Positions 1-41,415 of a stretch of 41,415 bases of DNA are shown here, in pieces (within the stretch, counting starts at the first letter, position 1; each line of letters starts with the position of its first letter). Position numbers and translations under genes: made by a program. Under the pieces are notes generated by a model. It worked only from the letters and a program-made list of their open reading frames with translations, was not told the DNA's origin and searched no databases. This DNA is from Bacteroidales bacterium (lineage in GTDB: Bacteria > Bacteroidota > Bacteroidia > Bacteroidales > UBA932): assembly GCA_017558775.1 (NCBI GenBank), contig JAFYTP010000054.1, positions 1 to 41,415 on the forward strand. Direction: 5' to 3'.

Positions 1-617
1 CGGGTGAGGTTCTTCGTGATGTTGAACTTCGCGGCCACGTAGTTCTCCATCTTGTGGTCGTAGCGGTCCAGGTGGTCCGGGGTGATGTTGGTGATGATGG
101 CGATGTCCGGCTTGAAGTCGTACACGTCGTCCAGCTGGAAGCTGCTGATTTCCAGGACGTAGTAGTCAAAGTGCTCCGTCGCGACTTGGTAGGCGTAGGA
201 CTTGCCGATGTTGCCGCCGAGGCCCACGTTCAGGCCGGCGTTCTGGAGGAGATAGTAGATGAGGGACGTCGTCGTGGTCTTGCCGTTGGAGCCGGTGATG
301 CAGATCTTCTTCGCGGAGTCGTAGCGGCTCGCGAACTCGATCTCGGACACGATGTGCGTGCCTTGCTCCCGGAGCTTGCGCACCAGGGGGACGGTACCCG
401 GGATGCCCGGGGACTTGACGACCTCATCGGCATTGAGGATCAGGCTCTCCGTGTGATGGCCCTCCTCGAAGGGAATCTCCCATTTCTTGAGTTCATCGAC
501 ATACTTCTGCTCGATCTTCCCCTTGTCCGACAGGAAGACATCGAATCCTTTGACCTTGGCGAGAACGGCTGCGCCCACTCCGCTTTCGGCGCCGCCCAGA
601 ACGACTACTCTGCTCAT
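1..617 (-). CDS. murD: UDP-N-acetylmuramoylalanine--D-glutamate ligase, 3' part cut off by the window edge
   Basis: MurD adds D-glutamate to UDP-MurNAc-L-Ala in the cytoplasm, using ATP. Only the first 205 residues are present; the gene runs off the left edge. The protein begins MSRVVVLGGAESGVGAA, a nucleotide-binding start typical of MurD, and carries the Mur-ligase P-loop ITGSNGKTTTTSLIYYLL near residue 110. It then has LEISSFQLDD and ITPDHLDRY, conserved in the central domain. Usual length is about 445 residues, so a little under half is visible. The ATG at 617 is the only start that gives the Rossmann-like N-terminus. It lies 21 nt after mraY on the same strand, in the order mraY-murD usual for dcw clusters. 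Identification is secure. Confidence 0.95.
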   Translation of the reverse strand, partial: MSRVVVLGGAESGVGAAVLAKVKGFDVFLSDKGKIEQKYVDELKKWEIPFEEGHHTESLILNADEVVKSPGIPGTVPLVRKLREQGTHIVSEIEFASRYDSAKKICITGSNGKTTTTSLIYYLLQNAGLNVGLGGNIGKSYAYQVATEHFDYYVLEISSFQLDDVYDFKPDIAIITNITPDHLDRYDHKMENYVAAKFNITKNLT

Positions 618-638
618 ACCTTACTCTCTCTTATATCT

Positions 639-1949
639 TTATCTGATTTTTAACAATGCTAACGTGGAAACGGCCAGGATGACGCCGACGATCCAGAAAC
701 GGGCGGTGATCTTCGCCTCGTGGTGCGGGGGCGACGGCTTGGCGAAGAGGACGGGTCCGGAGACCTGGCTCTTGTCCTGGTAATGGTGATGGAGTGGCGT
801 CATGGACCAGATGCGGTGGCCTTCGCCATATTTCCGCTTGGTGAACTTGAAGTAGCTCCGCTGGAGGATGACCGACAGGCTCTCCACGAAGAAGATGCCG
901 CACAGCAGGGGGAGGAGGAGCTCCTTGCGGATCAGGACGGCGCTCACGCCGATGATACCGCCGATGGTGAGGCTCCCGGTGTCACCCATGAACACCTGTG
1001 CCGGGTAGGAATTGTACCAGAGGAAGCCGATCAGCGCGCCCACGAAGGCGGACATGAAGATGGCGATCTCTCCGGAACCGGGAATATACATGATATTCAG
1101 ATAGTTCGAGTCGATGAGGTTGCCCCCCAGCCAGGCGAGGATGCCGATGACCACGCCCACGATGGCCGAGGTTCCGGCCGCCAGGCCGTCCAGGCCGTCC
1201 GTGAGATTGGTGCCGTTGGAGCAGGCTGTGATGACCAGGACGATCATGATCACGTAGATGGCCCATTTCGCGTACCAGCCCCAGGCGCCCTTGAAGGGGG
1301 AGAGGAGGCGGTAGTCGAACTCGTGCCGCTTCACGAAGGGGATGGTGGTCTTGGTCGATTTCACCACGTCTTCACCCTGGTAGCGGCCGGAGGTGACCTG
1401 CGTCTCGGTGTTGACGTTGCGCTCGGAGCGCTCGCAGGTGACCTCGATGGCGGGATCCGCCGTCTTCTCACGGACGACGATGTTCGGGCTCATCCACACG
1501 GTCAGGCCCACGATGAAGCCGAGCAGGATCTGTCCGAAGAGCTTCGCCTTCTCGGAAAGGCCTTCCTTGCGCTTCTTGAATACTTTGATATAGTCATCCG
1601 CGAATCCCAGCGCGCCGCACCAGACGGTGCTGAAGAGCAGCAGGATCACGTAGATGTTCGTCAGGTCGCAGAACAGCAGGACGCCGGTCAGGATGGCCAG
1701 GATGATGATCACGCCGCCCATCGTCGGGGTACCCTTCTTCTCGATCTGGCCCTGGAGGCCGAGGTCGCGGACGGTCTCGCCGATCTGGTGCCGCTGCAGG
1801 GCCCGGATGATCCGCTTGCCGGCGATCATCGAGAACAGGACGGCCGCGACGGTGGCCATCATCGCCCGGAAGGACAGATAATGCATCAGGCCCATGCCGG
1901 GGATGTCCCAGCCTAGTTTCTCGAAGAACTGGAAGAGGTGGTAGATCAT
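639..1949 (-). CDS. mraY: Phospho-N-acetylmuramoyl-pentapeptide-transferase
   Basis: MraY is the inner-membrane enzyme that moves phospho-MurNAc-pentapeptide from UDP to undecaprenyl phosphate, making lipid I. The 436-residue protein is hydrophobic, with about ten likely membrane segments. Family signatures are present: GTPTMGGV at 73-80, the metal-site Asp pair FADDY at 116-120, NGTNLTDGLDGLAAG at 245-259 and a C-terminal HHHY histidine cluster. It is longer than the roughly 360 residues of the proteobacterial enzyme because of a hydrophilic insertion at about 155-218. From memory, Bacteroidota MraY proteins have such an insertion, so it is a lineage trait rather than an oddity. The start overlaps the murE stop by 4 nt, implying translational coupling. 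Confidence 0.97.
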   Translation of the reverse strand: MIYHLFQFFEKLGWDIPGMGLMHYLSFRAMMATVAAVLFSMIAGKRIIRALQRHQIGETVRDLGLQGQIEKKGTPTMGGVIIILAILTGVLLFCDLTNIYVILLLFSTVWCGALGFADDYIKVFKKRKEGLSEKAKLFGQILLGFIVGLTVWMSPNIVVREKTADPAIEVTCERSERNVNTETQVTSGRYQGEDVVKSTKTTIPFVKRHEFDYRLLSPFKGAWGWYAKWAIYVIMIVLVITACSNGTNLTDGLDGLAAGTSAIVGVVIGILAWLGGNLIDSNYLNIMYIPGSGEIAIFMSAFVGALIGFLWYNSYPAQVFMGDTGSLTIGGIIGVSAVLIRKELLLPLLCGIFFVESLSVILQRSYFKFTKRKYGEGHRIWSMTPLHHHYQDKSQVSGPVLFAKPSPPHHEAKITARFWIVGVILAVSTLALLKIR

Positions 1950-3415
1950 TTCAGAATCAGTTTAAAGGTTTCAGCAACGATTTCTTTTTCGTCAAAATGA
2001 AGTTTTTCGTGTCCGATGATCTGGTAATCCTCGTGGCCCTTGCCGGCGAGGAGGATGGTGGCTCCTTCGGGGGCGGTGAGGATGGCGGTCCGGATGGCTT
2101 CGCGGCGGTCCGTGATGAAGATGCTCTTCGCCAGGCCGTCCGTGGTGAGGCCGGTGCGGATATCCGCGAGGATTTCCTCCGGGTCTTCGGTCCGGCAGTT
2201 GTCGGAGGTGATGACCAGCCGGTCCGCGAGGCGGGCGGCGACCTGCGCCATCTCGGGGCGCTTGGTCTTGTCGCGGTCGCCGCCGCAGCCGAACAGGCAG
2301 ATGAGCTGGCGTTCGGGGGCGACGTCGCGGAGGGTGCCCAGGACATTCTCCAGGGCATCCGGGGTATGGGCATAGTCGATGACGACCGACAGGTCGCGCG
2401 GGCCGCGGACCGTCTCCAGGCGGCCGGGGGCGGACCGGAGGCTCGACAGGGCGACGAGCACTTCCTCGGGATTGGCACCCAGGCACACGGCCGTGGTGTA
2501 GATGGCGAGGAGGTTGTACGCGTTGTGCGCGCCCACGAGGCGGCTCCAGGTTTCTTTACCGTCGATGCGGAGGAGCATCCCCTCGAAGCTCTGCTCGAGG
2601 ATCCGGGCGGTGTGGTCGGCCGGGCGCTTGCAGGCGTAGGTGACCACCTTGGCGGCGGTGTTCTGCACCATGACGGGGCCGTTCTTATCGTCCGTATTGA
2701 TGATGGCGAAAGCCTCTTTGGACAGGTTGTCGAAGAAGAGTTTCTTGCACCGGAGGTACTCGGCGAAGGTCTTGTGGTAGTCCAGGTGGTCGTGGGTGAG
2801 GTTGGAGAAGATACCGGCGGCGAAACGGAGGCCGGCGACCCGCTCCTGCTCCACACCGATGGAGCTCACTTCCATGAAGCAGTAGCTGCAGCCTGCATCG
2901 ACCATCTCCGCGAGGAGGTGGTTGATGGTGATCGGGTCGGCGGTGGTGTTGGCGGTCTCCAGCCGGCGGTCGTCCACATAGTTGGCGATCGTGGAAAGCA
3001 GGCCGCAGGGATGTCCCATCGCCTTGAACAGGTTGTACAGCAGCGTGACGGTCGTCGTCTTCCCGTTCGTCCCCGTGATGCCCACGAGCGTCAGTTTCCG
3101 AGACGGATGCCCATAGAATGCATCCGCCGCCATCGCCACCGCGTGGCGGCTGTTCTCGACCTTCAGGAAGGTCACGTCATTCTCTTCGTCATTCCGGACT
3201 TGATCCGGAATCTCTTCGCAAATGACAGCCACGGCCCCCTTCTGGATGGCCTGGCCGATATATTGATGTCCGTCGGAGGCGAAGCCCCGAACGGCGAGGA
3301 ACAGGGAACCGGGCGTCACCGCGCGGGAATCGCTGGTGATGGCGGTGATGTCGATGTCCAGCCGTCCGCGGGTCTCCACGGCGCCGATGTCCTGTATGAA
3401 GTCTTTCAGTTTCAT
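1946..3415 (-). CDS. murE: UDP-MurNAc-tripeptide synthetase (meso-diaminopimelate ligase type)
   Basis: MurE adds the third amino acid of the peptidoglycan stem peptide, expected to be meso-diaminopimelate here. The 489 residues show the N-terminal uridine-binding domain, the P-loop GITGTNGKTTTVTLL (GTNGKT at 115-120), the central FSNLTHDHLDYH (203-213) and the C-terminal domain. Three things are unusual. The substrate-specificity motif, usually DNPR in meso-DAP enzymes, reads DNCR (405-408). The conserved SSH of the EVSSH motif reads EVSSI (182-186). Residues 69-80 (EIPDQVRNDEEN) are encoded by a palindromic repeat at 3187-3213 that lengthens an N-terminal loop by about four residues. The gene overlaps ftsI upstream and mraY downstream by 4 nt each. 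The Arg of the specificity motif is kept, so meso-DAP use is still the best guess. Confidence 0.95.
   Translation of the reverse strand: MKLKDFIQDIGAVETRGRLDIDITAITSDSRAVTPGSLFLAVRGFASDGHQYIGQAIQKGAVAVICEEIPDQVRNDEENDVTFLKVENSRHAVAMAADAFYGHPSRKLTLVGITGTNGKTTTVTLLYNLFKAMGHPCGLLSTIANYVDDRRLETANTTADPITINHLLAEMVDAGCSYCFMEVSSIGVEQERVAGLRFAAGIFSNLTHDHLDYHKTFAEYLRCKKLFFDNLSKEAFAIINTDDKNGPVMVQNTAAKVVTYACKRPADHTARILEQSFEGMLLRIDGKETWSRLVGAHNAYNLLAIYTTAVCLGANPEEVLVALSSLRSAPGRLETVRGPRDLSVVIDYAHTPDALENVLGTLRDVAPERQLICLFGCGGDRDKTKRPEMAQVAARLADRLVITSDNCRTEDPEEILADIRTGLTTDGLAKSIFITDRREAIRTAILTAPEGATILLAGKGHEDYQIIGHEKLHFDEKEIVAETFKLILK
3187..3213. repeat. Small palindromic repeat inside murE (copy 1 of 3)
   Basis: The two arms ATTCCGGA and TCCGGAAT form a perfect 8-bp stem around loop CTTGA, with flanks CGTC and CT. 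The unit matches those at 23441-23467 and 34941-34966. It lies in frame in murE and encodes part of EIPDQVRNDE on the minus strand. Compared with the usual MurE N-terminal domain, this adds a few residues in a surface loop, so the gene seems to have absorbed the element. Confidence 0.8.
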
Positions 3416-5577
3416 TTCAATGTCAGTCGAATGGTTTCACCTTTTTTCAGGGCCGTCCCTGCGGCGGGGGACTGAGCCGTCACGTGACCGGAGCCCTCGT
3501 ACACGCACTTGTAGCCGGCGTTCTCCACCGCGTACATCGCGTCCATCAGGCCGAAGCCCTTCACGTCGGGCGTCTTGCCGGCATCGGCACTCGCGGTGCG
3601 GGCTTCCATCGTAGGAAGGGTTCCCTCGGAGGCGATCCGGCCGGACCAGGTGTCGTCGATCGCGTAGATGTTGTCTACGATCTCGCGCACGGCCATGGCC
3701 GGCTTGGTGCCGCCGTAGAAGCTCTGGCCGGACAGGTAGGAATAGACCGTCACGAGGATGGTGTATTTCGGGTCGTCGGCGGGGAAGAAGCCCACGAAGG
3801 TACCCTGGTTCCGCTTGCGGCCCCACGGGTCGTGGTACGGGTCGGGATTTCCCTTGCGCTCTTTCGCGGTCAGGACGACCTGCGCGGTACCGGTCTTGCC
3901 GGCGACGGAGAGCTTCGCGTTCTTCAGGCGGGTGGCCGTACCGTCATCGACAACGGCCTTGAGGGCGCGGGTGACGGTGTCGGCGGTGGCGCGGGTGCAG
4001 ATGTTGTTGAGCACCGAGGGTCCGTATTCCTTGAGCACCTTGCCGTCCTTCTCCACGCTCTCGACCACGTAGGGCTTCATCATCCGGCCCTTGTTGGCGA
4101 TGGCGTTGTAGAAGGTGACCACATGGAGCGGCGTCACGGACATACCGTAACCGTAGGCGGTGGTGCCGAGGGTGGTCCGGCTCCAGCCGGGCGTGCCCGG
4201 GCGGTTCACGACCGGGGTGCCCAGGCCGTCCAGGTCGAAGTCGAACTTCTCGCCCAGGCGGTAGGCGTAGATATGGTCGAAGAATTCCTGCGGCTGGGCG
4301 CCGTAGTAGGTTTCCGGGAGGTAGGTGAATACGTAGTTCGAGGAGATCTCGAAGCCATGCTTCACCGTGATCTCGCTGCGGCCGGTCAGGCGCTCGTAGT
4401 CAAGGATATGCGTATCCTGGTTGTAGCCGGGGACGACGCCGTGGTGCGTGGGGATGGGCTGCTCCAGGGAGGTGACGTAGCCGTCTTCCACCAGGGAGAG
4501 GAGGGTGACGGTCTTCATCACGGAACCCTGTTCGCCCACTTCCTTGAGGACGAGGTTGTCCCGCTCCCAGAGCTTGGAGCCCGGGATGGTGTCGCGGGAA
4601 AGGTTCACCATCGCGCGGATGGCGCCGGTCTTGACTTCCATCAGGACGGCGATGCCGGCGCGGATCTGCGGGTCTTCGGAGATCTGGCGGCGGAGGGCCC
4701 GGTCGGCGATGTCCTGGAAGTCGATGTTGAGGGTGGTCCGGACGTCGTTGCCATCGACGGCCTTCACCATCGTGCTGTCGAAGTCGCGGATGTACTTGTT
4801 GTCGTCGGTGACGCGCCGCCACTCGACGCCTTCCGTGCCGTGGAGCTCGTAGTCGAAGGTGCCCTCGATGCCGATGCGGTTGGTTTCGCGGACATAGCCG
4901 ATGACGCGGCGGGCGAGGGTGTCGTACGGGTAGATGCGCTCGTCGTGCTCCTCGGCGATCAGGCCGCCGCGGTACTTGCCTTCGTTGAACAGGGGCAGGG
5001 TGTGCAGTTCGTTCAGGGTGGCGTGGCTGACGTTCTTGCGGATGAGGACGTGCTTCTTGCCGTTGTCACGGCCTTCGATGATCTCGGTGTAGTACTGGGA
5101 GGCCGTCTTGGCGGGGAAGAGGCGGGCGAGCTGGCGGGAGAGGGTATCGGCCTTCGCCCTCCAGGCTTTCTCCGCGGCGGCGCCCTTGTAGGCCGGGGCC
5201 GGGGCTTCCTTGCCCTGGTCCTTCAGCCGCTGGATGCGGCGCGCTTCCTTGCGGTCGATCTCCTCGAACTCGCTCTTCCGGACGGTGCAGTCCATGTAGA
5301 TGTCGTAGAGCGGGGTGGTGATGGCGAGCGGGCGTCCGTCCTCGGCGAGGATACGGCCGCGCTTGGGCTGCTCGATATACTTGTCCGGGCGGGGGCGGAA
5401 GAGGTTGATGACCTTCGCGGGCACGCTGTAGGTTGCCTGGATATGGCCGATGCAGATGAGGATGCCCACCGAGAACGCGATGAACACCACGGTGAGGAGG
5501 ACCATCACCATGTGGATGCGGTCCCGGTTCTCGATCGTGTCCTTGATCTCGGTTCTCTTGTTCTTGCTCGCGCTCAT
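3412..5577 (-). CDS. ftsI: Division-type penicillin-binding protein with C-terminal PASTA domain
   Basis: This is the septal peptidoglycan transpeptidase (class B PBP) of the divisome. The 721-residue protein has a short cytoplasmic tail, one membrane helix at about 23-45, and a dimerisation domain beginning near RGRILAEDGRPLA (73-85). The transpeptidase domain has SVMK (352-355, acyl-enzyme Ser352), SSN (412-414) and KTG (561-563). Residues from about 655 (TPDVKGFGLMDAMYAVENAG) form a PASTA domain, common on FtsI of this phylum. A charged Lys/Ala-rich stretch at about 105-150 lengthens the N-terminal domain. It overlaps the FtsL-like gene by 4 nt upstream and murE by 4 nt downstream. Position and domains fit FtsI rather than the elongation PBP2. 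Confidence 0.95.
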   Translation of the reverse strand: MSASKNKRTEIKDTIENRDRIHMVMVLLTVVFIAFSVGILICIGHIQATYSVPAKVINLFRPRPDKYIEQPKRGRILAEDGRPLAITTPLYDIYMDCTVRKSEFEEIDRKEARRIQRLKDQGKEAPAPAYKGAAAEKAWRAKADTLSRQLARLFPAKTASQYYTEIIEGRDNGKKHVLIRKNVSHATLNELHTLPLFNEGKYRGGLIAEEHDERIYPYDTLARRVIGYVRETNRIGIEGTFDYELHGTEGVEWRRVTDDNKYIRDFDSTMVKAVDGNDVRTTLNIDFQDIADRALRRQISEDPQIRAGIAVLMEVKTGAIRAMVNLSRDTIPGSKLWERDNLVLKEVGEQGSVMKTVTLLSLVEDGYVTSLEQPIPTHHGVVPGYNQDTHILDYERLTGRSEITVKHGFEISSNYVFTYLPETYYGAQPQEFFDHIYAYRLGEKFDFDLDGLGTPVVNRPGTPGWSRTTLGTTAYGYGMSVTPLHVVTFYNAIANKGRMMKPYVVESVEKDGKVLKEYGPSVLNNICTRATADTVTRALKAVVDDGTATRLKNAKLSVAGKTGTAQVVLTAKERKGNPDPYHDPWGRKRNQGTFVGFFPADDPKYTILVTVYSYLSGQSFYGGTKPAMAVREIVDNIYAIDDTWSGRIASEGTLPTMEARTASADAGKTPDVKGFGLMDAMYAVENAGYKCVYEGSGHVTAQSPAAGTALKKGETIRLTLK

Positions 5578-5915
5578 CGTTTGTCAATCTTCGTCGCCGG
5601 CTTCTCCGGCAGGGTCACCGGGGAGCCCAGTTGTTTCAGTCGTTTCACCGCGGTGGAGGCGCTGTGCAGGCGCACGAGTTCGGCCTCTTTCTCGGCGTGG
5701 TAGATCTCCAGGTTGCGGAGGGCCACCTTGTTCTCCTCCACCTTCGTCAGGGTGTTGTCCACCTTCAGGCTCAGCAGGATCGTGATCCAGGCGAGGATGA
5801 AGATGTAGAGGATGTGCATGTAATATTTGTGGGCGCCCATGGACAGGAGGAGGTCCCCCTTGCCCAGCATGCGCCAGAAATTCCGGAATCTCCGGGCCAG
5901 GTCCTTCAGCGTCAT
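5574..5915 (-). CDS. FtsL-like cell-division membrane protein
   Basis: This 113-residue protein sits between rsmH and ftsI, exactly where ftsL lies in dcw clusters, and overlaps both neighbours by 4 nt. It has a cytoplasmic basic N-terminus (about 1-30), one hydrophobic helix at about 33-50 (MHILYIFILAWITILLSL), then a heptad-patterned helical segment (LTKVEENKVALRNLEIYHAEKEAELVRL shows the pattern across residues 56-83). This is the bitopic coiled-coil layout of FtsL, which bridges FtsB/DivIC and FtsI at the septum. Sequence similarity in this family is weak, so the call rests on topology and position. An FtsB/DivIC-like partner is encoded at 34623-34940. Confidence 0.8.
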   Translation of the reverse strand: MTLKDLARRFRNFWRMLGKGDLLLSMGAHKYYMHILYIFILAWITILLSLKVDNTLTKVEENKVALRNLEIYHAEKEAELVRLHSASTAVKRLKQLGSPVTLPEKPATKIDKR

Positions 5916-6823
5916 TCCCCAGCCCTCCTTTCCGCTATCCGGAGCTTCGCGCTGCGGGCGCGGGTGTTTCCGGCGATTTCACTTTCCGAGGGAAGGATGG
6001 GCTTGCGGTTCACGGCCTCCAGCGGCGTGACCGTACGGCCGTACAGGTCCTTCTCTTCCCGTCCTTCCACGTTCCCGGTCTTGATGAAGTTCTTCACCAT
6101 CCGGTCTTCCAGGCTGTGGTAGGTGATGACCACGAGCCGGCCGCCTTCCTTGAGCGAGGCCGTCGCCCCTTCGAGGAACTTCTCCAGGGAACGCATCTCC
6201 TGGTTCACCTCGATGCGGAGGGCCTGGTACACCTTGGCGAGGACCTTGTGCTCGGCACCCTTGGGGAGGATGCGGGCGAGGGCGCGGTCCAGGTCGCCGG
6301 TGGTGCGGATCTCCTGCTGGTCGCGGGCGGCGGCGATGAGGCCTGCGGCCCGGCGGGGCTGGTCCACTTCGCCGTAGAGGCGGAGGATGCGCTCCAGGTC
6401 CTCGGCGGCGTAGGTATTGACAATCTCGGCGGCGGTCAGCTTTCCTTCCGCGTTCATCCGCATGTCGAGGGGTGCGTCCTCGAACCGGAACGAGAAGCCG
6501 CGGTCGGCGGTATCGAACTGGTGGGAGGAGACGCCGAGGTCCGCGAGGATGCCGTCGAACCGGACGTCCAGGTGGCGGGCGTAGTTCTCGATGAAGCGGA
6601 AGTTGTTGTGCACCATGGTCAGGCGCGGGTCGTCCGGGGCGTTTTGGACGGCATCCCTGTCACGATCGAAGGCGATGACGCGCGCGCCATCGTGTAAGCG
6701 TGAAAGAAGTTCGGCAGTGTGGCCACCGCCTCCGAAAGTGGCATCGGCGTAAACGCCGTCGGGATTGATAACGAGCGCAGAAACGCTCTCGTCAAGCATT
6801 ACTGGGGTATGGTATTCGGACAT
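5912..6823 (-). CDS. rsmH: 16S rRNA (cytosine(1402)-N(4))-methyltransferase
   Basis: RsmH (MraW) methylates N4 of C1402 in 16S rRNA using S-adenosylmethionine. The 303 residues include the N-terminal HTPVMLDESV, the SAM-binding loop ATFGGGGHTAELL (28-40), GILADLGVSSHQFD in the core, the conserved RVNQEMRSLE-like segment (here RIEVNQEMRSLEKFL) and ITYHSLEDRMVKNF near the C-terminus. Length matches the family. It is the second gene of the cluster, 13 nt after mraZ, and overlaps the FtsL-like gene by 4 nt. Nothing looks degraded. Confidence 0.97.
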   Translation of the reverse strand: MSEYHTPVMLDESVSALVINPDGVYADATFGGGGHTAELLSRLHDGARVIAFDRDRDAVQNAPDDPRLTMVHNNFRFIENYARHLDVRFDGILADLGVSSHQFDTADRGFSFRFEDAPLDMRMNAEGKLTAAEIVNTYAAEDLERILRLYGEVDQPRRAAGLIAAARDQQEIRTTGDLDRALARILPKGAEHKVLAKVYQALRIEVNQEMRSLEKFLEGATASLKEGGRLVVITYHSLEDRMVKNFIKTGNVEGREEKDLYGRTVTPLEAVNRKPILPSESEIAGNTRARSAKLRIAERRAGE

Positions 6824-6836
6824 GTTGCGGGACCTC

Positions 6837-7298
6837 CTATCTCTTTGCGGACAGTCTCGCTGCGGTTTCCTTGAACGCGCCGTCGCTCATGAGAGAGGAC
6901 TCGCGACGCTCCTTGGGCCAGATTTCGATTTTGTAACCGACCCCCGCGAACACTACTTCCTTGGTGATACCTACTTGTTCAAGCAGTTCTGAAGGGATGT
7001 TCAGGCGGCCGAGTTTCCCGTCGGGGACGACATAATAGACGCCGTCGTTGAATTTGCTCCAGAACGCGGCGTGTTCGGGATTGAGTTCAGGGTCGAGCCC
7101 TTCCAGGACCTGATCGCACCTGTTGTCCCACTCGGTGCGGGTGAACAGGTTCAAACAGTTGCCCTGGACGCTCTTCTTGACCACCATCGTCATATCTTCC
7201 TCGCCCGTGCGCGCGAACTCGTCACGGAAGATGGCAGGGAGCACGACTCGCCCCTTGTCATCAACTTTACCGAGTGCATTTCCGCGGAATCTGACCAT
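6837..7298 (-). CDS. mraZ: Transcriptional regulator / division protein MraZ
   Basis: MraZ is an AbrB-fold DNA-binding protein that in other bacteria represses its own dcw operon. The 153-residue protein opens FRGNALGKVDDKGRVVLPAIF, the first MraZ half-domain, and repeats the fold at GKLGRLNIPSELLEQVGI (about residues 93-110), giving the two SpoVT/AbrB-like halves expected. It is first in the operon, and the ATG at 7298 follows the promoter at 7339-7372 by about 34 nt of leader. Four TGG repeats spaced 10 bp apart overlap that promoter and are the likely self-binding site. The family call is secure; autoregulation is inferred from the repeats and from other species. Confidence 0.96.
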   Translation of the reverse strand: MVRFRGNALGKVDDKGRVVLPAIFRDEFARTGEEDMTMVVKKSVQGNCLNLFTRTEWDNRCDQVLEGLDPELNPEHAAFWSKFNDGVYYVVPDGKLGRLNIPSELLEQVGITKEVVFAGVGYKIEIWPKERRESSLMSDGAFKETAARLSAKR

Positions 7299-7338
7299 GG
7301 TTACTTGTGGTTGAACTTATCTTCTTTCACGCTGAGTG

Positions 7339-7372
7339 CAAAGATAAGAAAACCTTTCCATTTTCACCCAAA
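7339..7372 (-). promoter_or_regulatory. Promoter of the mraZ-mur operon
   Basis: On the minus strand there is a -7 box TATCTTTG (7346-7339), matching the Bacteroidota TAnnTTTG consensus, and a TTTG -33 box (7372-7369) separated by 22 nt. The expected transcription start is near 7332, giving a leader of about 34 nt before mraZ. Confidence 0.75.
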
Positions 7373-7390
7373 AATTTCCAAATTTTTCCA
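7351..7390 (-). promoter_or_regulatory. MraZ-type operator: four TGG repeats at 10-bp spacing
   Basis: On the minus strand TGG begins at 7390, 7380, 7370 and 7360: four direct repeats TGGAAAAATT, TGGAAATTTT, TGGGTGAAAA and TGGAAAGGTT with an exact 10-bp period. MraZ in other bacteria is known to bind short TGGG/GTGG-type direct repeats with this period upstream of its own gene. The array covers the -33 box, so bound protein would block the polymerase. Assignment as MraZ operator is inference from period, sequence and position. Confidence 0.7.
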
Positions 7391-7420
7391 CAAAAAGTTA
7401 TCAACAGCCCCTGTGGATAT
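7384..7420. promoter_or_regulatory. Three DnaA-box-like 9-mers, 14 bp apart
   Basis: TTTTCCACA (7384-7392), TTATCAACA (7398-7406) and TGTGGATAT (7412-7420, ATATCCACA on the other strand) each differ from TTATCCACA at one base and begin exactly 14 bp apart. The flank towards mraZ is A/T-rich. The first box overlaps an MraZ-type repeat, so it may be chance. No dnaA or other origin-linked gene is in the window. Confidence 0.3.
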
Positions 7421-7441
7421 CTCAGGGGCATTTTGGGGTGT

Positions 7442-7654
7442 GTCGAGGGTCGGGGCGAGGGGACTCCGTGCGTCTTTCAGCCGCTACGCCAGGTCGGGAA
7501 GGCGCTTGACGTCGAACTCCTCCTTTTACGGTCCCGTTCCGGTCCCGTAACGTCGTCAGACAAACTCCGTCATCCCCTGCGGGGACCGCCGCCTTCCCTC
7601 CGGCTCGCTGATCCGCTGAAAGCCGAATTCCGCCCCCTCGCCCCGACCCTCGAC
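7442..7654. repeat. Long inverted repeat with nested hairpins, MITE-like
   Basis: A 21-nt arm starting GTCGAGGGTCGGGG (7442-7462) is matched perfectly by its inverse at 7634-7654. Further complementarity lies inside: CTTTCAGC near 7474-7481 with GCTGAAAG near 7615-7622, GGGAAGGCG (about 7496-7504) with CGCCTTCCC (about 7590-7598), TTACGG with CCGTAA, and a TCCCC-TGC-GGGGA hairpin near 7573-7585. The whole 213-nt unit could fold as one branched hairpin. No coding sequence is convincing here; the open frames crossing it have no recognisable protein character. Confidence 0.7.
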
Positions 7655-7867
7655 CTATTGCCACCCAACCCAAAATTCACAGAGCATTGCATATGCCATT
7701 CTATGACGTTCTTTGGCACCCTGTCACGCTCTGCGAGGCAAAATGGGCTCGCAAAGCAAGTGGATAGGCCTTCTGTGCGGCTGAAATGCCCTTTCGGTTG
7801 CTCTGCAAATTTCGGGTTGGCAAAGTCGGCGATGTCCTACTGTTATGAGACATCACAATCACCTTGG
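7655..7867. other. Gene-free stretch between the inverted repeat and the decamer array
   Basis: I see no gene, RNA or clear signal here. Short open frames exist on both strands but none has a plausible start, family motif or codon pattern like the neighbours. Base composition is lower in GC than the coding regions. It may be the remains of an older insertion. Confidence 0.4.
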
Positions 7868-8075
7868 TGGCGCAGGTGCCTGGTGTTGGCGGCGCAGGTG
7901 TGGAAAATGGGGTGGGACCTGCGCCACTGGAATGCGTAGAGGACCGTTTTGCGGCGCAGGTCCCCAAGGCAAAACCTTACCTGCGCCAAAAACAGGGGAG
8001 ACCTGCGCCAGGGAAAAGGCCCACCTGCACCGAGATGGCCACCACCTGCGCCACGAGTGTGCCCCACTTGCGCCA
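7868..8075. repeat. Phased array of nine ACCTGCGCCA decamers, mostly 22 bp apart
   Basis: Copies of ACCTGCGCCA or its inverse TGGCGCAGGT, some with one or two changes, begin at 7868(-), about 7890(-), 7917(+), about 7952(-), 7979(+), 8001(+), 8023(+), 8044(+) and 8066(+). The last five are spaced 22, 22, 21 and 22 bp; the first two are 22 bp apart. The roughly 12 nt between decamers are not conserved. The array ends about 15 bp before the -33 box of the peptidase gene promoter. Confidence 0.8.
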
Positions 8076-8089
8076 AGCTGAGGGCTTTA

Positions 8090-8121
8090 TTTGCCGAATA
8101 AAACTCGATTTTGTAAATTTG
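8090..8121 (+). promoter_or_regulatory. Promoter of the C10 peptidase gene
   Basis: TTTG (8090-8093), then exactly 20 nt, then TAAATTTG (8114-8121) is a full match to the Bacteroidota TTTG-N19-21-TAnnTTTG promoter. The expected transcription start near 8127 leaves about 18 nt of leader before the ATG at 8145. Confidence 0.8.
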
Positions 8122-8144
8122 TCTAGATCGTACGCGTCCTGCCG

Positions 8145-10025
8145 ATGAAACCGACTTTTTTGTCCATACTGCTGCTGACGCTGCTGCCGTTTTCGATGAC
8201 GGCGGGGGTGCGGTCGTTCCGGGTCGAGATGCCGGAGCGGGCGGTGCAGGGAGAGGAGGTTGAAGTGCGGTATATCATGGAGGTTTCGGGCCGATGGTAT
8301 TTTCTGGGATATACGCAGCCGATCGAAGGGGTCAGAGTTCTCAGCGCTGATCATTCGGAGAAGGTGCTGTCCCAGACGGTCATGCGGGTAACGGTGAGTT
8401 ATCGGCTGACGAGCTATGTTGCGGGACCGGTGGAGCTTTCTCCGATTGAAGTGATGGAGGGCGGTAAAGCCCGACGGTTTGAGGGAGGGACCTTGGTCGT
8501 GGAGCCTCATCCCGATTATGGCGACGAATGGTTGACGGCCCGGGAGTTCCTGCTGGAAAAAGGGAAGGACTGCAAGGCCTTGCAATGGTTTTATTCTCAG
8601 GGAGGGACGCATGGATTCTATGATATTCCCCGGAATTCTTTCGCATGGGTCGGACCGGCCGGCGTTGTCGCCTATGGTATCGATGCGGCCATGTGGGACG
8701 GGAGAAAGGATGGACTGATCGTCAGCCAACTGTTTGGCGCATACGGTGAGTCTCAGTTTGTGGATGTTCCGGAAGGGACGGTCGAGCCTCTTTTGGGTGA
8801 TAACGCATATGGGCAAGATGGCGCTTTCTGCGAGGGCTTTCCCACGGCGCAGTTTAATGGGCGGGATTCCGTCTGTCTGGCGGGCTGCGGCGCGGTGACA
8901 TTGGCCCAAATTATTCAGTTTTATGGACCTCCCATACAGCCCACCGGAAAAGGTCAGTTGACCGTCGCCGGGGGAGCTCCGATGGAAGTCGAGATGCACG
9001 AGCTGGATTGGGAGAGCTTGAAGGTCAATGAGTTGATGTATCTAGCCGCCGCTTCGGTCCAGACCCGTCTGTCCCCGGAAAAATCCTCGTCGAATGCGGT
9101 TTCGCTCCGCTGGGCGCTGGTGAACAACTGGGGTTTCAGCCCCGTTTGTCGATATCGACACGGACTCAAGAGCCAGGACGTGATGGACCTGATCATCGCC
9201 GATTTGGACGCCGGCAGGCCCGTCGTCCTGGGTGGGGGAGGGCACTCGTTCGTCTGCGACGGATACAAGGATGGATACCTGCATTTCAACTTCGGCTGGA
9301 AAGGTCAATGCAATGGCTGGTACCGCCTGCCGGAAGGGATGGCCATCGATGATTTAGTGACCGACATCAGACCGATGCTTCCCGAGGAGAATCTGGCACT
9401 GGAAGTGACACTTAAGAAGCCGGGGACATTGGCATCGGCCATCCCCGAGGACGAGCTTCTCAAAGTGACCCGGCTGAAAGTTTCCGGCAAGATTCGGAAC
9501 GAGGACATCGCCCTGCTCCGGCAGATGGCAAAAGACGGAATGCTGATGGAACTGGACCTCTCCGAGGCGCGGATTGTCCGGGATGGATCCTTCCGGGCGC
9601 AACCTTATATGGAGCGGGACGCGGTGGGGATGACATTCACTTCGCAAATGCGGAATCCCTTGTATGGGCCTATCCCTGGGACTCAGGAAGAATGGGTGAT
9701 CAAGGAGGATATGTCGGATTACAGGTGGGATGAAATGGTCTCTCGCGGGTTGACAAGAGGTTTCGACTTTAATCTGGTCCGTGACGACCGGGGGATTCGC
9801 GTCCTGTATTATACCCGGAACGACACCATCGGCCCGGACATGTTTGCCGATTGCGATAACCTGCGCATTCTCAGCCTCCCGGCCTCCATTAATAGCGTCA
9901 AGCCCGGTGCTTTCATGAACTGCACCTGCCTTGAAAAACTCTATCTTCCCAAGGGGCAGATTGACATTTCCCCGCATGCCATGGTCGGCACTCCATCTAT
10001 GATGGAAGTCATCCGTGCTTATTAG
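8145..10025 (+). CDS. Secreted C10 (streptopain-like) cysteine peptidase with BatD-like N-terminal and BspA-like leucine-rich C-terminal regions
   Basis: The 626 residues start with a signal peptide (1 to about 20). Residues 24-120 resemble the beta-sandwich of BatD-type proteins (FRVEMPERAVQGEEVEVRY, later YVAGPVELSPIEV). A reduced prodomain-like stretch follows (about 125-205). The peptidase domain has VEPLLGDNAYGQ, the nucleophile region SVCLAGCGAVTLAQIIQFYG (Cys248), the catalytic GGGGHSFVCDGY (His367) and HFNFGWKGQCNGWYRL with the conserved Trp385. From about 420 comes the strand-rich linker usual before BspA-type repeats (LKVSGKIRNEDIALLRQM), then LRR_5-like units (FADCDNLRILSLPASI, then FMNCTCLEKLYLP). 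There is no type IX sorting domain. It stands alone with its own promoter. Protease activity is inferred from intact catalytic residues; the target is unknown. Confidence 0.88.
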   Translation: MKPTFLSILLLTLLPFSMTAGVRSFRVEMPERAVQGEEVEVRYIMEVSGRWYFLGYTQPIEGVRVLSADHSEKVLSQTVMRVTVSYRLTSYVAGPVELSPIEVMEGGKARRFEGGTLVVEPHPDYGDEWLTAREFLLEKGKDCKALQWFYSQGGTHGFYDIPRNSFAWVGPAGVVAYGIDAAMWDGRKDGLIVSQLFGAYGESQFVDVPEGTVEPLLGDNAYGQDGAFCEGFPTAQFNGRDSVCLAGCGAVTLAQIIQFYGPPIQPTGKGQLTVAGGAPMEVEMHELDWESLKVNELMYLAAASVQTRLSPEKSSSNAVSLRWALVNNWGFSPVCRYRHGLKSQDVMDLIIADLDAGRPVVLGGGGHSFVCDGYKDGYLHFNFGWKGQCNGWYRLPEGMAIDDLVTDIRPMLPEENLALEVTLKKPGTLASAIPEDELLKVTRLKVSGKIRNEDIALLRQMAKDGMLMELDLSEARIVRDGSFRAQPYMERDAVGMTFTSQMRNPLYGPIPGTQEEWVIKEDMSDYRWDEMVSRGLTRGFDFNLVRDDRGIRVLYYTRNDTIGPDMFADCDNLRILSLPASINSVKPGAFMNCTCLEKLYLPKGQIDISPHAMVGTPSMMEVIRAY

Positions 10026-10093
10026 TTTACCGGTTCCGGAGCAGGGGTGGGTAAGAGAGGCGTCTTTTCTTTTAGTATTTTGGAAATAATGTT

Positions 10094-10101
10094 TATCTTT
10101 G
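10094..10101 (+). promoter_or_regulatory. -7 promoter box for the five-gene operon 10133-16422
   Basis: TATCTTTG matches the Bacteroidota -7 consensus. No good TTTG is 19-21 nt upstream, so the -33 box is weak. The expected start near 10107 leaves about 25 nt before the ATG at 10133. Confidence 0.6.
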
Positions 10102-10132
10102 CATACTATGGCGTTTTGTGCGCCTGGGCAAA

Positions 10133-12244
10133 ATGAATAAGAAAGGGACTGTCATAGCGATTGTTGCGATTGCGCTGATGCTGGCGGGAATCGCGTGGGC
10201 CGTGAGCCGGCTGTATCGGGAGGAGAAACCCCGGCAGAAAGCCGACAATACGGAGTATCCGTTGCTGCGGGCCGTGCCGGCCGATGCGGCGGCGGTGTTC
10301 TGCTTCGACGGAACGGCGAAGGCGCACCGCGCCATCGCGGATTCCACGGGCATCCTGCGGGCGTTCATCGCGCCGGAGAGCCCGGCCCTGATGGCCTATC
10401 TGTCCAAGGCGGGGGCGTCCCGGATGGCGGTATCGCTGCACAACAGCGGTTCGCTCGTCCCGCTCGTGGCCTCGGAACTTGCCCTGGCCGATTCCGCTTC
10501 CCTTGCTTCTTATGAATCTGTCGCCGTTCGGGCCGGTCTCAAGACCGCGTACCAGGACGGACTGCTGTTGGCATCGACCTCGGAAACCTTGCTGAATGCC
10601 GCAAAGCGCGCGCTTGACGCGGGTGTGTGCATCCTGGAGGCACCGGGGCTGCCGGAGCTGACCGGACGTATCGGCGGTTCCGCCGTGGCGTTCCTGTCCG
10701 CCCGCCAGACGCCCAAGATCCTCCAGTCCTGGTCCACCGCCCGCATCCGCCGGTACTCGGACTTTGTCCGCACCTCCGCGGACTGGACGGCGCTGGAGCT
10801 TGCCGAGGCCAATGAAAAGCACATCGTCCTGAAAGGGACGGCCGCCTGCCCGGAGAAGGGGACCAGTTTCCTGTCGGCCCTCCGCGGGCTCAAGATGCCG
10901 GCTGCTTCCTTCGCGGACGCGCTCCCTTATTTTGCCGATTATGCCATCTCCATCCCCATCGGGGACGTGTCCTCTTATTTGGAACGCTACCGTTCCTACC
11001 AGGACGCGAAGGGGAAACTCACTCCTTATAATAAGGCTCTGAAAGACAGGGCGGGCCGCGACATGGCGCCCGAGCAGTGGGCCCAGCACTTCCAGCTCAA
11101 GGAAGTGGTCCGCGCGTCCTATCAGCTGGACGGCATCCGGGAGGATATCCTCCTGGTCCGCACCGGCCGCGACATCCCCGCGGGCAGCAATCCTTACCGG
11201 GGTAACCTGGCCACCTTGTTCGGCGGCCTGTTCGATGTCGTGGATACCGTGTGCGTCTCCCTGTCCGGCCATTGGACCGTGATGGGCAGCGCTTCGGCCG
11301 CCGGTCCGTTCTCCGACAAGAAGTTCCTGGACTATCCGCTCCGGGAGCGCCTCTCCGACGCAGGCCTGTCGATGCCGGCCGGCATCGTGGCCTACGCGTC
11401 CGTCACCGACTATCCCGCGGTCCTCACCGACCTCTTCTCGAAGGTGCCCGCCGGCATGTTCGAGACCTACGTGACCGGATCGGCCTATGCCCCGGCCCTC
11501 GCCGGCATGGACCTCTCCTCCGGCCAGCCGGATATCCGCCTCTCCCTGGACAAGCGCGCCCTCAAGGGCAACAAGGTCCAGGTGCTGGAGCGCGACACCA
11601 CCGTCGTCATTCCCACGGGCCCGTTCCCGGTGATGAACAGCGGTACTGGCAAGACTAACTCCTTCTACCAGAACGCGAACCTCTTCCTTTGCCTGAACGA
11701 CGAGAACGGCAAGGGCGTCTGGGGCGTTCCGTTCAAGCAGCCCATCTGCGGCTACGTGGAGAGTGTCGATTATTACAACAACGGCAAGATCCAGTTCCTG
11801 TTCGCGGCGGGCTCTGGCCTGTATATGATTGATCGGCTGGGTCGCTTTGTGGGCGGCTTCCCGGTGGAGCTTGGAAAACCGGTCCTCCTGGGGCCCCAGG
11901 TCTATGACTTCACGGGCGCCAAGGGTTACACCACCATGATCCTCCATAAGGACAACTCGCTGGAAATGTACAATCTCCACGGTCAGAAGCCGGCCGGCTG
12001 GAAGGGCATCAAGGCCCCCGAGACGGTGAAGGCGCTGCCGGAACTGCTGGAGATCAAGGATAAGAAATACTGGGTGGTCCGCACGTCCATCCGTACCCTC
12101 GTGTACGGCTTCGACGGCGGCGACCCGATCACCAAGGACGAAGGCGGGAAGATGATCCGGCCCGATTCCCAGACCACTCCGAACTCCCGCGGGGGTGTCA
12201 CCGTCGATTGCTACGACGGCAAGACGCGGGACATCAAACTGTAG
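10133..12244 (+). CDS. Membrane-anchored protein of unknown function, DUF3352-like with C-terminal propeller-like part
   Basis: I do not recognise a defined function. The 703-residue protein has a signal anchor at about 5-25 (VIAIVAIALMLAGIAWAV) and would lie mostly in the periplasm. Residues 40-480 look like Bacteroidota proteins annotated DUF3352 (ADAAAVFCFDGTAKA near the start, then repeated LAxxS-rich alpha/beta segments). The last 180 residues have spaced aromatic and glycine strands (LYMIDRLGRFVGGFPVELGK) that suggest part of a beta-propeller. I prefer the ATG at 10133 over the in-frame GTG at 10118, which leaves a shorter leader and adds no signal-peptide feature. It is the first gene of an operon, 22 nt before the acyl-CoA synthetase gene. 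Confidence 0.7.
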   Translation: MNKKGTVIAIVAIALMLAGIAWAVSRLYREEKPRQKADNTEYPLLRAVPADAAAVFCFDGTAKAHRAIADSTGILRAFIAPESPALMAYLSKAGASRMAVSLHNSGSLVPLVASELALADSASLASYESVAVRAGLKTAYQDGLLLASTSETLLNAAKRALDAGVCILEAPGLPELTGRIGGSAVAFLSARQTPKILQSWSTARIRRYSDFVRTSADWTALELAEANEKHIVLKGTAACPEKGTSFLSALRGLKMPAASFADALPYFADYAISIPIGDVSSYLERYRSYQDAKGKLTPYNKALKDRAGRDMAPEQWAQHFQLKEVVRASYQLDGIREDILLVRTGRDIPAGSNPYRGNLATLFGGLFDVVDTVCVSLSGHWTVMGSASAAGPFSDKKFLDYPLRERLSDAGLSMPAGIVAYASVTDYPAVLTDLFSKVPAGMFETYVTGSAYAPALAGMDLSSGQPDIRLSLDKRALKGNKVQVLERDTTVVIPTGPFPVMNSGTGKTNSFYQNANLFLCLNDENGKGVWGVPFKQPICGYVESVDYYNNGKIQFLFAAGSGLYMIDRLGRFVGGFPVELGKPVLLGPQVYDFTGAKGYTTMILHKDNSLEMYNLHGQKPAGWKGIKAPETVKALPELLEIKDKKYWVVRTSIRTLVYGFDGGDPITKDEGGKMIRPDSQTTPNSRGGVTVDCYDGKTRDIKL

Positions 12245-12266
12245 AACTAAAACCTGTACCCGAATA

Positions 12267-13928
12267 ATGGAATTCAAATCCGTCAACAAGATCCTCGAGG
12301 AAAGCTTCCGGGCCAACTGGGACCGCTCCGCCCTGTCCAACTACCAGGGTGTGACGCTGTCCTACCGGGACGTCGCCCGCCGGATCGCCAAGCTGCACAT
12401 TGCCTTCGAGCAGTGCGGCCTCAACAGGGGCGACAAGGTCGCCATCTGTTCCCGGAACCAGGCCAACTGGGGCGTGAGCTTCCTTGCCGCCCTCACCTAC
12501 GGGGCTGTGGCCGTTCCCATCCTGCATGAATTCAAGCCCGGCAATATCCACTACCTCGTGAACCATTCCGAAGCCCGCGTCCTGTTCGTGGACGAGGTCA
12601 TCTGGGAAGGTCTCAACCAGGAGGAGATGCCCGGTCTGTCGGTGGTCGTCCAGATCAATACCTTCAAGTTCCTGTATGCCGATACCGAGGAGCGGGCCTA
12701 CGTCCGCGAGCACCTCAACGAATCCTTCGGCAAGAAGTATCCGGAGTATTTCGGTCCCGAGCACCTCAATTACTATGAGGATTCCCCCGAGGAGCTGGCC
12801 GTGATCAACTACACCTCCGGCACATCCGGTTTCTCCAAGGGCGTGATGATCCCGTACCGGGCCCTGTACTCCAACATCGACTTCGCGCAGAACGACGCCT
12901 GCCCGATGCTGAAAGCCGGTATGCAGTGTGTGTCGATGCTTCCGTCAGCCCATATGTACGGGATGATGTTCGAGTTCCTCTATGAGATCACCCGGGGCAT
13001 GCACGTGCATTTCCTGAGCCGCGTTCCGAGCCCGAAGATCATCATGAAGGCCTTCGCCGAGATCCATCCCGACATCATCATCGCGGTTCCGCTGGTGATG
13101 GAGAAGGTGTACAAGACCAAGCTCAAACCGCTCATCGACCGGAAGAAGATCAAGCTCCTGATGAGCATTCCGGTGTTGGACAAGGTGATTGCCAAGCGCA
13201 TCAACACCGAGCTCACCACCGCTTTCGGCGGCCAGTTCGAGGAGGTGATCTTGGGCGGCGCCGCCTTCAATCCGGAAGTGGAGCAGTTCCTGCACAAGAT
13301 CGGCTTCCATTACACGGTGGGCTACGGCATGACCGAGTGCGCCCCGATCATCTGCTACGCGCACTGGGACAAGGTCAAGGTCGGCTCCGCCGGCCGCGCG
13401 GCCAAGAACATGCAGATCCGCATCGACTCCCCGGATCCCCGCAACATCCCGGGCGAGGTGCAGGTGAGCGGCCCGAATGTGTGCCTGGGCTATTACAAGA
13501 ACGAGCAGGCCACCCGCGACACCCTCACGGAGGACGGCTGGTTCCGCACCGGCGACATGGGCATCATCGACGAGGACGGCTACCTGTTCCTGCGTGGCCG
13601 TTCCAAGTGCATGATCCTCGGCCCTTCCGGCCAGAACATCTATCCGGAGGAGCTGGAGGCTGTGATCAACAACTACACCTACGTCGTGGATTCCCTCGTC
13701 GTGGAGGATGACGGCGGCCTGACCGCCCTCATCTATCCCGACTGGCACCAGGGAGAACTGGACGGCATGAACGGCGACGCCCTCAAGGAGCGACTCCTCG
13801 GCGCCCTCCCGTCCATCAATTCCGAGCTCCCGAAGTACGCCCAGATCCGCAAGGTGGAGTTCATGCCCGAAGACTTCGAGCGCACCCCCAAGAAGAGCAT
13901 CAAGCGTTACCTCTATCAGAGAAACTAA
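12267..13928 (+). CDS. AMP-dependent long-chain acyl-CoA synthetase
   Basis: This enzyme of the ANL superfamily probably activates fatty acids to acyl-CoA through an acyl-adenylate. The 553 residues show the AMP-binding P-loop INYTSGTSGFSKGVMI (about 180-195), GYGMTECAPIICY, GWFRTGDMGIIDEDGYLFLRGR and the C-terminal hinge GRSKCMILGPSGQNIYPEELE. The final catalytic lysine region reads RTPKKSIKRYLYQ. The ATG at 12267 starts MEFKSVNKILEESF, the usual N-terminus; an upstream in-frame extension overlaps the previous gene and is unlikely. The stop is followed at once by the ATG of the dCMP deaminase gene. Substrate chain length cannot be read from the sequence. Confidence 0.9.
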   Translation: MEFKSVNKILEESFRANWDRSALSNYQGVTLSYRDVARRIAKLHIAFEQCGLNRGDKVAICSRNQANWGVSFLAALTYGAVAVPILHEFKPGNIHYLVNHSEARVLFVDEVIWEGLNQEEMPGLSVVVQINTFKFLYADTEERAYVREHLNESFGKKYPEYFGPEHLNYYEDSPEELAVINYTSGTSGFSKGVMIPYRALYSNIDFAQNDACPMLKAGMQCVSMLPSAHMYGMMFEFLYEITRGMHVHFLSRVPSPKIIMKAFAEIHPDIIIAVPLVMEKVYKTKLKPLIDRKKIKLLMSIPVLDKVIAKRINTELTTAFGGQFEEVILGGAAFNPEVEQFLHKIGFHYTVGYGMTECAPIICYAHWDKVKVGSAGRAAKNMQIRIDSPDPRNIPGEVQVSGPNVCLGYYKNEQATRDTLTEDGWFRTGDMGIIDEDGYLFLRGRSKCMILGPSGQNIYPEELEAVINNYTYVVDSLVVEDDGGLTALIYPDWHQGELDGMNGDALKERLLGALPSINSELPKYAQIRKVEFMPEDFERTPKKSIKRYLYQRN

Positions 13929-14330
13929 ATGGAAAAATTCGACCACAGCTACCTGGAGATGGCCGAAATCTGGGCGCAGAACTCCTATTGCAAGCGCCGC
14001 AAGGTCGGGGCCCTTCTCGTGAAGGACCGCATGATCATCTCCGACGGCTACAACGGCACGCCTTCCGGGTTCGAGAACATCTGTGAGGAAGACGGCGTGA
14101 CGAAACCCTACGTCCTGCACGCGGAGGCTAACGCCATCACCAAGGTGGCGAAATCCGGCAATAGCAGCGAGGGGGCTACGCTCTTTGTCACCGCCTCGCC
14201 CTGCCTCGAATGCGCCAAGCTGATCATCCAGTCCGGCATCAAGCGCGTGGTGTACCGGGACGAGTACCGGATCACGGACGGGATCGACCTGCTCCGCCGG
14301 GCCGGCATCGAGGTGGAAAAGGTCGATTAG
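13929..14330 (+). CDS. dCMP deaminase family protein
   Basis: The 133-residue zinc enzyme is expected to deaminate dCMP to dUMP, feeding thymidylate synthesis. The zinc and catalytic motifs are complete: HAEANAI (His and the proton-shuttling Glu) and SPCLECAKLI (two Cys ligands). The N-terminus MEKFDHSYLEMAEIWAQNSYCKRRKVGALLVKD has the expected helix and the RxxVGALLV strand; it is written here only to show family character across residues 1-33 as MEKFDHSYLEMAEIW then RRKVGALLV. The size fits single-domain ComEB/dCMP deaminases. It follows the acyl-CoA synthetase with no gap and precedes the S41 protease by 8 nt. Allosteric regulation cannot be judged. Confidence 0.9.
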   Translation: MEKFDHSYLEMAEIWAQNSYCKRRKVGALLVKDRMIISDGYNGTPSGFENICEEDGVTKPYVLHAEANAITKVAKSGNSSEGATLFVTASPCLECAKLIIQSGIKRVVYRDEYRITDGIDLLRRAGIEVEKVD

Positions 14331-14338
14331 AACCCCCT

Positions 14339-15928
14339 ATGTCCGACAAGAAACAGAGCTTTCTCCGCATTGCGGAAATCCTGCTGGGCGTGGTGATGGG
14401 CGTGATTCTCACGCTCACCGTCGTGCGCTACAAGGAGAACCGCAAGATCATGAACGCCAAGTATGTAGAGTGGCGGAAGCTGAACCTCATCCTCGAGGAG
14501 ATCGAAAAGAACTATGTCGATACCATTGACCAGGCCGGGATGACGGACGCCGCCATCGCCGGGGCCCTGGCGAAGCTGGATCCGCATTCGGTGTACCTTC
14601 CGCCCGTGAAGCGGCAGGAGGCCGACGAGGAACTCGCCAGCAACTTCGAGGGCATCGGCATCCAGTTCAACGTCCCGAACGACACCGCCATCGTGTTGGA
14701 GGTGATCGCCGGCGGCCCGGCCGAGAAGGTGGGCATGCTGCCCGGCGACCGGCTCCTCAAGGTGAACGACGAGGTGATCGCCGGCGTCAAGTTCCCGCAG
14801 GACAGCATGGTGAAGCGGATCAAGGGCCCTTCCGGAACCAAGGTCGTCGTGACCGTGGGCCGCGGCAAGGACGTCATCCCCTTCGAAATCACCCGTGGGA
14901 AGATTCCGCTCCACAGCATCGACGCGGCCTTCATGATCGATGACACCACGGCATACCTCCGCCTCGCGAAGTTCTCCTCCTCGACACGGAAGGACTTCGT
15001 GGAAGCGTACTCGGGCCTGCTGGAAGAGGGGATGAAGCACATGGTGATCGACCTCCGGGACAACACCGGCGGCTTCCTGGACCAAGCGCTGCTGCTGTCC
15101 AACGAGTTCCTGGCCAAGGGTGATACCATCGTCTATGTGGAAGGCCGGCACCGCCCGCGCGAGGTCTATCGCGCCGACGGACGCGGCAACCTCAAGGACA
15201 TCGGCCTGACCGTCCTTATCAGCGAGAACTCCGCCTCCTCCAGCGAAATCTTCGCCGGCGCCATCCAGGACAATGACCGTGGCACCATCGTGGGCCGCCG
15301 TTCCTTCGGCAAGGGCCTGGTGCAGGAGCAGTTCGCGTTCACGGACGATTCCGGCCTGCGGCTCACCGTGGCGCGTTTTTACACGCCTTCCGGCCGTTGC
15401 ATCCAGAAGCCCTACGAGGACTACGATTACGACATCTACAAGCGCTACACCGAAGGCGAAGTCTTCTCCGCCGACAGCGTGAAACTCAATAAGGGGGACG
15501 TCCACCACACCCGCGGCGGCCGCGTCGTCTACGGCGGTGGCGGCATCATGCCGGATGTGTTCGTGCCGATGGACACCACTCGGGCATCCACCTTCTATGT
15601 GGCTTGCAACCGGAAGGCCACCCAGATGCGCTTCGCCGCCGCGATATTCGACCGGTACGGCGCGCAGCTCCGCGCCATCGACAATTACAAGGACATGGAC
15701 GCTTTCCTGGCCAAGGTCGATATCCCCCGCGAGTTCCGCCGTTTCGCCCTCACCCGGGACGGAATCTCGGTGAAGGACGATGAATTCAAGGAGACGCTGC
15801 CTTACCTGCAGCCGCAGCTCAACGCGCTCGTGGCCCGTCATTCGAAGCTGGGCGAGAACGCCTTCTACAAGTATTACCTCCCGGTGGACGCCACCGTGGA
15901 AGAAGCCCTTAAGTCCATCAGGGAATGA
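14339..15928 (+). CDS. S41 family C-terminal processing protease with PDZ domain
   Basis: This periplasmic, membrane-anchored serine protease of the CtpA/Prc type cleaves near protein C-termini. The 529 residues have an N-terminal anchor (about 10-29), a helical region with DPHSVYLPP (81-89), a PDZ domain (about 95-185, with GIGIQF and GDRLLKVND), and the tail-specific protease core. The Ser-Lys dyad lies in ENSASSSEIFAGA (296-308) and RRSFGKGLVQ (320-329, Lys325). The C-terminal 130 residues extend the core, as in Bacteroidota members. The ATG at 14339 gives the anchor; longer frames run back into the deaminase gene and are unlikely. The stop overlaps aroK by 4 nt. Confidence 0.93.
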   Translation: MSDKKQSFLRIAEILLGVVMGVILTLTVVRYKENRKIMNAKYVEWRKLNLILEEIEKNYVDTIDQAGMTDAAIAGALAKLDPHSVYLPPVKRQEADEELASNFEGIGIQFNVPNDTAIVLEVIAGGPAEKVGMLPGDRLLKVNDEVIAGVKFPQDSMVKRIKGPSGTKVVVTVGRGKDVIPFEITRGKIPLHSIDAAFMIDDTTAYLRLAKFSSSTRKDFVEAYSGLLEEGMKHMVIDLRDNTGGFLDQALLLSNEFLAKGDTIVYVEGRHRPREVYRADGRGNLKDIGLTVLISENSASSSEIFAGAIQDNDRGTIVGRRSFGKGLVQEQFAFTDDSGLRLTVARFYTPSGRCIQKPYEDYDYDIYKRYTEGEVFSADSVKLNKGDVHHTRGGRVVYGGGGIMPDVFVPMDTTRASTFYVACNRKATQMRFAAAIFDRYGAQLRAIDNYKDMDAFLAKVDIPREFRRFALTRDGISVKDDEFKETLPYLQPQLNALVARHSKLGENAFYKYYLPVDATVEEALKSIRE

Positions 15929-16422
15929 TGATTACCCTTACAGGCTTCATGGGAAGCGGCAAGACGACGGTCGGGAAAGTCCTCGCGGACTTTCTCGGCT
16001 GCCCGTTTATGGACCTGGACGATCTCATCGTGAAGAAGGCCGGGAAGTCCATCCCGGAGATCTTCGCCCAGGACGGCGAGCCCGCCTTCCGGCAGTTGGA
16101 AGCCCAGCTGCTGCGCCAGACCGTGGAGAAATACACGGAGAACACGGTCGTCCTGGCCCTCGGCGGCGGCGCTGTGACCACGCCCGCCTCGGCCTCCCTC
16201 CTGCGCGACAAGACCGTCTGCATCTACCTCCGCGCCTCCCTGGACACCCTGCTCGGCCGCCTCGCCGGCGAGACCGCCGGCCGTCCGCTGGCGGACGATT
16301 CTCTCGCTGAGAGACTCGCCGCGCGCGAGCCCATCTACGAAGAAACCGCCCATGTCGTTATCGACACAGACGGTTTGACTCCTGATGAGGTGGCGGACGA
16401 GATTATTATCTCCGCTCTTTAG
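15925..16422 (+). CDS. aroK: Shikimate kinase
   Basis: AroK phosphorylates shikimate at O3 with ATP, the fifth step of the chorismate pathway. The 165 residues include the P-loop GFMGSGKTTVGK (7-18), FMDLDDLI (shikimate-binding Asp region), EPAFRQLEAQ (FRxxE motif), LGGGAV and RPLADD (lid). The first two codons are both ATG (15925 and 15928); the first overlaps the protease stop as ATGA. It ends the operon. Its TAG and the parC TAA on the other strand share TTAG at 16419-16422, so the two convergent genes overlap by 4 nt with no room for a separate terminator. Confidence 0.95.
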   Translation: MMITLTGFMGSGKTTVGKVLADFLGCPFMDLDDLIVKKAGKSIPEIFAQDGEPAFRQLEAQLLRQTVEKYTENTVVLALGGGAVTTPASASLLRDKTVCIYLRASLDTLLGRLAGETAGRPLADDSLAERLAAREPIYEETAHVVIDTDGLTPDEVADEIIISAL

Positions 16423-19196
16423 AACAACGTCCAGTCTGTAAAGTCAGCGGCCGGTTCGTCCGGCTGGTCCTTTTCCTGCTCTTTCTGCAGGAGGCCGGCC
16501 GCTTCGCCGCCTTCGGCCGTGGCTTCAGGCGTCTCCGGAATCTCCGGAACCTCGTCGTCCAGTTCGATCTCGATCGGCTCCTCTTCCTCCGGGACTTCGT
16601 CGTCCTCGGGCTTGTGGAGGGGCTCGATGAACTCGACGGACTTGACGTCCAGCGCGCTGCACTTCTTGCCCTTGGCCGTGACGCCCTTCTTGGCGATGAA
16701 TTCCTCGGCGTCCAGCACCTCGGGCTCGCGGCCTTCCTGGCGTCCGCCGAAGGTGAGCTGCACCTGCGGATGCAGGTCCTCGGAAATATCGACCAGCTTC
16801 GACCCCTTGGCCTCGGAGATGAACGACACGGGCGTGTTGTTGCTCTCGACGAAGCTGAACCGCTTGATGTAGTAGGCCTTCGCGGCGTTGTCCCAGTACA
16901 GGACGGTGTAGGTGAGGCCCGGGTCTAGCTTGCAGATCCGGATCACGTCGCCCTGGTACTTGTTCACCAGCTCGTAGTTGGTGGTGTAGTACGTGCCGTC
17001 GGAGAAGATGGCGAGCACGCGGTCGTTGCCGCTGTACTGGCCGATGTGTTCACCGCGGCCGTCCTCGTTCAGACGCTGGATATCCGGATCGTACCAGATG
17101 TCCTTGCCGCCCAGGGTGGTGACACCCTTGGACTTGAGCTGGATCTTCTGGACGGCGTACTTGGTCACGAGGTTGCCCCGGGAGGTGCGGCCCTTGATCG
17201 CGAGGGTGGAGAAGTCGTACTCGAGCTGGGACTTCTTGATGCCCTTCTTCGGACGCAGGGAAACCTTGACGGTCTCCGCCTCGCCGTTATGGTTCACGCT
17301 GAACCACAGGATCTTGGAGCCTTCCGCCCCGGTGGTGATGTCGTACTCCTTGTCGCGGGTGATGGAGGTGATGGCGAAGCGCTTGGCGTAATGGACCGAG
17401 CCCTTGCCGTCCCGGTAGATGACGTTGTAGATGGTGCGGGCGTCGTTCCGGTTGAACACGCCGGCCCACAGCAGATCCTTCCCGAAGAAGGCCTTTTCCG
17501 CCACCTTGGTCACCCGGTACTTGCCGTCCTTGCCGATGACGATGATCTCGGAGAGGTCGGAGCAATCGGCAATGAACTCGGCGCCCTCGGAATTCTTGAG
17601 GCCGATGCCCACGAAGCCTTCCGCGAGGTTCGCGTACAGCTTCGCGTTGTTGTTCACGACCTTGGTCGCGGCGATGGTCTCGAAGGAGGTTATCTCCGTC
17701 AGGCGCGGGTGCTCCTTGCCGTACTTCTTCTTGAGGTTCCGGAACCACTCGATGGTGTACTGCGTCAGGTGGTCGAGCTTGTCGCGCACGTCGCGCATCT
17801 CGTCCTCCAGGGCGTAGATCTTCTCGTCCAGGGCCTTGGTGTCGAACTTGGAGATCTTGCGGACCGGCTTCTCCACGAGCTTCAGGATGTCGTCCATGAT
17901 AATCTCGCGGTGGAGGAGGTCCTGGTACTGCTTCATCTGGGTAAAGATGTCCTGCAGCTGCTCCTCCCAGTCGCGCTGGTTCTGCTCGAGCACCTTGTAG
18001 ATGCGGTTCTCGAAGAAGATGCGCTCCAGGGAGTCGTAGTGCCACTGGTCCTCCAGCTCGCCGAGCTTGATCTCCAGCTCCTGGCCCAGCAGGTCGCGAG
18101 TATGCCAGGTGTCGTACTCGAGGATGTCGTTGACCGACAGGAACTGCGGCTTGTCCTCCTTGATGACGCAGGCGTTCGGGTTCACCGTGGTTTCGCAGTC
18201 GGTGAAAGCGTAAAGCGCGTCGATGGTCTTGTCCGGGGAGACGTCGGCCGGGAGGTGGATAATGATCTCCACCTTGTCCGTGGTCATGTCCTCGATCTTC
18301 TTGATCTTGATCTTGCCCTTGTCCTTGGCCTTGAGGATGCTGTCGATGATCATGTGCGAGGTCTTCCCATAGGGAATCTCGGTGATGGTCACCGTGCTCT
18401 TGTCGACCTTCTCGATCCGGGCGCGGATCTTCACCTGGCCGCCCCTGCGGCCGTGGTTGTACTTGGAGCAGTCCACCAGACCGCCAGTAGGGAAGTCCGG
18501 ATACAGCTCGTAATCCTCTTCTTTCAGGATGGCGACGGACGCGTCGATGAGCTCGTTGAAGTTATGCGGCAGGATGCGGGACTGCATACCCACCGCGATA
18601 CCCTCGGTGCCCTGGGCGAGGAGGATCGGGAAACGGACCGGGAGCTCGGTCGGCTCCTGGTTGCGGCCGTCGTAGGAGGTCATCCAGTGGGTGACCTTCG
18701 GGTCGAAAATCACCTCCTTGGCGAACTTGGACAGGCGTGCCTCGATGTATCGGGGCGCCGCGTTGGAGTCGCCGGTGAGGATGTTACCCCAGTTTCCCTG
18801 ACAGTCGATGGCGTAGCCCTTCTGGCCCAACTGGACCAGGGCGCCCAGGATGGACTGGTCGCCGTGCGGGTGGTACTGCATCGCCTGTCCGACGATGTTC
18901 GCCACCTTCGTGTACCGGCCGTCGTCCATCTTGTACATCGCGTGCAGCACGCGGCGCTGGACGGGCTTCAGACCGTCCACGATGTGCGGCACGGCCCGTT
19001 GCAGGATCACGTAGGAGGAGTAGTCCAGGAACCAGTCCTTGAACATGCCGGAAAGCTTGAACTTCCGGCTGTCGCTTCCGAGCAGGCGGGCGAATTTCCC
19101 CGTCGGCTGGGCGTCTCCGTCAAACGGCTGTTCCTCTTCGAGATTCTGCTCTTCGTCGAGGGGTTCTTCCTGGATATCGTCGAATTCTTCGCTCAT
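16419..19196 (-). CDS. parC: DNA topoisomerase IV / gyrase-like subunit A
   Basis: This is the DNA-cutting subunit of a type IIA topoisomerase, probably topoisomerase IV. The 925 residues have an acidic N-terminal tail (1-40), the winged-helix breakage domain with YHPHGDQSILGAL (108-120) and the active tyrosine in NAAPRYIEARLS (Tyr150), then a coiled-coil tower and C-terminal beta-pinwheel strands. Residues after about 840 are an acidic tail rich in Glu and Pro. The residues after HPHGD read QS instead of the SA common in GyrA, a position linked in other bacteria to quinolone response; its effect here is unknown. The ATP-binding partner gene is not in the window. It lies 15 nt after era. Confidence 0.88.
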   Translation of the reverse strand: MSEEFDDIQEEPLDEEQNLEEEQPFDGDAQPTGKFARLLGSDSRKFKLSGMFKDWFLDYSSYVILQRAVPHIVDGLKPVQRRVLHAMYKMDDGRYTKVANIVGQAMQYHPHGDQSILGALVQLGQKGYAIDCQGNWGNILTGDSNAAPRYIEARLSKFAKEVIFDPKVTHWMTSYDGRNQEPTELPVRFPILLAQGTEGIAVGMQSRILPHNFNELIDASVAILKEEDYELYPDFPTGGLVDCSKYNHGRRGGQVKIRARIEKVDKSTVTITEIPYGKTSHMIIDSILKAKDKGKIKIKKIEDMTTDKVEIIIHLPADVSPDKTIDALYAFTDCETTVNPNACVIKEDKPQFLSVNDILEYDTWHTRDLLGQELEIKLGELEDQWHYDSLERIFFENRIYKVLEQNQRDWEEQLQDIFTQMKQYQDLLHREIIMDDILKLVEKPVRKISKFDTKALDEKIYALEDEMRDVRDKLDHLTQYTIEWFRNLKKKYGKEHPRLTEITSFETIAATKVVNNNAKLYANLAEGFVGIGLKNSEGAEFIADCSDLSEIIVIGKDGKYRVTKVAEKAFFGKDLLWAGVFNRNDARTIYNVIYRDGKGSVHYAKRFAITSITRDKEYDITTGAEGSKILWFSVNHNGEAETVKVSLRPKKGIKKSQLEYDFSTLAIKGRTSRGNLVTKYAVQKIQLKSKGVTTLGGKDIWYDPDIQRLNEDGRGEHIGQYSGNDRVLAIFSDGTYYTTNYELVNKYQGDVIRICKLDPGLTYTVLYWDNAAKAYYIKRFSFVESNNTPVSFISEAKGSKLVDISEDLHPQVQLTFGGRQEGREPEVLDAEEFIAKKGVTAKGKKCSALDVKSVEFIEPLHKPEDDEVPEEEEPIEIELDDEVPEIPETPEATAEGGEAAGLLQKEQEKDQPDEPAADFTDWTLF

Positions 19197-19211
19197 AGCT
19201 AGTCTTAAATG

Positions 19212-20093
19212 TTAGAACTCATACCCGAAGCGGCGGAGCTCCTTGCGGGACTCGCGCCAGTCCGGATCGACCTTGACAAAGGTGGAGAGGAAGACCTTCT
19301 TCTGGAAGAAGTCCTCCATCTCCAGGCGGGCCTCGGTGCCCACCTTTTTCAGGGCTGCGCCCTTCTTGCCGATGATGATGCCCTTCTGGGACTCGCGCAT
19401 CACGTAGATGACGGCGCTGATTTCGTAACGCTCCTCGCCCTCGTGGAAGGCCTCAATCTCAACCTGGCAGCTGTATGGGATTTCGTCGCTGTAGTTGAGG
19501 AAGATCTTCTCCCGCAGGATTTCCGAGGCGAAGAAGCGGAGGTTCTTGTCGGTGAACTGATCCTTGTCGAACCAGGCCGGGGCTTCCGGAAGGCGGCTCG
19601 AAACCGCCTCCAGGATGCTGTCCAGGTTGAACCGCTCCTGCGCCGAGGCGGGGATGATCTCCGCCGCGGGAAGCTGCTCCTTCCACCACTGCATCAGCTC
19701 GACGACCTTCTCCTGGGTGGAGATGTCGATCTTGTTGATGACCACCACGACCGGGCACTCCACCTTGCGGAGCTTCTCGATGTAGGCCTCGTTCTTGTCG
19801 CCCTTCTCCACGGTGTCGGTGACGTACAGGATGATGTCCGCGTCGCCGATGGCCGTGTCCACGAAGTCCAGCATGTTCTGCTGGAGCCGGTAGTTGGGCT
19901 TCAGGATGCCGGGCGTGTCGGAATACACGATCTGGTAGTCCTCACCGTTCACGATGCCCATGATGCGGTGCCGGGTCGTCTGCGCCTTGGCGGTGACGAT
20001 GGAGAGCTTCTCCCCGACGAGCGCGTTCATCAGGGTGGATTTCCCGACGTTCGGGTTACCGATGATATTGACGAAACCTGCCTTGTGTGCCAT
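19212..20093 (-). CDS. era: GTPase Era, 16S rRNA maturation
   Basis: Era is a GTPase that binds the 3' end of 16S rRNA and helps assemble the small ribosomal subunit. The 293 residues carry G1 GNPNVGKST (12-20), the TTRHRIMG switch region, G3 DTPG (59-62), G4 NKID and G5 SAQE, followed by a C-terminal KH domain (EIEAFHEG, then GIIIGKKGAALKKVGTEAR). Length is typical. The start overlaps the pseudouridine synthase stop by 1 nt (TAATG), so the two are likely co-translated, and parC follows 15 nt later. Confidence 0.97.
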   Translation of the reverse strand: MAHKAGFVNIIGNPNVGKSTLMNALVGEKLSIVTAKAQTTRHRIMGIVNGEDYQIVYSDTPGILKPNYRLQQNMLDFVDTAIGDADIILYVTDTVEKGDKNEAYIEKLRKVECPVVVVINKIDISTQEKVVELMQWWKEQLPAAEIIPASAQERFNLDSILEAVSSRLPEAPAWFDKDQFTDKNLRFFASEILREKIFLNYSDEIPYSCQVEIEAFHEGEERYEISAVIYVMRESQKGIIIGKKGAALKKVGTEARLEMEDFFQKKVFLSTFVKVDPDWRESRKELRRFGYEF

Positions 20094-21334
20094 TACACGT
20101 AAGCCCCCATCTTCAGGATGTTCACCTCGCCCTCGGTCAGGTAGCGCCAGTCGCCCTTCTTGAGGCCCTTCTTAGTCAGGCCGGCGAAATAGACGCGGTC
20201 CAGGGCCTTCACCTCATAGCCCAGCGTCTCGAAGATGCGGCGGACGATGCGGTTCTTGCCGGAGTGGATCTCGATGCCCAGCTGGCGGTGGTCGCGGGCG
20301 TCGATGTACTCGAGTTCATCGGCGGCGATCACCCCGTCGGTCAGTTCGATGCCGGCGAGGACCTGGGCCTTGTCCTCCTCGGTGAGGGGGTGGTCCAGGA
20401 CGACCTGGTAGATCTTCTTCTTGTTGTAGGACGGGTGGGTGAGGCGCTCGGCCATCTCCCCGTCGTTGGTGAACATCAGCACACCGGTGGTGTTCTTGTC
20501 CAGGCGGCCGACCGGGAAGACGCGGGTCGGGCATCCCTTGAGGATGTCCATGACGGTCTTTTCCGCGTGCGGGTCGCTGGCGGTGGTGACGTAGCCCTTG
20601 GGCTTGTTCATCACGATGTACACCTTCTCCTCGCCCTTGAGGCGCTGGCCGTTGAAGCGGACGTCGTCGGTGAGGACATTGACCTTGGTGCCCAGTTCCG
20701 TGACGACTTCACCATTGACAGTGACGACACCGCTCTGGATGAGCGTGTCGGCCTCCCTGCGGGAGCAGACGCCGGAATTGGCGATGTACTTGTTCAGACG
20801 GACGACCTCCTTGATCGGAGTCTTTACGGTATCGTCGTCGGAATACTGGTTGCCGCTCACCTGCGGTTTGCGGCTGAGCATGGCGCTCATGCCGGCATCG
20901 GCCTCGGAGCGCTTCTTGTTGAACGGCTTGCGGACGCCGCCGGCCTTGGGGCCGAAGGACGGCTTGCCGAAGCCGGACTTACGGGGTCTGTCGCCGTACG
21001 GCTTGTCACCATGCGGCTTCTCGCCGTAAGGTTTGTCGCCATAGGGCCTGCTGCCGTAGGCCTTGCGCTCGCCCTGCGGGCGACCCGCGCCCTGGGGACG
21101 GCCGGCGCCCTGCGGACGCTCGCCGTACGTTCTGCGCTCACCCTGCGGGCGGGCGCTGTAAGCGCGCTGCGGCCTCTCCTCGGAAGAGGAGGAGTCAAAG
21201 GAACGGCTGGTGCTGTAATCTTCCCGATGTGGGCGGTATCCGCCTTCGCGGCGGCCGTATTCCACTTTCTCTGCGCGGCCTTCGGAAGGCCTCCTGGTGA
21301 AATGGGTATGCGTACCCTTCTTTTTGTTTTCCAT
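20093..21334 (-). CDS. RsuA/RluB-family rRNA pseudouridine synthase with basic low-complexity N-terminus
   Basis: This enzyme isomerises a uridine in ribosomal RNA to pseudouridine. The C-terminal 240 residues are a normal RsuA/RluB/E/F protein: an S4 RNA-binding domain (RLNKYIANSGVCSRREAD, from 179), then VMNKPKGYVTT and the catalytic GRLDKNTTGVLMFT (Asp279). The first 150 residues are unusual, rich in Arg, Gly, Pro, Tyr and Gln, with short repeats of PQGAGR and of YGDKP/HGDKP type (72-116). Such tails are disordered and could bind RNA. From memory, Bacteroidota homologues often have a basic tail, but its length varies. It is first in the operon with era and parC. Confidence 0.9.
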   Translation of the reverse strand: MENKKKGTHTHFTRRPSEGRAEKVEYGRREGGYRPHREDYSTSRSFDSSSSEERPQRAYSARPQGERRTYGERPQGAGRPQGAGRPQGERKAYGSRPYGDKPYGEKPHGDKPYGDRPRKSGFGKPSFGPKAGGVRKPFNKKRSEADAGMSAMLSRKPQVSGNQYSDDDTVKTPIKEVVRLNKYIANSGVCSRREADTLIQSGVVTVNGEVVTELGTKVNVLTDDVRFNGQRLKGEEKVYIVMNKPKGYVTTASDPHAEKTVMDILKGCPTRVFPVGRLDKNTTGVLMFTNDGEMAERLTHPSYNKKKIYQVVLDHPLTEEDKAQVLAGIELTDGVIAADELEYIDARDHRQLGIEIHSGKNRIVRRIFETLGYEVKALDRVYFAGLTKKGLKKGDWRYLTEGEVNILKMGAYV

Positions 21335-21361
21335 GGTTTGTGCCCTTTCTTGGGCTGATTA

Positions 21362-21395
21362 ATTATTTAAAAATCAATGACATCCCGTCATTGTT
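21362..21395 (-). terminator. Rho-independent terminator after the exbB-exbD-tonB operon
   Basis: On the minus strand a perfect 7-bp stem CAATGAC/GTCATTG with loop GGGAT (21393-21375) is followed by ATTTTTAAAT. It lies 20-50 nt after the tonB stop and before the start of the pseudouridine synthase gene on the same strand. Confidence 0.7.
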
Positions 21396-21414
21396 AGGGT
21401 GCTTTTCTGTGGTT

Positions 21415-22209
21415 CTATTGCAGTTTGAAAATGTAAGTGATCGTGCCCATCTGGACGACCGGCGCGTCGGCTTTGGTGTTGAAGTGCGCTTTCATCGCGG
21501 CCGAGCGGGCGGCATTCCAGAGGCCCTTGTCCGTAACCGTGGTTCCTTCCACGCCCGGGAGCGCTTCCGTCACGTTGCCGTACTGGTCCACCTTCACCTG
21601 CACGACGACGGTACCTTCAATTTGGGCGTTGTAGGAGGGCTTGGGCAGGGAACCGACGACGTTGCGGCCTTGCAGGTGCGCATTTGCTGTTCCCGTCAAG
21701 CGTCCTTCCTTTGTGTTGCCGTCGGGCTCGCCGGCTTTGAAACCACCGTCGGACGCCTCCTTCGCGGCGTGCGGCGCCGTGGCGGGATCGTCCTTCTGGC
21801 TCATGCCCGGGAACGAAGCGCGGGGATCAAGTTTAGGCTCTTCCTTCTGGGGAGGGGTGGGAACTTCCACGTCGCCGTGGTTGTTCTGCTTGGTAGCCGG
21901 TGTCCGGTTGGGCCGGTCGCTCACGTGGGGCGACTCCGCCTTCTGGACGAGCTCCACCGGGGCCGTGGGATCCGTCTCCTCCGCCTGGGGCTGCCGGCCG
22001 ACTTTGGTCTGCACGGGCTTCTCCGGATCCAGGACCTCCTCCTCGAAATCGATGAGGAAACTGGTCTCCGGCGGCGGGGGATCCAGGTACTTGAGCCCCG
22101 AGGTCAGGCAAATGACGAGGGCCACGGCGTGGATGGCCACGGTGGCGGCGAGGCCCGTCAGGCGGGCCCGCTTGTCTTGCTGTTCTCTGGAGCGGAGGTA
22201 CGGCTGCAT
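21415..22209 (-). CDS. tonB: TonB-like energy transducer
   Basis: TonB carries proton-motive energy from ExbB/ExbD to outer-membrane transporters. The 264 residues have a cytoplasmic N-terminus, one membrane helix at about 20-40 (GLAATVAIHAVALVICL), an extended Pro/Glu-rich periplasmic spacer (about 45-180) and a C-terminal TonB domain with GTVVVQVKVDQYGNV and AMKAHFN. The final ITYIFKLQ is the usual C-terminal strand. It is the last gene of an exbB-exbD-tonB operon, 5 nt after exbD, and is followed by a terminator. The transporter it serves is not in the window. Confidence 0.88.
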   Translation of the reverse strand: MQPYLRSREQQDKRARLTGLAATVAIHAVALVICLTSGLKYLDPPPPETSFLIDFEEEVLDPEKPVQTKVGRQPQAEETDPTAPVELVQKAESPHVSDRPNRTPATKQNNHGDVEVPTPPQKEEPKLDPRASFPGMSQKDDPATAPHAAKEASDGGFKAGEPDGNTKEGRLTGTANAHLQGRNVVGSLPKPSYNAQIEGTVVVQVKVDQYGNVTEALPGVEGTTVTDKGLWNAARSAAMKAHFNTKADAPVVQMGTITYIFKLQ

Positions 22210-22214
22210 CGCTT

Positions 22215-22625
22215 TTATTCCGGTTGTGTCGCCAGGATCACCTTGTAGTGGTTCCGCTTGGCGATGTTCATGATACCCACGATCTCACCCACGGGGACGC
22301 TCTGGTCGGAGAAGATGGAGAAGGTCGGGTCCTCCTCGCTGGCGAGGAGATCGATCAGCTGGTCCTCCACTTCCTCGTAGGTGGCCGGGTTTTGGTCACC
22401 GTTGATGTGGTAGGTGTAGGTGTCGTCGCCCCAGTCCTTGATGCTGACGCTCACGGTGGCCTTCGCTCCGATCTGGCCCGTGCTCTTCGGAAGGAGGAGC
22501 TTGAGGGCGTTCGGGTTGATGAGCGTGGAGGTCACCAGGAAGAAGATCAGCAACAGGAACACGATGTCCGTCATCGAGGACAACGCGAACGAAGCGTCCA
22601 CCTTGGTGTTTCTCTTCAGTGCCAT
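22215..22625 (-). CDS. exbD: ExbD/TolR biopolymer transport protein
   Basis: ExbD forms part of the ExbB/ExbD proton motor. The 136 residues begin with a basic segment, then one membrane helix at about 15-38 that carries the essential Asp in LSSMTDIVFLLLIFFL (Asp19), followed by a periplasmic domain ending near DQSVPVGEIVGIM and ILATQPE. Length and topology match the family. It lies 3 nt after exbB and 5 nt before tonB. Confidence 0.93.
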   Translation of the reverse strand: MALKRNTKVDASFALSSMTDIVFLLLIFFLVTSTLINPNALKLLLPKSTGQIGAKATVSVSIKDWGDDTYTYHINGDQNPATYEEVEDQLIDLLASEEDPTFSIFSDQSVPVGEIVGIMNIAKRNHYKVILATQPE

Positions 22626-22628
22626 AGA

Positions 22629-23354
22629 CTATTCCTCTCCGGGTTCGTGAAGGACGATGTCGACGAACTGCATCGTGGAGCTCTCCATCTTGTACACCAG
22701 GTTGGAGACCTGGGAGGTGAGCCAGTTGTAGCCGAAGTAGGCGATGATGCCCACGATCAGGCCGCCCACGGTGGTGAGCATGGCGGTGTAAATACCGTCG
22801 CTGAGGAGGGTGATGTCGATGTTGTTGCCCGCCTTGGACATGTTGAAGAAGGCCTTGACCATACCGACGACGGTACCGAGGAAACCGATCATCGGGGCGC
22901 CGCCGGCGATGGTGGCGAGGATCGGCAGACCCTTCTCGAGACGGGAGACCTCGACGTTGCCGGTGTTCTCGATGGCGGTCTGGATGTCGGCCATCGGACG
23001 GCCCAGGCGGTGGATGCCGGTCTCGATCATCCGGGCGACCGGATTGTCATACTTGCGGCAAAGGGCCACGGCGGACTTGGTCTTACCCGCGTTCATGTAG
23101 TCGCGGATGTCGTTCATGAAGTTCCCGTCGATCTTGGACGCTTTCCGCAGCGTCCACCACTTCCATCCGATGATGTAAATGGCGATGATCGAGAGGGCGA
23201 GGAGAACCCACATCAGGGGACCGCCCATCGAGAACATCGAGAAGAGGCTCTCGCTCATCTGGGTGGGCTGGGCGGCCGGGGTCGCGGTCAGCTGCTCCGC
23301 CGCCTCCGTGGCGGTCTGGACCAGCGTGTCTGTCTGCAAAAGGTTGAAAAGCAT
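22629..23354 (-). CDS. exbB: MotA/TolQ/ExbB proton channel protein
   Basis: ExbB is the multi-helix stator of the TonB energising complex. The 241 residues show an N-terminal segment, then membrane helices near 47-66 (GGPLMWVLLALSIIAIYIIG), 140-165 and 185-205. The conserved GLPILATIAGGAPMIGFLGTVVGM motif (written across residues 144-167 as LPILATIAGGAP and GFLGTVVGM) and the GGLIVGIIAYFGYNW end are family hallmarks. It starts the operon; a -7 promoter box lies at 23411-23418. An early Ala/Thr-rich region precedes the first helix. Confidence 0.93.
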   Translation of the reverse strand: MLFNLLQTDTLVQTATEAAEQLTATPAAQPTQMSESLFSMFSMGGPLMWVLLALSIIAIYIIGWKWWTLRKASKIDGNFMNDIRDYMNAGKTKSAVALCRKYDNPVARMIETGIHRLGRPMADIQTAIENTGNVEVSRLEKGLPILATIAGGAPMIGFLGTVVGMVKAFFNMSKAGNNIDITLLSDGIYTAMLTTVGGLIVGIIAYFGYNWLTSQVSNLVYKMESSTMQFVDIVLHEPGEE

Positions 23355-23410
23355 ATCTGTTTCAGTTATTCGTTTTCAATGTCGTTTCTTACGCTTACGC
23401 GTACAACCTA

Positions 23411-23418
23411 CAAAGATA
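23411..23418 (-). promoter_or_regulatory. -7 promoter box of the exbB-exbD-tonB operon
   Basis: The minus strand reads TATCTTTG here, matching the TAnnTTTG consensus. The expected start near 23405 gives a leader of about 50 nt. A TTTTTCG stretch about 20 nt upstream may serve as a weak -33 box. Confidence 0.65.
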
Positions 23419-23440
23419 CAAAAAAATTTCCGAAAAACCT

Positions 23441-23467
23441 CGTCATTCCGGGCTCGGACCCGGAATC
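23441..23467. repeat. Small palindromic repeat at the 3' end of the helicase gene (copy 2 of 3)
   Basis: CGTC, then ATTCCGGG and CCCGGAAT as perfect 8-bp arms around CTCGGA. It matches the copies in murE and at 34941. It abuts the helicase stop codon (23467-23469) and lies upstream of the exbB promoter, so it may act as the helicase transcript's terminator hairpin. Confidence 0.75.
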
Positions 23468-25647
23468 TATTCAGGAAGGTCGGCAAGTTTGAGGAACGCC
23501 GCCCGGATGGACCTGGTCTTGCCGTCCCCGAATTCCACCTCGAAAGTCGTCCATTCCTTGTTCGCGGCCGTGATGACGCCGTCGCCGAAAACGCTGTGCG
23601 TGACGGTGTCGCCGATATGGAACGGGCTCTGGAGTTCGGCCCTGTCGGCGGTGAAGTCGATACTGTCGATGTCGATGGGCCGGTGCGGGTCGAACTCCTC
23701 GTCCAGGACGTGGATGAGGTTCCGGGTGCCGCGCCAAAGGTCCTCGGGGATCACCCCCTCCGTGACCACCATTTCCCGCTTGATTTCCGCCAGGAAACGG
23801 GAGGGATATTTGTTCGCTTTCGTGGAGAGGTTGAAGCCTTCCGACTCGGTGAGGAAGAGGGCCCGTTCGGCCCGGGTGACGGCGACGTACATCAGGCGCC
23901 GCTCTTCCTCCTCGCCCCGCTTCTTGTATTCGCGTATCGTTCTGAGATTCGGGAAGATACCTTCGGAGAGGCCGTAGATGAAGACGAAGGGGAACTCGAG
24001 TCCCTTCGCCTGGTGGATGGTCATCAGTTTGAGGGTGAGAACGTCCTTGCGATGGTCGTCGTTCGTGTATAAGGCGATATCCTGCAGGTAGTCCGCAAGG
24101 GTGGATTCGTCCGGGGTGCGGACGCTCTCGTAGAACTTGATGGAGGACAGGAGTTCGTCCAGGTTCTCCAGCCGGTCCTCGTCCTGGTCCTCGCGGATGT
24201 CCTGCTTGAGGCCGGAAAGGTCCAGCACGTGGTTCAGGAGGTCGCTCACGCGGTGTTCCAGCGCGAAGGCCTTCGCATCCTCGATCAAATCGACAAAGGC
24301 CTGGGCCGATGCCTTCCCGTAGCCGTCCCGGATCTGGAGGGCGCTGAACAGGGACACGCCGTCGCGGTCCGCATCGGCCCGGAGGGTGTCCAGGAACTTC
24401 TTCCCGAGTTTCCGGGAGGGGACATTGACAATGCGCTCGAAGGCGATGTCGTCGTCCTGGTTGTTCACGAGGCGGAGGTAGCTCAGCGCGTCCTTGATCT
24501 CCCGGCGCTCGAAGAAACGCGTGCCGCCCCAGATGGTGTATTCCAGGTGGGCGTTAAGGAGGGCCTGCTCCAACGCGCGGGACTGATAGGTGCTGCGATA
24601 CAGGATGGCGATGTCATTGACCTTGGCGCCGTTCTGGAGGAGGAGTTTGATCTGCGTGACGATCCAGTCGGTCTCCTCCTTCTCAGACTTTCCGTGGTAG
24701 TGGATGACCGCGCGCCCTTCCGCCTTCCGGGTGAAGAGGTCCTTGGGAATGCGGTTCTTGTTATTGGAAATCACGCAGTTGGCGACGTCCAGAATCTTCG
24801 GGGTGGAGCGGTAGTTCTCGTCCAGGATGACGGTCTTGTCCGCCGCGAACTGCACGAAGAGGTCCGGCCGGGCGCCGCGCCATTCGTAGATGGCCTGGTC
24901 CGGGTCGCCCACGATGAAGAGGTTGCGGTGCTTGAAGGCGAGGCGCTCCACGAGGTCCCAGTCGTCCAGGTTGCAGTCCTGCGCCTCATCGACCATGATG
25001 TAGTTGAGGGCGTTCTGCCACCATTCGCAGGCGTCCTGGAAGCGGTCCAGGATGTATTTCGTGACGTTGATGAGGTCGTCGAAGTCCAGGGCGTAGTGCT
25101 TCATCTGCCGGCTCACGTAGCCCGCGAGGCGGGAGGTCTTCCGCATCTCGTCCGTGATCTTCGCCCCCGGGAGCATATAGGCGGGGATATATCCGTTCAG
25201 GGCCTTGTCGATGGAAATGGCGTCCAGGAACTGCTTGACGGTCTTCTCGGTGCGCTTGAGGCCCATCTCGTCCATTGTCTGCTTGGCAATGGCCTTGCGG
25301 TCCTCCTCGTCCAGCACCGTGAAGCCTTTCGGGAAGCCGATGCGGTAGATTTCCTGGCGGAGGAACTTGACGCAGAATCCGTGGATGGTGCACACGAAGT
25401 CGTTGTAATCGCCGCTATGGACCATCCCGGCGATACGCGCGCGCATCTCCGCGGCCGCCTTGTTCGTGAAGGTGAGGCACAGGATGTTGGCCGGGTCGAT
25501 ACCGAGCACATTGACTAGATACGCGTACCTGTGTGTCAATGCCTTCGTCTTGCCCGTACCCGCCCCAGCCACGACGCGGATCCTTCCCTCCGTCGCGGTC
25601 ACGGCCTCCTTCTGCCGGCTGTTCAGTCCTTCGAAAATATCGGTCAT
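23467..25647 (-). CDS. UvrD/PcrA-type 3'-5' DNA helicase (SF1A)
   Basis: This ATP-driven helicase is expected to act in nucleotide excision or mismatch repair, or to clear proteins from DNA. The 726 residues have the Q motif (LNSRQKEAVTA), Walker A VAGAGTGKT (26-34), Walker B MVDEAQDCN, YEWRGARPDLF (motif III), VILDENYRST (motif IV), LMTIHQAKGLEFPFVFI (motif V) and LMYVAVTRAERALFL (motif VI). The C-terminus has the Tudor-like GDTVTHSVFGDGVI typical of UvrD/PcrA. It has no nuclease domain, unlike AddA or RecB. A Shine-Dalgarno-like AAGGAG lies 6 nt before the ATG, rare among its neighbours. Confidence 0.93.
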   Translation of the reverse strand: MTDIFEGLNSRQKEAVTATEGRIRVVAGAGTGKTKALTHRYAYLVNVLGIDPANILCLTFTNKAAAEMRARIAGMVHSGDYNDFVCTIHGFCVKFLRQEIYRIGFPKGFTVLDEEDRKAIAKQTMDEMGLKRTEKTVKQFLDAISIDKALNGYIPAYMLPGAKITDEMRKTSRLAGYVSRQMKHYALDFDDLINVTKYILDRFQDACEWWQNALNYIMVDEAQDCNLDDWDLVERLAFKHRNLFIVGDPDQAIYEWRGARPDLFVQFAADKTVILDENYRSTPKILDVANCVISNNKNRIPKDLFTRKAEGRAVIHYHGKSEKEETDWIVTQIKLLLQNGAKVNDIAILYRSTYQSRALEQALLNAHLEYTIWGGTRFFERREIKDALSYLRLVNNQDDDIAFERIVNVPSRKLGKKFLDTLRADADRDGVSLFSALQIRDGYGKASAQAFVDLIEDAKAFALEHRVSDLLNHVLDLSGLKQDIREDQDEDRLENLDELLSSIKFYESVRTPDESTLADYLQDIALYTNDDHRKDVLTLKLMTIHQAKGLEFPFVFIYGLSEGIFPNLRTIREYKKRGEEEERRLMYVAVTRAERALFLTESEGFNLSTKANKYPSRFLAEIKREMVVTEGVIPEDLWRGTRNLIHVLDEEFDPHRPIDIDSIDFTADRAELQSPFHIGDTVTHSVFGDGVITAANKEWTTFEVEFGDGKTRSIRAAFLKLADLPE

Positions 25648-25659
25648 AGTTGCTCCTTA

Positions 25660-25667
25660 CAAAAATA
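25660..25667 (-). promoter_or_regulatory. Possible -7 box of the helicase gene
   Basis: The minus strand reads TATTTTTG, a match to TAnnTTTG, 13 nt before the helicase ATG at 25647. No clear -33 box. The short distance leaves only a few nt of leader, which would include the AAGGAG sequence only in part. Confidence 0.4.
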
Positions 25668-25670
25668 AGA

Positions 25671-25699
25671 AAAAACCCCGATATCCCACCGGGATTTTT
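25671..25699. repeat. Inverted repeat between divergent helicase and pncB promoters
   Basis: AAAAACCCCG (25671-25680) and CGGGATTTTT (25690-25699) pair over 10 positions with one mismatch, which becomes a G-U pair in minus-strand RNA. It lies between two divergent -7 boxes and could be an operator or a terminator-like relic. No binding protein is known. Confidence 0.4.
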
Positions 25700-25701
25700 C
25701 G

Positions 25702-25709
25702 TATCTTTG
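25702..25709 (+). promoter_or_regulatory. -7 promoter box of pncB
   Basis: TATCTTTG matches the Bacteroidota consensus. The expected start near 25715 gives about 34 nt of leader before the ATG at 25750. No good -33 TTTG is visible. Confidence 0.6.
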
Positions 25710-25749
25710 TCGTTGATGCCCGAAGGGCAGGCCATAAAAGAAATACACC

Positions 25750-27258
25750 ATGGACAAACTGAACACAGCTTACTGTTCCGACAAGTACCAGTACACGATG
25801 GGAAAGTCGTATCTGGAATGCGGAAAGGACAAGGAAATCGCCGTCTTCAACCTGTTCTACAGGAAGGCGCCGGAGAATAACAACTGGGCCGTCGTGAGCG
25901 GCACGGAGGAAGTCATCGAGATGGTCCAGCGGCTCGGCACCGAGCCGGAGGAGTTCTATGAGAAATTCCTCCCGGGGGACGACTACAAGGCGTTCCGCAA
26001 GTATCTGAGCAACATGAAGTTCACCGGCTCGGTGTACTGCATGCGCGAGGGCGAGATCGCCTTCCCCACGCAGCCCGTCGTGACCGTCGTGGCGCCGATG
26101 ATCGAGGCGCAGGTCCTGGAGACCCCGATGCTGTGCATCCTGAACCACCAGATGGCTGTCGCGACCAAGGCCTCCCGCGTGTGCCGCGCGACCGACCACC
26201 CGGTCTCCGAGTTCGGCTCCCGCCGGGCGCACGGCCCCTGGGCCGCCGTCTATGGCGGCAAGGCCGCGCAGATCGCCGGCTGCGCCAGTTCGTCCAACAT
26301 CCTCACGGGTGCCTTCAACGGCGTCCCTTCCACCGGCACGATGGCGCACAGCTTCGTGACCGCCTACGGCAGCACAGTGGAGGGCGAGTACCACGCCTTC
26401 TGCGATTACATCCGCACGCACCGGGGTGAGAACATCATCCTGCTCATCGACACCTACGATACCCTCAAGTGCGGTATCAAGAACGCCATCCGGGCTTTCC
26501 GCGACAACGGTATCGACGATAATTATCCCAACGGCTACGGCATCCGGCTGGACAGCGGCGACCTTGCGTACCTGTCCCAGGAAGTCCGTCATATCCTGGA
26601 CGAGCACGGCATGAAGGGCTGCAAGATCTTCGCGACCAACGGCCTGGACGAATACCTGATTACCGACCTGGAGCGCCAGGGCGCCTGCATCGACAGTTAC
26701 GGTGTGGGCGACGCCATCGCCACCTCCAAGGCCGCGCCGTGCTTCGGCAATGTCTATAAGCTCGTGCAGATCGGCGACCAGCCGGTCCTGAAGCGCTCCG
26801 AGGACAAGATCAAGCTCATCAACCCGGGCTTCCAGATTACCTGGCGCATCAGCGCCCTGGACTCCTCCAAGGGCAACAAGATCGACGGCTACGTGTTCAA
26901 GGCCGATGTCACCTGCCTCCGCGGCGACAAGATGGACCTGGCCATCCAGCGGGGCGAGACCATCACCGTCCGGGACGAGTACGACTCCTTCAAGGCCAAG
27001 ACCTTCGAGGCGGGACAGTATGAAGCCCGCCCGCTCCAGATGCAGGCCATCGCGAACGGCAAGCGCGTCTGCCCGAAGCACACCCTGATGGAGAAGAAGG
27101 CCTTCTACAAGGACAACCTTCATCACCTGGCTCCCGCGGAATCCCGTCTGATTAACCCGCACTACTACAAGGTGGACATTTCCGACGACCTCTACGACAC
27201 CAAGATGCGCCTCATCGACGACCTGGTGAAGCAGATCAAGGAATTTGAAATCGACTAA
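25750..27258 (+). CDS. pncB: Nicotinate phosphoribosyltransferase
   Basis: PncB makes nicotinate mononucleotide from nicotinate and PRPP, the salvage route to NAD. The 502 residues begin LNTAYCSDKYQYTMG, typical of the family, and contain VSEFGSRRAHGP (substrate and phosphate binding), SSNILTGAFNGVPSTGTMAHSF (present as SSNILTGAF and GTMAHSF), LLIDTYDTLKCG, GIRLDSGDL and IFATNGLDEY. The size fits the longer bacterial form. The esterase gene follows after 8 nt, so they may share a transcript, though no functional link is evident. Confidence 0.95.
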   Translation: MDKLNTAYCSDKYQYTMGKSYLECGKDKEIAVFNLFYRKAPENNNWAVVSGTEEVIEMVQRLGTEPEEFYEKFLPGDDYKAFRKYLSNMKFTGSVYCMREGEIAFPTQPVVTVVAPMIEAQVLETPMLCILNHQMAVATKASRVCRATDHPVSEFGSRRAHGPWAAVYGGKAAQIAGCASSSNILTGAFNGVPSTGTMAHSFVTAYGSTVEGEYHAFCDYIRTHRGENIILLIDTYDTLKCGIKNAIRAFRDNGIDDNYPNGYGIRLDSGDLAYLSQEVRHILDEHGMKGCKIFATNGLDEYLITDLERQGACIDSYGVGDAIATSKAAPCFGNVYKLVQIGDQPVLKRSEDKIKLINPGFQITWRISALDSSKGNKIDGYVFKADVTCLRGDKMDLAIQRGETITVRDEYDSFKAKTFEAGQYEARPLQMQAIANGKRVCPKHTLMEKKAFYKDNLHHLAPAESRLINPHYYKVDISDDLYDTKMRLIDDLVKQIKEFEID

Positions 27259-27266
27259 CTCCCCAT

Positions 27267-28703
27267 ATGAAGAAGATTATCCTTTCCCTGTTCGCGGTCG
27301 CGATGGGCGTATCGGCCCTGGCGCAGACCGCCCGTGAGTTCACGCTTCCGCTTACGCCCGACGGGGTGGCGGAACTGGTTGTCTATCTGCCGGAGAATCC
27401 GACCGGCCGGGCCGTCGTGGCCTGCCCGGGCGGCGGCTATGCCGTCCTCTCCAACACGCACGAGGGCGCGGCCTGGCACGAGTTCTTCAACGCCAAGGGC
27501 ATCGCTTTTGCCCTGGTGAACTACCGGATTCCGCACGGGGATCGAACCCTTCCTATCACGGACGCGGAGAATGCGATGAAGACCATGCGCGATAGCGCGG
27601 CCCGCTGGCAGCTCAATCCGCGGGACATCGGCATCATGGGCTCTTCCGCCGGCGGACACCTGGCATCGACCATCGCCACCCATACGCCGTATGAGCTCCG
27701 TCCGGACTTCCAGATCCTGATCTATCCCGTCATCACGATGGGCCCCGGCACGCACCAGGGCTCGCTGGACGGGCTCCTTGGGGACCAGCAGAAGGATCCG
27801 GAACTCGTCAAGCTGTACAGCAATGAGCTGCAGGTGAAGTCGCATCTGACCCCGCCCGCCATCATTATCCTGGCCGATGACGACGCCCTCGTTCCTCCCG
27901 TCCCGAACGCCATCGCCTACTACACCGCGATGCGCAACGCGGGCAACAGCTGCTCGATCCACATCTATCCTTCCGGCGGCCACGGCTTCGGCTACATGCC
28001 GTTCTTCGCCTACCGGGAGCAGATGCTCTCCGACCTGTCCGCCTGGCTGGACAAGCTGCCCGTCGCGGCGCCGGACGCCGTCAAGGTGGCCTGCATCGGC
28101 GACAGCATCACGGACGGCCACGGCATCGACCTGCGCGAGGCCAACGGCTATCCCGCCCAGATGCAGAAGATGCTGGGCAAGGGCTACAACGTGAAGAATT
28201 TCGGCATCAGCGCCCGCACGGTGATGAATTCAGGCGACCTGCCGTATATGAACGAGCCTTACTGGCAGGATGCCCTGGCTTTCAATCCGGACATCGTGAT
28301 CATCAAGCTCGGAACCAACGATTCCAAGTCCTACAATTGGACCAAGGATAAGAAGAAAGGATTCGAGAAGGATCTGACGACGATGGTGAAGACCCTGAAG
28401 GGCCTCCCGTCCTCGCCGAAGATTTATCTCTGCAAGCCCATCCCGGCCTTCAAGGATTCCTGGACCATCTCCGAAGAGGTTATTACGACGGAGATCGATC
28501 CGATTCTGGAGAAGGTGGTGAAGAAGGAGAATCTCGCCGGCCTGATCGACCTGCACACCCCCTTCGAGGGCCAGACGGACCTGATGCAGGAGGACGGTAT
28601 CCACCCGAACAGCGCAGGCGTTCGCAAGCTCGCCGAGACGGTGGCCAAGGTCATCGACCCGGACGTCAAGATCGAGCAGCGCCCGTTCTGGATGATGCGG
28701 TAG
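27267..28703 (+). CDS. Secreted double esterase: alpha/beta hydrolase plus SGNH hydrolase
   Basis: The 478-residue protein has a signal peptide (1 to about 19, ending ALAQ) and two esterase domains. Residues 25-270 are an alpha/beta hydrolase of the BD-FAE/acetylxylan esterase type, with the oxyanion region CPGGGYAVLSN, nucleophile elbow GSSAGGH and a late GGHGFGY histidine. Residues 275-465 form an SGNH/GDSL hydrolase with block I CIGDSITDGHG, block III LGTNDSK and block V DGIHPNSAG. Both catalytic sets look complete. Such pairs are seen on carbohydrate esterases that remove acetyl or feruloyl groups from plant polysaccharide. No polysaccharide locus surrounds it here, so the substrate is unknown. 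Confidence 0.88.
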   Translation: MKKIILSLFAVAMGVSALAQTAREFTLPLTPDGVAELVVYLPENPTGRAVVACPGGGYAVLSNTHEGAAWHEFFNAKGIAFALVNYRIPHGDRTLPITDAENAMKTMRDSAARWQLNPRDIGIMGSSAGGHLASTIATHTPYELRPDFQILIYPVITMGPGTHQGSLDGLLGDQQKDPELVKLYSNELQVKSHLTPPAIIILADDDALVPPVPNAIAYYTAMRNAGNSCSIHIYPSGGHGFGYMPFFAYREQMLSDLSAWLDKLPVAAPDAVKVACIGDSITDGHGIDLREANGYPAQMQKMLGKGYNVKNFGISARTVMNSGDLPYMNEPYWQDALAFNPDIVIIKLGTNDSKSYNWTKDKKKGFEKDLTTMVKTLKGLPSSPKIYLCKPIPAFKDSWTISEEVITTEIDPILEKVVKKENLAGLIDLHTPFEGQTDLMQEDGIHPNSAGVRKLAETVAKVIDPDVKIEQRPFWMMR

Positions 28704-28713
28704 GGGAACCTAC
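28700..28713. terminator. Short hairpin joining two convergent stop codons
   Basis: GTAGG-GGAA-CCTAC forms a 5-bp stem with a GGAA loop. The esterase TAG (28701-28703) and the phytase-like gene's TAG on the other strand (28712-28710) both lie within the stem. No T-tract follows, so terminator function is uncertain. Confidence 0.35.
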
Positions 28714-30131
28714 TTCAGCAGAATCACTTTGACATATTCTGACGTGAGGCCGCCGGCTCCCTTCTGGGAGTCGGCGATCATTATGAGGCAGCGGTGGCCG
28801 TCCGGAAGGGTGGGGCCGAGGCACATGCCTTCGAAATTGGCCAGGTCCATGGCACCGGTGCGGAAGGTGCAGAGCAGGGCCTTGCGGAGGATGCCCGCGG
28901 TGTCATGGACAGGGTCCACGATGTACAGGTCCATCCGCGTGAACGACTTCTGCAGCTTGTCCCAGAGGTTGCCGTTGGGCACATAGACTTCCCGTTCCAG
29001 CACAAGGACGCGGCCGTCGTCGAGGGCGGCCAGGGTCGGGACGCCGAAGACATAGGCAGCGGCGTTATTCGCCGATTTTTCGGGCTCGCCGGTCTGGTAG
29101 AAGAAGCGTTCGGCAGGTTTTCCGTCGGTGGTAAAGGACTGCAGGCGGAGGATGCCGGGGAGGAAGGTGTCCTTGGGCAGCGGGGCCTCCGTCGTGGTCC
29201 AGAACAGGCCGGTGGCGTCGTTATAAGTGAGGGCCTCGAAGCCGCGGTTGGACGTGATGGTCGATGCGGAAAGGTCCTTGGGCACCTGCAGGGCTTTCCC
29301 GGTTTCCCGGCCCGCGAGGTCGTATTCGCGGATTTCCTGGTGCTTTTCCGAGGTTACATACAGCGTTCCGAGGGAGGGAACGTAGGCGATGCCTTCGCAG
29401 TCGCGTGTCGCGCCCTTTGCGTTGGCGGTTTCCGCCGCGGGACGCATTGACACGGTGCCGACATAGCCGTCATTGTCGATGGGGAGGGTGAAATGCAGGA
29501 TGCCGCCGCCCTTCTTGTTGTCGTCCACGACGGCGTAGCGGTTGCCCGAGAGCCAGGTGATGCCGGAGTGCTCGCCCGGTTCGATCTCCGACAGGGAGGT
29601 ACTGGAGAGCGCGCGGGCGCTGAGGCGGGGCGCCGGGGGAGTCGGGGTCAGGACGGTTCCTGTCCATTGGTACGCGACGCCGGCTGTCAGCTTCAGGGCG
29701 GGAAGGCGGACCGACCAGATGCGCCCGTCCTTCGCTTGCGCGATAACGGCCGTGGCCGGCACTTTCTGCGGTTTCTTGGGTATCCAGAGGACCATCGACC
29801 CCGATTCCGGAATGGTCACAGGCAGGACGGTGGGATCTCCTTCCATCGGCACAAGCGTGATCTGGTCGATGCCGGCGGGCAGTCCGTCCAGCTGGAGCCG
29901 GATGTAGGCGCTGGAATGGCTGTAGACGATGATGGTGTCGTTCCGCTGGGTCACGGTCGTGTCCGCCAGGAAACGGTCTTTCGCGAACAGGGCCTTGGCT
30001 TCCGGGTCGTCCTTCACAGGAGTTCCGTCCTCATAACAAACAGGCTCGTACACGGTGCTTTTGGGCTGCGCTCCGCATCCCAGGGCCGTGCAGACCGTCA
30101 GCAGGAGAATATGCAGGTATCGTTTCACCAT
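28710..30131 (-). CDS. Esterase-like/phytase-like lipoprotein (PF13449 type)
   Basis: The 473-residue protein is probably a lipoprotein: MVKRYLHILLLTVCTALGC ends in a fair lipobox with Cys19. The body, from about 160, resembles the phytase-like beta-propeller family, with EHSGITWLSGNRYAVVDD, DCEGIAYVPSLGTLYVTSE, SNRGFEALTYND and NFEGMCLGPTLPDGHR. The first 140 residues are a separate beta-rich region. I chose the ATG at 30131 because the in-frame ATG at 30173 lies upstream of the -7 box at 30147-30154 and gives no signal sequence. Substrate is unknown; phytase activity should not be assumed. It converges on the esterase gene with 6 nt between stops. Confidence 0.8.
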   Translation of the reverse strand: MVKRYLHILLLTVCTALGCGAQPKSTVYEPVCYEDGTPVKDDPEAKALFAKDRFLADTTVTQRNDTIIVYSHSSAYIRLQLDGLPAGIDQITLVPMEGDPTVLPVTIPESGSMVLWIPKKPQKVPATAVIAQAKDGRIWSVRLPALKLTAGVAYQWTGTVLTPTPPAPRLSARALSSTSLSEIEPGEHSGITWLSGNRYAVVDDNKKGGGILHFTLPIDNDGYVGTVSMRPAAETANAKGATRDCEGIAYVPSLGTLYVTSEKHQEIREYDLAGRETGKALQVPKDLSASTITSNRGFEALTYNDATGLFWTTTEAPLPKDTFLPGILRLQSFTTDGKPAERFFYQTGEPEKSANNAAAYVFGVPTLAALDDGRVLVLEREVYVPNGNLWDKLQKSFTRMDLYIVDPVHDTAGILRKALLCTFRTGAMDLANFEGMCLGPTLPDGHRCLIMIADSQKGAGGLTSEYVKVILLK

Positions 30132-30138
30132 TCCGTCA

Positions 30139-30170
30139 TTTGCTTGCAAAGATAAAAATAAATAATTTTG
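30139..30170 (+). promoter_or_regulatory. Promoter of the kinase-RapZ/nucleotidyltransferase operon, leaderless start
   Basis: TTTG (30139-30142), exactly 20 nt, then TAATTTTG (30163-30170) match the full Bacteroidota consensus. Transcription should begin at about 30176-30178, right on the tandem ATGs at 30174 and 30177, so the mRNA is probably leaderless. Confidence 0.75.
30147..30154 (-). promoter_or_regulatory. -7 box of the phytase-like lipoprotein gene
   Basis: The minus strand reads TATCTTTG. It lies between the -33 and -7 boxes of the opposite promoter, so polymerase could not occupy both at once. The expected start near 30141 leaves about 10 nt before the ATG at 30131. Confidence 0.6.
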
Positions 30171-30173
30171 CAT

Positions 30174-31697
30174 ATGATGTCACTCGAATCACTTTTTGAA
30201 CGCTATACGGGCGCTGCTCCGGTTTTTAAGGTAGCGCTCACCGGGTCGGCCTCGCACCGGCGGTACTACCGCCTGACGGGGGCCGATGGACGGTCCCTCA
30301 TCGGCGTGGAAGGCACCGATGCCGACGAGAACCGCGCGTTCCTCACCATCGACCGGCACTTCGCCGCGAAGGGGATCAACGTTCCGAAGGTCGTGGCGGA
30401 AGACGGTCTCTGCTACCTGCAGGAGGATCTTGGTTCTACGGTCCTGTATGACGCCCTGGCAGCCGGCCGCGCCTCCGGCAATTACGGTCCCGACGAGGTT
30501 ACTTTGCTTTGCAAAACCCTTGCCGCGCTCCCGAAAATCCAGGTCGAGGGTGCCCGCGGGCTGGACTGGTCCGTGTGCTATCCGCAGCCTTCCTTCGACG
30601 CTCGGATGGTGGATTTCGACCTGAACTATTTCAAGTACGACTTCTTGAAGCTCAGTGGTTTGGAGTTTAACGAGGTGCGCCTGCAGGATGATTTTGACCG
30701 TTTCCGGGCGGATCTCCTGGCTGAGCCCTCCGACACTTTCCTGTATCGGGATTTCAACGCCCGCAATGTGATGCTGGTGGACGGCGAACCTTGGTTCATC
30801 GACTTTCAGGGCGGCCGCCGCGGTCCGGTCTATTACGATGTGGCATCCTTCCTCTGGCAGGCCCGCGCCCGCTATCCGGAATCCCTCCGAGAACAGTTGC
30901 TTCAGGTCTATCTGGACGCGCTCCGGGCATACATTCCCGTGGACGAAGCCCACTTCCGCTCCCGCCTCCGCCTCTTCATCCTCTTCCGGATGCTCCAAGT
31001 CCTCGGCTGCTATGGCTACCGCGGTCTCTGGGAGGGCAACAAGGCGTTTAGCGACAGCATCCCTCCGGCATTGGAGATTGTTAAGTCTCTGCTGCCGTTT
31101 GAGGACTATCCCTACCTGACTGAAGTTTTGACGATGCTTTGTGGGGGCGCCTTTCCTCCGGAGGGTGTATTGTTTCCCAAACCCTCCGCAATCAAAGATT
31201 GCTCCGTCCCTCCCACCGCAAGCGGCGGGCCCCTCCCTCTAATGTGCCCGAGGGTGGGCACAGGTTTGGGAAACAACACACCCTCCTGCGAGTCGCCCCT
31301 AACGATAACTGTTTATAGCTTTTCATATAAAAAGGGTATTCCGGAGGATACTTCCGGGAATGGGGGAGGGTATGTATTTGACTGCAGGTCAGTGCATAAT
31401 CCGGGGAAGTATGAACGGTTCAAGCAATTGACCGGGCTAGACAAGCCTGTGATCGATTTCCTCGAAGAGGACGGCGAGATACTCAAGTTCCTGGACAACG
31501 TCTATTCCTTGGTCGATGCGCACGTGGAGCGCTTCCTTTCCCGCGGCTTCACGCACCTCCAGGTCAGTTTTGGCTGCACCGGCGGCCAGCACCGCTCCGC
31601 CTACAGTGCCCAGCACCTCGCCGAGCATCTCGTCTCGAAATATCCCGTCCGCGTGCACCTCATCCATCGCGAACGTGGCATAGAACAGTGGCTATGA
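30174..31697 (+). CDS. AmgK-like sugar kinase fused to RapZ C-terminal domain, with in-frame repeat insertion
   Basis: The N-terminal 325 residues resemble aminoglycoside-phosphotransferase-fold kinases of the AmgK type (MurNAc/GlcNAc anomeric kinase): SASHRRYYRL near the start, catalytic FLYRDFNARNVM (Asp193) and metal-binding FIDFQGGRRGPVYYDVAS (DFQ, 210-212). Residues 376-507 are a RapZ C-terminal domain (YSFSYKKGIPEDTSGNGGGY, then VFDCRSVHNPG and VSFGCTGGQHRSAY). In proteobacteria that domain binds glucosamine-6-phosphate. From memory the fusion is common in Bacteroidota. Residues about 330-373 are encoded by a structured repeat (31160-31286) and look like junk linker (Pro, Gly, Ser, Cys). 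The frame is intact. The next gene overlaps by 4 nt. A role in peptidoglycan sugar recycling is inferred. Confidence 0.85.
   Translation: MMSLESLFERYTGAAPVFKVALTGSASHRRYYRLTGADGRSLIGVEGTDADENRAFLTIDRHFAAKGINVPKVVAEDGLCYLQEDLGSTVLYDALAAGRASGNYGPDEVTLLCKTLAALPKIQVEGARGLDWSVCYPQPSFDARMVDFDLNYFKYDFLKLSGLEFNEVRLQDDFDRFRADLLAEPSDTFLYRDFNARNVMLVDGEPWFIDFQGGRRGPVYYDVASFLWQARARYPESLREQLLQVYLDALRAYIPVDEAHFRSRLRLFILFRMLQVLGCYGYRGLWEGNKAFSDSIPPALEIVKSLLPFEDYPYLTEVLTMLCGGAFPPEGVLFPKPSAIKDCSVPPTASGGPLPLMCPRVGTGLGNNTPSCESPLTITVYSFSYKKGIPEDTSGNGGGYVFDCRSVHNPGKYERFKQLTGLDKPVIDFLEEDGEILKFLDNVYSLVDAHVERFLSRGFTHLQVSFGCTGGQHRSAYSAQHLAEHLVSKYPVRVHLIHRERGIEQWL
31160..31286. repeat. Cloverleaf-like structured repeat, copy A, inside the kinase-RapZ gene
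   Basis: Outer arms 31160-31183 and 31263-31286 pair at 23 of 24 positions. Inside are three hairpins: GCAATC-AAA-GATTGC (31188-31202), CCC-a-CCGC-AA-GCGG-c-GGG (31212-31229) and TGTGCCC-GAGGGT-GGGCACA (31243-31262). The core CCCCTCCCTCT (31230-31240) and loop GAGGGT are shared with copy B. It lies between the kinase and RapZ domains and keeps the reading frame. Confidence 0.85.
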
Positions 31698-32548
31698 AAG
31701 CGATGATCTTTGCCGCGGGGCTTGGGACCCGCTTGAAACCCATCACGGACACGATGCCGAAGGCGCTCGTGCCCGTCTGCGGCCAGCCGCTGCTGTACCA
31801 CGTTCTCACCAAGCTCGTCGCGGCCGGTTATAAGGATGTCATCGTCAATGTCCATCACTTCCCGGACCAGATTATCGACTATCTCTGCATCAATGATTTC
31901 GGTGCAAATATCACTGTCTCAGATGAACGGGACTACCTGCGGGAAACCGGGGGAGGTATCAAGCACGTACGAAGTCTTCTGGAAGAAGATTGCAGTGGTC
32001 TTCCAGAATCGTCGCTTCGCGACCCCTCCCATCTTCGATGGGCCCCTCCCTCTCATGGTGCCGAGGGTGGCACAGATTCTGGAAGACCACCGCAACCTTC
32101 TTCCCCGTTCCTTGTTCATAATGTCGACATTATTAGCAACTTAAATCTCAAGTGGTTGCGGGAGCAGCACAGGGATGATGCTTTGGCGACAATCGTGGTG
32201 AGTGAGCGGGAGACGCAGCGGTATTTCTTGTTCGATGAGGAGGGGAGGTTGAAGGGGTGGACGAATGTCAAGACCGGGGAGGTGAGGAGTCCGTACGGGG
32301 ACATCGACCCGAACAATTATCGCAAGCTGGCTTTCGCCGGGATTCATCTGATGTCGCCGGCAATCTTTGACGCCTTCGACAAGCTCGGTTTCGGTGACCG
32401 TTTTTCCATCACGGACTTTTATCTGAAGGCTTGCGCCGAGTATCCGATCTATGCAGCCGTGCCGCCGGGGTTCAAGATGGTCGATGTGGGAAAGTTTGAC
32501 ACGCTTCCCGAGGCGGAAGCCACATGTGCCTCCATCCTATCTATTTAG
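31694..32548 (+). CDS. MurU-like nucleotidyltransferase with in-frame repeat insertion
   Basis: This sugar-1-phosphate nucleotidyltransferase resembles MurU (UTP:MurNAc-1-phosphate uridylyltransferase). The 284 residues show the nucleotide-binding signature MIFAAGLGTRLKPITDTMPKAL (seen as FAAGLGTRLKP and TMPKAL), VNVHHFPDQI, RETGGGIKH, the metal-site FLVHNVDII (Asp145) and FKMVDVGKFDTL at the end. The ATG at 31694 overlaps the upstream stop as ATGA; a GTG at 31688 is less likely. Residues about 99-136 are encoded by structured repeat copy B, inserted in the loop just before the VHNVD strand; homologues normally run from LLxxDEP directly into FLVHN. The frame is open, but whether the enzyme works with this loop cannot be told. 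With the AmgK-like gene it would form a UDP-MurNAc salvage pair. Confidence 0.85.
   Translation: MKAMIFAAGLGTRLKPITDTMPKALVPVCGQPLLYHVLTKLVAAGYKDVIVNVHHFPDQIIDYLCINDFGANITVSDERDYLRETGGGIKHVRSLLEEDCSGLPESSLRDPSHLRWAPPSHGAEGGTDSGRPPQPSSPFLVHNVDIISNLNLKWLREQHRDDALATIVVSERETQRYFLFDEEGRLKGWTNVKTGEVRSPYGDIDPNNYRKLAFAGIHLMSPAIFDAFDKLGFGDRFSITDFYLKACAEYPIYAAVPPGFKMVDVGKFDTLPEAEATCASILSI
31981..32104. repeat. Cloverleaf-like structured repeat, copy B, inside the MurU-like gene
   Basis: Outer arms 31981-32010 and 32075-32104 pair at 28 of 30 positions. Three hairpins follow the plan of copy A: GTCGC-TTC-GCGAC (32011-32023), CCCATC-TTC-GATGGG (32028-32042) and GTGCC-GAGGGT-GGCAC (32058-32073). The core CCCCTCCCTCT (32043-32053) is identical to copy A. 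Arms and the first two hairpins have different sequences from copy A but keep pairing. Confidence 0.85.
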
Positions 32549-32566
32549 TTGTCAGCGATTTAAATG

Positions 32567-32598
32567 TTTAGAGGTGCACCAGGCGGTGCACCTCTAAA
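32567..32598. terminator. Bidirectional terminator hairpin between convergent genes
   Basis: TTTAGAGGTGCACC, loop AGGC, GGTGCACCTCTAAA form a perfect 14-bp stem in the 90-nt gap between the MurU-like gene (plus) and the CPBP protease gene (minus). The stem ends are A/T-rich on both sides, giving weak T-tracts in both directions. Confidence 0.75.
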
Positions 32599-32638
32599 AC
32601 GTTAAGTCGTTATGTATAAGCCGGTTGCGAAACGGGGC

Positions 32639-33604
32639 TTATTCCTCGGTGGTGGGCTGGGTTTCCGCGGCGACGACTTCGTCGGCGGGCGGGATGCGGT
32701 CGATGTTGCCCCAGGGGTTCTCGACTTTGATGCGGGAGAAGGCGTAGAGGCAGGCGGCGAGGACGCAGCAGCTCAGCAGGAAGGTAATCGTGTAGTTCTG
32801 CTTGCCCATGATGTCGATCCAGTAATCGTAGTCCTTCAGGCTCTCGATGTTGCTGAGGACGACGGCGGTGCCGTTGTTGATGAAGTGCATCAACATCGTC
32901 AGCAGGAGGGAGCCGGTCTTGTAGTAGACATAGCCCATCAGCAGGCCGATGAGGAAGGCGTTGAGGGCCTGCCAGGGGTTCGCGTGGATGACCGCGAAGA
33001 AGAGGGCGGAGATGACGATGGCCCAGACGGGCTTCATCTTCGTCAGCAGGCCGCGGAGCACCATACCCCGGCACAGCCACTCCTCGAAGATGGGGGCGAA
33101 GATGGCCACCACCAGGAAGGAGGACCAGAACGGGCCGCCGGTCATTTCCTTCATTACTTCCGTGAACATGTCATAGAACTCGGAAAGGACGGAGGACTTG
33201 TTCGTGAGCTGCATGTTCCAGTAGTTGGGCAGGTCGAAGGCGAACATCGACGCGAACGTCATCACGATGGTGATGAGGACGATCAGCGCGAAGCTGTAGG
33301 GGCTGGTGTGCTTGTTGTCCAGCACGTAGCCGGCGTCGAAGATCATGTTCTTGCGGCTCTGGTTGGCCGCGTAGATCATGGCCGGGAGGAACTGGAGGGG
33401 ATAGACGACGATCATCGAGTATTTCTGGATCGCCTCCGGGGACATGAACAGGCCCAGGATGAGCGCCGCGATGCCACCCAGGAGGGCGCCGAGGAGATAC
33501 CAGCCGATGAAGCCGAACATTCCCTTGATACCGGGCACGTACCAGGCGTGGCCGGAGAAGAGGTCATAATTGTTGACCTTGCGGGCGGAAATTCCCATAA
33601 TCAA
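32639..33604 (-). CDS. CPBP-family intramembrane glutamic protease
   Basis: The 321-residue membrane protein has about seven hydrophobic segments and the CPBP (CAAX protease/bacteriocin-processing, Abi) motifs in order: EEWLCR (EExxxR, with the catalytic Glu), FFAVIHANPW (FxxxH) and HFINNG (HxxxN). The first 190 residues are an N-terminal extension with more membrane segments. The C-terminus has a short tail rich in Glu and Thr. Members can cleave membrane peptides or act in bacteriocin self-immunity; nothing nearby points to one role. Its start overlaps the stop of the nucleotidyltransferase gene upstream by 4 nt. Confidence 0.88.
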   Translation of the reverse strand: MIMGISARKVNNYDLFSGHAWYVPGIKGMFGFIGWYLLGALLGGIAALILGLFMSPEAIQKYSMIVVYPLQFLPAMIYAANQSRKNMIFDAGYVLDNKHTSPYSFALIVLITIVMTFASMFAFDLPNYWNMQLTNKSSVLSEFYDMFTEVMKEMTGGPFWSSFLVVAIFAPIFEEWLCRGMVLRGLLTKMKPVWAIVISALFFAVIHANPWQALNAFLIGLLMGYVYYKTGSLLLTMLMHFINNGTAVVLSNIESLKDYDYWIDIMGKQNYTITFLLSCCVLAACLYAFSRIKVENPWGNIDRIPPADEVVAAETQPTTEE

Positions 33605-34533
33605 TAGAGGGGGCTAGGATAGACTCCTTCTTTCACGAGGGAGGCGAACTTGGCGACGACCCCGGGGCGGTCCTCCTTGAAGGTCACGCCGAACCAGTGG
33701 GACGGGGTGGAGAGCACTTCGCAGGCGCCCTGACCGGACTTGACGATGCAGTCCACCGCGAAGGGGATGTAGAATTCCTTCTTGAGCTCGTTGGCGTTGA
33801 GGTCCAGGAACTGTCCGAAGATGGCTTCGCTCTTGGCGAAATAGTCGGGGGTGAAGCCCCACATGTTCATGGAGCACAGGGCCTTGGCCTCCAGGACGAC
33901 GTGCTTTTCGCCGGTCTCGGAGTTGTTGCCGTACACGACGCCGTCGGCCTCCTTGGCGATCTCCAGGTGCTCGGTGATGTCGGTGAGGTTGCCGTGGGTG
34001 TCATAGGAGCAGATGCCGCGGGAGACGCTGCCGTTCTCGGAGAGGGTGTTGTCCAGCTCGAAGCCGATGATGCAGTACTCGCCGGAGGTGTTCTCGTGGG
34101 CGCGGCACCAGTCGGCCAGGATGCGGAAAGAGTCCTTGCCGTAGAAGTCGTCACCGTTGATCACGGCGAACGGCTCGTGGATGACGTCCTTCGCCATCAG
34201 GACGGCGTGCGCGGTGCCCCAGGGCTTCACGCGCTCGGGGTTCAGGGTGAATCCGGCGGGAATCTTGTCCAGCTCCTGGGTGACGAAAGCGAACTCGAGG
34301 GGTTCGCCGTCGATGGCCTTGACGCCGTCGTACTTTTCGTGCACGGCCTTGATCATGTCGTCCTTGAAGAATTCGCGGACAATGTAGACGATTTTGCCGA
34401 AACCGGCCGCGACCGCGTCGTGGATGGAATAGTCAATGATGGTTTCACCGTTGGGGCCGAGGCCGTCCATCTGTTTGAGTCCGCCGTAGCGGCTTCCCAT
34501 GCCGGCAGCGAGAACAAGAAGTGTAGGTTTCAT
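33601..34533 (-). CDS. NTP-transferase family sugar nucleotidyltransferase
   Basis: The 310 residues belong to the nucleotidyltransferase fold: LVLAAGMGSRYGGLKQMDGLG carries the phosphate loop (LAAGMGSRYGG) and the Lys, and FAVINGDDFYG (about 131-141) the metal-binding Asp. NMWGFTPDYF and HWFGVTFKEDRPGV are typical of a family widespread in Bacteroidota without a proven substrate. The second metal region is less canonical than in GalU or RmlA. The gene overlaps the CPBP protease gene by 4 nt. It is unlike the MurU-like enzyme 1 kb away in both length and motifs, so the two are not recent duplicates. Confidence 0.82.
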   Translation of the reverse strand: MKPTLLVLAAGMGSRYGGLKQMDGLGPNGETIIDYSIHDAVAAGFGKIVYIVREFFKDDMIKAVHEKYDGVKAIDGEPLEFAFVTQELDKIPAGFTLNPERVKPWGTAHAVLMAKDVIHEPFAVINGDDFYGKDSFRILADWCRAHENTSGEYCIIGFELDNTLSENGSVSRGICSYDTHGNLTDITEHLEIAKEADGVVYGNNSETGEKHVVLEAKALCSMNMWGFTPDYFAKSEAIFGQFLDLNANELKKEFYIPFAVDCIVKSGQGACEVLSTPSHWFGVTFKEDRPGVVAKFASLVKEGVYPSPLY

Positions 34534-34622
34534 ACGTCAATATCGAAATTTTGAATTTGTTTTCGCGTATATCGTACAAATTTAGTAATTTCGCAGAAAA
34601 CACCGAACACTATCTCCCAAAA

Positions 34623-34940
34623 ATGGCTCGGAAAAACAAAAAGGGTAGTCTCCTGACCCGCAGCGACCACAACTATTTCCTGCCGTTCGTCATCGTCGTC
34701 ACGGCGGGGGCGGCCCTGTGGCTGCTGTTCTTTTCCCACAGCAGCGTCTTGAACTGGGTCCGCGCCCATGTGGAAATCCGCCGCCAGGAACGCCAGATGG
34801 AGAAGTACCGCCAGGAGATCGATGAGATGGACGCTGAAATCCGCGCCCTCTCCGACAGCAAGGACTCCTTGGAAAAGTTCGCCCGGGAAACCTACCATTT
34901 CGCGGCCCCGGGCGAGGATGTTTACATCATTGAGGAATGA
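34623..34940 (+). CDS. FtsB/DivIC-like septum formation initiator
   Basis: The 105-residue protein has a short basic cytoplasmic end, one membrane helix at about 20-38 (YFLPFVIVVTAGAALWLLFF), and a coiled coil at about 48-82 (EIRRQERQMEKYRQEIDEM and DAEIRALSDSKDSLEKFARE, with heptad spacing). The end KFARETYHFAAPGEDVYIIEE is the conserved FARExY...GE element of DivIC/FtsB, shown here as FARETYHF and GEDVYII. It would act with the FtsL-like protein encoded at 5574-5915 at the septum. The ATG at 34623 gives the right size; a longer frame from 34551 has no support. A weak -7-like TAATTTCG lies at 34586-34593. Confidence 0.85.
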   Translation: MARKNKKGSLLTRSDHNYFLPFVIVVTAGAALWLLFFSHSSVLNWVRAHVEIRRQERQMEKYRQEIDEMDAEIRALSDSKDSLEKFARETYHFAAPGEDVYIIEE

Positions 34941-34966
34941 GATTCCAGGTCAAGCCTGGAATGACG
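34941..34966. repeat. Small palindromic repeat between convergent genes (copy 3 of 3)
   Basis: GATTCCAGG, loop TCAAG, CCTGGAATGACGG: 8-bp arms ATTCCAGG/CCTGGAAT. It starts directly after the FtsB-like stop (34938-34940) and supplies the folP stop codon (34952-34950) and the last codons of folP. It may serve as a shared terminator. Confidence 0.78.
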
Positions 34967-35765
34967 GTGAAATCAACCTTGAGAAGATCTCGATCGTACG
35001 GCGCGCTTCGGCGACGTCGTGGACGCGCAGGTAGGTGGCACCGCGCTGCAGCGCCATGTAGTGCGCCACCTGCGTGGCGGGAAGCGCCTCTTCGGGCGTG
35101 ATGCCAAATCGTCTGTAAATCATGCTCTTGCGGGAGATGCCGACGAGGATGGGTATCTGGAGAACCTGCAGTTTGTCCATCTCCTCCAGCAGCGTCCAGT
35201 TCTGCTCCACCGTCTTGGCGAAGCCGAAGCCCGGGTCCAGGATCCAGTCATGGACACCGGCCTTCGCGGCCTTCTTTGCGAACTCGCGGAAGTACCGCAG
35301 AACCTCCGCCGTCACCCCGTCGGGATAGTCCGTCAGGGACTGCATGTTTTCCGGCGTGCCGCGCAGGTGCATGGCGATGTAGGGGAGTCCCAGCCGCCCC
35401 ACGAGCGGCAGCATCGCCTCGTCGTACGCCCCCGCGGAAATGTCGTTCACGATGAACGGGCCGATGGCGTCGTATACATTCTCCACGACGGACGCCCAGT
35501 ATGTGTCGATGGATACAGGAAGGTCCGGGAACTCGCTCCGGAGGGCCCGTAGGGCCGGTTCGATGCGCCGCCACTCTTCCTCCGCCCCGACGGGCTGCGA
35601 TCCGGGACGCGTGGAGCAGGCGCCTATGTCGATGATATCGGCACCCTCGGAAACCAGCTGCCGGACGCGGTCCATGAAGGCTTCGCACGACCGGGCCCGG
35701 CTGGGCGCGTAGTACGAATCGTCCGTGAGGTTCACGATACCTAGAATCTGAATTTTCGGTTTCAT
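34950..35765 (-). CDS. folP: Dihydropteroate synthase
   Basis: FolP joins p-aminobenzoate to the pterin diphosphate in folate synthesis and is the sulfonamide target. The 271 residues have ILGIVNLTDDSYY (TPDSF-like loop, here LTDDSY), ADIIDIGACSTRPGSQPV (pterin site; usual DIGGEST reads DIGACST), VSIDTYWASVVE, FIVNDISAG, IAMHLRGTPENM, WILDPGFGFAKT and ILVGISRKSMI. The C-terminus RVHDVAEARRTIEIF is normal, then SRLISPSFQA, where the last codons derive from the palindromic repeat. A -7 box lies 5-12 nt upstream of the ATG, so the message may be leaderless. Confidence 0.95.
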   Translation of the reverse strand: MKPKIQILGIVNLTDDSYYAPSRARSCEAFMDRVRQLVSEGADIIDIGACSTRPGSQPVGAEEEWRRIEPALRALRSEFPDLPVSIDTYWASVVENVYDAIGPFIVNDISAGAYDEAMLPLVGRLGLPYIAMHLRGTPENMQSLTDYPDGVTAEVLRYFREFAKKAAKAGVHDWILDPGFGFAKTVEQNWTLLEEMDKLQVLQIPILVGISRKSMIYRRFGITPEEALPATQVAHYMALQRGATYLRVHDVAEARRTIEIFSRLISPSFQA

Positions 35766-35769
35766 AACG

Positions 35770-35777
35770 CAAAATTA
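35770..35777 (-). promoter_or_regulatory. -7 box of folP, probable leaderless start
   Basis: The minus strand reads TAATTTTG, a consensus match, ending 5 nt before the ATG at 35765. Transcription would begin at about 35764-35765, at the start codon itself. The nearest TTTG is 26 nt upstream, too far for a normal -33 box. Confidence 0.55.
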
Positions 35778-35779
35778 AC

Positions 35780-35787
35780 TATATTTG
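35780..35787 (+). promoter_or_regulatory. -7 box of tmk
   Basis: TATATTTG matches TAnnTTTG. The expected start near 35793 leaves about 15 nt before the ATG at 35808 and rules out the in-frame GTG at 35787. It lies next to the opposed folP box, so the two promoters overlap. Confidence 0.6.
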
Positions 35788-35807
35788 TGAAATTAAACGT
35801 CATCAAA

Positions 35808-36488
35808 ATGCTCATCGTGCTGGAGGGCCTGGACGGGGCGGGAAAGTCCACCCAGGTCAAAAGACTGAAGGAATATCTCACCGAGCGCTGCGGAGCGTTG
35901 GAGTACATCCACTTCCCGCGGTACGAGGCGCCGGTGTACGGCGACCTCATCGGCCGTTTCCTCAAGGGCGAGTTCGGCAGCATCGAGGCGGTGCATCCGC
36001 AGCTGGTGGCCCTCCTCTTCGCGGAGGACCGGCACCGGGCGGCGCCCCTGCTGCGCGAGGCCCTGGACGCCGGCAAGGTGGTCCTGCTGGACCGGTACGT
36101 CTATTCCAACATCGCCTACCAGTGCGCGAAGCTTCCTCCGGGACCGGAGCGCATCCGCCTGCGCAACTGGATCTTCGAGACCGAGTATGGTGACTTCAAC
36201 CTCCCGGAACCCGACCTGAACCTCTTCCTGGACGTCCCCATCGGCTTTGTCGAGCAAAGCCTCGCGGCGCACCGTTCGGGGGATGACCGGAACTACTTGC
36301 ACGGCAGCCAGGACATCCACGAGGCGGACATCCGCTTCCAGCAGGCCGTTCGCGACCTGTACCGCTCCGAGGCGGCCCGGGACCCGCATTTCCTCCGCAT
36401 CGACTGCAGCGACGCCGGGGGCCAGATGCTTCCGCCGGACGACATCTTCGCCAAGGTCCGCGCGGCCGTCGATCCTTTCCTCGCATGA
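35808..36488 (+). CDS. tmk: Thymidylate kinase
   Basis: Tmk phosphorylates dTMP to dTDP. The 226 residues open MLIVLEGLDGAGKSTQ with the P-loop GLDGAGKS (7-14), then HFPRYEAPVYGDLI (substrate region), the catalytic DRYVYSNIAYQ (DRY) and LFLDVPIGFVEQSL. The lid segment reads HRSGDDRNYLHG. The start at 35808 is favoured because the upstream GTG lies within the promoter. The stop overlaps the next gene by 4 nt. The dCMP deaminase at 13929 feeds the same nucleotide route but is not linked. Confidence 0.95.
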   Translation: MLIVLEGLDGAGKSTQVKRLKEYLTERCGALEYIHFPRYEAPVYGDLIGRFLKGEFGSIEAVHPQLVALLFAEDRHRAAPLLREALDAGKVVLLDRYVYSNIAYQCAKLPPGPERIRLRNWIFETEYGDFNLPEPDLNLFLDVPIGFVEQSLAAHRSGDDRNYLHGSQDIHEADIRFQQAVRDLYRSEAARDPHFLRIDCSDAGGQMLPPDDIFAKVRAAVDPFLA

Positions 36489-37651
36489 AAAAGGCACATC
36501 ATAGACTGCGGCGCTTCTGCGCCATCCTCATCGGCCTCGTGTTCCTCGCGTCGGGCCTGCTGAAACTGCTGGACCCGGTGGGGACCGGCCTCATCGTCAG
36601 TGAGTATCTCAAGTTCTTCCACATGAATTTCCTGCAGGGTGCCGCGAAGGGCATCGGCATGGTCCTTTCCATCGTGGAAGCATCGACAGGAGCGGCCCTC
36701 GTCAGCGGTGTTTTCCGCAAGACGACGGCTATCGTGACCTCCGCCCTCATCCTGTTCTTCACCATCATCACCCTGATCCTCTGGATCGCGAACCCGGTGA
36801 TGGACTGCGGCTGCTTCGGCGAGGCCATCCACCTCACCCATGGCGAGACGCTCCTGAAGAACCTTGTCCTGGTGGCGCTGGCGCTTATCGCCTTCATCCC
36901 GTTCCAGAATTTCGGCGTTCCCCGGAAGGGAAAGTACGCGGCTTTCGCACTTGCCGTCCTTTCCCTCATTTACGCCCTCTGGTACAACGCAAGGCATCTG
37001 CCGATGATCGACTTCACGGAGTTCTCTCCCGGCACGGAACTTTTCGCCTCCCTGGACAACGATTACCAGGCGCTGGACGACAAGGTCCCGACCTTCATCT
37101 ACGAGCGCAACGGGCAGCGGGGCTCCTTCACGCTGGACGCCCTTCCGGATTCCACCTGGACCTTCGTCGCCGTGGACACGCTCACCCGCAGTGGCATGTA
37201 CAAGAACGCGTCCAAGCCGGTTCTTTCCTTCCGCGACGAAGCGGGGACCTACCAGGATGAACTCGCCGTTCTCGGCAAGGTGATCGTATTCTCGGTTTAT
37301 GATCCGGCTAAGGTCGATTGGACCCTCCTCCGGGCGCAAGCTGCGGATGCACAGGATGCTGGCGCCACAGCCCTCATCCTTACCGTTCCCGCGGAGAATG
37401 TCCCGCAGGGCGTTTATTACGCGGATTTCAAGCCCCTTATCACGCTGAACCGCGCGAACGGGGGTGCGACCTATTTCGAGGAAGGGGAAGTCATCTCCAA
37501 GTGGAGCCCCCGGGACTATCCGGAAAAAGAAAGGCTCCAGGACCTGTTGGACCGGGAGCCTGTCTCCGTTTCGACGGATTTTATCGTTCCTCGCCGTATC
37601 AAGGCACAGGGTTTCACCGTGTACCTTCTGGCGCTCTTGCTGCTCTTATAA
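36485..37651 (+). CDS. BT_3928-family membrane protein, DoxX/MauE-like
   Basis: The 388-residue protein is of a Bacteroidota family with no firm function. Four hydrophobic segments in the first 155 residues ([20 protein letters not shown] at 11-30, and others to about 140) form a DoxX/MauE-like bundle with a CGCFGE motif between helices (near 112-117), suggesting redox chemistry. A fifth helix follows near 155-168. The long soluble region after it (about 175-375) looks like a poorly conserved thioredoxin-like or alpha/beta domain ([17 protein letters not shown]). It ends with a hydrophobic helix. In several Bacteroides genomes, from memory, it sits beside tpiA. Here it overlaps tmk by 4 nt and converges on infB with a 6-nt overlap. 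Confidence 0.75.
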
Positions 37652-40468
37652 GCTTCTCTTGATCTCCACCACGGTGAAGGCTTCGATGATATCCCCGATG
37701 TGGATGTCGTTGAAGCGCTCCAGGCCGCAGCCGCATTCGAAGCCGGAGGCTACCTCCTTGGCGTCGTCCTTGCCGCGCTGGAGCGAGGCGAGGGCGCCGG
37801 TGTACACCACGATGCCGTCGCGGATGAGGCGGACCTGAGCCTTGGAGGTCAGCTTGCCTTCCTTGACCTGGCAACCGGCGATGGTGCCCACCTTGGAAAT
37901 CTTGAAGGTCTGCTTGACCTCGGCGGTGGCGGTGACCTCCTCCTTCTTCTCCGGCTCGAGCATACCCTCGATACCTTCCTTGACTTCGTTGATACAGTCG
38001 TAGATGACGGAGTAGAGGCGGATTTCGATGCCTTCCTTCTCGGCGGAGCGACGGGCTTCGGCGGAAGGACGGACCTGGAAGCCGATAATCACGGCGTCGG
38101 AGGCCTCGGCCAGCAGGACGTCGCTCTCGGAGATGGCGCCTACGGCCTTGTGGATCACGTTCACGCGCACTTCCTCGGTGGAGAGCTTGATGAGGGAGTC
38201 GGACAGGGCCTCGACGGAACCGTCCACATCGCCCTTGACGATGACGTTGAGTTCCTTGAAGTTGCCGATGGCGATACGCCGGCCGATCTCCTCGAGGGTG
38301 AGGTGCTTCTGGGTCTTGATGCCCTGGATGCGGATCAGCTGCTCGCGGCGGTTGGCGATGGACTTCGCCTCCTTCTCGTCGGTCATCACGTTGAACTTCT
38401 CACCGGCGGCGGGAGCGCCGTTGAGGCCCAGGATGGACACCGGCGTGGAAGGACCGGCTTCGCTGACCTTCTGGCCACGCTCGTTGAACATCGCCTTGAC
38501 GCGGCCGTAGTAGCTGCCGGAGATGATCACGTCGCCCACCCGCATCGTGCCGTCCTGCACGAGGACGGTGGCGAGGTAGCCGCGGCCCTTGTCCAGGGAG
38601 GACTCGATGACGGCGCCGCTGCCGAGCTTCTTGGGGTTGGCCTTCAGTTCCAGGAGGTCGGTCTCGAAGAGGACCTTCTCCAGGAGCTTGTCCACGTTGA
38701 TGCCCTTCTTGGCGGAGATTTCCTGGCACTGGTACTTGCCGCCCCAGTCCTCCACGAGGATGTTCATCTCGGAGAGCTGGCGGCGGATGGTGTCGGGATT
38801 CGCGCCGGGCTTGTCGATCTTGTTGATGGCGAACACCATCGGGACGCCGGCGGCCTGCGCGTGGGCGATGGCCTCCTTGGTCTGGGGCATCACGGCGTCG
38901 TCGGCCGCGACGATGATGATGGCGAGGTCGGTCATCTGGGCGCCACGGGCACGCATGGCGGTGAAGGCCTCGTGACCCGGGGTATCCAGGAAGGTGATGC
39001 GGCGGCCGCTGGAAAGCTTCACGTTGTAAGCACCGATGTGCTGCGTGATACCGCCCGCCTCACCGGCGATGACGTTCGTATTGCGGATGTTGTCCAGGAG
39101 GGAAGTCTTACCGTGGTCGACATGGCCCATCACGGTGATCACCGGAGGACGCTCCACGAGATCTTCCTCGTTGTCCGGCTCCTGCTGCTCGATTTCCTCG
39201 GTCAGCTCGGCGGTGACGAATTCGACCTTGTAGCCGAACTCCTCGGCCACCAGGACGAGGGTCTCGGCGTCCAGGCGCTGGTTGATGGACACCATCATAC
39301 CCAGGGACATGCACGCGCCGATAACCTTCACCACCGGGGTGTTGTTCATCAGGGTGGCGAGGTCGTTGACCGTCACGAACTCGGTGACTTTCAGCACCTT
39401 GTTCTCGGCCATCGCCTGCTCCATCTCCTCCTGGGAACGGATGGCGGCCAGTTCGCGCTTCTCCTTGCGGTGCTTCGCGCCGAAGTTGTTCTTGGTCTCG
39501 TTCATCCGCGCGTAGGTCTCCTTGACCTGCTTCTGGATCTCCTTCTGCATCTCCTCCTGCTCGGCCTCGGTGAGGACGGGCTTGGAGAAGCGGTCATTGC
39601 CGCGCTTGCGGCCCTTGCCGCCCGCGTTCTGGTCCTGTTTCTTGCCGCCGTTGTTGTTCTTGCCGGCTTCGCCCTTCTTCGGGGCCTTGTCGGCCTGCAC
39701 CTTGGTGACGTCCACCTTCTGGGAGCCGCCGCCCTTGATGCGCTCGCGCTTCTTGCCCTTCTTGGGATCGAACTGGGTCAGGTCGATCTTGCCGACGACC
39801 TTGAGCTGGGAGGCCGACTCGGGCTCCGGGGCGGGAGCTTCCGCTGGGGTCTGGGCGGAAGGGGTCTCCTCGACGGGAGCGACGGGTTCAGGCTCTTCGA
39901 CGGGCTCGGGTTCGACAACAGGCTCCGGTTCCACGACGGGTTCGGGCTCGATGACGGGCTCCGGCTCCACCACGGGTTCGGGTTCGACGACCGGCTCCGG
40001 TTCCGGTTCCACGACCGGTTCGGGCTCGACGACGGGCTCGGGTTCCACCACGGGTTCGGGTTCGACGACCGGCTCCGGTTCCGGCTCCACGACGGGTTCC
40101 GGTTCGGGTTCGGCGACGGGCTCCGGCTCCGCGGCAGGCGCGGGCTGGGCGCTCCGTGACAGGTTGTTGCTCTTGATCACGGTGATGCGCTCGGGCTCGT
40201 ACTCGTCCTCCTCCTCGTGGGCGCCGGCGGGACGCTTGGACGCCTTGTCCAGGATCTCGGTGAGCTTCACGTCCACCTTCTCGGCGGCTTCCTTGAGCTC
40301 GAGGTCCTTGCCGAACTTCTTGTGCAGCTCGGGCAGGAACTCGTCGGACACCTTCATGTTCGGGTTGGCATTCTCGATGCCGGCTCCCTTGGAATTGAGG
40401 AAGTCCACGAGCGTGTCAAGCCCGATGTTGAATTGTTTGATGAGTTTGTTCAGTCTTATTTCTGCCAT
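37646..40468 (-). CDS. infB: Translation initiation factor IF-2
   Basis: IF-2 is the GTPase that places initiator tRNA on the ribosome. The 940 residues comprise the N-terminal IF2_N motif ([21 protein letters not shown], seen as [10 protein letters not shown]), a disordered zone at about 80-300, and a conserved G domain and C-terminal domains. The G domain has G1 GHVDHGKT (448-455), G3 DTPGHEAF (495-502), G4 NKID (549-552) and ISAKKGIN. Residues about 113-197 are a tandem run of EPEPVV-type hexapeptides (about a dozen), followed by a Lys/Gly/Asn-rich basic part. Length is usual for the phylum apart from this repeat. It lies 24 nt after nusA, the usual nusA-infB order. Confidence 0.97.
39880..40134 (-). 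repeat. Tandem EPEPVV-coding repeat in infB
   Basis: About a dozen imperfect 18-bp units encode EPEPVV or PEPVVE variants. Codons for the same residues vary between units (GAG/GAA, CCC/CCG, GTC/GTG), so the repeat is old or selected at protein level. Unit number is likely to vary between strains by slippage. Confidence 0.85.
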
Positions 40469-40492
40469 ATAGTAACCCCAGTTTTAATCGTT

Positions 40493-41415
40493 TTATTCTT
40501 CGTCTTCGAATTCGGCCTTCAGGATGGAGAAGACCTCTTCCACGGTCTCGTCCTCCAGGTCGGCGCGGCTGGCGATGTCGGCCGGGCTGAGGGCGAGGAC
40601 GCTCTTCGCGGTGTCGCAGCCGATGGCCTGCAGGCGCTCGATGACCCAAGGGTCGATGACGTCCGTGAACTCGGAGAGCAGCACGTCTTCTTCCTCCTCC
40701 TCGTCCTGCGGCAGTTCGCGCCAGACCTCGATTTCGCGGCCCACGAGCATGCCGGCGAGCTTGATGTTGCAGCCGCCCTTGCCGATACCCTTCTTGACTT
40801 CCTCGGCCTGCATGTAGACCTTGATCTTGTCCTCGGGACCTTCGCCCAGGTCGATGCGGGAGATGCGGGCCGGGTTCAGGGCGCGGGTGATCATCAGCTG
40901 GGTGTTCGCGGTCCACTGGATCACGTCGATGTTCTCGTTGCGGAGCTCGCGGACGATGCCCATGATGCGGGAACCCTTCACACCGATGCAGGCGCCGATC
41001 GGGTCGATGCGGTCGTCATAGGACTCCACGGCCACCTTGGCGCGCTCGCCCGGGATGCGGACGACCTTCTTGACGGTGATGAGGCCGTCGTAGATCTCCG
41101 GAACCTCCATCTCGAAGAGTTTCTCGAGGAAGGAGTCGGTGGTGCGGGACAGGACGATGTAAGGCGTCGTGTTGTTCTTCATCTCCACGCTCTTGATGAT
41201 GGCGCGGATGGTGTCGTTCTTCTTGAAGCGCTCGCCCGGGATCTGCTCGGACTTGGGCATGCGGAGCTCGTTGCCGTCCTCGTCGAGGATGAGCACCTCG
41301 TTCTTCCAGGTCTGGTACACCTCGCCGGTGAAGATCTCGCCCACCTTGCCGGAGTACTTCTTGAAGACGTTGGCCTTCTCGATGTCCATGATACGGCCCT
41401 GCAGGTTCTGGCGGA
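40493..41415 (-). CDS. nusA: Transcription termination/antitermination protein NusA, 5' end cut off by the window edge
   Basis: NusA binds RNA polymerase and modulates pausing, termination and antitermination. The frame is open to the right edge (RQNLQGRIMDIEKANVF at the start of the visible part), so the Met at 41389 is internal. About 307 residues are present of an expected 410-430. Seen are the end of the N-terminal domain, the S1 domain (VGEIFTGEVYQTW to MPKSEQIPGERF), KH1 (GACIGVKGSRIMGIVREL), KH2 (GIGKGGCNIKLAGMLVG) and a short acidic C-terminal helical part (LQAIGCDTAKSVLALSPADI). It precedes infB by 24 nt. Confidence 0.95.
   Translation of the reverse strand, partial: RQNLQGRIMDIEKANVFKKYSGKVGEIFTGEVYQTWKNEVLILDEDGNELRMPKSEQIPGERFKKNDTIRAIIKSVEMKNNTTPYIVLSRTTDSFLEKLFEMEVPEIYDGLITVKKVVRIPGERAKVAVESYDDRIDPIGACIGVKGSRIMGIVRELRNENIDVIQWTANTQLMITRALNPARISRIDLGEGPEDKIKVYMQAEEVKKGIGKGGCNIKLAGMLVGREIEVWRELPQDEEEEEDVLLSEFTDVIDPWVIERLQAIGCDTAKSVLALSPADIASRADLEDETVEEVFSILKAEFEDEE

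Follow-up and report, generated by a model that had tools for sequence, protein, structure and literature searches.

The window analysed here, a 41,415-nt stretch of contig JAFYTP010000054.1 from a Bacteroidales bacterium, contains two adjacent genes that each carry an in-frame palindromic element (Table 1). The first gene encodes a phosphotransferase-fold kinase (PF01636, residues 24-254), which we take to be AmgK-like, fused to a RapZ C-terminal domain (PF22740, residues 378-502). The second encodes a nucleotidyltransferase that matches PF00483 above its cut-off; its best NCBIfam matches are MurU, below the cut-off, and the matched stretch reaches as far as residue 101, the point at which the insert starts. 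A sequence-only reading had described a plan shared by both copies, in which paired outer arms enclose hairpin 1, a CCCTCCC motif, hairpin 2, the 11-nt core CCCCTCCCTCT and hairpin 3 with a GAGGGT loop, and had described the host frames as open; the parts lie where they were placed, the arms pair in both copies and both genes read through their inserts. These arms are the two longest among eight inverted repeats returned for positions 31100-32200. The alignment with relatives suggests that the outer end of the left arm of copy 2, GGAAGAAG, consists of host codons. Both copies fold more stably than dinucleotide shuffles (z from -7.7 to -9.6 as DNA and from -7.1 to -11.8 as RNA) and, as RNA, the minus strand folds better than the plus strand (-78 and -80 versus -68 and -70 kcal/mol).

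Table 1. Host genes and parts of the two element copies in the window (positions in nt).
Feature	Position	Strand	Remarks
Host gene 1, phosphotransferase-fold kinase and RapZ C-terminal domain fusion	30168..31697	+	Open through copy 1
Element copy 1	31160..31286	-	Folded, G-rich strand; in the linker between kinase domain and RapZ C-terminal domain
Copy 1 left arm	31160..31183		24 nt; 96% complementarity with 31263-31286
Copy 1 hairpin 1	31188..31202		From sequence and folding
Copy 1 first CCCTCCC motif	31208..31214		Final CCC inside hairpin 2
Copy 1 hairpin 2	31212..31229		From sequence, covariation and folding
Copy 1 11-nt core	31230..31240		CCCTC 31235-31239, one pseudoknot side
Copy 1 hairpin 3	31244..31261		Loop GAGGGT 31250-31255
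Copy 1 GAGGG	31250-31254		Other pseudoknot side, in hairpin-3 loop
Copy 1 right arm	31263..31286		Pairs with left arm
Host gene 2, MurU-like nucleotidyltransferase	31688..32548	+	Open through copy 2
Element copy 2	31981..32104	-	Folded strand; in MurU, between LLEED and PFLVHNVDI
Copy 2 left arm	31981..32010		30 nt, 93% complementary to 32075-32104
Copy 2 hairpin 1	32011..32023		From sequence and folding
Copy 2 first CCCTCCC motif	32024..32030		From sequence
Copy 2 hairpin 2	32028..32042		From sequence and folding
Copy 2 11-nt core	32043..32053		CCCTC 32048-32052, one pseudoknot side
Copy 2 hairpin 3	32058..32073		Loop 32063-32068, GAGGG 32063-32067
Copy 2 right arm	32075..32104		Outer end is an inverted copy of the left arm's outer bases

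The two copies belong to an abundant family. An exact-core pattern (CCCCTCCCTCTN{0,20}GAGGG) matched 14 copies in the same genome, while the reversed pattern, used as a control, matched none; there were no matches to the exact pattern in viral contigs, and relatives carry hundreds of copies. The covariance-model search that the sequence-only reading had suggested did recover more copies (E <= 1e-4), with 19 in the same genome and 2-27 per genome across 10 close relatives, including some weak hits, the comparison genomes being mostly drafts or metagenome assemblies. The elements have a median length of 126 nt (quartiles 118-138, range 97-181; 162 copies). Among the 110 placed copies from the GTDB scan, 47 lie within genes (26 sense, 21 antisense) and others lie between genes; a wider count of 63 genic copies in 161 includes loci chosen by their host genes, and some of the host reading frames counted look spurious (L166, L167 and L242). 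TruA, TruB, DnaX, RNase R, RibF and MtaB likewise hold copies through which the frame stays open, and 11 of 12 proteins scanned match their host families above the curated cut-off. Genic copies use five of the six reading frames, and those inside genes are presumably translated.

We quantified how the fold is conserved while its sequence varies. The arms, picked out with a local alignment and cut back where two mismatches adjoin, a procedure that favours pairing, are paired over at least 14 positions in 156 of 171 copies; under the same treatment, the left and right flanks reach a best local score of at least 40 in 144/171 copies and in only 1/852 swapped pairs. The sequence-only reading had held that copies lacking paired arms would speak against it; these are a minority, the remaining 15 copies having shorter arms by the local-alignment method. 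Between copies, identity at arm positions 7-22 is 35% (136 copies). The compensatory change claimed for the stems is borne out by 503 double-change cells, compared to 136 in shuffles (98 copies). The suggested pairing of the GAGGGT loop with a CCCTC core also holds, forming a pseudoknot with the second CCCTC, inside the 11-nt core that adjoins hairpin 3; it is 99.2% paired with 18 double-change cells, each value reached by 0/500 shuffles, and its compensatory changes (from CCCTC/GAGGG to CCCGT/ACGGG, CCCGC/GCGGG and CCCAC/GTGGG) come from three genomes only (G576, G524 and G426). Pairing of the same loop with the first CCCTCCC was rejected, as the two do not covary. Where orthologous sites were compared, 62 arm columns differ, and 43 of these are altered on both sides with pairing kept, counted over 12 overlapping pairwise comparisons at five sites and excluding one relative at site A (G093) in which only 18 of 24 arm positions are paired. 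Because copies share ancestry, these counts are not independent.

Non-Watson-Crick pairs distinguish the two strands. Across 165 copies, the non-Watson-Crick arm pairs are G.U or G.A on the minus strand in 142 cases, on the plus strand in 29 and of another kind in 25. The bias towards minus persists in sense genic (37:6), antisense genic (22:4), co-sense (27:4), co-antisense (18:3) and other copies (38:12), as well as in the GTDB-scan copies alone (81:18), and G.U-type cells in hairpins 2 and 3 also favour minus (31:3 and 24:1). Since the bias holds whatever the direction of the host gene, the minus, G-rich strand is the one that folds, a point that the sequence-only reading had missed. The same independence of the host strand led us to reject an action on the host mRNA. 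We do not claim a minus-strand G-quadruplex, as most G tracts are used by hairpin 2 and the pseudoknot. The G-rich strand (minus in the window) is demonstrably kept able to form a four-way junction, composed of the arms and hairpins 1-3, together with the pseudoknot. In gut Bacteroidales, these small mobile DNA elements preserve the shape of one strand while its sequence changes.

Comparisons between relatives bear out the claim of a mobile structured element. The site of copy 1 is occupied, inverted, missing or replaced in 10 relatives; that of copy 2 is empty in four (G003, G318, G418 and G389); window site C is empty in 4/10 and holds different repeats in 3/10; and a further site, L013, is empty in 8/10. 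Conservation of the sequence as protein in relatives, which would have spoken against the sequence-only reading, did not occur; it is absent, inverted or replaced. When the allele is inverted, the peptide encoded at that place in the protein is unrelated, the orientation relative to host genes flips, and some copies form inverted pairs (L177, L164, L174; L318, L319, L321). At sites A and C the element is kept across species. Inverted repeats that extend beyond the arms into flanking DNA occur in excess. The suggested comparison with relatives did uncover empty sites; at two of them no direct target duplication was visible, with flanks only 79-90% identical. Together, empty sites, inverted alleles and open frames indicate a mobile, presumably translated palindrome.

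By description, the closest known kind are the Rickettsia palindromic elements (RPEs), which the sequence-only reading overlooked. As excerpted, the published accounts describe Rickettsia and Wolbachia palindromic elements of ~100-150 bp, in many copies, intergenic or in frame within conserved genes, and demonstrate activity for one enzyme that carries an insert (PMC2229807, PMC3767692, PMC10969869). The present elements resemble RPEs in being palindromes of 100-150 bp (here a median of 126 nt) with many copies, in their in-frame insertion in conserved protein genes and in having TruB as a host, as excerpts report for R. conorii (PMC3733652). They belong to another phylum, however, and the CGTC end tag given there for R. 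conorii RPEs (PMC3733652) is as a rule absent from the arm ends here. The excerpted RPE accounts contain no description of a branched fold whose pseudoknot covaries, strand-biased wobble pairs, arms near-unrelated between copies, flips or an excess of inverted repeats beyond the arms. ERIC, Correia/NEMIS and other bacterial MITEs are likewise non-autonomous and folded, with known in-frame fusions, but are listed as having inverted repeats at their termini and duplicated targets (PMC2229807), whereas here the arms vary per copy and no direct duplication is visible at two empty sites. Coding palindromes of Nematomorpha mitochondria are likewise inverted repeats inside protein genes, although the opening of that abstract says nothing of dispersed copies that have a core in common (PMC6649704).

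We consider it likely that the family consists of non-autonomous mobile palindromic elements of ~126 nt, moved in trans as a folded single strand. The folded strand, most likely single-stranded DNA, would be recognised and moved by a trans-acting enzyme. Once inserted, the palindrome may be extended into host DNA by hairpin (snap-back) copying along it, which could leave the adjoining host bases in an inverted second copy. The core would flip when the arms recombine or when a strand switches from one arm to the other, and such exchange may also help to maintain arm complementarity. Genic elements would be translated and tolerated in protein loops and linkers. Selfish mobility by itself does not require that resident copies keep their pairing over species divergence.

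The enzyme could be a Y1 tyrosine transposase (RAYT) that mobilises a REP-type single-stranded DNA in trans, an alternative that we regard as unlikely. It agrees with the single-strand asymmetry of the fold, with dispersed palindromes and BIME-like inverted pairs, with copies that follow a stop codon at two sites (L013 and L009) and with Y1_Tnp matches in 10 of 12 genomes of the genus (above cut-off in nine); excerpts also place some REP families inside genes and list CGTC-tagged ones for Bacteroidetes (PMC3733652). However, the core is absent from 30/30 Y1 loci (1.5 kb on each side), one of which has a weak hairpin-3-like match, and no Y1 gene adjoins the copies. A Y1 transposase is found above cut-off in 0/7 carriers, and in five of these (G000, G524, G576, G606 and G426, the last four 96-99% complete) there is no match even at E <= 0.1. 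The ~126-nt branched elements are also longer than a 20-40 bp REP hairpin, and the tags do not define their ends, which as a rule lack them (of 162 copies, 9 and 13 have GTAG near the arm ends, against 3 and 5 in the control; for CGTC the numbers are 7 and 4 against 12 and 19).

We give an equally low probability to the minus strand acting as a small RNA, either a regulator or a SINE-like retro-mobile RNA. Its tolerance of G.U and G.A pairs, pseudoknot and covariation fit a selected RNA, as does the continued pairing of resident copies over species divergence; the same tolerance of G.T and G.A is expected of single-stranded DNA too. Against an RNA, the reverse transcriptase RVT_1 (PF00078) is found in 0/7 carriers (control genomes positive in 3/14), orientation to host genes flips, and Rfam gives no matches in the window on either strand at the gathering score and nothing convincing at a lax threshold.

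Less probable again is an absence of selection on the fold, with template-switch correction of quasi-palindromes in replicating DNA as the sole reason why the arms stay palindromic. Such correction accounts for the pairing kept by orthologous copies and for inverted repeats that extend into flanking DNA. It should not favour one element strand regardless of context, as observed in the arms (142:29) and again in hairpins 2 and 3, and it leaves the pseudoknot covariation unexplained.

It is improbable that the element is a MITE whose parent insertion sequence inserts at stem-loops or replaces them, a behaviour described for IS1272 (PMC5678879), with the arms being the target's own inverted repeats. 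Arms do differ between sites and other repeats occupy the same spots in some relatives, but the eight relatives empty at L013 show no inverted repeat that could be replaced. No recurrent mobilizer gene adjoins the copies: the largest neighbourhood cluster covers 8 of ~120 loci, mostly distant from copies, and two four-locus clusters within ~120 bases of copies in three or four loci are taken for orthologous sites. Host-beneficial segments under protein selection are very improbable, for although the elements are open in conserved genes and kept across species at sites A and C, they use five of six frames, encode unrelated peptides when inverted, are absent in relatives and change in step with base pairing.

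Beyond the reading that we favour, of elements moved in trans as a folded strand, it is possible but doubtful that they are a new kind of mobile element in bacteria: a G-rich single strand folded into a pseudoknotted four-way junction, moved by an enzyme that is neither Y1 nor a reverse transcriptase, with a target duplicated in inverted orientation by snap-back copying. Through that duplication, the arms would partly be fossils of earlier target sites, and their complementarity would be maintained both by the way they arise and by selection.

Rickettsia and Wolbachia are the best-known sources of coding palindromes, and we know of no established route by which these move. Here, an abundant family in a gut Bacteroidales genus with >400 species allows empty, occupied and inverted alleles to be compared. 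With these alleles to compare, and with strand-specific covariation revealing the folding strand, one can test what the mobile intermediate is. The cost of carrying ~40 foreign residues in enzymes such as TruA, RibF, DnaX and RNase R is testable as well. For annotation, the family is a warning that proteins of these bacteria can contain parasitic segments.

The two copies in the window fold, and are built between their arms, as the sequence-only reading had described (see table below). Each unit runs arm, hairpin 1, CCCTCCC, hairpin 2, CCCCTCCCTC, hairpin 3, arm, with a median length of 126 nt across 162 non-redundant copies, a set gathered via the exact core and from which divergent copies are absent. 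Folding of either strand of the window copies far exceeds that of dinucleotide shuffles.

Features of the element and its surroundings in the window
Feature	Coordinates	Location	Observation
Copy 1	31160..31286	site A, gene 1 (kinase with RapZ C-terminal domain)	sense to host gene
Copy 2	31981..32104	site C, gene 2 (MurU-like)	sense to host gene
Inverted repeats	31100-32200	around both copies	8 detected; the two longest are the arms of copies 1 and 2
Inverted repeat TTTAGAGGTGCACC..GGTGCACCTCTAAA	32569-32600	directly past gene 2	possibly a terminator

The exact-core pattern occurs 14 times in the window's own genome, a 2.63 Mb draft in which the reversed-pattern control has 0 copies; the two in the window therefore belong to a dispersed family. 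Across 61 genomes, 149 exact copies were found in 21, all within the window's genus (21 of the 37 members searched, the own genome included, and 0 of 24 genomes outside it), which has more than 400 species and may be Cryptobacteroides. The sequence-only reading had proposed a covariance-model search; a model built from 18 copies (cut-off E<=1e-4) gave 162 matches in 11 genomes, of which 19 fall in the own genome and 2-27 in each of the 10 close relatives, the weakest match listed scoring about 36 bits. Among 247 genomes sampled across the order, the covariance model matched 5 (own included) from four families, one other genome having 12 matches and one a single weak match. When one genome per GTDB species was scanned, at least 120 stretches matched; the 80 matches listed all came from metagenome assemblies of Bacteroidales or Bacteroidia, many with titles that point to rumen or gut samples and one titled as a Candidatus Coprenecus. 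The viral contigs searched gave no matches to the exact-core pattern.

Compensatory change in the stems extends to the family. In 98 aligned copies, a 26-pair model has 503 double-change cells versus 136 in shuffles and loses this signal upon sliding one side, in an alignment that had been fitted to the model and so favours it. A model-free test took the best local alignment between each left flank and its reversed right flank; the score reached at least 40 in 144 of 171 copies versus 1 of 852 swapped pairs given identical treatment. Copies without paired arms had been named as evidence against a structured element: trimmed arms span at least 14 positions in 156 of 171 copies and are shorter in 15, and because that length is attained by 112 of the 852 swapped pairs as well, arm length alone is a weak measure. 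At arm positions 7-22 (136 copies), identity between copies is 35% and within-copy complementarity is 95.8%, a figure inflated by the alignment step.

The hairpin 3 loop, GAGGGT, had also been suggested to pair with CCCTC, a proposal that stands for the second such motif and fails for the first. In the 98-copy alignment, the loop and the adjacent second motif covary: CCCTC/GAGGG occurs in 81 copies, an ACGGG loop faces CCCGT or TCCGT in 7, GCGGG faces CCCGC or TCCGC in 2 and GTGGG faces CCCAC in 1, the remaining 7 being outermost-position variants (including the paired change TCCTC/GAGGA) and one gapped row. Pairing in this pseudoknot helix stands at 99.2%, and the helix has 18 double-change cells. 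Of 500 shuffles, none attains its pairing, its double-change count or its covariation score, and 9 and 26 attain two measures counting pairs and types. The altered forms come from three genomes only (G576, G524 and G426), and therefore represent few independent events. The first CCCTCCC has no double change with the loop in this alignment and remains CCCTC in the 7 copies with an ACGGG loop. Since the second motif covaries with the loop and the first does not, the loop's partner is the second, and the first is ruled out.

Orthologous sites in relatives bear out the claim of mobility, with empty, occupied and inverted alleles at site C and at L013, a further copy site. At L013, the stop codon of the upstream gene and the start codon after it lie one base apart in 8 of 10 relatives (overlapping in G241); the window genome and G359 have a forward copy there and G256 an inverted one. 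Site C has a forward copy in G359 and inverted copies in G093 and G241; the element is absent there in G418, G318, G003 and G389, and G173, G088 and G256 have other repeats in that place. Site A has forward copies in G093, G359 (rearranged), G418, G318 and G173 and inverted ones in G088, G003 and G241, those of G003 and G241 being partly deleted; in G389 and G256 the element is missing or replaced. At another copy site, L009, the element is absent in 10 of 10 relatives, some of which carry other repeats. Overlapping pairwise comparisons, 12 in all and covering five sites, showed 62 changed arm columns: in 43 both sides had changed and pairing was retained, in 17 one side had changed, and 2 were mixed; some occupied relatives were left out and two further sites were dropped for gapped pairs. 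Four copies outside this count are paired at 25/25 (G241 site C), 23/24 (G173 site A), 26/30 (G359 site C) and only 18/24 positions (G093 site A). The poorly matching arms of the last copy (L075) resemble G418 on the left and G173 on the right, alleles of different species, which suggests either that the element recombined internally or that the assembly is mixed.

The site A loci L076 and L082 have a rearranged core, common to G359 and G173, in which extra sequence replaces part of CCCCTCCCTC. Other repeat types (e.g. CCTGTCATTCTGAACGAAGTGAAAGAATCT, TTTGTCATTTCGACCGAGCG) occupy the same spots at sites A or C (L082, L083, L084) and at the L009 site (L134, L136, L137, L141, L142), so the insertion spots accept several repeat families; where these repeats lie within genes, the frame stays open. 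Five relatives (L076, L079, L082, L083, L084) have a similar ~130-nt stretch, unrelated to the element, between genes 1 and 2, which overlap in the window.

Many copies lie within genes. After 10 of 171 exact-core copies were set aside as too close to a locus edge, 63 of the 161 placed were in long open frames (39 sense, 24 antisense), in a sample that takes in loci fetched through these same host genes. By origin, the GTDB scan contributes 47 of 110 (26 in sense and 21 in antisense orientation), the own genome 5 of 14, genomes G016 and G003 4 of 28, and loci retrieved through a host gene or a known site 7 of 9, all upper bounds, with L166, L167 and L242 resembling chance frames on the wrong strand. 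A slightly different cut places 71 of 180 copies inside genes, using five of six frames, with 3.3 open frames per copy versus 2.2 in the rest. Eleven of 12 host proteins scanned match above curated cut-off (the kinase with RapZ C-terminal domain, the MurU-like protein, TruA, YgiQ, an alanine-racemase-N protein, an RlmI-like methyltransferase, DnaX, RibF, RNase R, MtaB and TruB); that of L012 has a weak match only. The host frame had been described as kept open, and genes 1 and 2 are open across forward and inverted inserts in ten relatives, except gene 1 of G359, which has a frameshift at its rearranged copy. Frames open through both orientations are most simply explained if the in-gene element is translated and tolerated.

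Non-Watson-Crick arm pairs are G.U or G.A on the minus strand, the element's G-rich strand, in 142 cases, on the plus strand in 29 and others in 25 (165 copies); the GTDB-scan copies alone give 81, 18 and 22 (105 copies), all counts being of related copies. When every stem of the 98-copy alignment is counted, minus versus plus, G.U-type cells number 72 versus 14 and G.A-type cells 97 versus 21. G.U-type cells divide 31:3 in hairpin 2, 24:1 in hairpin 3, 1:1 in hairpin 1 and 0:3 in the pseudoknot, and G.A-type cells in hairpin 3 are mixed (28:20). The arm bias is 37:6 in sense and 22:4 in antisense genic copies, 27:4 and 18:3 between co-oriented genes in the two directions and 38:12 elsewhere. 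Both window copies lie sense, so that their host mRNA bears the less stable strand, and action of the fold in host mRNA is ruled out by a minus-strand bias that holds in sense, antisense and intergenic copies. Because the bias points to the minus strand whatever the gene context, the fold matters to the element itself, in the form of either RNA or single-stranded DNA.

A further inverted flank repeat outside the arms (score >=16) accompanies 21 of 162 copies versus 1.2% with flanks swapped between copies; the 21 include one site in three species (3 copies), and for some (L045, L071) the repeat may be an interrupted arm and not host DNA. At L013, one half of the flank repeat is the upstream gene's end and the other is missing from empty sites, so the repeat arose with or after insertion. 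Oppositely oriented copies lie within ~250 bases of each other at L177, L164 and L174 and at L318, L319 and L321; such inverted pairs resemble BIMEs, and those of G576 join two subfamilies. Most copies of one G576 subfamily (L315-L325) also have their downstream flank in common; this flank may represent the coding end of genes in a repeated family, possibly a sorting-signal domain.

The element probably moves as a folded single strand, carried by an enzyme. The strand is more likely single-stranded DNA than RNA, because a reverse transcriptase domain (RVT_1) was undetected in 7 of 7 carriers searched. No gene family recurred in the gene neighbourhoods of copies as a mobilizer candidate, and the element core was present at 0 of 30 Y1-transposase loci. 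Y1 transposases were undetected at E<=0.1 in 5 of 7 carriers and below cut-off in the other 2; another search gave Y1 matches at E<=0.001 in 10 of 12 genus genomes, 9 above cut-off. Snap-back copying from a palindromic end would be the simplest source of the extra inverted repeats, which a minority of copies carry.

The closest known kind is the Rickettsia palindromic element (RPE), ~100-150 bp long and in-frame within conserved genes. Published work describes in-frame RPEs in conserved genes and an enzymatically active RPE-bearing guanylate kinase (PMC2229807), many RPE-carrying genes in R. conorii (PMC10969869) and RPE sites orthologous across species (PMC3767692). REP families tagged GTAG or CGTC are also described within genes, CGTC types being given for Bacteroidetes (PMC3733652); unlike in REPs, these tags do not mark the ends of the Bacteroidales element. 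The literature searched, mostly outside subscription journals and preprints, contained no earlier description of this element, nor of comparable ones within genes of Bacteroidales. We class the Bacteroidales element as a coding palindrome, and as a member of neither RPE nor REP.
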